64,000 nucleotides of DNA from Dichotomocladium elegans (lineage: Eukaryota > Mucoromycota > Mucoromycetes > Mucorales > Lichtheimiaceae): NCBI GenBank assembly GCA_025716815.1, contig JAIXMN010000001.1, positions 868,001 to 932,000 of the forward strand. The letters run 5' to 3'. The notes under the pieces were generated by a model, which ran no database searches, was not told the DNA's origin, and saw only the letters and a list, made by a program, of their open reading frames with translations. Shown here one piece after another: positions 1-64,000 of this stretch. The position numbers were made by a program, and so were the translations under genes. Each line of letters opens with the position of its first letter. Within the stretch, counting starts at the first letter, position 1.

Positions 1-1
1 T

Positions 2-1690
2 TATCTTCGGCAGGCTCACCTAACGTCAACACCGCCTGCGGACCCTGCCGTGGCGGTGGACTTGACCGGTATAGATGATCTCGAAGAGGGCGAGCTTGAG
101 CGACGAGCAGCAGCTGTGAATGAGTGGCGAAAGCAAGAAGACACTGATGGCTCGCTTCGCGTTTCACAGTGGGCTCATCAGCAGCTCCTTCTCGAATCGT
201 CAACTCAGGATGGATCTCAGGCCGATACAGAGCCATTTTCTACAACCACGTCTCTATCGTCTATGACAAGAATGCCCTCTGCAGAGGGCCATGTGAATAG
301 TAACCCTGTTGCTGCTGCTACTGCTGCCATCAGCAACGGTAGCAATAATCGATCGCTAGCCACAACCGGTGCCACTGTGCAGGAACAAGGTTTCTGTAGC
401 AATTGCAAGCAGTTGCTTACGCAACTGGACCAGCAAATAGAACAAAAGGCATACATGAAACGCGATCTAAGTGCGCTTGCCTCTGCGCTCTCGGAGGAAG
501 AACAGCTACGGTTCAGCATTGAGGAGGTCAAGGAGTCCCTGGAAGAGGACATTCGTGATGTGACAACGAATCTCTTCAAGGTGCTCAACTGCATTCTCAT
601 GGACGAGATCATGGATCGTGAAGGCCTTATCCAACTCGACCGTGAGATGGGTGGCAAGCTGGCGAACGTTTTAAAAGCGTGGGATGTGCGCGAGGAGCGG
701 CTCAAGGACATCAAGGAACAACTCGTTGATCTTGACGCGGCTGTACATCAAAGCGCGACCGAATCAGACCGCATCAATCGCCGAAGCGAAGATGCGGTCC
801 AGTCGGTCTTGCCGAACCGGCTGAGCATGATTCGACACTCATCCATCCATCATCCGAGAATCTCATCACCTGCATCGCCTCTCGTACCGCTCAGCGAAGA
901 TGACAGTCTCCAGGGCATCGCGATTGGCAATACCCGTACAGTTCGGCTGGATGGCCTCGTCTTTGACGAGTTCCAGGAACACATCAAGACGTACTCGCCG
1001 ACATCAGCGTTTCTGAAGCGAGTGACGGCAGAGGACATTGACCCTTGCCTTTTCCAGAACACAACGTCATTGTGGTGGAAGTCGCCCTGGTTCAAGCGCA
1101 AATTGACAGATGCCATTGCCAACAATCGATGTGATATCCAGACATGGAACAATAGCAATTCAGCTTTCTCCTCCTCATCGTCCTCTTCGCCTGCTACCAG
1201 CCATATCAGTGTGTCCTCTTCGGCCACCAATCAGCAACAACCGGCCGCACCACGCACAAAGTGCACATGCTGCGGCCATCTCAGAATCTGCGAGTTCCGC
1301 ATGCGGCTGCATGGTCCACCCCAGCAGAAGCCAGTGCCTTGGCTTCCGCTTGATCGATTCTGCCGCGACAGGATCGTCGCAGTCTGTGATTTCTATAGCT
1401 TCATGTCCCACCTGAGACAAGGCTACCTCCAGAATACACCTGTTCTTTATCAGTTCAAGCAGTGCCTGCACTATCGCCGGCGGATGGGTATGGCTCGTGT
1501 CGGGTCCATGGATATCTTTGATGATGACCCAAAGCTCCAGCCGTCGTCGTACCAGTCCAAACGAAGGTCTAGAAAGCGCGAAAGTCTTGTTCTGGATCAT
1601 TCCGGGAGCGGGAGCGACACGGGCAGTGTTGTGAGCGTGACTGATATTCAAGGACTTGGCGGATCAAGCCAGATTGTCATTGTCCATTAA
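2..1690 (+). CDS. SEC2: Sec2/Rabin8-type Rab guanine nucleotide exchange factor, 5' end outside window
   Basis: The frame is open from the first bases of the window, so the N-terminus is missing; the GTG at 50 is not a credible start. About 560 codons are visible and no intron is seen. Counting from position 50, residues 115-240 form a coiled coil preceded by a CSNCKQL motif, as in the Sec2 exchange domain that opens Sec4/Rab8 GTPases. Residues 305-345 carry the stretch TYSPTSAFLKRV followed by LFQNTTSLWW. A Cys-rich CTCCGHLRICEFRMRL segment near residues 400-420, followed by RIVAVCDFYSFMSHLRQGYL, matches the C-terminal region shared by Rab3IP/Rab3IL1 and fungal Sec2. The last 50 residues are Ser/Arg-rich and look disordered. 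The expected role is activating a secretory-vesicle Rab during polarised exocytosis. The family call is firm; the cargo pathway is inferred. Confidence 0.85.
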   Translation, partial: YLRQAHLTSTPPADPAVAVDLTGIDDLEEGELERRAAAVNEWRKQEDTDGSLRVSQWAHQQLLLESSTQDGSQADTEPFSTTTSLSSMTRMPSAEGHVNSNPVAAATAAISNGSNNRSLATTGATVQEQGFCSNCKQLLTQLDQQIEQKAYMKRDLSALASALSEEEQLRFSIEEVKESLEEDIRDVTTNLFKVLNCILMDEIMDREGLIQLDREMGGKLANVLKAWDVREERLKDIKEQLVDLDAAVHQSATESDRINRRSEDAVQSVLPNRLSMIRHSSIHHPRISSPASPLVPLSEDDSLQGIAIGNTRTVRLDGLVFDEFQEHIKTYSPTSAFLKRVTAEDIDPCLFQNTTSLWWKSPWFKRKLTDAIANNRCDIQTWNNSNSAFSSSSSSSPATSHISVSSSATNQQQPAAPRTKCTCCGHLRICEFRMRLHGPPQQKPVPWLPLDRFCRDRIVAVCDFYSFMSHLRQGYLQNTPVLYQFKQCLHYRRRMGMARVGSMDIFDDDPKLQPSSYQSKRRSRKRESLVLDHSGSGSDTGSVVSVTDIQGLGGSSQIVIVH

Positions 1691-2473
1691 CTATACCAAA
1701 CACACGCAGGCAAAAAACATCCTTTTTTTATTTGTTCATGCTGTTGTTATTTATCCCACTATCGTCAAAACACATACGGGCACATTCATATATACTTTCC
1801 ATCTCGTTGTTTTTGTACATCTTTCCTTCTAGATTATTATCCCAAAAAAAATTGGATGCCCCATCAGTTTCCCTTTGGGTGGGCCACAGTAATAAATCCG
1901 TCGATTTCTTGACATCGTTTGATATCACTGTGTCAATACTTTTTTTTTTTAGTAGCAGCAGAGTCCCGGCCCTCACTCCCCCCGGCCTTCGTACAATGCT
2001 GATTGCTTATTTCGCGGAGCAGCAGCCCGGATTCTGACTATGCTTAGGGGACAAGTAATTTTATTTTTAGTCAATCTTTGAAGTGAGGGAGAGGGGATAG
2101 GTAGAGTGTTTCAGATCCGCGCTACGACCAAATGTCTAGCGCATTCGTTGTGGCGAGTGCGTGTTTGCGCGTGGTGAATAGGTGTGAAAACAAAGTTCTG
2201 AGGTGCTCAGCCCCGAACACAGGCTAACGTAAAAGCGATACTTTTATTTTTTGTCTTTTGCTCTCTCTCTTTTCCTCCCCTTTCTTATTATTTCCCAAAC
2301 GGGCGGATTTCCCCCAATGTCCAGCAAAGTAACCAATGCTAATCCCGAGCAAGACATTGTAAGCAGAAGCCGCTCTTACGGCCCACCGCCTTCCATATTT
2401 CTCATGAAGCACACGATGTTATACTTTTTCTTTTTTTGGGGGGGAATATTGCTAGGTCAAGCCAGAATCGACA
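1691..2473. other. Intergenic, SEC2 3' to YPD1 5' flank
   Basis: AT-rich and homopolymer-rich sequence between two plus-strand genes. Short open frames exist, but none has a recognisable motif or convincing splice partners. An acceptor-like TTGCTAG just upstream of the YPD1 ATG could end a 5' UTR intron. Confidence 0.5.
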
Positions 2474-2715
2474 ATGAGCCCCTCAACCGACACGGAAGAA
2501 TCAGCCCCATCCGAATCAAAAGTCGTGAATCCCGAGGAGCTCATTGATATGAACACATTTGATCAATTGCTCGACATGGACGATGAAGAGGACCACGAAT
2601 TCTCATTCAGCATTGTGACGAACTATTTTGAACAAGCCGAGACAACATTCAAGGATATGGATGATTCATTGTAAGCCTTAGTATTCAATGCGCCATGGTT
2701 CGGTCTATGCCACGC

Positions 2716-2746
<31 letters not shown>

Positions 2747-3079
2747 TGTGTGTGTGCATGTGTGTGGCTTGAGAAGAACCCTACGTTTGCTAATGGTTTG
2801 GGATGTCTTACTAGCGATAAAAAGGATCTAGCAGAGCTTTCGCGACTAGGTCATTTCTTAAAAGGCAGCTCGGCAGCGATCGGGCTGAAAAAAGTGAAGG
2901 ACACTTGCGAAAAGATTCAGAACATCGGTAATCGACAGGACGACGCCGGCGCTGTGTTAGAGGAAGCCGATGCGCTCAAACGTATCAAAGATCTGCTACC
3001 GCGCGTCAAGGAAGAGTACAAGGAAGCCGAGGAATACCTAAAGAACTTTTATGAGGTTCAGGATGGCAGTGGCCGATAA
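2474..3079 (+). CDS. YPD1: Histidine-containing phosphotransfer protein Ypd1 (2 exons, 153 aa)
   Basis: Exons are 2474-2670 and 2815-3079; the 144-nt intron has GTAAGC and CTAG ends, and the joined frame gives 153 codons plus stop, close to yeast Ypd1. The phospho-acceptor motif LGHFLKGSSAAIGL lies at the start of exon 2, with the active histidine at about residue 79. The acidic N-terminus and the helices on either side fit the four-helix HPt fold. In fungi Ypd1 relays phosphate from hybrid histidine kinases to the response regulators Ssk1 and Skn7 in osmotic and oxidative stress signalling. The intron holds a long alternating purine-pyrimidine tract, reported separately. The start is the first ATG of the frame and has a purine at -3. 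Confidence 0.93.
2711..2766. repeat. 56-bp alternating pyrimidine-purine tract (CG then TG repeats) in the YPD1 intron
   Basis: The tract runs CA, then about nine CG dinucleotides, then TG repeats with one CA step, without breaking the pyrimidine-purine alternation. Such tracts are classic Z-DNA formers. It lies wholly inside the intron, between donor 2671 and acceptor 2814. Confidence 0.9.
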
Positions 3080-3415
3080 GATTTTTTTTTTCCCTCCAAC
3101 CGTCGCAGTCGTTCGTTCTGTCTTTGAATCGTTCCCCCCCACCCACGCCACTTTTGTATTGTTTCCTCGTACACCACCACCACGAACAATGTCGCAGTCG
3201 CTACTTTAACCAACCTCGTCTTTCCTTTGTTATCGTCCTCCTAACCATTAATGCCATCTTACTTCGTCAAACCCCCTTCATCCATTGGTATATAAATATA
3301 ACCTTTCTTTTGTCCGCTCACCTTCATCAACAATGTTGACCGGCTGCCAATGCAGGATTTCAAAAATAAATTTCGAAGGGAGGAAAATTATGACGCATAC
3401 AAAGTAAAATAAAAA
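3080..3415. other. YPD1 3' flank
   Basis: T- and C-rich sequence with no supportable gene, between the YPD1 stop and the left end of a Tc1-like element. Confidence 0.5.
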
Positions 3416-4979
3416 ATGTCACATAAAAATTCGCATGGATGCCCGTTAGTCAACAGAAAATATCAACCGCCTTCTTGCTATTTAACTTACCCCGGAGGTA
3501 GCTAGGTGTACTATTGCGATGACAATGGCGGAAGAGGGAAGAAAGGAAGGATCCGGAGCTGTTGAGCGTCGACGGCTGATGCGAACGACCGAAGGGTTGG
3601 AGGAAGGAACGAGGAGGGACCAATGACAAAAACCAGCGGCAGGGGCAGACAAATAAAGCACCTCGATGAAGCCATGGTAGGAGACCTGCGCGGGTGCAGC
3701 CAAACCACGGGTCCCATCCAAAGCCCATACCCTCTCCTCTCGAGGCGCTTGAGTTGGGCCGATATGGTTATCTACAGAGGATCCGGAATATTAGAAGATT
3801 GCAGATTGGAATAAGGGTAACCTATTGCCTCTTGGCAAATGACCAAAACTGCTCAATCGGGATTGAGTTCAGGCGAGTATGGTGCAAGATAAGCACATCG
3901 ATATCCTCGGCCTTATGAATGGGTGCATTATCCATTACCTTTTGTATCTTCATACTTATACATCTCATCCATCGTAGCCTTAAGGAAGCCAAGAGAATGT
4001 CCAGTTACAGCTCCCTCTACTCGCAACTTATCAGATTGACCTGCGCTCTCTCTTTTCTTGATTGGTGGCTGCGGGAGTCTCAAGCTATGTTTAATGACGC
4101 CGGATGCTGAGATTGCTCCCAAGATTGTGATTGTTTTTGGTGTTGTGACCACTGCAGGAGTTCCTTTCTTGGACCGAGCCGTGTTGCATTTCATATTAAT
4201 ATGGAATCCAGACTCATCAAGAAAAACGCAGTTTTTTCTAAAGTCGATATCGGTCCTGTCCCATCTACGCACCCAGTCAAGGCGCTCTTGGACCCTACGC
4301 AGCACGATTCCTGTCTACAGGCTAAAACCTAGCCATGTTCAATGACAAGTTGCGTTCGTTTTTCATAAATCGATGGAGCGTCGTTTTAGATACTTTCAGA
4401 CCCTTGAATCTTTGGAGCAGTTGATCCATCAGCTGCTCTAGGACAATGGGTGGATTCTCATCAACACATTCTAAAATAATGCACTTATGCCCTTCATGGA
4501 GAATACACGAACGACCCCTCGCATAAGATTTTTTAAAAGATGCTGCCGAGGTCCTTCTCGTACTGTAAGGTCCATCGTGGGCTGAAGAACATGGATTCCT
4601 AGCAGCTGATGCACTCGAGACCTTGTCAACCATCATTCTGGAAAATCTGACCTTGTCGTGGTCCGTGTACGCTGTGTACCTGCGCTTGATCCCTGCTTCT
4701 TTCATCCGAATGTCTGCATCCTTTCGCTTGGGAATGTGTGTAGTCTTAAGATCAGAGTTATCTTTGCAAGATGGGCGAAGCAGATATTCAGTGCGAGAAA
4801 AAACGGATGGCAGAGAGTACATTTCTTTCATCAACAATATAGTCCACAGGTTCAGGACAGCCACGCTCATCAACGGCATGACTTGGGCCATCTTTGTAAT
4901 AAAATCGATTGCTCATTTCAGAGTATATAAAAGAGAAAGAGTCAAAAGGAAGACATGTTTTCGTGGATGCATGTGACAT
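3416..4979 (-). mobile_element. Degenerate Tc1/mariner-like DNA transposon, copy 1
   Basis: The element is bounded by short inverted ends of the form ATGTCACAT (3416-3424) and ATGTGACAT (4971-4979), about 1.56 kb apart, a normal Tc1-like size. On the minus strand the transposase is in pieces. A helix-turn-helix part lies at 4322-4891 (IRMKEAGIKRRYTAYTDHDK and later VSKTTLHRFMKNERN). A DDE part at 3928-4305 has the first catalytic Asp in VFLDESGFHINM. The second Asp (MDNAPIH) and the Glu (IEQFW) follow near 3850-3950. Frame shifts separate the parts and disturb the Asp-Glu spacing, so it cannot encode an active enzyme. A related copy lies at 39152-40642 in the same orientation. Exact target-site duplications could not be fixed. 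Confidence 0.85.
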
Positions 4980-7607
4980 TCGATTGGTCGTCATGCGTAT
5001 CCTGGGCAAGACGCGATTTTATGTTTGTGGCCCTGCGACTTTTTGATTTTGAAAAATAGTGTCTATTTATCTGTCACTGGGTATCTCACATGTGTCTGAC
5101 ATGCATACATTTCAAATTGACGTATTTGGTGTATGACGAGTTTTTCTTAGGGGCATCTGGTCGCGAACCCAGCCCACACACGTCCCCTTTTTTTTGGTTT
5201 TGAGCACGAGGGCATGCTGGATTAGCGCAGAATCAGCGTTTTCTTATTCATGGTGGCTACAACGCCAGCTTTATTTGCCAGAAGCAATAGGAAACTTTGC
5301 CAGAAAGAGCTAGTGGCAGAGGGGGCGTCGATTTCGACGCACCACTAATGGGATTTCCCGAATACCGCGTATTTTTGGAGTCCCAAGGGCGAAAAGCAGC
5401 TACATGTTCCCACCTTCTGTTTTGCATTTGAGCTTGATAGAGCATATAGTGGTTACAGATGCCAAGGAGATGGCCTTGCAGACAATTCAACGGAGAGCAG
5501 ATCTGTACAGCATAGTCATCAGATCGCGTGAAAGAAGGAATATACTTTTACATATTGAGAACACGATGCTCATCAGCCGTATCCATCGACTTGGAAATGG
5601 CTCTATAATCGTTATACAGCCAATGATTCCCCGTCTTTGCCGGCAATGGTCCCTAGATAACTGTGGAATATAGCTCTGACTAGTATCTCCCCGCCAGTTT
5701 TGTCAAGACCACCCCAATCCTGCTCTCCGATGCACAACTTGGCAGATGGTAAGCTTTGAGGCTGGACCCTGATCATTTTCTACCCGCCCCTCCCCCACCT
5801 TTCAGACCACCCGCGGCAAGCCCACAGTGGTAGAAAAGAATGAAGTATGTATGTCTCAGGTACTAGAACTTAACGCTGCTGCCCACCATTTTTTTTCATG
5901 CGATGGATGATTGCATGAGTACCGACTTCTCAGGATGCAAATAGACAGTGCCATGTACGTATCGCTGCAGCCGCATTGCACAACGAAATGCGGAGACTGC
6001 AATGGCAGACCGGGTCGGGCTGGGATGGATGAGTTGCAATTCATTCTCCTTGACATGCCAAGCGATCACGCGCTTGTCCTGATTGCTCATCCGTCAACGA
6101 TATGAGACACGACGTCGTCGTAGTAGCAACGCCTTGTGTTCCTCTTTAGGATAAGCCGAGACGTCTGTCCAAGTGGTCTCATGCGAAAAATGCGTCTGGC
6201 GAATGCATTGAAATGCAATGGGCTATGCCACCGACTTTTGTTATCAGGGGGGCATCGGGCATCGCTGTGTGCGGCGGACGTTGGAATTTTTAGCCGTTTG
6301 AGAAATAATTTAGAAAGATAATGAAAATTTTCTGCCGCTTGCGCGGCTGAGACGTGTTGTGGATGTACGTGAATCGTATTACGTTTCGGTTTCTATGATG
6401 ATAAAAATTTATTGAATTGGTTAAGATATCCGAAGCATCATGAGGAACATCCGTTACTACGACGGTATCTGAGAAACCTATCAACACTTTTGTGGTCCCT
6501 CCTGAGAACATGGCAGAAAATTGGCCTTTGGTCACGTGACCTGATTCTTTTTAGTGTCGCACTAGCGTTCGCTGAGCAATTGAATGAAATACCGGTAGTA
6601 CCTAGCTATCTTCACCACCCAATGTCAACAGACATCACCTCCTTTTTTTTTTGTGAGGATTATGGATATCCCTTTCTATCCGCTTTCACCGCATCCATTG
6701 TCCGTTCTTTACATACTATTTGCATAATTGCATTTCACGCATAGCTATCCCTGCAAGTGCGGAAACATTCGCAAGGGTCTCTGGACAAAGACTAACTTAA
6801 TAGCCCGGCTTTATTCAAGGTACTCTGATCCGACGCAAAATATTTTACTTTGTAATAAAAACAGACATTAAAGAATGTTTTGCTTGGAGAGGTCGATGAT
6901 GACGCCATCCCAAGATGGGATAGCGTCAGCCGTTCGGTTTAAGGTACGCGCCATGATTTGGGGAGCAGGATCAATCCATAAAAAGCCGTCTTCCTCCCGA
7001 TATGGATAAGAAAATTTCTTTGGTTGATCGTCGACCCATGTGCCCCTACCAGATTGCATCCATGGATCGGCAGAGGATCTCCGTTTTGGATCACTTGGGG
7101 CGCTACATATTCCAACGCGTGAGCTAAGCTGCATCATGAACGGAATGTGTGTCTCTCAAACAGTCTGTATCTTATATAGCTAGTTTGCTGCTGCTCACAA
7201 AAGGCGGAGGGGGGAGGGGGGGTTTTGGGAACAATCAACCTGAAAGGATAGGTCATGTAACATATGTGTGTGTCTCACTGTCTTATGAGTCTGACGTTTT
7301 CTTTCATCAGAGTACCCTTTTCTCGCGCAGAGCAATGCATACATAGCAGCAATCGTGACCAGATATGACACAGGGAGGGGGAGAAAAACAAGCAGATCGA
7401 ATATGATGCGCTTCCTCATCGCGGTAATATGTCTGCGTAAAACATGTCTTTCGAACCTGCGATCTCAGAACCAACCAGAGTGCAATTTTTGCTTGTGGGT
7501 ATTTAAAAAAAAGCGAGCAACTTTTTCTACCAAATGGTCCTTTATTTCGACAATCACAAACTGCAAATTAGCCAGGTCGGTCCTGTGAATGAGTGATTCG
7601 GTCTCGA
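4980..7607. other. 2.6-kb gene-poor region
   Basis: No gene can be supported here. The most protein-like frame is minus 6868-7137 (89 codons, real ATG at 7137, contains WVDDQPKKFSYPYREEDGFL), which matches no family I recognise and could be an exon or relic. A tRNA-Ser-like stretch near 6160-6260 is reported separately. The rest is AT-rich sequence with homopolymers. Confidence 0.45.
6160..6260 (+). pseudogene. tRNA-Ser-like relic
   Basis: GTCCAAGTGGT resembles the D-arm/A-box of eukaryotic tRNA-Ser. It is followed, after extra bases, by GGCGAATGCATTGAAATGCA and GGGCTATGCC, which parallel the anticodon arm (UGA-like loop) and long variable arm of tRNA-Ser. The T-arm with its GGTTCGA box is not recognisable and the D-arm region carries an insertion, so it would not fold as a working tRNA. 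Chance resemblance is possible. Confidence 0.25.
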
Positions 7608-10600
7608 CTAAACACCGATATCCTCTCTCATGAACGCATCCGAGGATGGTTCGCGACCCAGGAAATCCACTAACAGCTCCATACCATCTCTACAGCAGCA
7701 GGGTGATTAGCGAGTGCATGTGGCTCTGGAATCCTCCTCCCTTTCTCTAACTTACTTGCTGCTGCCCTTTTCCAAGATACATTTCCGGTAAGCGTAGCCA
7801 GTCTCCGAGGACAATGTGTCAGATTCGAATTTAGTGTAGAACATGTCGCTTGAGAACACTTTGGACCACATGTAGCCGTAATATCCAGCATCATAACCAC
7901 CCATCAAATGCCCAAACGAAGCCTGGCCGCATGATCCCTGCATATCATTCCGAGGCATGTCAGTGAAATGTCATAGGGAGCAAAGCCACAAGGTTATCAT
8001 AGATTACCTCTGGTGCTTTGACAAGCGAGATCTTTTCACGGAGATCGTTGTAGAGCTTGGTGGTATCCAAGTTTTCGTCTAGTAAAAAAAAAGAGCAACA
8101 CGTTGCTGAGTATATACGGAAAAAAGGACCACACCGAGAGACAAGGACTCATTTCATTTGTTACCTTCCGAAGTGTGGATCTCAACATCAAAGATACCGA
8201 AAAAGAGCTGTCGTAAATTGAATATGGCAGCAAGTACATTCTTGGACTTAATGATACGATCGATAATCTCATCAGAGATGGGTTCGCCCGTCTCATAGTG
8301 AGCGGACAGATATTTGAGGGACTGGCGGTCAAAGCACCAGTTCTCCAACATCTAGATGTTGTGCTTGAGCGTTGGGTGTAATACAGCAATAATGCTATAC
8401 TTTTTCTTTCATACCTGAGAAGGCGCCTCGACAAAGTCGCCTTCCACAGAAGTGCCATGGAATCTAGCATACTTTGTGCGACTGCACAAATGATGCATGA
8501 CGTGACCCTAAAAACGTACAATGGGTAAAAAAGAAAACCAGCATTCGCATCTAACATCACGCCCAATGAATATCGCAATTACCAATTCATGGAACAAGGT
8601 AACCACTTCTTCGTGCTTCAGAAGCGAAGGCTTATTAGGTGTTCTATATATATCATTTCGTAAACATTTTTATCAGACTCAATGAAAGGATTTACTTACG
8701 GCTTTGAGAAATTAGCGACCATAGCAGCAATAGGGGCTACGCGCTTGTTGTCCTCACCAATGTAAGATGCCTGCAAGGGAAAGCAAGCCGCATGTGGATC
8801 TACCATCGGTATAGGATCTCTTCTGGTTAAAAATAATATCTCCTTTTCGCGTCTCCTACCCATTCCACACACATTTGTTATCGCGAGGGAAGAGATCAAG
8901 ATACATGTAACCGGAGAAGCTCTTATCCTCCACTGCATCCCAGCATTCGAAAAGCTGGACATCAGGGTGCCACACAACGGCCTTGTCAGTCGGTACTTTT
9001 ACAAACTTGAGACCGAGCACGCGCTCATAGATCTCCAACATCTCTGCAAACGCCGGGCTGTGTCAGTGGCGACGTTGTATATATCCTATAATCGCATCAG
9101 CTTACTTTGAACGGTAGGCTCGAGGCTAAAGTACTTTCGGATCTCCTCCTGGTCTACAGAATATTCTTTTTCAAGCAAGATGCGCTCATAATAACCAGTA
9201 TCCCACGCATTCACCGCGCCATCGAACGCTTCACCGCGTTGTTCTATTTGAAAAAGAAGTGAGTACCAGCCGATTCTCTATTGCTTTCTTGGCGGTGTCC
9301 ATTCCAACCTTTCTCTTCCTAAATAAATCACCAAGAAAAGCGGGCAATATTAGCATTTGATAGAATATTTCCTGTTATAGTAAAAAATACCTTCTTAAGC
9401 TGCTTCAAAGTCTCGATATCTTTCAAACCGGGTTGATGGAGTTTGGTCGCCAAGTCATTCAAAAACTACAGAATATTGGTTAGCGAAATAGGACCAATAA
9501 CTAGATTCATCCAATTTGATCTCGTACGTTGCGCACGGCCTCTACGGTCTTGGCCATCTTCACCTCGAGAACAAAATCGGCATGTGTAGGATAGCCCAAG
9601 ATCTAGAGCGGTTTAAGTGGGTGAGCGAGGCCGACCATGGCTAAGCAGAGATAGGGTTTACCTTGGCGCACTTTCGGCGAAGTCTCAAAGCCTTTTAGGA
9701 GGATGATTAGTTATTATAACATGAGTATCCGTTTTAATTCACACAACCGACCTCCTCAAGCAAAACGATGTTTTCGCGATTGCGTGACTCGAAGGCCGTT
9801 GAATGAGCTTTGCGTGTATTCTCATTTTTGCAAAGCTTCAGCACTAGAAAAAATGATCATGTTTAGAAGAGGAATCACGGTATCTGTTCATTTCCATACC
9901 TGACCGAACATCTATAAAACACATGCGGGCAAGAGTGATGAATAACATGGGCTCTATTTCGGGGAAGAAAAATCGAGCCTACCTGGATACCTGGTTGAAG
10001 GCGGAAATCGGTGAGCCATCTAGGTTTATATAATACAGATTTACCTGTGGGAACTTACTTCATCGTCAGGACGTATTTTGTAACGCCATCCACTTCCTTG
10101 GTCTTCAGTCCGCCTTTGTCGAATAGAGAGAAAAAAAGAAAGTTTATCATCAGGTCGCGAGTCATTGTGGTATTCTAGATAGTTACCTAAAAAGTCATCG
10201 TCCATTCCTTCGAGTTCTTCCTAATGGATCGATATAATCTGTTAAAAAATAAAGACAGTGTGATTGTCTCATGTGGATATTCCATCTCACCTTAGTGAAG
10301 AGGATTGCTGGACAGAAAAAGATCCATGTGAATTTAGCGTAGGACATAGTAAGCCGCTGCTGCCGCTGCTGCCGCTGCCGCCGCCTTCCCTCAATATGCT
10401 ACTGCTACACTTACTGCTGTTCTCATTGCTCCAGTTCTTTGTGTACTCGATAGTAGTTTGACTCAACTGCTTGCGAAGCTCCTTAAATTCATTGCGTTTT
10501 TCCTCGGGCAGGTGGAGACCGTTTCGGCGGAAGCTGCGCTCCATTTTGGTAAGCATCCTAGCTTCCTCGTGGCCCAAGGTGCTAAGGTCAGTCTTGTCGA

Positions 10601-10993
10601 TCAAGCCCTGAATAACGACGTATAGATCGTGGCGCATCGTTTGCTCAATGCTGAACTCCTCATACTTCTTTTCCGCCTCGACAGAAGCGTCGCGGACAGC
10701 TTCATCAGGTGAAATTTGGTGGAGGGATGTCACAAGCTGAATTTTGCCTAAGGGGCCAAAAGGTGTTGATGGGTTTGTTTGCTTAAATGAGGACTTCCCT
10801 ATCTACCATAAAATTCGTTTTCAAGGCGGGCAAGGGGAGGTACAATATTCTCAAAGGTCTGCTCCTCGGGTTTGAGGGCGGCGATCAAGTTGTTGACGCG
10901 AAGCTCTTCATCAATAATGTTTTGGGTGATCTGGGTGACCTTGGCGGCATCGATGCTAAAGTCGAGCGAGGGTGGCGGGGCAATTTGAGTCAT
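7608..10993 (-). CDS. PRD1: M3-family thimet oligopeptidase/saccharolysin, 21 exons, 670 aa
   Basis: Exons on the minus strand: 10807-10993, 10415-10747, 10291-10307, 10187-10220, 10059-10113, 9983-9990, 9900-9911, 9752-9843, 9662-9691, 9528-9602, 9391-9465, 9309-9318, 9106-9243, 8873-9043, 8700-8799, 8583-8643, 8415-8507, 8165-8351, 8008-8078, 7756-7937, 7608-7689. Every junction keeps frame and the total is 671 codons with stop, the usual family length. The zinc motif HELGH (about residues 464-468) is cut by an intron after HEL; the third ligand is the Glu of DFVEAPSQ. Family landmarks include [34 protein letters not shown] and a C-terminal [12 protein letters not shown]. The expected job is endopeptidase clean-up of peptides in cytosol or mitochondria. 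Several exons are only 8-17 nt. A 52-nt form of the 10-nt exon (9267-9318) would also stay in frame. Confidence 0.93.
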
Positions 10994-11470
10994 GGCGTGG
11001 ATGGTAAGAAGAAGAAGAAGAGCTGGGAAAGGGGAAGGGGAGGGGTTGACGCGTCTTCTGTTATTCGAAATCCCCGCTTGTCAAGCGCCGTGGGAAACGA
11101 GACCGAAGCTGCGACCTACGGTGCAAGGCAGCGCCGTGGCCGATTGCAGCAGCGCGAGGCGGTAACATATGTAGCTGAGGTGCATCGCACATGCTGAACG
11201 GATACAAATATACATTTAAAGAAGAAACTGCCTCTTTAAGAGAAATTTTGGTGCAGCTGCATTACTGTACGTACAGTACACTGGTATCGAAACCCAGAAC
11301 GCATTAGGCGATGAATACACATAGGGAGGATATTCGCCACTTGGATTACGTACAACTGCAAACGAAACTATCTCACATCACCATTGTTGTCTACAAATGC
11401 ATCGCAGAGTACTGTATTCTACTGGACAGTCGCAGATGTCATATCATGTTCCGTCTACTGAGATAAATGG
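10994..11470. other. Intergenic, upstream of the M3 peptidase
   Basis: This holds the promoter side of the M3 peptidase and the 3' flank of the VC0807-like gene. A plus-strand open frame across 10787-11197 overlaps the peptidase start antisense and has no recognisable motif. Confidence 0.5.
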
Positions 11471-12379
11471 CTAAGGAGGTATCTCGCCTCTCTGGATGCG
11501 CGATTCTAAAGCAACACGCGCAAGGATGACTTCTATCTCATGGCGTCGTTCATTTTCTCTCGATCGGTTTTGCTCGCGATTGAACAGATGGCGTAGAAAG
11601 AGGCTGCTTGCCAGGGTGACGGCGCCCAAAGTCAAGGAGACGGAAAACATGTAGATATTGGAATAATAAACAATGGTATCAACGTCATCGAGGGTATAGA
11701 TTAAAAAGAGGCGGACGGCAACTTCGCTGAGGAGACCTGCGCCCCAGATGAATGTCAGACCTCGGAAAAAGGCGCGAAAGATTGGCCAATTGCGCCAGAA
11801 CCAGTCCCAGTGGAGCCTCACCGTTGCAGGATCAAGGATGATCGTGCCAGAGATAGCAATCTGACGTGCGACGTAGAACATGAAGGGTCGGAGGACATGT
11901 GTCTTGAATCGAAAAGGGACAAGGGTGATAAGGAGCACGATGCCCATGGCTGACGTCATGGCTGACTCACGCAGCAGGTACAGCTTCGGGTCAGACTCCA
12001 CAAGCGCCAAAAGTAAAGAGAAAGCAAAGCCGAGTAGCATCAGGAGGCCGGTCATATCCACCTTGTGTTCCCGTATGCCTTTGAGGATCACCATGAAAGC
12101 TGGTGGAAGGCCAGCGAGAATAAGCGCCAACAGAGGTGAAAAGAAGACGCGGAGCACATAATACAGTACAATGGGCAAGACAAGCTCGAACATCATTGTC
12201 AACGTGATGTTGATAAAAGCGTTGATAATGGAGCGTCTGTTTGGCACTGAGCCAGTCATAAAAGTGCCTGCGCGACGAAGTCGGGTGGACCGAGGATTGC
12301 TCTGGGACTCATGGCTATCGGTAGACCCATACGTATGCGACACGGGAGGCTTAGTCGGATCAGGCGAGCTCGTCTCCAT
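11471..12379 (-). CDS. VC0807-like multi-pass membrane protein, 302 aa
   Basis: The frame is longer upstream, but that part covers the start of the divergent YSH1 gene. The ATG at 12379 (METSSPDPTK) is therefore the credible start. After a 60-residue hydrophilic N-terminus there are about six hydrophobic helices, ending in a charged RENERRHEIE tail. The stretch LVESDPKLYLLRESAMTSAMG, following a helix, and the overall layout resemble the VC0807 family of integral membrane proteins known from bacteria and fungi, whose function is unknown. No intron is needed. It shares a 199-bp divergent promoter region with YSH1. Confidence 0.7.
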   Translation of the reverse strand: METSSPDPTKPPVSHTYGSTDSHESQSNPRSTRLRRAGTFMTGSVPNRRSIINAFINITLTMMFELVLPIVLYYVLRVFFSPLLALILAGLPPAFMVILKGIREHKVDMTGLLMLLGFAFSLLLALVESDPKLYLLRESAMTSAMGIVLLITLVPFRFKTHVLRPFMFYVARQIAISGTIILDPATVRLHWDWFWRNWPIFRAFFRGLTFIWGAGLLSEVAVRLFLIYTLDDVDTIVYYSNIYMFSVSLTLGAVTLASSLFLRHLFNREQNRSRENERRHEIEVILARVALESRIQRGEIPP

Positions 12380-12578
12380 ACTGTTGGAATGAGCGATGGA
12401 AAAAGTTAGTGCAAGCTCTAGGCCACCAAAGTCAACTTCCCCTCGCCCACTTCCTGTCCCGTTTTGGGATGGCTGCGCGGCGGGGAGGTAATTTTTTGTT
12501 GTAAGACAGCAGAAAACAACAGAGGACGCTTCCCTTTCCTGTGTGTCTCTCTCTCTTTTTTTTTTAAATTCGACCAAA
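12380..12578. promoter_or_regulatory. Compact divergent promoter between the VC0807-like gene and YSH1
   Basis: Only 199 bp separate the two start codons, with a CT-rich tract (about 12541-12560) just before the YSH1 ATG. Shared control is inferred from layout, not from a recognised factor site. Confidence 0.5.
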
Positions 12579-15500
12579 ATGGCTGGCTCAAAACGTAAAG
12601 CTGAACTGGAAGTCCCCATTGTTGATGAAAACGATCTATTGAAATTAACGCCGTTGGGCTCTGGGAATGAGGTTGGGCGTTCGTCCATCCTGCTGGAATA
12701 CAAGGGCAAAAAAGTCTTGGTAAGTAAATTTCAGTTTTTTTGTCAGTGATTCCTTTGCCTTTACCGTCGTCCCTTCATTGTCGCCTCTTTCGATCTCTAC
12801 TCTTGCTTTAATCGCCCCCCCATCAATGCGACCTGGGACATTCCTGCGAGCTGCTTGTTCATTGTTGGTGACATGAGAGTGACAGACGCAGGAAGAGGTT
12901 GTTGGGGACGATAGTGAGGCTTCTGTTACTCTGTAGACATGAATGGGGTTCCCTTCCTCCCTCCTATGCGCTCTAAATAAAAGAAAAACTTATCCAACTC
13001 ATACATATGCTTTTTTTTCTCTCTCTCTCTCTCTTTGCTGGTCTGGTTCTGGGATCAAAAAAGCTCGATGCTGGCATTCATCCTGCTTACAATGGTTTGG
13101 CCTCGCTTCCTTTCTTTGATGAAATCGACCCTGCGAGCATCGATGTGCTCTTAGTAACTCAGTAAGTGGGCAGTACGTTTTGTATGACGGCACTCTTCCC
13201 ACAACCTTTCCCCTCCTCTCCCATTGACGCTGTTGCATATCCCTATCTTTAGTTTCCACGTGGATCATGCTGCTGCCGTGCCATATTTGATGGAGAAGGT
13301 ATATATTTGAGTTTGTTTGGAGAGCATCACCAATTGACCCAAAATTTGTTGTTTCATCAGACTTCCTTCAAAGGCCGTGTCTTTATGACCCATCCGACCA
13401 AGGCGATCTACAAATGGCTGTTAAGCGATTATCTCCGTGTCAGGTATGTATATCACTTATTGAACCTAACCTCTCGGGTAGCGGTGGAGGTGAAACTCAT
13501 AGCGATCTTTTATAGTAATATCGGCGACGAAGATCAACTTTACAGCGAAGAGGATCTTATCACTTCGTTCAATCGCATAGAAGCTGTTGATTACCACCAG
13601 CAAGTCGAGGTGGAAGGCATCAAATTCACCTCTTTCAACGCAGGTCACGTATTGGGTGCAGCCATGTATCTCATTGAGATTGCAGGCGTAAAGGTGCTCT
13701 ATACTGGCGATTATTCCCGTGAAGAAGATCGTCATTTGATGGCTGCCGAAAAGCCTGATAGTCCAGTGGATGTCTTGATCGCAGAAAGCACCTATGGAAC
13801 ACAATCCCATGAGCCTCGTCTAGCCAAGGAAATGCGGTTTACATGCAAGTGAATGTGTCCTTTTTTTTGGGGAGGGGGAATATATCTCATTTTGAATTTT
13901 TTTTCCAATAGCTCTTGTGCACGATATCGTTGGGCGTGGTGGTCGATGTCTGATGCCGGTGTTTGCGCTGGGTCGCGCCCAGGAGCTGCTTCTCATCCTG
14001 GACGAGTACTGGGAAGCCCATCCCGAACTCGATAGTATTCCGATCTATTATGCATCCAGTCTCGCCAAGAAGTGCATGGCTGTCTATCAGACTTATATCA
14101 ACATGATGAATGCAAGAATTCGAAAGCAATTTGCCATATCGAATCCATTCGTGTTCAAACACATCAGCAACCTCAGAAACGTAGAGCAGTTTGAGGACTC
14201 TGGTCCCTGCGTGATGATGGCAAGTCCTGGCATGTTGCAGGTAAGAGAGCATTCGGGCATCTACATAATATACATTTGTCTTGCTAATACGATTGAAGAA
14301 TGGTCTATCTCGAGAGCTATTTGAGCGATGGGCACCTGACAAAAAGAATGGCCTGGTGATCACAGGTTATTGCGTTGAGAATACGCTGGCAAGAGTAGGT
14401 AGACAAAGCAGAGAAACCCCTCTCTGCACCCCCCCCGGGGGAATCGCTAATAATAATCACTTCTATCACAGCAAGCAATGAACGAGCCGCCGGATTTTAC
14501 TGCGATGGATGGGCGCAAAGTGTCTCTGCGCATGTCGATCGATTATATCTCATTCTCGGCACACGTTGACTTTACGCAAAATAGCAAATTTATTGAGGAG
14601 GTGAAAGCCCCGCATGTAGTAAGTACTTTTTCTTTATTTCGCAATAAAAGCTAAGGTCCGAAAATTTGCAAAAAGATGCTTGTCCATGGCGAGGCAAACA
14701 ACATGTTCCGGCTAAAGTCTGCGCTCCAGAGCCGGTATTCTGAGCGGGAGGAGAACGTCAAGATATATACTCCAAAGAACTGTGAAACCGTCAAGTTACA
14801 TTTTCGAGGAGAGAAGATGGCCAAGGTAAGTGAAATGGATACCTAAAAAAATGGCGTGGGGGGTGGACGCAACGGATGACCCGCGCAACTAAACCCTCAT
14901 CGTCGTTTATTGTTATTATCAACAAACTAGACGATCGGTAGCCTGGCTGCAAAATACCCCACGGAGGATGAACCGCTGAACGGTATTCTTGTTGCAAAAG
15001 ATTTCCAGCTGAACATCATGACGCCGGAGGACCTCAACGAACTTGGTGGACTCATCACCACCGTTATCACGCAGAGACAGGTCGTTCCCTTCAATGCGGC
15101 AACCAGCCTGCTCAAGTGGCATCTGGAGATGATGTTTGGCACTGTCCAGGAGACCGATCTTAGCAAGGTGGATGGATCGGTCGAGAAGGGGTCTGTGCTC
15201 CGCGTATTTGACACAATCGACATTAAGCAGTTAGACAACAGGGCGAATCAGCTGACGCTCGAGTGGATTGGCAATGCAATGAATGATATGGTAGCTGATT
15301 CGGTGCTTGCTGTGATCTTGTCCGTCGATAGCTCGCCGGCTAGCGTGAAAGGTACAGAGATGCGGAGACAGGATTAGAGAAATATACTCAAATCTTACTC
15401 TTAGTGAGCACCCAACCTTGCTCTCATGCGCACTCACATGACCATGATGAGTCGGTTCATGACAAGGTGGACAAGGAAATCAAGGCTGACTTTGAAAACA

Positions 15501-15790
15501 TGATTGCGTTTTTGAAGGAGCAGTTTGGAGAAGTAGATGCAGACGAGCAAGAGCATAAGGTGACAGTGAATGTGGACGGAGCCAAGGCCACCGTGGATTG
15601 TGTGAAATTCGTAAGTGTTCATTTGCGCCGAATACAGAAGGGATGAGCATCAGCAACAACTGACTTTTTTTTTTGGGGGGTGGTTGGCTAAAAACAGAGT
15701 GTTGATTGCGAAAGCGAAGCGTTGCAGAAACGGGTGCTCAATGTAGTCCAACGTGTCAAGATGGCGATGAAGCCCATTCCAGTCTATTAG
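12579..15790 (+). CDS. YSH1: mRNA 3'-end endonuclease Ysh1/CPSF73, 12 exons, 712 aa
   Basis: Exons: 12579-12719, 13064-13161, 13253-13298, 13361-13443, 13516-13844, 13912-14240, 14299-14394, 14472-14618, 14676-14825, 14931-15351, 15405-15610, 15698-15790. The protein starts [13 protein letters not shown] and shows the metallo-beta-lactamase motif HFHVDH at about residues 80-85 (the first His codon is interrupted by intron 2). It then has [14 protein letters not shown], the beta-CASP segments [20 protein letters not shown] and MMASPGMLQ, and the C-terminal CPSF73-100 domain. This is the endonuclease that cuts pre-mRNA before polyadenylation. Intron 5 (13845-13911) begins GCAAGT instead of GT: only this choice keeps the frame FT|SLVHDIV. 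Intron 1 is 344 nt, several times longer than its neighbours, and CT-rich. Confidence 0.96.
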
Positions 15791-16599
15791 GATAGTCTAA
15801 TCATATGTGTACATATCTTGTTGAATATACTTTTCGCAGTCGCATCAGAGGTTCTGATGTTGTCTATTGTTTGTTTGTTTGTGTGTATGGATTTATTTAT
15901 GACATAGCAGACAACACGGGTTTCTTTTGTTTCTAGCATACAGACTCTGTTCCTCCCATACGGTTGTTACTAATCCCAGTGGGAGGGGGGCAACCTCAGC
16001 GATCCTTCAGTGTTTGTTATTTCCTGAAAACGCAATTGGGGCCAGCAGCGTCAGTTTCCTGCACATATGATGGGGATTGACTTCCATCCATGAACAAGTT
16101 GGCTAGAGGAGAAGAGCAGTTTTTTTTTTTTTTGGTTCCCCATGGCTTCTTTTTTCTTGGCAAATCTTATTTAGAACAAAGCTATTTTGAACGGCAGACT
16201 TAGTCCCTATTTTCGTTTGAAAGAAAAAATAAAAAGCGGCCCCACAGGACAGCCATTGTCGCTCCCTCCAGGCACATTATCTTTTTCCCCAATTTCATGT
16301 CTCTCTAGAGATACATTTGATGGATAAATTTTGGCCCCACCCCCGTAATCTCTGTCAACAGCATGCCAGGAAATCAAATGTGTGGGTATTTTCTTTTCTG
16401 CTCGCGCTTCCAAAAGGGAAGGGACTACATATCGAATGTTTACAGGCGAACTCCACTTGGCATGTTCCAAATATGGTATAGACCAGCCAATGGATCGCTG
16501 AGAACAACAATGGGGCAATCCTATAAAAAGGGGAACTACCCAAAGTGCAATATAGGCTCTCTCTCTCTCTCTTTTTGCTTGTTGTTTTGCTTCATCTTC
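15791..16599. other. Intergenic, YSH1 3' flank to MARVEL-like gene
   Basis: The YSH1 3' UTR side has an AATATA-like stretch near 15824. Homopolymer T (about 16120-16133) and CT repeats (about 16559-16573) lie before the next ATG. No gene could be supported; a minus-strand frame at 16207-16878 is antisense to the next gene and lacks motifs. Confidence 0.5.
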
Positions 16600-17662
16600 A
16601 TGAATACTCTCGAGGTTCCGATTATAACCCCCGATAACATGCCTCGCCTCGGGAAAATCAAGCCTATATTGCATATTGGCGAGTTCATTTTGTCTATACT
16701 CACTCTGTGTACCGTGGCGCCCATTATTGCTATCGAGATTCGTTTCTATGCAAGTTGAGAGCAAAAGAGAGAGAGTGTGTGTGTGGGTGTGTGTGTGCAC
16801 CCGCAAGTGTACATATGGCAAAGGATGTCTTTTTCTTTTTTCTCTTTCCATTATACTGATAGAAACAATTTTGTTCATATATATATCTATTATTTATATA
16901 CAGGAAGGCAGCCAAGCGGCGCCTAACTGGACACTGGTGGTGACCATCCTGACGTGGTGGATCCCTGTCATGCTCATCTACTTTCCATGGGCATACCACC
17001 ACCATAACAAGTTTCGCAGGATCGGCAAGTTCTGCATGAAGCCGCGCACCAACCTCATCTTCTCCGTCTTTGGCACAGTCCTCTGGGCCGTTGCCGGTAT
17101 CGCCATGACGGTCCATGCCACGAACCCGTCGCACTGCACACTGGATACAGAACGCACCGACCAAGCCTATGCTTCTTCCTGGCCAGCCCAATGCAACTGC
17201 GCAAGGGCCGCCGCCGCGTTTTCATGGCTCAATTGCTTGCTCTGGCTCGCGTCCCTGGTGTGCAGTATCATCGTGTCCTGGAACGAGAAACAGCTCGCAC
17301 GTCAAACCAGAAATCAACATGAGGAGGCTAAGCTGGAGCAAGCGAATATCGCAGAAGGAGAAGAGGAAACAACAACAACAACAGCAGCAGCCGTCCTCCC
17401 TCCTCACCATCTCCAGCAGGACAAGTACGAAGTACCACCACAAACTGAATCGTCTTGCTATCATCAACACCTGCCTCCTTCTGTTATCCCCATCAACACG
17501 TCTCCCTCCTCCCCATTCTACCAGCTACCCGTCGCGGACCCGTACGGTATGCCTGTACCTCCCTTCACACCACCTAATGCTGCTGGTGCTGCTCCTCCTC
17601 CTCCTCCTCTTTCCACGCAGAACGTATATAACAGTGTACCCCATTATCACCATCATCAATAA
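16600..17662 (+). CDS. Four-helix MARVEL-like membrane protein with Pro/His-rich tail, 302 aa
   Basis: Exons are 16600-16753 and 16908-17662; the intron holds GT repeats. A slightly different donor (C|GTTTCT) would also keep frame, so residue 52 is uncertain. The first helix is EFILSILTLCTVAPIIAIEI. Further helices follow near residues 60-80, 100-125 and 155-185, with the Cys-containing CTLDTERTDQAYASSWPAQC loop between the last two, as in fungal MARVEL proteins. The C-terminal 110 residues are cytosolic-looking, rich in Thr, Pro, Gln and His, and end YHHHQ. MARVEL proteins organise plasma-membrane domains; the role here is inferred from topology alone. Confidence 0.65.
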
Positions 17663-17747
17663 TACTACAAATATCACAGACCGAGTCGTGCGCATATCTA
17701 TGTACATAACCTTTGGTTCCTTTATATATATGAAATATCATGCATCC

Positions 17748-19820
17748 CTACCGGCTGCTCGAAGGAAGTGAAAACCGGTGAACTTGATATGCCCGCTCCA
17801 CTTCATCCCAGAGCGCATTCACCTTGTTAAGTTGGTGATGGAATTGCCTTGTGAGCTGCACGATGGTGCGCCACTCGGTGCCGCCGTGGCTGGTATAAGC
17901 GGACTTGACCCGGCTGTAGTAGATATCCCGTCGCTGCTCCTCGTCCTTGACATTGCTCGGCTCATCCACCTGATCGAGCGCAGACACATAGAGCGGATGC
18001 TCCTGGCTGATCTTATTTTTGAGGCGAATGTACTCCTGCTGTGCCTCGTCGTGGCTCTTGCACATGGCCCAGAATTGCGCCTGCGTCGTGATCGGACTGA
18101 CCACAATAGCTTCGTAGTGCTGGTCTTCGTCCTCATCCTCCGTTTCGGACGATCCACTCGTCGATGAGGACGTTGTCATGGTCGCAGGTGAGTCAGAGTC
18201 TGTCCGGGTCATCTTCGTTGTAGCTGTTGTGGTACCCATCTGAGGCTGCTTGCGGCCCTTTAACGGGTGGTGAGGTGGTTCTTTGTGCGAGGTGGTGGTG
18301 GTGGTAGGATTGGTATGCGTAGCAGAAGCTGATGTAATAGCAGTAGTGGATGCTTGAGAGGAATTTGGGGTGATTGCATTAGTAGAAGAGGAAGGCGTCG
18401 ATGCTGCAGTCGACGGCGTCGACTGTTGCTGCTGCTGCTGTCGCTGCTTCTGGTTGAGCGGTTTCTGTGGTGATTTGCGGGCAACCGCCTTGACTTTGCC
18501 CTTCGAATCCGTCTTGCTCCGCTTCTCATCGCCTTTTAAATTTGCGCCCGAAGATGGAGCCGATCGCTTGGCAGGCGATCGACCGTCGCCGGTTGCGTTG
18601 CCATGGGTCGGTGCTGTACTACTTCCACTCAACGCCCCGCCGTTGGCGGCGGTTGTTGAAACAGCGGCAGTACTACTGCTACTACCTGTTGCAGCAGCAG
18701 GTCCAACGGTCTTGCCGCCAGAACTGGAGGTGACACCGGGTGTAGTGGCTGGGTCATTCGACGATGTCCGGTGGGGCAAAGGTGCAACAAGTGTTTGGGG
18801 AGAAGCCTTCTTGCGCTGCTGGACGAGATTATGACGTTCGGGGGCATTGCGAGGCAATTTAAGGGCATCATAAGCATCCTCGGCATTCTTGATGACCGTA
18901 TTCCGTTCTTTATCATCATATCGCTTCCATCCCCATATCCGCAATTCCTTGTACACTTCGGGCCGAAGGCACCAATTGCCCTTGGATTCGACCGCGACCT
19001 TTTTCGCAACTGTTAATTTCGCACTTGTGGCAACGGAGGTTGGCGGTTTTACCTTTTTGAGAATAGGCATAAGATCTGTTTCTCGGATCTTGAGTTTTGT
19101 AGTCAGTTGGGAGAATGGATGAGGGTATATGGCGAGCAAGTGGATCAGCCGTTCTCTAACCGATTGAACAAATGCTGGATCCAATCGAGCGCTCGTTGGA
19201 GAAGAGCCAGGTAATGGTTTGCCAGTAGAGCTGGCGCGCGATGGCGAGGCTCTGACAGATGTCGGCGAGAGAATTCGTTGTCGTGTCGGTGTCGACGTCT
19301 TGTTGCTGGTGCGAGGCGACGATCCGACAGGGACGGTGGTAATGAGCTCCGTGCGCCTTGCGTTCTTTTCACGCTCGGCCTGCTCCGTCAGATGCCGCAT
19401 GCGCGACTTTTCTTCCTTCGAAAGCACCTGTTTCAATGTTCCGGACTGCACAACCTTGGCGAGAAAATCCACAGGTGTACTAGTCGTTGTCATTGCGGTG
19501 CCAGTGTCAATCCCAGGCGTACACTGGTACACCTGGTGTGGTAAATTCTGGCTGGGCTGGTAATTGACCGTAAACCGTTTATCTCCAATGACGAGAGACT
19601 ACATGGAAAGGCCAAACAGATTATAGAGAGATGGCGTGCGGAAGGGAATGAAGAACGAGAGTGGGGGAAGGAAAAGTGGGCAGAGCAAAGGTGGGGAATA
19701 AAGACTTACGGTGCTATTGTCCTGGTCCACATCAAGAACGATCTTTGCTGGAGCGTTCTGAAGAAGATCCAGAGCCTCACGATTTAATCGCAGTGCAATG
19801 GCTCGTTTGGGACATTGCAT
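17748..19820 (-). CDS. ELL: RNA polymerase II elongation factor ELL, 2 exons, 653 aa
   Basis: Exons 19710-19820 and 17748-19598 join in frame (GTAAGT donor, TGTAG acceptor). The N-terminal ELL domain spans about residues 1-260: LRLNREALDLLQNAPAKIVL, then SLVIGDKRFTVNYQ, then a winged-helix-like part with VRERLIHLLAIYPHPFSQL and ELRIWGWKRYDDKER. The middle 250 residues are low complexity (Ser/Thr/Gln, with poly-Gln). The C-terminus carries an occludin/ELL-type domain: ITTQAQFWAMCKSHDEAQQEY and further helices. ELL stimulates elongation by Pol II, with EAF as usual partner. It is found in fission yeast and animals but not in budding yeast. A second elongation regulator, NELF-B, lies in the same window. 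Confidence 0.85.
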
Positions 19821-20103
19821 TTTGGGGGGGTTGGAGAAGGAGATATGGGATCGAGTTGGGCCCTGCCTTGGGCCTCATCCCGACGGACATGTAATTTAGG
19901 AGCCGCAAAATGCCTGCGATCTTTATTTGGTCAGGCGGTGATAATTCGAGGATTGCATTGAATGTTAATCTGTCCGATTTATGTAATGGTTTGCTGACTA
20001 TACTACATACTACTACTTACGCTACAGCTGTGTGTGTGTGGATGAAGGGGAAACGGGTTGATGTGGGAGAGAGAGTAGGGTGAACGGGGGAGATAATACT
20101 ACA

Positions 20104-23100
20104 CTAGAAATGTTTCACTTTGAACGTCCAAGTCCCCGTGTTCTCGTTGTAATCGACAAACTCGGCCATCGAGCGAGTCCTCAGCTTCTTCGCAAAGAGT
20201 CGGAAACGGGGATGTTCGGGATCACGGATTGGTTGTTTGGTGTCTTTGTCGAACGGGAAGCAGTTCTCGAGTCGTGCGATCGCAGGCACGTTTAATCCAC
20301 TTCCTTCCTCAGGCTTTGTTTCTTGCTTCGGATAAACTACTATTTGCCGTTCCCGAATAATCACCAGTCCGCCCATGATCGACGATAGCTCCACTTGGGA
20401 CAGGTCGACTGGAACAGCAAACTGTACTTCACCGTAGCCAGTGCGGCCGACAGTGAAGTTACTCACATGTTGAAGCTCTTCCTTCGCCATGGCCGCGAGC
20501 TCATTATATGAAGGTGACGAGTAGTAGCCCTCTTTCTCGGCAGTTAACGTAAAGGCAGGGGTTGACATAATCGCTGACAAGTCACCACTCTTGCTAAGGG
20601 CTGATGGGGTTTGTTCAGTTGCTTGGTTCTCGATTGGTCCGTCCTCCTGCTGCTGCTTGGATGCTGCGACAAGCTCGAGTTTCGGGTCAAACAATACCTG
20701 GGACGAACTGCTTTTCTTGTTAACGAGGGATTCGATCTCCGCTGCACTGACGTCTTTATCGAATATAAGCTTCTTGTTCATCGGGTGCTTCGAGAACGCG
20801 TCTCCCGAGAGTATTGCATCGTCACCGATGGTCTCAAGTGCGCTCAATTTTTTCGTGGACGGAGTGTAAGAAGGACTGAGGGCGAAGCCACGGAGCTTGA
20901 TCTTGGAGACAACCTGAGGAGAGGTCGGGAAGTGCGGCGAAGACATCTTTCTCTGGCTCTCTACGGGAATGGCCGAGGGTAATGCGTTGGCGCCCACTTT
21001 CTTGCTAGCGTCGTAGACAGAGTTCTGGCCGAAAGGGGATTTATCAACAGTGGCAAACAACGGTTGCTGTTGCTGTTGCTGCTGTTGTTGATTGCCCAGA
21101 AGGGTATTCGTTCCGAAAGACGTCAGCCCACCGGTATTAGGCGTTGTAAAGTTGCCAGGCTGCTGCTGTTGTGTCGAGCCGAATCCACCAAAGGTCGAGC
21201 CTATGGTGCCCGTTTGCCCGGCGCCAAATCCGCCAAATCCAGTACCGCTCGCTGCTGGCTTGACACCATAAGAAATTGAAATGTGAGATCGTAGGTCTTG
21301 AATCACAATGCATTATTATTAACAGAGGTGATAAAAAACATACCTGGTTTGTACCGAATCCGCTGGTACCAGCGTTTGTTGAACCAAAGCTAAACCCGGT
21401 CGTTGCTGCTGGTTGCTGTGCTGGAGCAGAAAAGGAGAACGATCCAAAAGGTTTGCTTGTAGAAGTACCAAACCCACCAGCGCCTCCACCGAACATGCCT
21501 GTACCTGACCCGAATCCACCACCCATGGGTTGCTGCTGTTGCTGCTGTTGCTGCTGTTGTCCTGAAATAGAAGTATACAAGCTATTTGTTAGCTTTCCAG
21601 AAAGGCAAGACTGTTCGATATAATCACCTGCACCAAATCCGCCAGCTGCACCTGCGCCAAATCCGGTCGTTGCCGATGGTTGTAATGCTGGAGTATTTAA
21701 GGATAAGGAACTGGTTGGTTTGCTAGCAGCAGAAGTGCCAAACCCACCAGCACCAGCACCAGCACCAGCACCAGCACCAAACCCAAAACCACCACTACCT
21801 GTGCCGAAACCACCGAAACCGTTCGTCGGTTGTGTTGATGCTGTAGATGTAGAAGGGGTGCCAAAACCACCGAAGCCACCAAAGCCAGTGTTCTGCTGTT
21901 GAGCAGGTTGGCCAAAGCCAGGCGTAGTACTCGCTTGTTGTCCAAAAGCAGTGTTACCACCCGAGAAAGCTTGACCTTTATCATGGTATGAGTAAAAAGA
22001 TGAATGGAAGCCAAGCGGCTTACCTCCAAAAGGTTTTGCAGCAGACGCACCAAACCCACCCGTGGTTGCTCCACCAAAGGGCGTCTGCTGTTGCTGTTGA
22101 CCTCCAAATGGTGTTGAACCCGCCGTACCGAAACCAGTATTTGTCGTCTGGCCAAACAGACTCGGCTGCTGCTGTTGTTGTTGTTGACCAAAGCCGGATT
22201 GACCGAAACCTGTGGTTGTGTTACCGAACCCTGTTGATAGGGTGGTAGTCGCGCCAAATGCACCACCCGACGCGGCAGTTGATGACTTGCGGTTTTGGGT
22301 ATAGTCTTGAAGTCTCAGCTCTTCAAGCGAGGACTTGGAATACTGCGGCATAGCTGTGATGGTCTGAAGGTAGTTGAAGACGCCCGTTCCAGTGTCACGT
22401 TCTTGTGACGGAGCGAAATCCGCAATAGCCGAACCTTGATTGCTGGCGCCAGCTGCTGCACCTGCACCAAACATACCACCTGAACCGAATGGTGAGGCGC
22501 CCGTATTCGCGCCAAATGCAGTGCTCTTCGATGCGTTGCCAAATCCAGAAGTTGGTTGGCCAAAGAGAGTGTTTCCTCCTGTTATGTTGCTTCCGCCAAA
22601 GGCTGAAGTAGCAGCAGCTAATTGTATGGACTAGTTTAACATCGAGTAAACCAAAAAAAAAAGTCGGTATGTATGTACTTACTGTTTGTCGATCCGAAGC
22701 CGCCAAAGCCAGTGGCTGTTGCGGCCGCCGGTTGTTGCTGCGCGCCTATATGCATCATCCAAAGTGAGACATTTCCTGCCTTAGCATCCCCCTCTCAGAA
22801 ACAATAAAAACCTACTTGTACCAAAGCTAAAGGCCGAAGTCGGTGTCTGGCCGAATCCTGTTCCTGTAGTGGCGCCAAAGCCACCACCTAATCAATCGTG
22901 TCAAAAAGAATCGAGTCAGTCAACCAGGCACAATCTTACATCATTGTTCATGAAACTACCTACCTACTGGTGCGGCCGAACCAAAACCAGACGTCTGTGT
23001 TGTTTGGCCAAATGCACTTGTTCCGCCAAAAGCGCTAGGTGTGGATGTGGCCCCGAAACCTAATAATGCCATGGTTAGATTCCTAACTTCCGCCTGTCTG

Positions 23101-23238
23101 GAAAAGAAACTAACCTCCTGCCCCACCGAATCCAGTGTTCTGCGGCTGCGGTTGGCCAAAGACACTACTCTGTTGTGGTTGTTGCTGTTGTTGTTGTCCA
23201 AATCCAGCACCGCTGCCAAATCCGCTATTGCCAAACAT
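20104..23238 (-). CDS. NUP98: FG nucleoporin Nup98, 8 exons, 889 aa, ending at the autoproteolysis site
   Basis: Exons: 23115-23238, 22964-23059, 22816-22887, 22683-22745, 22024-22617, 21628-21975, 21344-21561, 20104-21258. The N-terminal two thirds are dense FG repeats (GFG, FGQ, TGFG) with Gln runs. A Gle2-binding-like segment, SSLEELRLQDYTQNRKS, sits inside exon 5, as in Nup98/Nup116. The C-terminal nucleoporin2 domain begins near HVSNFTVGRTGYGEVQF, includes LENCFPFDK, and ends TGTWTFKVKHF followed directly by TAG. In Nup98-Nup96 precursors His-Phe is the cleavage site before Ser, so here no Nup96 part is attached. The role is the permeability barrier and mRNA export docking at the nuclear pore. 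Confidence 0.93.
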
Positions 23239-23520
23239 AATGGCTCTTTTATTTACGGTAAGAGAATGAGGTGAGGTGAGAGAGAGAGAGAGAGAGACTC
23301 TTGTACTGCACAGACACAGCCCGACGCGTTGAATAAATTTATGTGTTTTCTCGGTCCGCAGCAAGCAAGCTGGGCACGGTTGCGGGATCAGGTGACCCCT
23401 TCACCAGAGTACAGTCTCTTTTATCCCTACAGTATACACACACAAATACTATTAAAGAAAGACATCCGAGAAAGTGCATGCTGATATAATAATGATGTAG
23501 CAGTCGTGGTTGACTTTAAA

Positions 23521-26500
23521 TTACAGGCCTTCAGTAAGAATACGCTCAATGGTGGCATTGATAAATCCTTTTTTGATGGTGAGATCCACACCAAATCGCT
23601 GCGAGAGCTGATCACGTGCTAAAAAAGGGGAAATGTGGGAAGTTAGGTTGTTTGTCCGGGCCCAGACTCATTCCACTCGTCTACCTTGCTTCTTTGTTAA
23701 CTCCATCAAGTTGGCACCAATCAGAATGTGTCTTATCTCACGCTCAATCTCGTCATCCTCGGGCAAGATTGGCTTGCTCGCTTCTAGAGGCGAGGGTGTC
23801 GTACTTGTCAAAGCCCCATCATCTCCGTATATGTTTCCACGCTGCTGCGGCGACGTGGGCTGCTGCTGCTGTTGCTGCTGGAATAGTGCTGCTGATAAAT
23901 CCATCGAGAATTCAGACAGGTCTCGTTCAGAAAGCCCAGTAGCTAAATGTGGTACAAGGAACATGTTATTACTATGATTATGCTGCGCAACGCCAGAGTG
24001 CTCTGATCGCAAGTCGATGTTCTCCATCTCGTCTGCGCCGCTGCCACCTGTATATCGTGACATGGCTGTCCGGTCATCGTCTTCGTATGCTTCATTCCCA
24101 TCATCGTCGTCATACTGTTGCTGTTCGGCTAAAGCTTCCATCTCTTTTTCATATTGAGCCCATTTTTTCATTGGAATCATTTTGTCGTCAAACTTCTCAT
24201 CCTCTGTCACTATAATCTGTTTCTGCTTGTCGCCCACGACAACGCGAGTGTTTCCCCACGAGAAATCGTCAAAGTGCCAGAAAGAATAGATTGGGATCAA
24301 AAAGCTGAACACTGGGATGGCAAGGAGATAAATGACCATCCATCCAATGTGCTGCCACTGCCGCTTCACGATAAATATCAGGGCCTGCAGACCGTAAGCA
24401 CCAGCCAGCATTCCTAGTGCAATAACTGGTATGGGGCCTGTGCTTGAAGCGACAATGTACATCAGATAGATCAGATAAACAACAGAGGCCGGGAGCGTGA
24501 TAGTGCCAATAAGGTCGATCATCACGACAAAACGCATTGATAAGCAGCAAAACCCGCACAGCTCCGGTAACAGTATTAGCTCAAGTAAGTTGTGGATTGT
24601 TGAATTGATCCATCGACGGCGCTGGGACAACAAGATCTGCCAGCTGTCGGGTGCCACAGTGCGGCAACGAGCGTAAGGCGTGAACGTGATCTTATACTGC
24701 GGAAAGTTTTTCATCATAAGTGTCGTCAGATACCGATCTTCTCCCAAATGGAGAAGGTTCTTCTTGTGAAGAGTGTCGACCTGATTGTCAGAATAGCCAC
24801 GGATAATTGCTGGAGACACTATGAGCGGCTGTCGCTTGTTCGCCGTCCGAATGCGGTACATGCAGAAACATCCAGGCAAGCACGTGACTGAACCAAAAAG
24901 GGACTCGAATGCCTTGACAAGATGGTGCGAAATGTAATACTCGTATACTTGGATACGTGTTGTCCAGGACATGTCTTCATTGCACAGTTCGGTCTCACCA
25001 CACAACCCAATGATCCGACTGTCATGAAGCATGCAGGACACAAGCCGCGTCAGCGCGTCAGGATACACCTCGGTGTCCGAGTCCACCATCAAAATATATT
25101 CGTACAGTTTTGGATCAACACCGATCACATTGCGGATATTGTGATAAATTTTGAGCTCGAGCGGGGACATGTCGGCATCGAAATGCACCTTGCGCAAGAA
25201 GTCCATGCAGATGATCTGTGAGTCGCGCTTGCCACGGTTGCCAGGCTTGTTCTGTTCCGTTGATTTTCCGACTTTGACTACCACAATATAGGGCACGGTA
25301 TGTCCCTCATGCATGTAGAGACCCGAGTATACCTTGCCATAATTGAGCTGCTTGGAGCCTTCGCCTACTGATTTGAACATGACTGGCTCGGGATCCTCCT
25401 TATCGTCGTGACCCAGAATGTCTAGCAAGATCATAGGTGTTGGCTTGTCGTTTCCGCTGCCGATAATCATACCATCTGCGATGAGAAACAAAAGCTTCCT
25501 CTTGTCATCATAGTTCATGGTGGTCAAGGAGTCAATGGTTTTGCGAAGGGACTCCTCGCCTTCAGTATAACAGGGCACCTGGCAAATTACAAATTTGTCC
25601 TGGTCCTCGGGCGTGGGTGCACCACCGAACTGCAGCGCTGCCAGGAATTTGACAAGTACAACCAAGGTCATGACAACAGCAAAGCTCAAGAGCAGATAGT
25701 TCACAAAAGTGCACCGCAGTGACTCTCGGTGATCAAGTTTGCCAACATAAAATACGTTGTTGAGGCACGCTAGGTTCCGCGCCCGTGTGGTCTCGTCCAT
25801 TTTTGCTGCAAAACGGCCCCATTGGCTGGTTGCGTCGGTGCCGGCAAATTTTTGAAATAGACTCTCCACAGGGTCGCTCAGATAATGATAGTTGGGCATA
25901 TTGGTCGCATCTCGTGGATACCTCCGTGCAGTTGCCATATAGTCCGTCAGATCATACACCTTGCCATCCAGTGCCAGCGCAAGTCGACCCCAGCCTTTGA
26001 AATCATCCTCGAGTTGCTTTTTCGAGACAACTAAATCGCCCCTTTTGAAGTTGTCCATAACGGGCATGAAGTACCGTGTGATCCACTCCGGATCGCGCAG
26101 GTTCACAATGGACTTTTCGGTTTGCTGACCGCCCGAAAAATGGACAAATGGTCCGAGCACAATGGTTTCATTTGGCATGATCGTGACCGAGTCATCAGTA
26201 ACGAGACCGGCGCAAGCTTGTGTGAGTGGCGGCGGGAACGTGTAAGTCAAATCGCGACCAGCCAGAGGCTCAAGCGTTGATTTAGTGGCCATATAGGTGG
26301 TGGTGCCATGCGACGAAGCGACGAAGCGTGTCATATCGTACACTTTGCCACGGACACTGATCCAATAGTCGTTGATGGTTTGATGACCTACAACGTCTTG
26401 GGGCGTGTACAAATCATTTGTGCCCGGGCAAAGAACGTCCCCCAGACCCACAATGAAAAATATGATGCTTGCGGAAAACATGAAGATAAGCATACATAGC

Positions 26501-29436
26501 GTCACCTTTTCACGCCATGCCATCCGGACATCTTGACGATGCATTTTCCCAACCCAACGGAGCAAACAGGAGGGAATCCACCACGTACAAAACCAGACAA
26601 ATCGTGCCCACCAACGGCGGATGGAAGAGATAGGGACTACCTCGATCAACTCTTCAGCAGGTGCAGTATCTTCCATCATCTTGCTCATGTCCATGTTGGG
26701 TCCGTAGCTAAATACCGAGTGAGTTAGAAGCCATTCACTTCCGGAGGTGTATGTACAGAGATCGAAATATTTACCCATCGATGTACTCGTCATCCTCACC
26801 CCACTGACTTCCGCTGTGCTTCCCCATAATTTCGCTACCTAGACGGTCATCCACCTCTGTCCGATCGTCGTAGATATCGTGGTCGGTATAAATGTCGGAT
26901 CGACCATCATCTGGATCATTGAATGGATTGTCGCAGTCCATGGTTTCGTCAGAGTGCTTGCCATTATACTCTTCTTGATGTTCTGCATCGGCCGTTTCTG
27001 CTACAGCCATATCAGCGGCTTCTGCTTCTTGCTGTAAGCGAGCTTCCTCTTCCTCCTCGGCCGCTGCTGCCGCTGTTGCCGCTGCTGCTGCCGCTGCCGC
27101 CTCGGCCGCTGCGCGTTCTGCCTCCTCCATCATGCGCCGCTCGCGTTCGCGGATACGCTCTTCTTTCTCCAACATTCGCAGATGATTCTCAAGGTCACGC
27201 CAGACATCAAACGAGACAAGTACGTGATGCATACCCTGAAGTTGGACTTGTCGATCTGTCCATTGCATCATATGTATCAGTCTTTGCATCACATTACCTC
27301 CATCTTTGTCGGGAAGCATGTCTCCTAAGAAGGGGTAGCGCGACAAGAATTCAGTGAAACTGTAGCGATACATGTCACTCGAGGCATTGTCGTTAGTAGT
27401 CGACAGCAGTAGCTTGCGTAGTTGAGTCTGTACAGAGATTGGGTCAAATATTCCTGGCTTTTGCATGTCATTGGGTCGCACGTGCAAGATTTCAAATAGA
27501 CGAGTGGAAATAAGCGTACGCCCGAGTGTATCAATACTATTCACCATTTGATCCATAACAGTTTCTATTTTACGTTGTTTCAGTTGTGATTTGTTATCGC
27601 CATCATCGTCGTCTGTGCGGTGCCAACTGGCTGGGAAATTGGACAGTTGCGCCTTGATGATGGTACGTTCGTCCCGTGGGTGCGTTTCTGTTACAATTAG
27701 CGGGCTTTCAAACAACTCGCGCAGGAACGCGTTTGTACAACTGTATCTGAATAATAGGATGAAGTCTGGTGATAGCAAATCCAGATTGTTCTCCAGAAAA
27801 CCATCGACGGAGTACTCAACCGGCGCATGATAGTGTTGAATGACAAATTTCCGATGCTCTTTGTTTACTTCGACCACCTTTTTTGAAATGAGGGTCAGAA
27901 AGTTAGCGTCAGTGGCGTCAAGAGCGTATGCCTGGAGTCGTTCTGACTCTCGATTAAGGATTGGGATGAGCGTGTCCATCGCAGCCCCAGATGGCTCATG
28001 ATAGTGCCGAAATCGATACAGCCGCTCCTCGCAAAACTGCGCACACAGGTCGGCGAAGTCGAATGGCAAGGCGACGCCATCCGTGCTGCTCGCTCCTCCT
28101 CCTCCTCCTCCAGCAGCAGGATCTAGAATGTGGATGCGGTGGTCGCTCGTTTGGTGTAGGTGAGGGTGGTTCTTGTTGAGTTGGTCAACGATCCAAAAAA
28201 CCAGGATAGTATATAATGTGCGAGCTAGTGCATCGCGCTGCTGTGTCGCGCCTTGCACTGTCAGGAAAGCGGTGCAGAATTCTTTTCCGAGTAGCTTGAG
28301 CTTGTGTGTCAAAGTGGATTCTAGCTTTGGTGTGGCGACACCAAGTGCTGCGGCAACGAGGGATAAAGTATCTTTATTTTTGATACGACAATTATCGTTG
28401 GCGCTCGACGAGATGAATTGGATACTTCCAAGGTGGAGAATTGCCGCGAGCAGCTGACAGATCTGCGCAATCGTCTTGGATTTGAAGCCACATGCCTTGA
28501 GGGAGGCTTTAAAGTCACCAAACGCGATCTCGTCCCGTGCTGCAAGAAGCGGCGACCCGTTAAGTGAGTTGGCGGCGGCGGCTCGGAGCTGATGACCCTG
28601 CGGGTCTCTGAGGTATGCAAAGTGATCGGCGGGATGATTGATGTGCAGCGCAGCTTTTTCTTGGGCTGTCGTGCCTGCCAAGAGCTGATAAAAGAGATCA
28701 AAGGTGGCTGGATGGGCCGTGACGCGGAATTTATCAAGAAGATAAATGGCGGTGTAAGAGCCGAGGATGCGTCCCTTCTCATTAAAGTACAGCGTCTGGC
28801 ATTGGCTAAGATGGGATGCGTGTGCATTACGCGACGTAGAGGCCATGCTGAGGGCCTCCACCACGGTTTGGGCATTTTGAATGTACCGCTTTATCTTTTC
28901 TTCACGCTTGGTCTGGGCTGCCAGATGCAGCAGTTCGTTCAGCAGGTGCTGGTGCGTCGTTGACTTGCCTGATCCGGAAATGCCGCTGTAGAACACAAAC
29001 GATCAGCTATGCCCTGCTCGCTTTCAAGGGGAACAAGAGGAGGCGAAGTGTACGCTGTGCGTGTGTATGCGTTTAAAATAAGTTACCTCAAGATAATTCC
29101 AACATTCTCATCTTTCCGACGCATTACAAAGTACGCTCGTGTGGCAAACTCGTATATATGAGCGTCGGATGGTCCGCGCGTAGTGCCGTCCCCGCTTCGT
29201 CCGCACATTCCTCCACCCGTCAGATTTTTGTACCCAGAATCGGCATAAGCTTGGAGCATATGGTCGTTGAGTAGTTCTAACGGCTTGTATGGGTTGACAA
29301 CAACAAGGCGATGATGACCAAGCTGAGCATACGGTTGATCCTGTACGAATTGTGTATGAAGAGCCTCGCATACTACACTGCTCGGCTCTCGATGTTGCTG
29401 TTCGTTGAGGAGCCGAGCAAGGTCATTGGAAGCCAT
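23521..29436 (-). CDS. Chitin synthase with N-terminal myosin-motor-like domain (class V/VII), 4 exons, 1893 aa
   Basis: Exons: 29087-29436, 26775-28985, 23685-26707, 23521-23618. Residues 1 to about 740 resemble a myosin head: HRLVVVNPYKPL, P-loop SGISGSGKSTT, and FCEERLYRF. The switch regions are poorly kept, and an Ala/Glu-rich coiled segment follows. Next come membrane helices, a cytochrome-b5-like segment (YTPQDVVGHQTINDYWISVR), and the glycosyltransferase domain with MVDSDTEV, EDRYLTTLMMK and the catalytic QRRRW. The short last exon encodes a DEK-C-like end (DQLSQRFGVDLTIKKGFINA). Exon 3 contains a Gln run near its end. The enzyme polymerises UDP-GlcNAc into wall chitin at growing tips; the motor-like part is thought to help tether or deliver it. 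Length fits the class. Confidence 0.95.
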
Positions 29437-29761
29437 GAATTAAAGCGGTAGCAGTGATCGAGCACCGTCGTGCTATAGGAATACGGTGAAATAAAGAGGA
29501 AAGAGAAGAATCAGCATAAGACAACGACGGGACAAACATGACATTATAAAGATAGGAGCACAAGGGGAGGGAGCGGGAACAGAGAGAGCCAATATATTTA
29601 GAATAAGGAGATCTCCTTTCGCCTTCGCATTTTTATCCCCTATCACCATCATAAACAAGGATACACGTGTAATCTTTTCTGCCTGCCTTCGCAAGCCAAG
29701 TGGTATTGTCCTTTGTATTTGTTTTCTTGTGTAATGAAGAGGAATGCAAAATAATAAAAAT
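29437..29761. other. Intergenic, chitin synthase promoter side and UBA1 3' flank
   Basis: 325 bp upstream of the chitin synthase start and downstream of UBA1. No gene or clear site was recognised. Confidence 0.5.
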
Positions 29762-34040
<4,279 letters not shown>

Positions 34041-34491
34041 GATTATAAAGGAATTTCTAAGATTCAAGAAGAGACGCGCAACGCAGGAACTGAGCCCGAT
34101 ACTCCTATTATAGCGTGACGTCGGATGTGCTAGTCGTGTCTGCCCGATTTGGTAAGCTCAGCAGCCCACAATTGCTGAAACAATCATCTGTCCGCGCAGC
34201 CAGCTTAGTCAGATCGGTGTAAGAAGAATGGCTAGAAGATGGTTCAGGCACGTGTGAATGGTTCACTAAACATTAATATGGGTATTTCTCAAGCTGCTTC
34301 TATTTGAACATAGACGATATTTTTACTGCTTGTGCTCTCAGACTTAGCCTTTGGACTGTTTAGGTTCTGCTTGATGATCTATGTTGTCCTATGGTTACAC
34401 AGGATGTGTAGCAACAGAATAACTCATCATACGATGAAATATGAACTCATAATCGCAATGCTGCTCTCGGATCGACGCAAGCGCACCTGCT
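34041..34491. other. Intergenic between UBA3 and UBA1
   Basis: 451 bp holding the UBA1 promoter side and UBA3 3' flank. No gene or recognisable site. Confidence 0.5.
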
Positions 34492-36328
34492 TTATTTCCA
34501 TGATACCTTAAGTTGGATGCTCACAGGTAATGATGTATCGGTGACCGTTATATAGTCGTTTTCCTCCAGCAGCTCTTCAAGAGGCTTACTGAGATTGGGA
34601 TGTGTTGCAGCCTCAAGCGCTGGGGGCGCTTGCATATAAAGCGATTTTGACGCAGTGCGTAAACTGGGTTTTTTCAGTTGTCTATACGAAGCCAGGTAAG
34701 CCAGTTAATCTGTCAGTATAGATAAGAAATCTAGCTGTTGCCATAGCAACTCACACGTCTGGTCTCTCCTTGAGCGATTCGATAAGTTCTTCCAGTGTCA
34801 TTGTGCGGTCTACGCTGATGGATGCCGCAATTTGTCCACACACTGGGCATTCAGACTTCTTTTGGTGCTGGAAGGTGTATGTATAAATACCATCGTTTCC
34901 TGTATACATCATATAGTTGTCCAGGAATTGTGCGCCGGTGGCAATTTTGAACGCTTCGTTGCAACATGATGCTATATAGGACTTAGCTACTTATCATCAT
35001 CAACGGCTATATAAAGCAACTTGCCTGCAATGATAGCATTTGTAGACGCAATTGCGGGAATAATATTCTTCACGACACCCTGCGTAAGGGAGTATGTGAC
35101 ACCAGATATTTTGAACAGCTCGGCCCTCTGCAAGGCGACCTTATAGAGCCAACCGATATGCTCTGGGTTGTCGGTATCATACTTGACATCCTCTGTGTCA
35201 ACCATAAATCATTAACTATCATAAATTGGTGAAATATGTTTATACTTACTGCCCATAACACGTGGCCATTCAAGGACAGACGCCCATTCAATACAGTGTT
35301 CCGGCAAGCGTGGTGTGTTGGCAATAGTACAGATAGGGAAAGTAGTAGGCTTGTTGAACATGTCGAGCGAACATTCATAACATGAGTTGATGGTAGGCAG
35401 TATTACACGAGCCTGGCCCTTGAACCCTTTTCCCATCCACAATGACATATAAGAAGGCAAATCACTTTGAAGACCAATATCCATGCCATTTACCTTCGGT
35501 ACCACCGTCGATCATGGGCTTGAGACTCGTTGGGTCGTCCTCATCGACCATTTCCACCAGTTTTGCATTAATCCACCGGCGGGCTTCAATTGAATCTAGA
35601 CCGCAAATCACAATATGGAATTGGCTGTAGTAGTCATCGTCTTTATCTTGGATCTTGCCGTAATATCTATATCGCATATAGAGAGTATATCGTTATTATC
35701 ATGATCTTTCTGTTTCATAAAGTAAGGTTTTCAAACTCATCCTTCGACATTCAACCCCTCCCCTTCTCCTCTCTTCTTTGCTAGACTCACGGTATCACCT
35801 TCACGCCGGGAACGCGGCGCATGACAAATTCTGCGGCAACTGTGGCTTTGGGTTGACCCACATCCTTACGTCTATCCTCCTTCACTGTGTAAGAGAATAT
35901 ATGTTTTACAGAGGTTTCCGAGATGCACGTACCTAAAGAGGAACTGTCGGTTCAAATTACTCACGTCGATCGTATCCATATCGATAACATGGATTTCTTT
36001 AAAGCCAGTAAGAGCAAGATTCTTGAGAATCTCGCAGCCAAGACCGCCTGCGCCGATAACAAGGATTTTGCAGGCTTCCAGTGCATCGATAATCTACAGA
36101 TGGTTTGCGATGAGAGGTGAGAGAAAGGAGGATGGTGCATGTTGCCGTATTTACAGAGGGAGAATCAAGAGACGTCAGGAGCCCGTCATCTTCTTCCGCA
36201 GCGTCTTCCACATCGCTTTCTATACGGGTGGATGTAGGCGTACTCGTGTCCATCGCGGTAGACGAAGGTGCTTGTCCTGCCAATGTTGCTGTGGTTTCAG
36301 CCATCTGTAATGGCTCGCTTTCTGTCAT
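34492..36328 (-). CDS. UBA3: NEDD8-activating enzyme E1 catalytic subunit Uba3,  8 exons, about 446 aa
   Basis: Exons: 36155-36328, 35933-36093, 35791-35871, 35494-35666, 35250-35426, 35025-35192, 34755-34971, 34492-34681. Visible motifs are the nucleotide site [47 protein letters not shown], the thiol cysteine in [20 protein letters not shown] (about residue 229), and [20 protein letters not shown]-terminal ubiquitin-fold domain recruits the E2. With its partner Ula1/NAE1, not in this window, it loads NEDD8 onto Ubc12 for cullin activation. The intron after exon 6 (34972-35024) starts GCAAGT: only a GC donor restores the frame [12 protein letters not shown]. The acidic N-terminus is unlike other Uba3 proteins and the start is uncertain: an upstream exon (about 36480-36695) could splice in at 36280. 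Confidence 0.93.
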
Positions 36329-37089
36329 AATATGGTCTTTAATTCAAATAGGATAACAAAGGAATCAGATTTTTGGTTGATGTAGAAAAGGATGATACAA
36401 GTTGCGTGTGTGCGCACGCACGCAAAGTAAAGAGGGGGACAGCAAACAAGCGAGCACGACGCCCAAGTAGTAATATACCTTCGAATGGAGGGTTGTGTGA
36501 CGTTCTCTGACGCTTCGATTCTGGATGGTCGGCTGAAAGGGCAGGGTGCTCAGTTCGTTTTTCACTCTCAATGATGTTTGATAGCGTTGCAGGAGGAGTG
36601 ATCATGAGGATTGCCGAATGGGTTGGAATGAGCTGTCCTGCTCGCGGTATAAAATTTGCCGTTTCTGCCTTTGAGAGACACGGCGCGAAGATCATCCGAT
36701 TTCGTCATAGGGAAACTAGGGCATTCGACACTAGTATACGTCCGGAAGTGCATACACCCACTATCGAGAAGACGCCAAAGAAAGTTTCTTTTTATATGAA
36801 TTGCTGTAAAGCCTCATGTTAGCAATAAACCGTTTACTTACAATTGAGAACAATTGCCTTCTAGAATTTCCTCGCAGGGTATCGTTCAATCTTTCATGTG
36901 CAACTTAACCTGTTTCATCCATACGCGCTGAGATACTCTTCTATAGCTTTTGCCCATACATAACGTCTTGGATGATGTCATAGATGTATCTGGAAGGACA
37001 ATTGTTGGGTTGAGAGAGAGGGGGAAGTTATACAAACGGGGTTCCAGACTCATTTCTCTTCTTTTTATCTTAAACGATTGAACGTTGTC
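36329..37089. promoter_or_regulatory. Divergent UBA3/COP1 intergenic region with a possible extra exon
   Basis: UBA3 and the COP1-like gene point away from each other across 761 bp. On the minus strand 36480-36695 is an open exon-like stretch starting with ATG and ending in a GTATAT donor (encodes ESKRQRTSHNPPFEG near its end). It could be an alternative 5' exon of UBA3. On the plus strand a strong acceptor (CCCCTTTCAG, ending at 37100) lies just after the proposed COP1 start codon, so further COP1 exons may lie in this interval. Confidence 0.4.
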
Positions 37090-38964
37090 ATGCCCCTTTC
37101 AGACCAAAAAGAAGCGATAGTAGAGCAGAAAGAGGTCAAAAGCTGCTTACTCGAAATCTTCCTCGAGAAGATGAAGACCGATCACCAAAAGGCACATGAC
37201 GATACATCACTCTCTTGCGGGAGTGTAATGAATATACTTACCTGTCGTATATTTCATGCTTCAGGAAATTTCTGATCTCCAATCACAAATCGCAGCCATT
37301 GAGAGATACTTGTCGCTTGTGCGGGCAGGAATGGGTTCGCCTGAAGAACGTGGTGAAGCTGACCCGGTATCCGTCCTCAAAAGAGCGAGATTGAGCACTG
37401 ACCATCCAAGCACGCGAAACCATACAAAGCAGGCAAGTGCATCGTTTTCGAGAGGGAAGAAATATGGCTCATATCAATACATGGCATTTATTGAATCTTT
37501 TGTTGATTTCTAGGCGGTTCTTCGAGTCGAGCAGCCCAGGGTAGATCAAAGGGATGCAGATGGGACGAGAATGGGCAACCAGGAACTCTACGACCGATTT
37601 CGGGATCTGCAGCGCCTGTACTTCAACAAGACATGCGGTGACGATGGGCTTCAGACGCTTAGCAAGATATCCTCCGTTCTATACCAAACCACACAGTATA
37701 ATAGTTTTCACACACTCGATACCATGTTCTACATCGATCCGTTCGACAGTCCATCTGCGATCTCATCGATAGAGTTTGACTGTGATAATGAATACTTTGC
37801 TGTAGCCGGTGCCTCACGCGATATCAAGATTTTCGACTTTAGCGTGATTGACGAGATGATACGCAGGACTGAATATACCCCTGGCAATGACAGCCGTTCA
37901 GGCCAGCAATCCCTGCTCTGCGGTAATGTCCAGCGCGTCCATTGCCCATCTCAGGTTATCGATTCAGTCACTAGGGTCAGTTGCCTTGCTTGGAGCAATA
38001 ATACCAAGTCGCATCTGGCAAGCTCTGATCATAATGGCCTGATCAAGATTTGGGATACGAACGAAGGCCTATGTGTTCAGACGTTTGACGAGCATGAGAA
38101 GCGGGCATGGAGTGTTGATATTTGTCCAACGAAATCCACATTAATTGCCTCGGGCAGTGACAACGGTACGGTGAAGATATGGTCTACAACAATGCGTCAG
38201 TCAGTCTTTACTCTTCAGCAGCATTCCAACGTGTGTTGTGTGAGATTTGGCCCAGATATCGACAGCTATTTGGCAATGGGAACTTCGGGTGAGTTAGAGG
38301 ATTTGTGCTATTTCTTACTGGTCTCTTTTTATTCCGTTTACTCACCGGGAAGCACTTAAAAACAAGACCACAAAGTGACATGCTACGATCTTCGATATCC
38401 AGATACTCCAGTCTACTCCTTCCGAGACCATGAGCGAGCAGTGTCATATGTTCGCTGGCTAAGCGGTACGGATATCATTTCAGCGTACGTAAAGATCGCC
38501 ATCCATAGGCACATATTTTGACACATAAACAACCGCCCACTAGCTCAATTGACAATTCGCTCCGGCGGTGGGACTTGATCTCGAATAAATCTTGCGTAAC
38601 CTATCGCGGACACAAGAATGGCAAACACTTTGTCGGCTTGTCGACAGATGGGAACTGGATCTCATGTGGCAGCGAGGACAACCACGTGTACGCGTACCAC
38701 AAGGATATCAAATCGCCCATTGCAAAATTTAGATTTCCTATGGTTGGAAATCCTTTGCAGGTGTCTATATAAAATGCAGTTGCGGTTCAAGTGGTAGTAA
38801 GCTGTGCTTAATGAAAATCGATCACATAGGCTGACGATTCCGGAGCTACCAATGGCAGATACCGTGCTTTTGTCAGCTCATTGTGCTGGAAGAGCGATTC
38901 AAGTGTCCTCGTCGCAGCCAACAGCAAAGGCATAATCAAGGTGCTTAAGCTCGATAAGGAGTAA
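37090..38964 (+). CDS. COP1: COP1-like WD40 protein, 6 exons, about 504 aa, no RING seen
   Basis: Exons: 37090-37191 (or to 37224), 37265-37432, 37514-38288, 38367-38484, 38544-38760, 38830-38964. A short coiled coil (CLLEIFLEKMKTDHQK joined to EISDLQSQIAAIERY) precedes a linker and a seven-blade WD40 domain. The WD40 part closely follows COP1: SHLASSDHNGLIKIWD, FDEHEKRAWSVDI, ASGSDNGTVKIWS, RGHKNGKHFVGLS and CGSEDNHVYAYHK. COP1 is the substrate-binding E3 of CUL4-DDB1 ligases in plants and animals. The N-terminal RING finger of those proteins was not found; a good acceptor at 37100 allows missing upstream exons. The intron 37433-37513 uses a GCAAGT donor, required for frame. The first intron may also use GC (GCACAT), which avoids a 40-nt intron. 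Confidence 0.88.
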
Positions 38965-39151
38965 TTACGGATGCCTAGATGCCAAGAGATTGCTGTAAAA
39001 CTTCGCTTCTCTTTGCAACCATCGACATATCTGAAACGTACAACGTACGCATGATCCCGTGCTATTGCAATGAAGATGTTTACAAAATACGGAACTATGA
39101 ATGGCTCTTATTATCAGAGCATATGCTACGCACTTTCTTTTCTAAAATAAA

Positions 39152-40642
39152 ATGTCGCATGAAAACATAAGGCCGAGACATAGCCGTTAGTCAACAGAAA
39201 ATATCAGCTCCTTCTTACCCTTCAACTTATCCCGAAGGTACCTAGATGTACCATTGCAGTAACAGTGCCCGAACAGGGAGGAAAAGGAAGGATTCGGAGC
39301 TGTTAAGCATTGACGGCGGATGCAGCGGCGGAAGGGTTGGAGGAAGGAACGAAGAGGGACGATGACGGACCAACGACAACACCAGCGGCAGAAGCAGACC
39401 AACAAAAGCACCTCGACGAAGCCATGGTGGGGACCTGCACGGGTGCAGACAAACCACGGTCCCACTCAAAGCCCATATCCTCTTCTCTCGAGGCACTTGA
39501 ATTAGCCTGATATCGTTATCTACAGAGGATGCGGGATACTAGAAGATTGCAGAATGGAACAAGGGTAACCTATTGTCTTTTACTTGCTCTTGACAACCGA
39601 CCAAAACTGCTCAATTGGATTGAGTTCAGGTGAGTATCGTGGAAGATAAGCACATCTATATTCTCAGCCTTATGGATAGGTGGATTATCAGTTACTAAAT
39701 AATGACCTTCATATCTTCATACTTATCCATATCGTCCATCGTAGCCTTAAGGAAGCTGAGGTAATATCCAGTTGCAGTTCCTCTACTCGCAAGCAACATT
39801 TAATGACGCCTGGTTCTGAGATTGCTCCCAAGATTGTGATTGTCTTTGGTATCGCGGGCACTGCAGAAGTTCCTTTCTTGGACCATGTCCTGCTGCGTTT
39901 CATATTAATATGGAACTAGAACTCATCAAGGAAAACGCAGTTTTTTCTAAAGTCAATGTCGGTCCTGCCTTATTTGCGCACTCGGTCAAGACGCTCTTGG
40001 ATTTTCGCAGCATTATTTCTGTCTACAGGCTGAAACCGAGCCATTTTCAATGACAAGTTGCATTCGTTATTCATGAAATCGATGGAGCGCCGTTTAGATA
40101 CTTTGAGACCCACAAATTTTGGAGCAGTTGCTCCATCAGCTGAATCTAGAAGAATGGATGGATTCTCATCAAGGTATCCTGAAATAATGCTCCTATGGTC
40201 TTCATTGAGAATACGCGAACGGCCTCTGCTTCTACGTTTTTTAAAAATGCTGTCAGGATCCTTTCCGTACTGCAATGTGCATCGCTGGGTTGAACGAACA
40301 TGGATTCCTAGCAGCTGATGCACTCAAGACTTTGTCAAACATCCGTTTGAAAAATCTGACCTTGTCTTGGTCCGAGTACGCTGTGTAACTGCGCTTAATC
40401 CCCGCTTCTTTCATCCGTATCCTTTGGCTTGGGAATGTGTGTGGTAGGAAGATCAGAGTTATCTCTGCAAGATATGCTAAGCAGGTATTCAGTACGAGAA
40501 CAAACGGATGGCATAGAGTACATTTTTTCATCAACGGCATGTCCTTGGCCATCGCTGTAGAAAAATAGGATGCTCATTTCAGAATGTAAAGAGTGTATAA
40601 AAGAGATGGAAGGCGATATCTTTCCGTGGATGCATGTGGCAT
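39152..40642 (-). mobile_element. Degenerate Tc1/mariner-like DNA transposon, copy 2
   Basis: The ends ATGTCGCAT (39152-39160) and ATGTGGCAT (40634-40642) are inverted relatives of each other and of copy 1; the length is about 1.49 kb. Minus-strand transposase pieces lie at 40253-40552 (IRMKEAGIKRSYTAYSDQDK), 39970-40323 (SRGRSRILNEDHRSII, later FMNNECNLSLKMARF) and 39709-39903 (GTSAVPAIPKTITILGAIS). The final Glu motif (NPIEQFW-type) near 39615 is out of frame with the preceding Asp. Several frame shifts make it a pseudogene. Copy 1 and copy 2 align along their whole length, including the non-coding ends. Confidence 0.85.
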
Positions 40643-41392
40643 CTGATTTGGCATCACGTGTATTCTGGGCAAAATACAATTTTTGTTTTGAACCTGCGAC
40701 TTTGAGAAGAGTGGTGTAAGTCTGCGATGAATTTAAACTTTGGGACACGAGCCACATTGCGCGTTGTCCTTGGAGACAATGTCTTGGTGAGATGAAGACG
40801 GTAGTACAGCGAACGTGAAATAGGCTTTTGATCATGTGCTGAATTCTTTTACACAGGAAATAGTCGCATTTTAGACTGGTCCGGCACCACACTAGCACAC
40901 ATAGGAAAACAATAGCGGACGTTGAATTATGCCGTTCAGGGTCACATGTCCTTGCTTACCTAAGCTCGCAGATGAAAATCGTTTACAATTATTCTTCCTC
41001 CTTGGGCCATAATGAATCATTCCAGGGCAAGCCAGGGAGGTAATTGGAAAGAGTGTAGAAAGAGAAGGAAGAGTTCTGTGGTTTTATATACTGGTAAAAC
41101 TTAAATGTATGACACGCATGACCGCGCGCCTGCACTAGATGAAAACGGGGGATAATGAAATGCGTGTGACAGGGACATTCCTGCAAAGGGATACATCCTT
41201 ATTTTTGTCTCAGTATACGTATTTATAGTTATATATATATGTCAGACGATAGCGTTGTACAGAAATGAGAAAGAATGAGAAATGATCTATTATATACGGA
41301 ACATATGAAGAAAGGAATAGGATGACAGGGAATTGTTTAAGAGAAGGATGAGAGGATGGGACAAGTAGAATGAGATACATAGGTAGATCCTG
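40643..41392. other. Intergenic downstream of Tc1-like copy 2
   Basis: About 750 bp of AT-rich sequence forming the 3' flank of the next minus-strand gene. No gene was recognised. Confidence 0.5.
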
Positions 41393-42217
41393 CTAATGGA
41401 CTGATGCAGCAGCCTCAAGCCGCCTTCGCTTCCGTCTATTCTCACGCGCGTACTGTGCGAGGGGTCCAAGCGAATCGTCTTCGTCATCTTCTTCATCATC
41501 ATCGTCCTGATCACAAAACAACTCATCTAAATCAGGTAGTTCTGGAGACGACCGCGACCATATCAAATCGCCTTCGTTCCGCTGCGGCGATACTTCCTCC
41601 CATTGTGATGCCGTCGTACACATCGACAAAGGATGCCGACGGCGCTGTCGTTTAATCTGATCCAGCTGGCCCACTGGAACTTCTAACCAGAAGGCTTCGT
41701 TCTCCGCATCATTTTGCCTGTCCATCGCTTCGCGATTAAGGAAGATGTGGTCACCGGTTGTTGTCGTTATCGTCTCGTAGTATCGATCCCGCCGGACCAG
41801 TTGAGACGGAGAGTAGGCATAGTAGCGAGGACCATCTTGGTCTTTCTGTTGCGACAGGATTTCTGAGGGTGAGTGGGGAAGTGGCGGAAGTGGGGTGTCC
41901 AGCTGCTCGTCGTTGTCGGCAAGAAGTGTAAAAAGCTGTGCCTTCTGTGCTTTCTGTGGTGGTGGTTGCTGCTGCTGCTGTTGCTGCTCCTGCTGTTGCT
42001 GCTTCTTTTTCTTCTCCTGATAAGATATAAAGCGTTTGATAGAGAACGACGGCGCGTTCGGCACACTCGGGCGGCGAGAGGTGCTTGCTGTTAATGTCGG
42101 ACTGCAGCAGTCGGATCGCAATGGTGTTTTCATGGGCGATTTGGAGCGTGTGCTTGGCGATCCAAGTGTTTCGGATGATTGCAGATCCCCAGGGCAGACG
42201 ATGGCATCATTAGACAT
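41393..42217 (-). CDS. Hypothetical disordered protein with acidic tract and basic end, 274 aa
   Basis: The first real ATG is at 42217 (MSNDAIVCPGDLQ, A at -3); the frame extends only 14 codons further upstream without an ATG. The protein is mostly low complexity: Ser/Pro-rich N-terminus, a KKKKQQQQ run extending to about 16 Gln/Glu, and a Pro-rich patch. A more ordered middle contains DGPRYYAYSPSQLVRRDRYY. A Glu/Asp-only stretch (DDDDEEDDEDD) precedes the basic RENRRKRRRLE nuclear-signal-like end. I do not recognise the family. Composition suggests a nuclear protein, which is inference. No intron is needed. Confidence 0.6.
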   Translation of the reverse strand: MSNDAIVCPGDLQSSETLGSPSTRSKSPMKTPLRSDCCSPTLTASTSRRPSVPNAPSFSIKRFISYQEKKKKQQQQEQQQQQQQPPPQKAQKAQLFTLLADNDEQLDTPLPPLPHSPSEILSQQKDQDGPRYYAYSPSQLVRRDRYYETITTTTGDHIFLNREAMDRQNDAENEAFWLEVPVGQLDQIKRQRRRHPLSMCTTASQWEEVSPQRNEGDLIWSRSSPELPDLDELFCDQDDDDEEDDEDDSLGPLAQYARENRRKRRRLEAAASVH

Positions 42218-43339
42218 GGTATGGAATGTTCGTCCTTTATGAAGGCTGGGCAGGAACAAGAAGAATGAGGAGAGACCACGAATGGAGGTTTAGGACTGCT
42301 GAGCTGCAAAACATTTTTCTCCTTTGGAAAGCGGATTCATTCAGGTTCGACAAAAAAAAACAGATGTTGACCAATTAGGGCTTTCTACACGTTTCTTATA
42401 CCTTGCCTTGTCGACCAAAAGATAAAGAACATTTGTTTCCTTGGAGCTAGAAGAGAACGAAAGCAAGCGCAACGAAATTCGATGGTTGAGCAACCCATTG
42501 TATGGATGTACTGCCCTCCAAGCTCTGCTTTCTTTTGCGGGCTCAACCCAGGCGAGGATCTGGCAAACCATTGTATCTAAAATAGAAAGACTTGTCATTC
42601 TACGCAGTTGGATTAACGAGTACTTGGTGAAATTTAGCCATTGAAAGGGTAGATTTCAAAACAACAAGGTAGATTTGGCTTAGATATGATATAAGAATGC
42701 TACTTGGAACCATCCACAGTATGCTTATTACCGTAGATTAAACCTTCACTTCTTGTGCGAAAACGGCTAATAATGAGTCTATGACTACTGATTTCTCTAA
42801 ACGTTGCAGCCCCTAAACAGTCTCTCCATATACTTATCATTGTATCGCGGATATACAATGTCTCCAAATGCATACATCATATCTCCGGTGCTGAACCTGA
42901 CATACGCAAGCGCATGTGCGAAAACTATCCACCCTTTGCACTACAGATAGCCCTAGATGCTAACGCTTACTCAATGTATCAAAGTGTTATCCATGTAGAT
43001 GTGCGCGTATTCTCTGGTGCTTAAGCAAAGTATGTCTCGTTCTCCAATTAAAAGCATCGATACCCCATGTCCAGATACATTATCCCTCAATCACCAAAGA
43101 TTTGCTTCTTTTGAAAAAAAGGATTGGTCATTTATACGTGCATTATCCAAACTTCCGGATGCTGGCCCCAACGGTCGCCGTGAAGCAAAATTTGCAATAA
43201 GACAATGGCAAATTTACTCGGAAAGGAATGCTTGTACGAGCCAGGTACAGTAGAGTATATGATTTCCAAGTGAACAGAAGAAAATACACAAGATACATTA
43301 AGAATACTACACAGTTATGGAGGGAATATGTCGAGTTGC
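42218..43339. other. Intergenic region
   Basis: About 1.1 kb between two minus-strand genes. Short plus-strand frames (for example 42999-43253) have no motif and overlap no splice-consistent partners. Confidence 0.45.
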
Positions 43340-45077
43340 CTAAAACTCAAACTCCTCAGTGTGTATCCGAGGAAGAAATCCAGGCCGTGAGAGCGAAGCA
43401 ACTGCATTCTTGCATGAGGCGTTGAAACTTGATGGTCCACAAACTTTGCAAAGATTATACAGATATAAGTTTATCAAGTGCTATACCTCACTGCCGCAGG
43501 ATGACCTTACCAAATACTGCCGGTGTTTGACCACCAGCTTCTTTAATGAATTTAGTTGGATCTATACGACTGCCGTATTTGACATCAACAATTGCTGTGT
43601 TTCCATTTGCTTGGTATGCTGTCATCATCCCATTGCCTCTGGGCTTCTCGGAAGCCGGCAGGGGTTCAATCTCGCACGGGGCGTCTGTATCGATTTCACA
43701 GCTCGACCGTGTCACATAAAATGTCGCATGGAGACGCGGAACATTCCCGTTATTTTTGCGGGCTTGGTCAAACGACGCGATCAAGTTTCCAATTTCAGAC
43801 CGAAACCATCCTAGTTCATCGTCCGTGCGAACGCAACATCCGAACGAAATATCAGTCGTTCGGTACGAATTTTTCCAATCATCATTAAGGGAGCGGGATG
43901 CTAGCTCACGCAATAAGCGGATAGGGAACGTGATACCAGCTCCAGCGCTCATGAGCACCACTGAATCATGCTTGAGCAATATGTCTTTGACAGGGTCAAT
44001 GGATGTGCCGTATGGTCCGCTCACAAAAGCGACGAGCTCTTCCCCTTGCTGAACTGTCTTGAATAATTTCTTAGTATAGTTGCCTCGAACAAAAACATGG
44101 ACCTCGACCATATCGCAGGCGTTGTCCTCGGCAGCATGGATGCTTGTAATGGTAAATGGATGCCATTCGAAGTAGGAAATGCGTGGAAGGTTGATGTATA
44201 TATGCTGACCGGGATGATGTATAATTGGGCTGGAGAGTCGGATGGAGAGTCGGGTGCAATTATTAAGCACCTCGACACGGGCACGGGCAAGCCTGGACTT
44301 GACACACCAACCTGCCATGATATTCAAACAATAACATAATAGTCCGGCAAGAAAATAGCGCATCGCATACGGGGTGTGCTTTGCAATGGCACCAATAAAG
44401 CCGAAACTGACAAGATGTGCTGCCAGAAAAACTTCGTGGCAATAGCGGCGGATAGGATACAGCGACATCACGAAAACAAACAATAGGCAACTGTAACCAG
44501 CGAGACCATAGCGCACCTTTTCACTCTCGAGTTGCTCCGCAAGAAACCAGGAGAATGGCGACCAAGACCGGAACATGTATGCCATGTGAATTGTTGTCAG
44601 AACAACAATGGTAGTAGCGAGCATTCTGTGGAGATAGTTAAGTTTGACATGCGAGATGCCTGTTACAAGCGCCATCGCCGAATTCTTGCCAGTAGAGGCC
44701 AGCAAGAATGGAACGATCGAGATAGCTAAGAAGCCGGCGCGATTCGAGTTGAGCTTCAGGTCGGTCTGGACAAGCAGTAAAGGCAAAGCAGTTGACAGGA
44801 GCGCCACGAGCAGGAGGAGAGCGCCGATGGGCGGGAGCACAGGCTGTTTGCGAGAGCCTATGGTGAGAGTGTAGTTGCATTTATTGATTATGAAACGCTC
44901 GACTCGACTGTAGCGTTGAAAGAAGGAGCTTTTAGAAACAGAAGGAGAGCAGCTGACGACGTGCCGGAAAGCAATGACAAAGGTAAGGCCGGCAATGACA
45001 CCGGCCATTGCACCGGCATATGTGATGTTGGAATTCCAAGGGGTAGACCCGTCAATCGCTCCATGCTCGTGGTCCAT
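43340..45077 (-). CDS. Ferric reductase-like transmembrane oxidoreductase, 2 exons, 556 aa
   Basis: Exons 43511-45077 and 43340-43443; the GTAAGG/CAAAG intron restores the standard end VCGPSSFNASCKN and HTEEFEF, which the unspliced frame would lose. About seven membrane helices are visible. Paired haem histidines are suggested by LHRMLATTIVVLTTIHM and HEVFLAAHLVSFGF. The FAD motif HPFTI and the NAD(P) motif GPYG follow, then SAGAGITFPIRLL. The family moves electrons from cytosolic NADPH through FAD and haem across the membrane to reduce ferric or cupric ions for uptake. It is a FRE rather than a NOX by size and by the absence of EF hands. Substrate choice cannot be told from sequence. Confidence 0.9.
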
Positions 45078-48000
45078 TTGCAGACCAGATTGAGACGCTA
45101 GAACAACGTTACAAGAAAAATGGAAGTGTGGACAAAGGGAACTTTTTATGTGGAGCCGATTGAATTCATCCGGTTATAGGCACACAGAAGTCATCCAATC
45201 GGAATGCGATGCAAAGCAAAAAAATCTCACAATCGAAAGAAGCTAATTCTTTCGATACATCAAAAGCGTTCAGATGGCATTGGTGAAAGATAGGCTTTCT
45301 TGATCACGGATAGAATCCCCTCAGATGACAGACAGTGTAAAAACGACCAACACCAGCAGTAAGCAATAATTCACTAAACAAACGTATTCAGTTTCATTAT
45401 ACCGACAGGGACTAGATCAGGGCTTGTTTAATTCAACCCGTGGTAACAAAGCAAACGTTGCACGCACAGCGAAAGATGTCACACAAAAAATGCCATACAT
45501 GAGATAAAATAATGATGAACAAAATACGCATAAACTGTATAAAGCTGTCGTATCGGTAAGAATTCGCATCGATGGATTGACGCTCAAGGGATGGAAGGAG
45601 CGGAAGAGCGTCCAGGAACCGCCCTTATTTCATGACTCATCAAGTACGGTACGATCGGCCAGTCTGCAAAGGAGATGACGTTAAGTTGCAATAGAAGAGA
45701 TGAGAACATGCAGTAGGTACCAGTTCATCCATGGGATGTGGGCAAAGTAGAAATAAACAAGCAAGAGTATGGTTATACTCGAATATCATACTATAAGAGA
45801 ACCCGGAGCCTGAAGACACCTCCTTGAGCTCAGGTTGATCTTTCACCTTTTTCATACATACTAATATCTCTCTGTTCACTGCAATCAAGACAGATCTTTT
45901 CCGGACATCTTTATATGTCAACCTAAATGAAAAGAGATGGGCACATTATCGAATCAGTCTTTTGTTCGTTCGCATGTAGTTATTTTTGCGATTGGGTGGC
46001 TTGATGAAAAGCGAATAAAGGTCGTGCTAATCCACCCCCAGAGGAAAAGGCATTCAAATGCAGTCTGATAGCGAACGAGCTGAAAAACGACCTAGTCTAC
46101 CTTGTCTTTGCGATGTTGATCGCAACTTCGAGGACTCTATTTGCAAGTCTTTTACATCACACTCGAGTTGTTACTCCCTCCGATCCGTGTAGCTGTCCTT
46201 TTACCTAATCTTACAAAGATCGGCTGGGTATCACATAGTCACGACCCACAATTACTGAAAGTCCGTTAGACAACTGCCAAAACCTTTGCCATATTGCTTT
46301 GTCCGTAAGAACAAGAAAACAATCATGGGGCCTATTTATAAGAAATGCTTCTCAAAACGGTTCATTCTGGAGGGCGGGTGTGGCTGGTCATGTAGGCGGT
46401 CTCCCAGGGCGGTGGACAACTTGAAATGTCGATAAAAAAGTTCATCATTTACCCTTGTGATTGTAACTACGCCCTGACACAGGTTTTGCCGATAAGTTAT
46501 GACTCCCATATAACGCGAGAGTAATTAGGATAACGGCGCTCAAAGAGAGAAGCAAACCGTTGATGTCCCATGTAGGCCAGGAACACTGATTGTTAGAGAA
46601 GAAGTGTAGTCGTGGATACGACAAATAGCATCCACGGTGGACTGCTGTTCACTTGGTAAATTTTCCCGTTAACGTTGCACATATGGGCTTTACCTATGGG
46701 AGAGGATGCATCTAAGAAATAGTTTGACGTACGTATCTTTATGGAAGATATGTGTATTCTGTAATTCATAATAAACAATCTATTCTTGCCAAGAATGTAG
46801 ATAATATCGCATTGTTGATGACGATGTCCAATGCATTTGTGTTATGTAACGGGATGGATTTGCGACACTTTTATGCGACATGATTTGCCGATGATGGCAT
46901 ATCAGCTAGCCCTAGTTCACCAATGCGCAAAGAAGCTGTTTGCTGCATTCTTGGCAGAGAAAATGGGAAGGAGGACAAATCCAGACATTTTCTACTACTA
47001 TAATATAACCCAAATTAAAAGAATTTACATGTGTATAGTCCCTAGGACTTGAAGGCATCACATCATATGGGATACAGTATTCATGATCAGTCTAGAATCG
47101 GGCAAAATATTTGTGTAAAAGAGCACCTTGATATTCATCCGATGCTTGAAAGTGTCCGAAACAATATCGCTCATACATAAAGAGACAAGTGTACTTACTC
47201 CAGTAGCATGAGTGGTGCATAGAATGAGGTGCCATCATTCTTCTTTCCTTCAAAAAATCCCACTACCCAGAAGAGAGGTATGCATATCGGTGTTATTCCA
47301 TGAATGCCAAAACATGGATAATAGCAATTATAGCTAGTTACTGAATGATTTCACAATCAAATACATGAGGTACATATTATGGATTCAGTCCATCAAATGT
47401 CAGACGAGCAAAGAGCGTCCATCTAGTCAAAGGGTGCATATATACGTAGTAGATTTATAAACAACAGTGTGATTAGTGTGGTATAAAGGGTAAATCATTT
47501 TGACTTTCTATATCCAGTTCTTGCCAGAAATGTTATGACTCGAGTAAGACAAGGGTCTCCCATTTGCCTACTGCCGGCAATATATCTCATTTGAGATATA
47601 TATCGCATGAGTAGTATGTGTATCTCATTGAGGTAGAATATTGAGCACATGCGTCTTTTGGTACCATCTCACAAAAGTCACCCAATCCTTGTCACCGTGA
47701 TAGAGGGAAGAGATACTGCAGGGGTGACAGAGTGGGCTGGGTGTATATCGGAATATATGAGCACAGCGGGAATCAAAATCATATGCTTCACAGAGCGGTG
47801 TGACAAAGAAGAGCATCAACTCGTTTGTCATGTAACGGGCATCCAATACAACCATTGCATGTGCTGATGTTGGTGTCTCGGGACCAAATATTGCCTACTT
47901 ACCGTATTGCAGTACAAGGAGGTGCGTGCGGCAAACATTGCCTATCAGAATTTCCGACGCAAAGTGGCGTGAAGGCTAATTTTTAAAATTCGCCAGATAT

Positions 48001-48679
48001 AGAGAAATGACGTAGGTGGGCGAGCGGATGATGACCAAGAAAAGCTTAAAAAACAACACACAGGATCAAGTGAGTTGGAGCGACAGTATTCAATGGTATC
48101 AAGCCGACGGGAGGTTCTGATTTCCCTTTTACTATGTCTTCGTATATGTCATAGGGTTCGATATCAATGCTTCGTACAACGCTGATGTGTTATATGTCGG
48201 TGACATGGTCGTTGGAGGGGAGCAGGAGATAAGCACTTTTGTCAAAGAAACTGGCGATGTACAGCCAAGATGCGCGGTAGTCTCCGGGAGGCGACGGTTC
48301 CTTAAAATGGTATAATTTTCATATGATTGACAGATAACGGGAGGAAGAAGGGGAGGAGACGGCAGTCAGTGGCCCTTGCAGAATTATGTCATCATCGATT
48401 TCTGCAGTGGAAAAACTCGACAAGACTAGATGGGAGATGAGTGCTGCTTCGCTGTGAAGCTGACTGTATCGAAAGCAAGAGTTCATTTCAGCAAGGCTTG
48501 ATACGGTATCGGCCCGACCCAGGCCCAAGAGCAGGAAGAAACGTGGCAAATATTCATATGAACGCTTGTACCACATTGTATCGGCTGGTCCGACCGCATC
48601 GGGTGCTTGACAACGTCCAAGCCTATAAGTACAGGCCAACTTGATCTACCTAAAATCATTCATTCACCACTCTTACAAC
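45078..48679. other. 3.6-kb gene-poor region
   Basis: No confident gene. The best candidate signals are on the minus strand at 45640-45921: an acceptor (CATTTAG), a frame with KDVRKRSVLIAVNREIL, a GTATGT donor, a second acceptor (CTTATAG) and a GTACCT donor. These could be small exons, but I could not join them into one open frame. The remainder has only short frames. Confidence 0.4.
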
Positions 48680-49434
48680 ATGCATCCCACCGCGCCCATC
48701 CTTCCCATCCTTGGCATGCTTGCCGCTATATCCATTGCCGCGCCTATTGACAAGCCTTTGCCTTATTCGATCATCTCCCCTTGTGCTGATTCTACCATTT
48801 TTGCCGGTCGTGCCACTGCCATTTGTAAGTGGTTTGTGTTGGATATTTTGTAGTTCCAGAGCAACTGAATATCAACCTTATCTGTTCAACTAGCTTGGGT
48901 CCCTGGTGAAGAAGATCACATCAGTATAGACCTCTCTCCCGCCGCAAGCACCGCTACTGGCCCTGCTATCTCTGTGGCCCAGGACGTGAGCAGCGCAAAC
49001 GGGACCTATATCATCAGTGTCCCTGACGTTCCTGAGAACTGCGCACAATGGAAGATCGGTGTGACCCGCAGCAACGAGAGGTAAAGGAAGGAATGCTATA
49101 CATGCGTCTATAAAAGCAACAAATGCGCCGAAATGTCAAAGTCATTGACACAATCTTGTTCGATAGCGTCTGGTCTGGCCCCATCTACATTTCCACGAAC
49201 GGCACTTCTTGCTACGCTCCCGCCATCACCACTGAAGCCCCCAGACCTAGTGCGACCATGGCTGCTGAACAGGTTGGCGGCCCCATCATGTCAGCCAGTA
49301 TTGACATTCTCGGCCCCGATGGTCAACCCCTCGAAAAGTCGTCTTCTGCTGGTTCCATCAACTGTGCCTTGTTCGATGCACCTGCCACTTTTGCGCTAGG
49401 CGTCTTGGCCACAATCATCACACTTGCGTTTTAA
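48680..49434 (+). CDS. Secreted Kre9/Knh1-like GPI-anchored protein, 3 exons, 199 aa
   Basis: Exons 48680-48824, 48894-49080, 49167-49434 join in frame. The N-terminus (MHPTAPILPILGMLAAISIAA) is a signal peptide with likely cleavage near residue 21. A beta-sandwich of the Ser/Thr-rich Kre9/Knh1 N-terminal type follows: SPCADSTIFAGRATAISWVPG, GTYIISVPDVP, WKIGVTRS, SGPIYIS. The last 18 residues (FALGVLATIITLAF end) are hydrophobic after a small-residue stretch, typical of a GPI-attachment signal. The expected place is the plasma membrane or cell wall, with a role in beta-glucan or wall assembly inferred from the domain only. The gene next door encodes the GPI transamidase subunit. Confidence 0.8.
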
Positions 49435-50029
49435 GTCAAGATTCTCTAGCGCCCTTTTCCTTCTTCTCCAGTTTCATTCATCATAGACTGTAACATATGT
49501 AAATCCATCCCCATTCCTTTGCTCATTATACAATATCAAAACCCTTTTTCACATACTCCATAGACGCAGTTACATGCTTCCTATCAATTAGAGACTCGCC
49601 CTCTAGCCGTAAAAATAAAGTACATCTTATCACTTATATATGCATGTAAATCCAGACCAAAAAGAATAGATGTATCCTTCGAGAATTGTTATTAATCCCA
49701 AATAAGTTACGTACGTATGTTGTTGGTCCGAACACTGCTATTATGTACTTAGCCCCCATCGATGGACAGACAGGCCTACCAAAAGAAAATTCTTCAGCAA
49801 GACACAGATGACGACTTTCTGGAATATGGTGTAGCATGATGATTTGTCATTCTCCAGAGAAGTAGACATTAATTACTGGGCTTTCATAATACTCATACAC
49901 AACTTGAAGCTAATTCGCGCAGTGCCGCAATATGGAATACATTGATCTATTGTAATTGTGGAATGGGTTCTATATTATCCGAGTTTAATTGTTATTATGT
50001 CGACAACATTTACAGAGGGGAATGTTTGT
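49435..50029. other. Intergenic between convergent wall-protein gene and GPI8
   Basis: Two genes converge here; this is 3' flank of both. AT-rich, no gene seen. Confidence 0.5.
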
Positions 50030-51687
50030 TCAAGCTAGCACGCCTTTGCCGACAAAATATGCCACACATGCCGTCGCTAAAAGTCCAACCAAGTTAGATG
50101 GGTCAGACAAGATACTCGTTAACCAGGTGGCGGTAGTCCTATCGGTACGTTGTACATTGAAAGCACGATATTGTTGTGCTGCCAGCTGTGTATCTTTCTC
50201 TTGTATGTCAATTGAAGACATATTCCCTACAGACATAGGATAGATCTATAAAATCATGTTCAATCCTGCTGTTACTGTTTTCCAGAAACATTAGTAACAA
50301 TATTACTTCTTCATCATCTTCCTTGCCGATCAATGGGTATCGTTGGCGGGTCAATTCGATATTCTGAACATTGCCGAAAAAATCGGTGACCTTGACCTGA
50401 CAAAAAGAAAACCTGGACAATCAGAACACATAAGCTTTATCAATGTCTGACGACTAGCCTCACCTTGTCAAGTGGACGCTTGAAAAGATCTGAGCGAATC
50501 CCCGGATGAGATGCGATCAAATTAGGATCATAGGAATCAAACTGCAGGGTAGGATAGGGATGCGATTAAGGTTCATTGTATCATGGGTCGCCTGGTATTT
50601 CACTCGCTCTTTTTTTTACCAGTTCCTTCAATGTCTTTGTGCTGGTCATATCAATGTTCTCAAGGAATTCCAGATTGTAATACGTATATCCATCGATGAC
50701 TCCCACGCCAAGTTCGTGATCCGTGTGATGCTATGTATGGGACTGTTGATGGGAGAAGGACGCAGTTTGCGTGTGTATTACGTACCGAATATGAGCTTTC
50801 GCCGAGTCTGCTGCTTCCGGTTGCAAGGATATTGGGCGAATAGATCTTGCTGTACATCGTGTTGGCTTGACACGTATCAATCATGAAAAGCATTTCGTTA
50901 TATCTATGTAACGATCGATATTGAGATTAACCGTCACTGCCTCCTGTTCATCTGGAATAGGCCATATTACCTTCGCTTCTCCCACATTTGCTCAAAAGCA
51001 TATGCTAGATCGTAAGCACTGATCTCCTCTGCGTCTTGAAACTTTAAGAATTCGTCGCCGCCGTGGCCAGTCATGTAGATCAAGATATTTGAACGGTCAT
51101 CCGAGGAGAGTCGTTTAGAACGCGGGGTATCAGGTGACACGCGACCTTTTGCGAAGACGCACACATACATCGAAAAAATAAATAAAACAGTCATCACCCG
51201 TGGAAGACGGTAGCTAGACGTACCCGTCAACATGCGAATGAAGTTTTCAACAGTGACCTCATATCCGCGATAATCAACCTCTACATTATCGCCGTAGAGG
51301 TCCAAGATTCTGGCCGCATTATTGTAGACCGTGGCAGGGTATTTGTTGCGGGGATTGCAAGACACATCGTCGGCGAGCATAAGAATGATATTTGAATCGG
51401 GAATACCCAGTCGTTTGACAGTGCGGTACATGGAAAGTGTGTTGGCAACATGGCGATAATTAAACCAGAAACGAGATGTGCACACCTAAATTGCTGACCA
51501 TGAGTAAGCCTTTATATACTCGCACTTAGTTTATCCAGGATCGAAGATTAATTACTAATACAGCCCAATTATTGGTGTGTCCGCTTTGGCTAAAGAAGCC
51601 TTCCACCACTTGGTCTTGGGAATCTTGTCCATTTACGTACGCCAAAAGAAAAAGCAGAAGCCAAGCAAACACGCTCAATTTCGCCAT
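50030..51687 (-). CDS. GPI8: GPI transamidase catalytic subunit Gpi8/PIG-K, 8 exons, 397 aa
   Basis: Exons: 51556-51687, 51224-51485, 50971-51145, 50786-50903, 50620-50730, 50464-50541, 50276-50396, 50030-50226. A signal peptide ([20 protein letters not shown]) precedes the C13 peptidase domain: [40 protein letters not shown] and [20 protein letters not shown]. The catalytic His is in TGHGGDEF and the catalytic Cys in [11 protein letters not shown]. One membrane helix near the C-terminus ([19 protein letters not shown]) anchors it in the ER with a short luminal domain before it. It cuts the C-terminal signal of proteins and transfers them to GPI. The last intron boundary (50227-50275) is the least certain; a different donor/acceptor pair would remove about 20 residues. 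Confidence 0.94.
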
Positions 51688-53027
51688 CTTTGGACAGAAT
51701 CAGAAAAGGAGTGGAGAGGCGAGCTTCCTACCACAATACGAGCGCTCATTCTCTTTATGACCAATTAGGCGCACTCTGATTGGCAGTGCCATATGAGGAA
51801 ATAAGTTTCTATACTCGCTGCAGCAAGATCCCTCTTGTCAGGGAAAGTTACATCGTTTGCACGCAAGGTCCCACGTCACCATTCTTTTTTTTTGGGGGGA
51901 GGAAGAGGAGAGTTAGTATGGAAAGGACAAAAAATGCATAAGCTTCTTTATATATAGGAACTTATTCTGATGGGTGGAGAGAAGAGTCAGATTGGGTATA
52001 GGCGTGATATCTTTATTTGGCTCAAAGTGATCGGTAAACTCAACTCTAATCTGTACAATGTATCTGTTTGGCTTTGATCTTGGACGTAATGAAGCAATGG
52101 ACTCTATAGAGTGATAACGGAAATACTCTGAAAAACCAGTGGATTAGTGCTTATCTGATTTGGATGGAACAAATCATCAGTAAAAAAGTTAATGAAGAGC
52201 TTTGCCATGTAGCGGAAGGGCAGTGAGTTCTTCGTAGCGTGCAAATGGTAATACGTGATACTTACACATATGTTCAAATCATGCCCTATAATGAATAGCT
52301 AAAAATGCCATAAAGACATCGCAGTATGGGTTATAATTCATAGCACCTTCCCGGGCTGCATGTGGCTAATCTTGGTGGTAGATTTCATTTATCAAACGAC
52401 TATATTTCCAAAGATGGTGATTCCGTATCATCTAGCGTATGCGTTTGAGTAAATATGCAGCAGCAGCAAATGTGAGAGGTCACCCATTGACTGACGACTA
52501 AGGTACTGTATTTGTAAAGAATGGCCATCGGTATGTGTTTAATATGGCCCTATAAAAATGGAGACATATTATTTCATCCTTTGGTAAAATGCGCAGAGCA
52601 CAATAGCCCGATAAACTCAATCCGGTTTAACTGTCCGGACAAATGGCCAAGTTGACAGGGCACCTTGTCCTCCTACCGTCCGCTGCGTTTATGCCCTCAC
52701 CGTCTCAACCATCCTATGGCGACATACTTGGGTCCTCTTCCTTCAATCACAAGATGATTGTCTTCCACGGTTGGTGATACGTACGACTTGCGTTTTCTTC
52801 AGGAATAGCCTCTTTCGCATAGTCCAACCTTTCCTAACTTTTTTTTTTTATTCCTGCCATTCTGATTCAATCACAGCTCGCCACCGGCTTCGGGCCCATA
52901 CAAAAACTTTTTGGCAGCGCTGTCCGTAAATCTTTTGGGTCCGGGCGTGTGGAACGTCGCGTGCGCTATTTTAAAACACAACTTTCGCACGCTTCGTTCA
53001 ATAACTTGTTGAACACGCACCTTCGTC
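51688..53027. other. Intergenic between divergent GPI8 and the M1 aminopeptidase
   Basis: 1.3 kb with two promoters facing outward. AT-rich sequence and a poly-T tract near 52840. A possible N-terminal extension of the aminopeptidase upstream of 53028 is not supported by an in-frame ATG that I could confirm. Confidence 0.45.
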
Positions 53028-55498
53028 ATGAACGATCCCAGTAGTCTGTCCAATCTCCACGAAATCAAAACTACCCATCTGCACCTTGACTGGTCCATTA
53101 ATTTCGAGGAGCGCAAGATTGCCGGTTTTGTCCTGCTTGATCTTGTCGCAATCAAGAACGATGTGACGCGGGTGGTCTTGGACACGAGCTACCTTGATAT
53201 CACTCGCGTTTCGCTTGATGGCGGTGACCTCAAAGTAATGTTTATGTGATGCGCAACTTCCTAATGTCATAAGCTGACCTTTATTCCCCAAGTTCAATGT
53301 CGCGGAGCGCCATAAAGCCTTAGGCTCAGCTATGACCATTGAGCTCCCCGGCCCCGTGGCAAAGGATACTAAGCTCCAAATCAAGGTGGAGTATTCAACT
53401 ACTGAAAAGTGCACGGCTGTTCAGTTCTTGGAGCCGGAGTAAGTGAATCTTAAAAAAAAACTGGTTAAACAAGCTGACTGGGCCATCCACTCTAGGCAAA
53501 CTCTCGGAAAGAAACATCCTTATCTTTTCTCACAATGTCAAGCAGTAAGTGTTAACGAGCGAGTAGCCGGATGATGATGGTCGTTTTGGGTATGTGAGGT
53601 GTTGAGCAGAGGAGTTTAGATCCATGCACGGTCATTTGTGCCTTGCCAAGATTCTCCTGGCATCAAGATAACCTATTCGGCCGCGGTGACATCGCCTCTG
53701 CGGGTGGTTATGTCTGCCTTGAACATTGCGGATGAAGACTTGGGCAACGGTTTGAAGACCTATCACTTTATCCAAAAGACAACTATGCCTAGCTACTTGC
53801 TTGCTATTGCTGCCGGCAATTTGGTGTCTCGAGAAATTGGTCCCCGAAGCTCGGTGTGGTGTGAGCCTGAGATGGTGGATGCCGCCGCTTGGGAGTTTGA
53901 GGTCAGTTTTCGAATAAGGAAAAAAAGGGGAAGGGGGCACTTTCCGTACTATCAATGCTGATGTTATTCCAGAGTACCGAGACCTTTATTGCTACGGGTG
54001 AGAAGCTGTTGACACCTTACGAGTGGGGTCGCTACGATCTCTTGGTGCTTCCACCCTCTTTCCCATATGGCGGAATGGAGGTAAATATTGCCGATATCCA
54101 TGAAGAGCTTCTTAAAAAGGAGATTAATTCCTCTTTTGCACCTTTTACAGAATCCGTGCCTGACTTTTGTGACCCCGACCTTAGTGACAGGTACAGTGCT
54201 GTTCTGAACGAAGATGGATTATTATTTCTGACACTTCGTACTTAGGTGATCGGAGCGCTGTTGACGTCATTGCCCATGAGATTGCTCACAGCTGGATGGG
54301 CAATTTGGTTACCACTGGTAACTGGGTAAGTATACTTCGATATTATGGCGTGTGATGATGTTACATAGCTGAAACGTCTTTGGAACGACAGGAACATTTC
54401 TGGCTCAATGAGGGTTGGACCGTTTTTATTGAACGCAAGATTCTCGCGCATTTGCACGGCGAACTTGAACGGCAATTCAGCTCTATCATTGGTAATTACA
54501 ATCGAAGCTTGCTAAATGAAAAAGAGTCTTGACGAATACACAATAGGATGGAAGGCCTTGAAAGAAAGCGTTGACCTCTTTGGTAACGATTCTCCAGCAA
54601 CTGCGTTGAAGCCTGACTTGAGCAGTGGCATTGATCCTGATGACTACTTTAGTTCCATCCCTTATGGTAACTTGCTTTTCTTTAATGGATCTTCGATCTT
54701 TAGACGTTGTCTTACCTGTTTGCATATTTCTTTTTTAGAAAAGGGCTTCAATTTCCTGTACCATATTGAAAAGGTCGTCGGCGGACCTACTGTTTTTGAG
54801 CCGTTCATGAAGGCCCATGTTGAAAGGTTTGCATCTCAGTCCATCACTACGGAGGAATGGAAGTCTTTCCTGTTCGAGTACTTTGAGAAGCACCACGGCA
54901 AGGAAGTAGTTGAGAAGCTCAATACCATCGACTTTGACGCTTGGATCAATGGCACTGGCATGCCGCCTGTTGATCCGAAATTCGATACGACCTTAGCTGA
55001 CCAGTGCTATTCCCTCGCGAAGCGTTGGGACGAAGCCCGTGACTCGACTGACTTTGCTGATTTCTCGCCTAGTGATATTGAGAATTTCACTTCGAATCAG
55101 AAACGTAAGTGAGTGAAGCACTCTGGGATTTCTTGGCTTCTAAAGATGCAGGTGTGATAGTTGTCCTGCTCGAGCGTATGACTGATCTCGAACCGTTTCC
55201 TCACCACGTTCTGGCCAAGATGGACGAGCTGTACAAGATGACGGCTATTCGAAATAGCGATGTTCGCTTCCGATGGCAGCACTTGTGCCTGATGGCCAAT
55301 TATAAGCCAATCTATCCACATGTCCTTGAATTTGTTGTTGAGCAGGGTCGTATGAAATTCGTCCGACCGCTTTATCGATTATTGTACAAGGCCGACGGGG
55401 GTGCTGATCTTGCGCGTGAAACGTTCATTAAGCACAAAGCGTTTTACCATCCTATCGCTGCTCAGTTGATCGAAAAAGACATTGGCCTGGCAGAATAA
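53028..55498 (+). CDS. LTA4H: M1 aminopeptidase/leukotriene A4 hydrolase family, 10-11 exons, frame break near the end
   Basis: Exons: 53028-53234, 53293-53438, 53496-53544, 53620-53901, 53973-54080, 54151-54190, 54246-54325, 54392-54491, 54547-54666, 54739-55104, then either 55146-55498 or a shifted frame. The N-terminus [20 protein letters not shown] matches the LTA4H family. The substrate loop FPYGGME is followed by the zinc site HEIAH (about residues 288-292) and, 18 residues on, Glu 311 in WLNEGW. The C-terminal helical domain has [15 protein letters not shown] and [12 protein letters not shown]. The product is a cytosolic leucyl-type aminopeptidase. At 55105 the frame must change: a 41-nt GTAAGT...AAAG intron works but would remove residues (LWDFLASK) that look coding. 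Confidence 0.9.
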
Positions 55499-55558
55499 AC
55501 AGGAAAAATTAATCCTCATTTATTTGTTACACCCCTCTTTTTATATTATATCTATTTA

Positions 55559-56149
55559 ATGACACGCACCAAAGACGACCCCGCGAGTCGCACTAAGCGC
55601 AGCTTCATGCGCTATCTTTTTGTTACAAACCCAAGTCGGTTAGAAAGCGGCAGGCCCGTGTTTCCCCTGACTGTCGATGATCTCCTTGAATACATCAACT
55701 TTCGATCAAAGACATCAACCTTCCGCACAATTCAATGGTATATCCGCAGTCTCCATCATGATCCTTTGCATGGCCCCCATTGGAGACAACAAGTGTTTTT
55801 CCATCCTCGCGTAGTCGAATTGCTCGAATCCTTGAGAAGACGGGATCGTATGACAAGCCCCTCTCCCTGTTCGGCCAAAAAGAAGCCTGCAAAGAAATCC
55901 GCGGAAGAAGTTCGCGCAGCGCCACCGCCTGTTCCCGATGCGTCCGGGAAACCCACAGCGCCGCTTGCTCAGCCTGTCAGTATGACACCCAGAGAACCGG
56001 TATCACTCGTTCAGCAAGAATCGACGGCGTCGGTGACCGCACCATCAGCACAAGACCCGGCCCTATCATATGCAGTCGATCTGAGTCTCACCCGCCTTCA
56101 ACGACGCGTTTGTCTCGTTAATGATCCTCTTCCCGTGACCTGGTCATGA
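55559..56149 (+). CDS. Hypothetical protein with possible integrase-type core-binding fold, 196 aa
   Basis: Single exon with its ATG only 60 bp after the aminopeptidase stop. Residues 1-95 are helical (FMRYLFVTNPSRLESGRPVF, TVDDLLEYINFRSKTSTFRT, WYIRSLHHD, FHPRVVELLESLRRR) and recall the N-terminal DNA-binding domain of tyrosine recombinases. No catalytic domain follows. Residues 100-196 are Ala/Pro/Ser-rich with a KKKPAKK patch. It could be a DNA-binding protein derived from a mobile element, but this is inference. I do not recognise a named family. Confidence 0.5.
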   Translation: MTRTKDDPASRTKRSFMRYLFVTNPSRLESGRPVFPLTVDDLLEYINFRSKTSTFRTIQWYIRSLHHDPLHGPHWRQQVFFHPRVVELLESLRRRDRMTSPSPCSAKKKPAKKSAEEVRAAPPPVPDASGKPTAPLAQPVSMTPREPVSLVQQESTASVTAPSAQDPALSYAVDLSLTRLQRRVCLVNDPLPVTWS

Positions 56150-56276
56150 AACGACAGCGGCCCATGGGATGGCAAGGATTATAATTCCACATGAGGGCAA
56201 TAGATAATTATTTTTTATGTACATGCAACGTATTTTTTTTTTCTTTTTTCGCGTACTAGTATCTACATAGATTGAA

Positions 56277-58451
56277 TCATTGTGCATGTTGCTGCCGTTG
56301 CTGTTCTGCAAAATTGGTCACGAATTGAAGCACAGCTGGAGGTGCAATCCGGAATTGACCATCCAAAATAGTTTCGGATCGATGGAGGAGGTTGTTATAC
56401 GCGTTAATGAGATCATAATCCTCCTAACATTCATATCAATCGGCTTTGTATCTTTTGCGCACGCATCACAGACCCCCCCGTTTGCTCTTCTACTTGCCTT
56501 CTCGTTCCGACTGCCATGTTGGCATATATAGTTCGCCCACTCAGCAATGAGCGCCACCTTTTCATTCAGCGTGGTCAAGTACGAGGATTTCAAAAAGTAT
56601 TCGGAAAGTAAGAGGACAACTTGCTTATGTGCAAGAGGGTCCCACCGCACAATTTGGAGCAAGAAATTCTCCATAACAACTTGACGCCACATGACATCCT
56701 TGACGCAGTTCAGAAGCCATTTTTTCGCTAGGACACTCACAAATGTCCCTACAAAGCTCTGATAAGTGAACACATGGGTAATGTTCGCGTCGTCCTGTAA
56801 TGGCAACGATTCCAAGATAAATGGGAGACACCGTTGAAGCGTAGCCACATCGCCTTCATACGCTCGATCGATGCAGTAGTGTATCATTGCTTTACGCGCA
56901 GTTTCGCTCCGGAGAAGCATAGAAGATATCACCTCACTTTCGCTCGGCGCAACGTAGGCTTTCGGGTTGTTTTCTTCGACAATGATTGTGCACAATGCGT
57001 TCCAGAATCGTCCACGAAGGTCCTTATCAAGCTTTGGGATTTTTTGATTCAGATTGGCTGCAGCAGGCGCGTGTTCAGCCAGGTTGAGCAGCTTCGCATT
57101 ATAGTTGATGAGTTGCTCTAGATTCCCCGGGGCATCATCGTCAACGCTGATACGGAGCCATCGCACAATGCACTGGGTTAAAAAGTTAGATATCACAGGA
57201 TCCATAAGGATCATGGCAAATTCACTATATTCCGTCATAGATCAATACTCCTACTTTTCTTCGTTCGTATCATCACAGCTACCTAGTTGTAGCATTATAA
57301 CGATTGATTACCTGTAAAGTTGCGTGCCGTTCTTAACGTGATCAAAGCACTGCTTGATTTTTTCGATAATGACATCGTCCATGTTTTGCTGACGTACACA
57401 AGTATCAAGAGACCAGATGAGATCGTGACACTTATCTTCCTCATACACCTACTCAATGGGTGTATCTTAGTGACATTTCTTTTCAAGAATTGCGGACTGA
57501 GATTTCAAGTTACCTCGGAAATGTCTCTGTCGTGATAATTCATTAGGATGTCAACGCGGATAGAGCAAAGACTAGGATAGGGTGTTGATCTGAAGACAAT
57601 CTGGACGGTTTCCAAGAACATGAGGTAGAGTTTTGGATCTCCATTTATCATTTCCATCATCCGTGTCATCTGTGGGTGGTTTCTCCTAGAGGCGAATATA
57701 AGTTGAACGTTTGACTTTATTAAAGCCATGATCAAATATATATACCGTTCAGTAAGGACTTCTTGGTAGCTGTCGGGTCGAAGGTTCATTGAAAGCTTTT
57801 GGAGTTCCTCATCGTGATGGTATTCATTTAGCATGCTGAGTACCTGGACTTGGAAAAATGTCTCGTCTTGCTTCCAGATCTGCTGTTTTACATTTAATGG
57901 ACAATTCTACCACCACAAACAGGCGGAATTAATTATTTGCACAAGCACATATTTTCTGTTCAAGCATGCCAAGTCTATATACCTGAAAGACCTCCTGGTC
58001 GTTTTTGAGTTGGTCAAGGACATCTTGATCGATATGTTCTGAAAATTTCTTCAATAAGGCCATAGGAATAGGTTGCAGGTGCGAGCAACGGATATATTTG
58101 AAGCTGTCGCTGAACACTCGCTCAAAGCTGCCAAAACGCAAATGGAGGTAAGCGAAATCCGCGGACGCATGTTCATTTTTCATAGACAATCGATTTTTAC
58201 TCTGCCAGCAAGAATTCGGGTGTTTTGATCTTTTCTACCGCAGCGGTATTCAGTGCATGTAGACATGCCCAGTGAATTTCTAGTCGACTACACCCAGACA
58301 GATCGAGTAAGGGGTAGATAGAATCCATGGAGGGCACAATGTCGAGGCCGTAGATCTTCTGAATGTCATTAATCGCTTTCTCTAGATCGCCTTCTCCCGT
58401 CAACTGTTGATAGATAGTTTCTGTTGCTGGCCCTAGCAGAATCTTCGACAT
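56277..58451 (-). CDS. NELFB: NELF-B (negative elongation factor B / COBRA1) homologue, 6 exons, 599 aa
   Basis: Exons: 58201-58451, 57983-58127, 57514-57906, 57312-57448, 56498-57224, 56277-56423; the joined frame is 600 codons with stop, close to animal NELF-B. Family landmarks run in order. KAINDIQKIYGLDIVPSMDS and PLLDLSGCSRLEIH lie near the N-terminus. VKQQIWKQDETFF, PKLYLMFLETVQIVF, and CSIRVDILMNYHDRDISE come next, then DKCHDLIWSLDTC and AMILMDPVISNFL. Late in the protein PLAHKQVVLLL and EKVALIAEWANYIC follow. In animals NELF-B is a scaffold of NELF, which with DSIF holds Pol II near promoters. The last intron (56424-56497) uses a GCAAGT donor, needed to reach the 48-residue end. Other NELF subunits are not in the window. 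Confidence 0.88.
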
Positions 58452-58939
58452 TTTGTCAAATACAAGTGCAAGTCAATCCCTTCTTTCAGTCTAAAGTGAG
58501 AGAATTTACTCCGACACCATTCAGCCGAAGAGTAATAAAAAACAAATTGAAAGCCCGGTTTGGCGAATGCAGTGATGAGCTACTTTTGTGATGTCCTACG
58601 GAGGAGGCGGATGAACCTTCTATATTGAATCTAATACCTTATACTCTTTGTAGATTGACCAATCTTACTGTACTTGATAAACCATGGAAAAGAGGTCAAG
58701 AAGGGTACCGGATCCCTCGGTGAGGGCGAGGTATGCCTGCGTTCCGGCAGAGTCCGTCCCTTTTCTTCTTTTTGCTCCTGCTGTTGCTCCTGGCGCACCA
58801 CCCATTCTTCGCCATGGTGGTCGCCATATGCACATCTGGATATGCTTGACACGAGCCGGATTGGTAAGCCAGAATCTAAATGGGTACGGTTATTTTTTCT
58901 CGTGGCTAGTGAAATCCTTTTACCTGTTGATACGACGAT
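58452..58939. other. NELF-B upstream region
   Basis: This contains the NELF-B promoter side. A minus-strand open frame across 58631-59173 overlaps the truncated transposon and has no motif. Confidence 0.45.
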
Positions 58940-59411
58940 TGCATCCACCGAAAGATGTCGCACAAAATAAGATTGGCAAATCCATCTCGTCCTTTTGACT
59001 CTTTCTCTTTTATACACTTTTACATTCTGAAATGAGCAACCTATTTTTTCTACAAAGATGGCCAATATCATGTTGCTGACGAAGAAATGTATTTCTTGCA
59101 ATCCGTTTGTTCTCACACTGAATATCTGCGCACCATATCTTGCAGAGATAACTCTGATCTTACTGCCACACACATTCCCAAGCGAAAGGATACAGGCATT
59201 AGGATGAAAGAAGCGGAGATCAAGCGCAGTTACGCAGCGTACACTGACCAGGAGAAGGTTTTGAGTGCATCAGCTGCTAGGAATCCATGTTCGTTCAGCT
59301 CAGCGATGGGCATCACAGTACGAGAAAGTCCCTGACAGCATCTTTAAGAAACCTAAAGCGAGGGGTCGTTCACGTATTCTCAGCGAAGAGCATAAGAGTC
59401 CTATTTTAGAA
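58940..59411 (+). mobile_element. Truncated Tc1-like element, copy 3
   Basis: The sequence from GCATCCACCGAAA onward aligns with the transposase-start end of copies 1 and 2, in reverse orientation to them. It encodes KRKDTGIRMKEAEIKRSYAAYTDQEK (59087-59335) and then GRSRILSEEHKSPILE. Similarity stops near 59411, so the catalytic half and far end are lost. The end-like ATGTCGCAC lies near 58954. Confidence 0.75.
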
Positions 59412-59441
59412 CGGAATTACTACGCGCACAGAAAAAAATTA

Positions 59442-60904
59442 GGTAGTCTAGGAACCCACCCCGCGCACAACCTGGCGCACAACCTTGCGCACAGTCCTGT
59501 TCAAAACCCCCCGCGTTGAAACGGTGGCACCCGAATTGACATGTCTCTTAACACCACTTCAATTTTTGAAGATGTCCTTTGGAATCTTTTTACATCGCTA
59601 TGCTTATATTATTAGAAGCAGTGTGTACTAGCATTCTCTAATAACCAAACATAGAAAAATATTACCTTCCATATAGGAAAACTACCGCCGCATATGTACT
59701 TCTGTACACAGAGTAGGCCACAATGAGTCAGAACAGCCATACTCAGAAAAATATTGATATGGAAGTACACATATGCAACTTCTGCTTAAGTTTTAGTCAG
59801 ATAGATAGTGATAGAAGGGACTGCTGGACTATTATAGAGTATTTAGTGGTATTGGAGCCTGGCACCCTGTGAGTCATGGATTTTGCTAGTCAATGCCACT
59901 GTGAAACCATATCTAGTGCAGTGGATGGTGTAAACAGACGATAATAAGTCGTGAGACTCGAAGGTAGTGAAAGACTCATAATACGAGTGTACGTCTGTAT
60001 AAACCTAACTGCTAGCGGAGTGGCGTATGAGCCAGTGTGATAACTAGTTCCATCCTCTTGAATATGAAACCATGTTTCTGATTTTCTTGATGTGAAGTGC
60101 GCACTGAGGCACTTGATGCACTTGACTTGATTTATATTGCCCTGCAATATAACCGAAGCACCTAACTCTCCTGCCCAAAAGCAGCACAAAACCATTGGCG
60201 ATACCCTGCCATACTGGCGTATAGGCCGAATCTACTTCGTCAAGAGCTACTCACCTTTTTTTCTCATAACTCTCGCGCCGCTGTCATTATGCTTTCGGCA
60301 GAAGTGAGACTCATCAGACGAAATGACCTTCTCGGGATTTGCTTGTGACCAAATGAGTTTCATATTAACCAATTTCATTCTGTACATTGATGGCGAACAG
60401 GCAGAAAAGGCTTTATTATGGGGCTGCATAAAAAGAGCCTTGGGACTTTAAGGCGTTTCAGGCCATCTCGGTGAAAGGTTCTACATATGTATTGGCTACA
60501 ATTTCCAGATGTTTAACCAAGAGTTTGAATACCTCTTTTGTAAGGTTTTTTTTTTTCTGTAAAAGCTACTGGCGCGCAGAACGAGGTTTTATAGTAGTGA
60601 ACGCTTCATCGCGGAAAATTTCGCCAGACATCGCCCCACTGTTGTCTTTGCGATTCCAAGGTTGTCACTAATCTGCGCGTAATTCATCCAGCATTTGTTA
60701 GCCTGCAAATCATTCCGGTGGTGAACACTGTAAAGTCCGTATCATGGCTTTTGCGTGTTTATAATATTTGTGAGTGACATGGAAACTTGATCTGAAATGT
60801 AGGGAAAGGAATAGAACGGAGACTGTGTGCGGCTGAGTGTACCACTTCAGTGCAGAGGGTTGTGTATGCGCCAGGTTGTGCGCGGGGTGGATTCCTAAAC
60901 TACC
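59442..60904 (-). mobile_element. Second, different Tc1-like element with 39-bp inverted ends, degenerate
   Basis: Positions 59442-59480 and the reverse complement of 60866-60904 match almost base for base (both contain CCACCCCGCGCACAACCTGG), giving a 1,463-bp element. Minus-strand pieces of a Tc1-type transposase lie inside. 60247-60429 has ISSDESHFCRKHNDSGARVM and 59890-60195 has CFWAGELGASVILQGNINQV and WFHIQEDGTSYHTGSYA. The pieces are in different frames, so it is inactive. A TA dinucleotide abuts the left end; the right flank does not show a clear matching TA. Confidence 0.8.
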
Positions 60905-61569
60905 ATCGCTGCAGGGTCTCAATTGAGTTCCGTTCGCGCGTGGCTCGGAATTGGGGCAGAGAAGTGAATAAAGAAAACTGATACTTTACTATGCTGTTTG
61001 TCTCCAATGGCACGAAGACATATACGGGATCGCGCTTTGGTGTACGATGCTTCGCGTCTTTTGTGTTCTGCTTGCTCAATGGCCGTGTCAAAAACATGCA
61101 TGCTCAATGATGTGCGTCAAAGACAGCGCTCATTCTACCGCGGCGAGCGAGATTGGAAAAAGAAGAGCTTTTACGAGATAACAAGTTTTTATTACGTTAT
61201 GGATAGTATTTACTATACTAATAGGCAGTCCAGTTGGCCAGAGACATGAAGGCTCTGTTTCCCAGAGGCAACCGCGAGGAGGTCGACCACCATGTGCCTC
61301 CGCTCTAGAGGCAAGATAACCGCATTTATCTTGGTCTCCTTTGAGCCCCCCAGGCCTGGTCCCAGGGGTGTACCCTAGTCCCTCATTGAGGTATCCTACC
61401 AAGATGTATCACCGTCTGCGAGATGCGGTAAGCACAGAGGATCACGTACATCTGATCATTTGGACAGGTACTTCTTGAACTTGTCTCAGGCTACAGAAAG
61501 GTCTATCTACTCTACCCCGTACAGCCCGCCCGGTCGATCCTGCCTTCTTTGCCGGCCAGTCGGGCCTCC
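60905..61569. other. Spacer before the satellite array
   Basis: No gene supported. A minus-strand frame at 61130-61402 (starts MVGYLNEGLGYTPGTRPGG) is Gly/Pro-rich and unlike known families; it may be an old repeat fragment. Confidence 0.4.
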
Positions 61570-61725
61570 ACCAATGCCTGACCGTCTTCGAAAGAAACAA
61601 ACGCGTCGCTGCTTAGGGAGGATCCAGGCCTTCAATCCTCCCCGTTGCCTGGCAGTTTCGAATGGAGTAAACACGTTGCTGCTTAGGAGGGTAGGAGCCA
61701 GCCCATCATCCTTCCTCCCGTTGCC
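61570..61725. repeat. Diverged edge units of the satellite array
   Basis: Two 70-76-bp blocks begin TGCCTGACCGTCTTCGAA (61577) and TGCCTGGCAGTTTCGAATGG (about 61647). Both keep the TTGCCTG and TTTCGAA positions of the main repeat and share CTGCTTAGG but differ in the rest. They look like older, degraded or related units at the array border. Confidence 0.6.
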
Positions 61726-64000
61726 TGACGGTTTCAACGAAACAAGCATCTTGGTTCTCGTAAGCTTCCAGCCTTTGGTCCCCAATCTGATGACTGACGG
61801 TTTCAACGAAACAAGCATCTTGGTTCTCGTAAGCATTCAGCCTTTGGTCCCCAATCTGATGACTGACGGTTTCGAATGAAACAAGCATCTTGGTTCTCGC
61901 AAGCTTCCAGCCTTTGGTCCCCAATCTGATGACTGACGGTTTCAGCGAAACAAGCATCTTGGTTCTCGTAAGCATTCAGCCTTTGGTCCCCAATCTGATG
62001 ACTGACGGTTTCAACGAAACAAGCATCTTGGTTCTCGTAAGCATTCAGCCTTTGGTCCCCAATCTGATGACTGACGGTTTCGAATGAAACAAGCATCTTG
62101 GTTCTCGCAAGCTTCCAGCCTTTGGTCACCAATCTGATGACTGACGGTTTCGAATGAAACAAGCATCTTGGTTCTCGCAAGCTTCCAGCCTTTGGTCACC
62201 AATCTGATGACTGACGGTTTCGAATGAAACAAGCATCTTGGTTCTCGCAAGCTTCCAGCCTTTGGTCCCCAATCTGATGACTGACGGTTTCAGCGAAACA
62301 AGCATCTTGGTTCTCGTAAGCATTCAGCCTTTGGTCCCCAATCTGATGACTGACGGTTTCAACGAAACAAGCATCTTGGTTCTCGTAAGCATTCAGCCTT
62401 TGGTCCCCAATCTGATGACTGACGGTTTCGAATGAAACAAGCATCTTGGTTCTCGCAAGCTTCCAGCCTTTGGTCACCAATCTGATGACTGACGGTTTCA
62501 GCGAAACAAGCATCTTGGTTCTCGCAAGCTTCCAGCCTTTGGTCCCCAATCTGATGACTGACGGTTTCGAATGAAACAAGCATCTTGGTTCTCGCAAGCT
62601 TCCAGCCTTTGGTCCCCAATCTGATGACTGACGGTTTCGAATGAAACAAGCATCTTGGTTCTCGCAAGCTTCCAGCCTTTGGTCCCCAATCTGATGACTG
62701 ACGGTTTCGAATGAAACAAGCATCTTGGTTCTCGCAAGCTTCCAGCCTTTGGTCACCAATCTGATGACTGACGGTTTCGAATGAAACAAGCATCTTGGTT
62801 CTCGCAAGCTTCCAGCCTTTGGTCACCAATCTGATGACTGACGGTTTCGAATGAAACAAGCATCTTGGTTCTCGCAAGCTTCCAGCCTTTGGTCCCCAAT
62901 CTGATGACTGACGGTTTCGAATGAAACAAGCATCTTGGTTCTCGCAAGCTTCCAGCCTTTGGTCCCCAATCTGATGACTGACGGTTTCGAATGAAACAAG
63001 CATCTTGGTTCTCGCAAGCTTCCAGCCTTTGGTCCCCAATCTGATGACTGACGGTTTCGAATGAAACAAGCATCTTGGTTCTCGCAAGCTTCCAGCCTTT
63101 GGTCACCAATCTGATGACTGACGGTTTCAGCGAAACAAGCATCTTGGTTCTCGTAAGCATTCAGCCTTTGGTCCCCAATCTGATGACTGACGGTTTCGAA
63201 TGAAACAAGCATCTTGGTTCTCGCAAGCTTCCAGCCTTTGGTCACCAATCTGATGACTGACGGTTTCGAATGAAACAAGCATCTTGGTTCTCGCAAGCTT
63301 CCAGCCTTCGGTCCCCAATCTGATGACTGACGGTTTCGAATGAAACAAGCATCTTGGTTCTCGTAAGCATTCAGCCTTTGGTCCCCAATCTGATGACTGA
63401 CGGTTTCGAATGAAACAAGCATCTTGGTTCTCGTAAGCTTCCAGCCTTTGGTCCCCAATCTGATGACTGACGGTTTCGAATGAAACAAGCATCTTGGTTC
63501 TCGCAAGCTTCCAGCCTTTGGTCCCCAATCTGATGACTGACGGTTTCAGCGAAACAAGCATCTTGGTTCTCGTAAGCATTCAGCCTTTGGTCCCCAATCT
63601 GATGACTGACGGTTTCAACGAAACAAGCATCTTGGTTCTCGTAAGCATTCAGCCTTTGGTCCCCAATCTGATGACTGACGGTTTCGAATGAAACAAGCAT
63701 CTTGGTTCTCGCAAGCTTCCAGCCTTTGGTCCCCAATCTGATGACTGACGGTTTCAGCGAAACAAGCATCTTGGTTCTCGTAAGCATTCAGCCTTTGGTC
63801 CCCAATCTGATAACTGACGGTTTCAACGAAACAAGCATCTTGGTTCTCGTAAGCATTCAGCCTTTGGTCCCCAATCTGATGACTGACGGTTTCGAATGAA
63901 ACAAGCATCTTGGTTCTCGCAAGCTTCCAGCCTTTGGTCACCAATCTGATGACTGACGGTTTCGAATGAAACAAGCATCTTGGTTCTCGCAAGCTTCCAG
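61726..64000. repeat. Satellite array of 69/70-bp units, about 32 full copies, continues past the window
   Basis: Units start at GACTGACGGTTTC and end at CCCCAATCTGAT. Two main types exist. A 70-bp type reads GTTTCGAATGAAAC followed by CTCGCAAGCTTCCAG. A 69-bp type reads GTTTCAACGAAAC or GTTTCAGCGAAAC followed by CTCGTAAGCATTCAG. The two variable sites are usually linked, with a few recombinants (for example the units near 62495, 63333 and 63403). Units differ otherwise mainly at GGTCACC versus GGTCCCC. Each unit has a possible hairpin with stem GTTTC/GAAAC. Long open frames cross it on both strands, but they are a by-product of the repeat. Confidence 0.95.

What the first reader, a model, noticed from the sequence alone, without database searches (positions are those of the whole stretch)
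56277..58451. A NELF-B (COBRA1) homologue in a fungus, in the same window as ELL
NELF pausing factors are described mainly in animals and are absent from yeast models. The spliced 599-residue product follows NELF-B from end to end (KAINDIQ, VKQQIW, PKLYLMFLETVQ, ILMNYHDRDISE). With ELL 37 kb away, this genome appears to keep an animal-like set of early-elongation regulators, so promoter-proximal pausing may exist in this lineage.
Basis: partly seen in the sequence, partly recalled or inferred. Interest (0 to 1): 0.75.

Follow-up and report, generated by a model that had tools for sequence, protein, structure and literature searches.

The report
Fungal NELF-B gene, core NELF subunit
A bread-mould relative carries genes for the two core subunits of NELF, a transcription brake best known from animals, plus parts of the Integrator machine that ends early transcription; the NELF genes were already in databases, and whether they pause transcription in this fungus is untested.

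The parts
58201..58451 (-). NELF-B exon 1 (ATG at 58451)
   Evidence: gene model; same start in NCBI model P0001
57983..58127 (-). NELF-B exon 2
57746..57906 (-). NELF-B exon 3
   Evidence: 27 of 33 relatives cross the junction without it; Pfam score rises when it is removed
57514..57685 (-). NELF-B exon 4
57312..57448 (-). NELF-B exon 5
56498..57224 (-). NELF-B exon 6
56424..56497 (-). intron 6, GC-AG (AAG|GCAAGT...TTAG)
   Evidence: joins exon 6 to a C-terminal exon that 24 of 33 database proteins align to over at least 36 of its 48 residues; not used in the NCBI model, which ends SEREGK
56277..56423 (-). NELF-B exon 7 and stop
17748..19820 (-). possible ELL-like gene (two exons: 19820-19710, then 19598 to the end of the open frame), 653 aa; weak
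   Evidence: Pfam ELL E 6.5e-4, 19.7 bits, under the cut-off of 22.9, with a UBR1-like winged-helix model close behind at 18.7 bits; splice; no genome-wide ELL match at E 1e-3

Best explanation
The gene encodes the fungal orthologue of NELF-B. With NELF-C/D it probably forms the two-subunit NELF core that PMC11482795 places in the common ancestor of eukaryotes. The most likely mechanism is this: the NELF-B/C dimer binds DSIF-bound Pol II soon after initiation, slows or holds it, and presents it to Integrator, whose INTS11 nuclease can cut the nascent RNA and end transcription early. SHOWN here: an intact gene for NELF-B; nearly complete coding sequence for NELF-C/D and a long INTS11 open frame; domain or exon matches for Spt5, INTS2 and INTS3; NELF-B fold along nearly the whole chain (on a 68%-identical orthologue) and NELF-C fold. 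INFERRED: that B and C bind each other, bind Pol II and DSIF, slow Pol II, and act with Integrator in this fungus.
Against: No transcription data for any Mucorales were available. The INTS6 beta-barrel, the Integrator part that touches NELF-B in human, gave no match; nor did INTS1_RP2B-bd or INTS13, though all three are exon-wise searches in which no control rang. NELF-A_N gave no match, and in human complexes the NELF-AC lobe can block Pol II's secondary channel and NELF-E contacts DNA (PMC11881899, passages), so a B/C dimer may slow Pol II weakly or not at all. In pull-downs, adding DSIF and NELF hardly changed Integrator binding to Pol II (PMC10501182). PMC10591015 proposes functions of NELFB and NELFC outside pausing.
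Confidence: 0.6

Rival explanations
1. A full animal-like NELF: diverged NELF-A and NELF-E also exist in this genome, and there is focused promoter-proximal pausing.
For: NELF-A_N is short and intron-split genes are searched exon by exon, so cannot show absence. NELF-B keeps its fold near the C-terminal end, the end that binds NELF-E in mammalian NELFB (PMC10591015).
Against: No NELF-A_N or HEXIM match. [quoted passage not shown] Mean BLOSUM62 against human falls from 1.07 over human residues 1-200 and 1.72 over 201-319 to 0.00 over the last 60, the stretch needed for NELF-E binding.
Confidence: 0.15
2. NELF-B/C in this fungus works mainly outside pausing, either as a cytoplasmic signalling factor or in snRNA and other non-coding 3'-end formation with Integrator.
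For: PMC10591015 reports a cytoplasmic growth-signalling role of mammalian NELFB and argues that NELFB and NELFC in organisms without documented pausing have other functions. INTS11, INTS2 and INTS3 are present.
Against: The co-retained partner is NELF-C/D, which in mammalian cells is needed for nuclear recruitment or retention of NELFB. The signalling role is tied to kinases studied in mammalian cells.
Confidence: 0.2
3. The match is a generic HEAT-repeat protein rather than NELF-B.
For: The modelled protein is all-helical; importins and exportins appear among the weak fold matches (E above 0.02).
Confidence: 0.01
4. A decaying relic of NELF-B.
For: NCBI's gene model is shorter (517 aa), and the sixth intron has a GC donor.
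Against: One open product of 579 aa with splice sites throughout; mean column identity 60% over 19 Mucoromycotina sequences; the C-terminal exon is found in 24 of 33 database proteins.
Confidence: 0.02

Closest known systems
Human NELF-B / COBRA1 (PDB 8jj6, 7ycx, 8w8e)
   Same: Family, length (579 against 580), fold along nearly the whole chain.
   Different: 16-32% identity by region, lowest towards the C-terminus; no NELF-A found and NELF-E not tested.
Mucorales NELF-B proteins already in NCBI and UniRef, for example Lichtheimia corymbifera 'negative elongation factor b' (P0002)
   Same: 68% identity over 97% of the query; several carry the name Negative elongation factor B.
   Different: The Dichotomocladium record P0001 is this gene with a different, shorter C-terminus.
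NELF-B/C 'core' described in PMC11482795
   Same: NELF-B with NELF-C/D, no NELF-A detected.
   Different: That paper's main text has one word beginning 'fung' and none beginning 'rhizopus', 'mucor' or 'chytrid'; its supplementary table could not be read here.
Human Integrator-PP2A bound to paused Pol II (INTAC-PEC; 7ycx, 7pks)
   Same: INTS2, INTS3 and INTS11 homologues are in this genome.
   Different: INTS1_RP2B-bd, INTS6 beta-barrel and INTS13 gave no match; only six Integrator-related families were searched.

Membership tests
NELF-B / COBRA1 | Pfam COBRA1 (PF06209) above the curated cut-off | tested here: met
   147.9 bits against 22, residues 100-406
NELF-B / COBRA1 | best match among solved structures is NELF-B, over N-terminal and middle parts | tested here: met
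   6 of 6 hits at E up to 1 are NELF-B, query 11-373; profile 10-431 of 573, where 6 of 10 hits at E up to 1 are NELF-B and the other 4 have E 0.027 or worse
NELF-B / COBRA1 | NELF-B fold to near the C-terminus | tested here: met
NELF-B / COBRA1 | binds NELF-C/D through its N-terminal part | not testable with these tools
   24% identity to human 1-200; binding not tested
NELF-B / COBRA1 | binds NELF-E through its C-terminal part | not testable with these tools
   last 60 human residues 17% identical to ours, mean BLOSUM62 over 19 fungal sequences 0.00
NELF complex | NELF-C/D subunit in the genome | tested here: met
   G000:C50 about 292.6-294.9 kb, TH1 E 1.1e-84; NCBI 'TH1 protein [Dichotomocladium elegans]' P0034
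NELF complex | NELF-A subunit | tested here: inconclusive
   PF23553 no match, nothing rang in the controls
NELF complex | NELF-E subunit | not tested
   no specific family model was known to me; PMC11482795 notes that its RNA-binding domain is shared with many proteins
NELF complex | pauses Pol II near promoters with DSIF | not testable with these tools
   Spt5 NGN domain is present; Spt4 not searched; no transcription data
7SK/HEXIM pause-release control | HEXIM protein | tested here: inconclusive
   PF15313 no match, nothing rang in the controls
Integrator | INTS11 endonuclease distinct from CPSF73 | tested here: met
   716.9 against 300.2 bits; a different gene from the beta-CASP gene at window 13.9 kb
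Integrator | subunits INTS2 and INTS3 | tested here: met
Integrator | INTS1, INTS6, INTS13 | tested here: inconclusive
   PF12432, PF25462 and PF10221 no match, no control rang
ELL | Pfam ELL above cut-off | tested here: not met
   19.7 bits against 22.9, E 6.5e-4; no ELL in the PDB search

The most novel reading that the evidence does not exclude
Mucorales keep a stripped-down promoter-proximal checkpoint: a NELF-B/C core with no NELF-A, NELF-E or HEXIM, coupled to a working Integrator nuclease. NELF would then have begun as a docking platform for early termination, with focused, regulated pausing added later in animals.
Probability: 0.35. Interest if true: 0.7.

Novelty: already known. Interest (0 to 1): 0.4.

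Why it matters
[quoted passage not shown] This genome has the NELF core and at least three Integrator subunits, including the nuclease. Many Mucorales can be grown in culture (general knowledge), so they could show what the NELF core does where NELF-A and NELF-E have not been found.

Tried and rejected
Searching wider with a 19-sequence profile returned the same 33 proteins (7994 candidates scored), so fungi outside Mucoromycotina were not reached; this says nothing about absence elsewhere. NELF-C/D search: 21 hits, 19 with an organism name, none named Mucor or Rhizopus although NELF-B was found there; the search scores only candidates sharing exact words, so this is no evidence of loss. My own NELF-C model of 584 aa has an unsettled N-terminus and keeps a C-terminal intron; NCBI's 576-aa P0034 is better. 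A search for NELF-A relatives in the large protein database was considered and not run, because 5-residue words from the human protein would reach animals first. NCBIfam gave nothing for the two NELF proteins. The only PDB hit for the ELL-like protein is an antibody chain at E 0.27. Paper searches: NELF-B + Rhizopus, COBRA1 + fungal + Mucorales, INTS11 + Integrator + fungi + phylogen and NELF-B + NELF-C + NELF-E + HEAT repeats + cryo-EM returned 0 papers. NELF + fungi + promoter-proximal pausing returned 16, of which 3 were opened (PMC11482795, PMC10591015, PMC12716044); PMC12716044 (passages) finds no NELF in Paramecium. Integrator complex + INTS + fungi + evolution + NELF returned 1 (not opened). 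Integrator complex + fungal genomes returned 2: one mentions Integrator once, in its background section, the other was not opened. Two broad searches were seen only in part and were off the point (20 of 889 listed; 8 of 4,123). Integrator + NELF + INTS6 + cryo-EM + termination listed 7, of which 6 were opened for passages. PMC11062913 and PMC7980224 added nothing on fungi.

Full report
What is there. The gene lies on the - strand from 58451 (ATG) to 56277 (end of stop). Seven exons join in frame to a 579-residue protein. Five introns are GT-AG, and the sixth is GC-AG with the donor AAG|GCAAGT. Three results argue for splicing it: 27 of 33 database relatives, one of them NCBI's model of this gene, cross the junction without those 20 residues (P0031 does too but with under 50 residues on one side; the other 5 have a gap there or do not reach it); the Pfam score is higher without it (147.9 against 134.3 bits); and the splice sites fit. 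NCBI's own protein for this gene (P0001, 517 aa) agrees with mine until late in exon 6 and then ends SEREGK. The exon reached through the GC-AG intron is conserved: 24 of the 33 proteins align to at least 36 of its 48 residues, P0001 to 3. The model here is therefore probably better than the deposited one.

Whose genome. The database protein P0001 is from Dichotomocladium elegans and sits on a contig of 2,428,476 bases, the length of contig C1 that holds the window. P0034, 'TH1 protein [Dichotomocladium elegans]', sits on a contig of 359,677 bases, the length of C50. The organism is in Mucorales, family Lichtheimiaceae in NCBI taxonomy.

Relatives. The sequence search returned 33 proteins at E <= 0.001. 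Of these, 32 carry an organism name. By my own knowledge of the taxonomy these are Mucorales plus one Umbelopsis; the 33rd is an unnamed JGI protein. Repeating with a profile returned the same 33, so this search cannot say how far into other fungi the gene goes.

Integrator. INTS2 matches at E 1.0e-15 on C1, and one of its exons, with two residues of the neighbouring frame in front, finds human INTS2 in the PDB at E 0.0033 as the only hit. INTS3 matches by five stretches, best E 8.7e-25, on C101. Of the beta-CASP genes found (four matches), one on C2 is INTS11: 716.9 bits to human INTS11 against 300.2 to CPSF73. CPSF73 itself appears to be the separate gene in the window at 13896-14324 (named from the sequence; Beta-Casp match). 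INTS13, INTS1_RP2B-bd and the INTS6 beta-barrel gave no match, again with no control ringing. Contamination is unlikely: these genes lie on contigs of 1.09 to 2.43 Mb, and INTS2 is on the same contig as the window.

ELL. The gene at 17748-19820 (-) resembles ELL, but only below the Pfam cut-off (19.7 against 22.9 bits), with a UBR1-like winged-helix model close behind at 18.7 bits. A genome-wide ELL search scored one candidate and gave no match at E 1e-3, and the PDB search found no ELL. I treat it as possible, not shown.

How it most likely works. In mammalian NELFB, deleting the first 78 residues or changing sites 183 or 194 abolishes NELFC binding, and deleting the last 60 or changing site 486 abolishes NELFE binding (PMC10591015, passages). 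Against human, mean BLOSUM62 over 19 fungal sequences is 1.07 for residues 1-200, 1.72 for 201-319, 0.50 for 320-453, 0.28 for 454-520 and 0.00 for 521-580; identity among the fungi is 0.588, 0.657, 0.479, 0.419 and 0.343 for the same regions. This fits a NELF-C-binding part under constraint and a NELF-E-binding end under less. It is not proof: the middle is the most conserved part, the sites were mapped in mouse and read here on human numbering, and I had no second NELF-E-bearing animal as a control. [quoted passage not shown] the same paper found that adding DSIF and NELF hardly changed Integrator binding to Pol II, so the contact is at best a modest anchor. A NELF-B/C core that holds early Pol II and hands it to Integrator is the reading that uses the most of what is present. 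The steps of complex formation, Pol II binding and slowing are inferred.

What is known already. [quoted passage not shown] PMC10591015 (passages) states that NELFB and NELFC orthologues occur in fungi. NCBI and UniRef name several of the Mucorales proteins. The finding as given is therefore already known. Less noticed is the pairing with Integrator: PMC12667398 (passages) calls NELF and Integrator specific to metazoans, and PMC9006982 (passages) calls Integrator restricted to metazoans. The searches showed no paper describing Integrator in Mucorales, but only part's list was seen, two listed papers were not opened, and the library lacks most subscription journals.

Verdict. The NELF-B gene is confirmed, with one splice correction and an unproven ELL. 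Interpretation partly supported. Interest 0.4: ordinary as a gene, useful as an opening to test what NELF did before animals.

Noticed in passing
G000:C2:885774-886127 (L015:1027-2508, -): INTS11, the Integrator nuclease, in a fungus: 716.9 bits to human INTS11.
   Followed up: partly
G000:C1:517415-518006 (-) and G000:C101:38041-39336 (-): INTS2 and INTS3 exon matches.
   Followed up: partly
window 56277-56560: The NCBI model of this gene departs from mine late in exon 6, does not use the GC-AG intron or the last exon, and is 62 residues shorter.
   Followed up: yes
G000:C50 near 293.9 kb: The NELF-C/D gene also uses a GC-AG intron (CGAGAG|GCAAGT), as NELF-B does; NCBI's P0034 makes the same join.
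   Followed up: no
window 13896-14324 (+): Beta-CASP exon (Pfam E 4.1e-18) that reads like CPSF73; the gene name is from the sequence, not from a search.
   Followed up: partly
window 20104-22630 (-): Nup98-type nucleoporin with an autopeptidase domain and FG-rich upstream frame, next to the ELL-like gene.
   Followed up: no
window 23668-26838 (-): Chitin synthase with a cytochrome b5-like domain and a sub-threshold DEK_C match.
   Followed up: no
window 54516-55498 (+): Leukotriene A4 hydrolase-type M1 peptidase, C-terminal exons.
   Followed up: no
window 55559-56146 (+): Open frame of 196 codons just downstream of NELF-B with no Pfam match at E 0.01.
   Followed up: no
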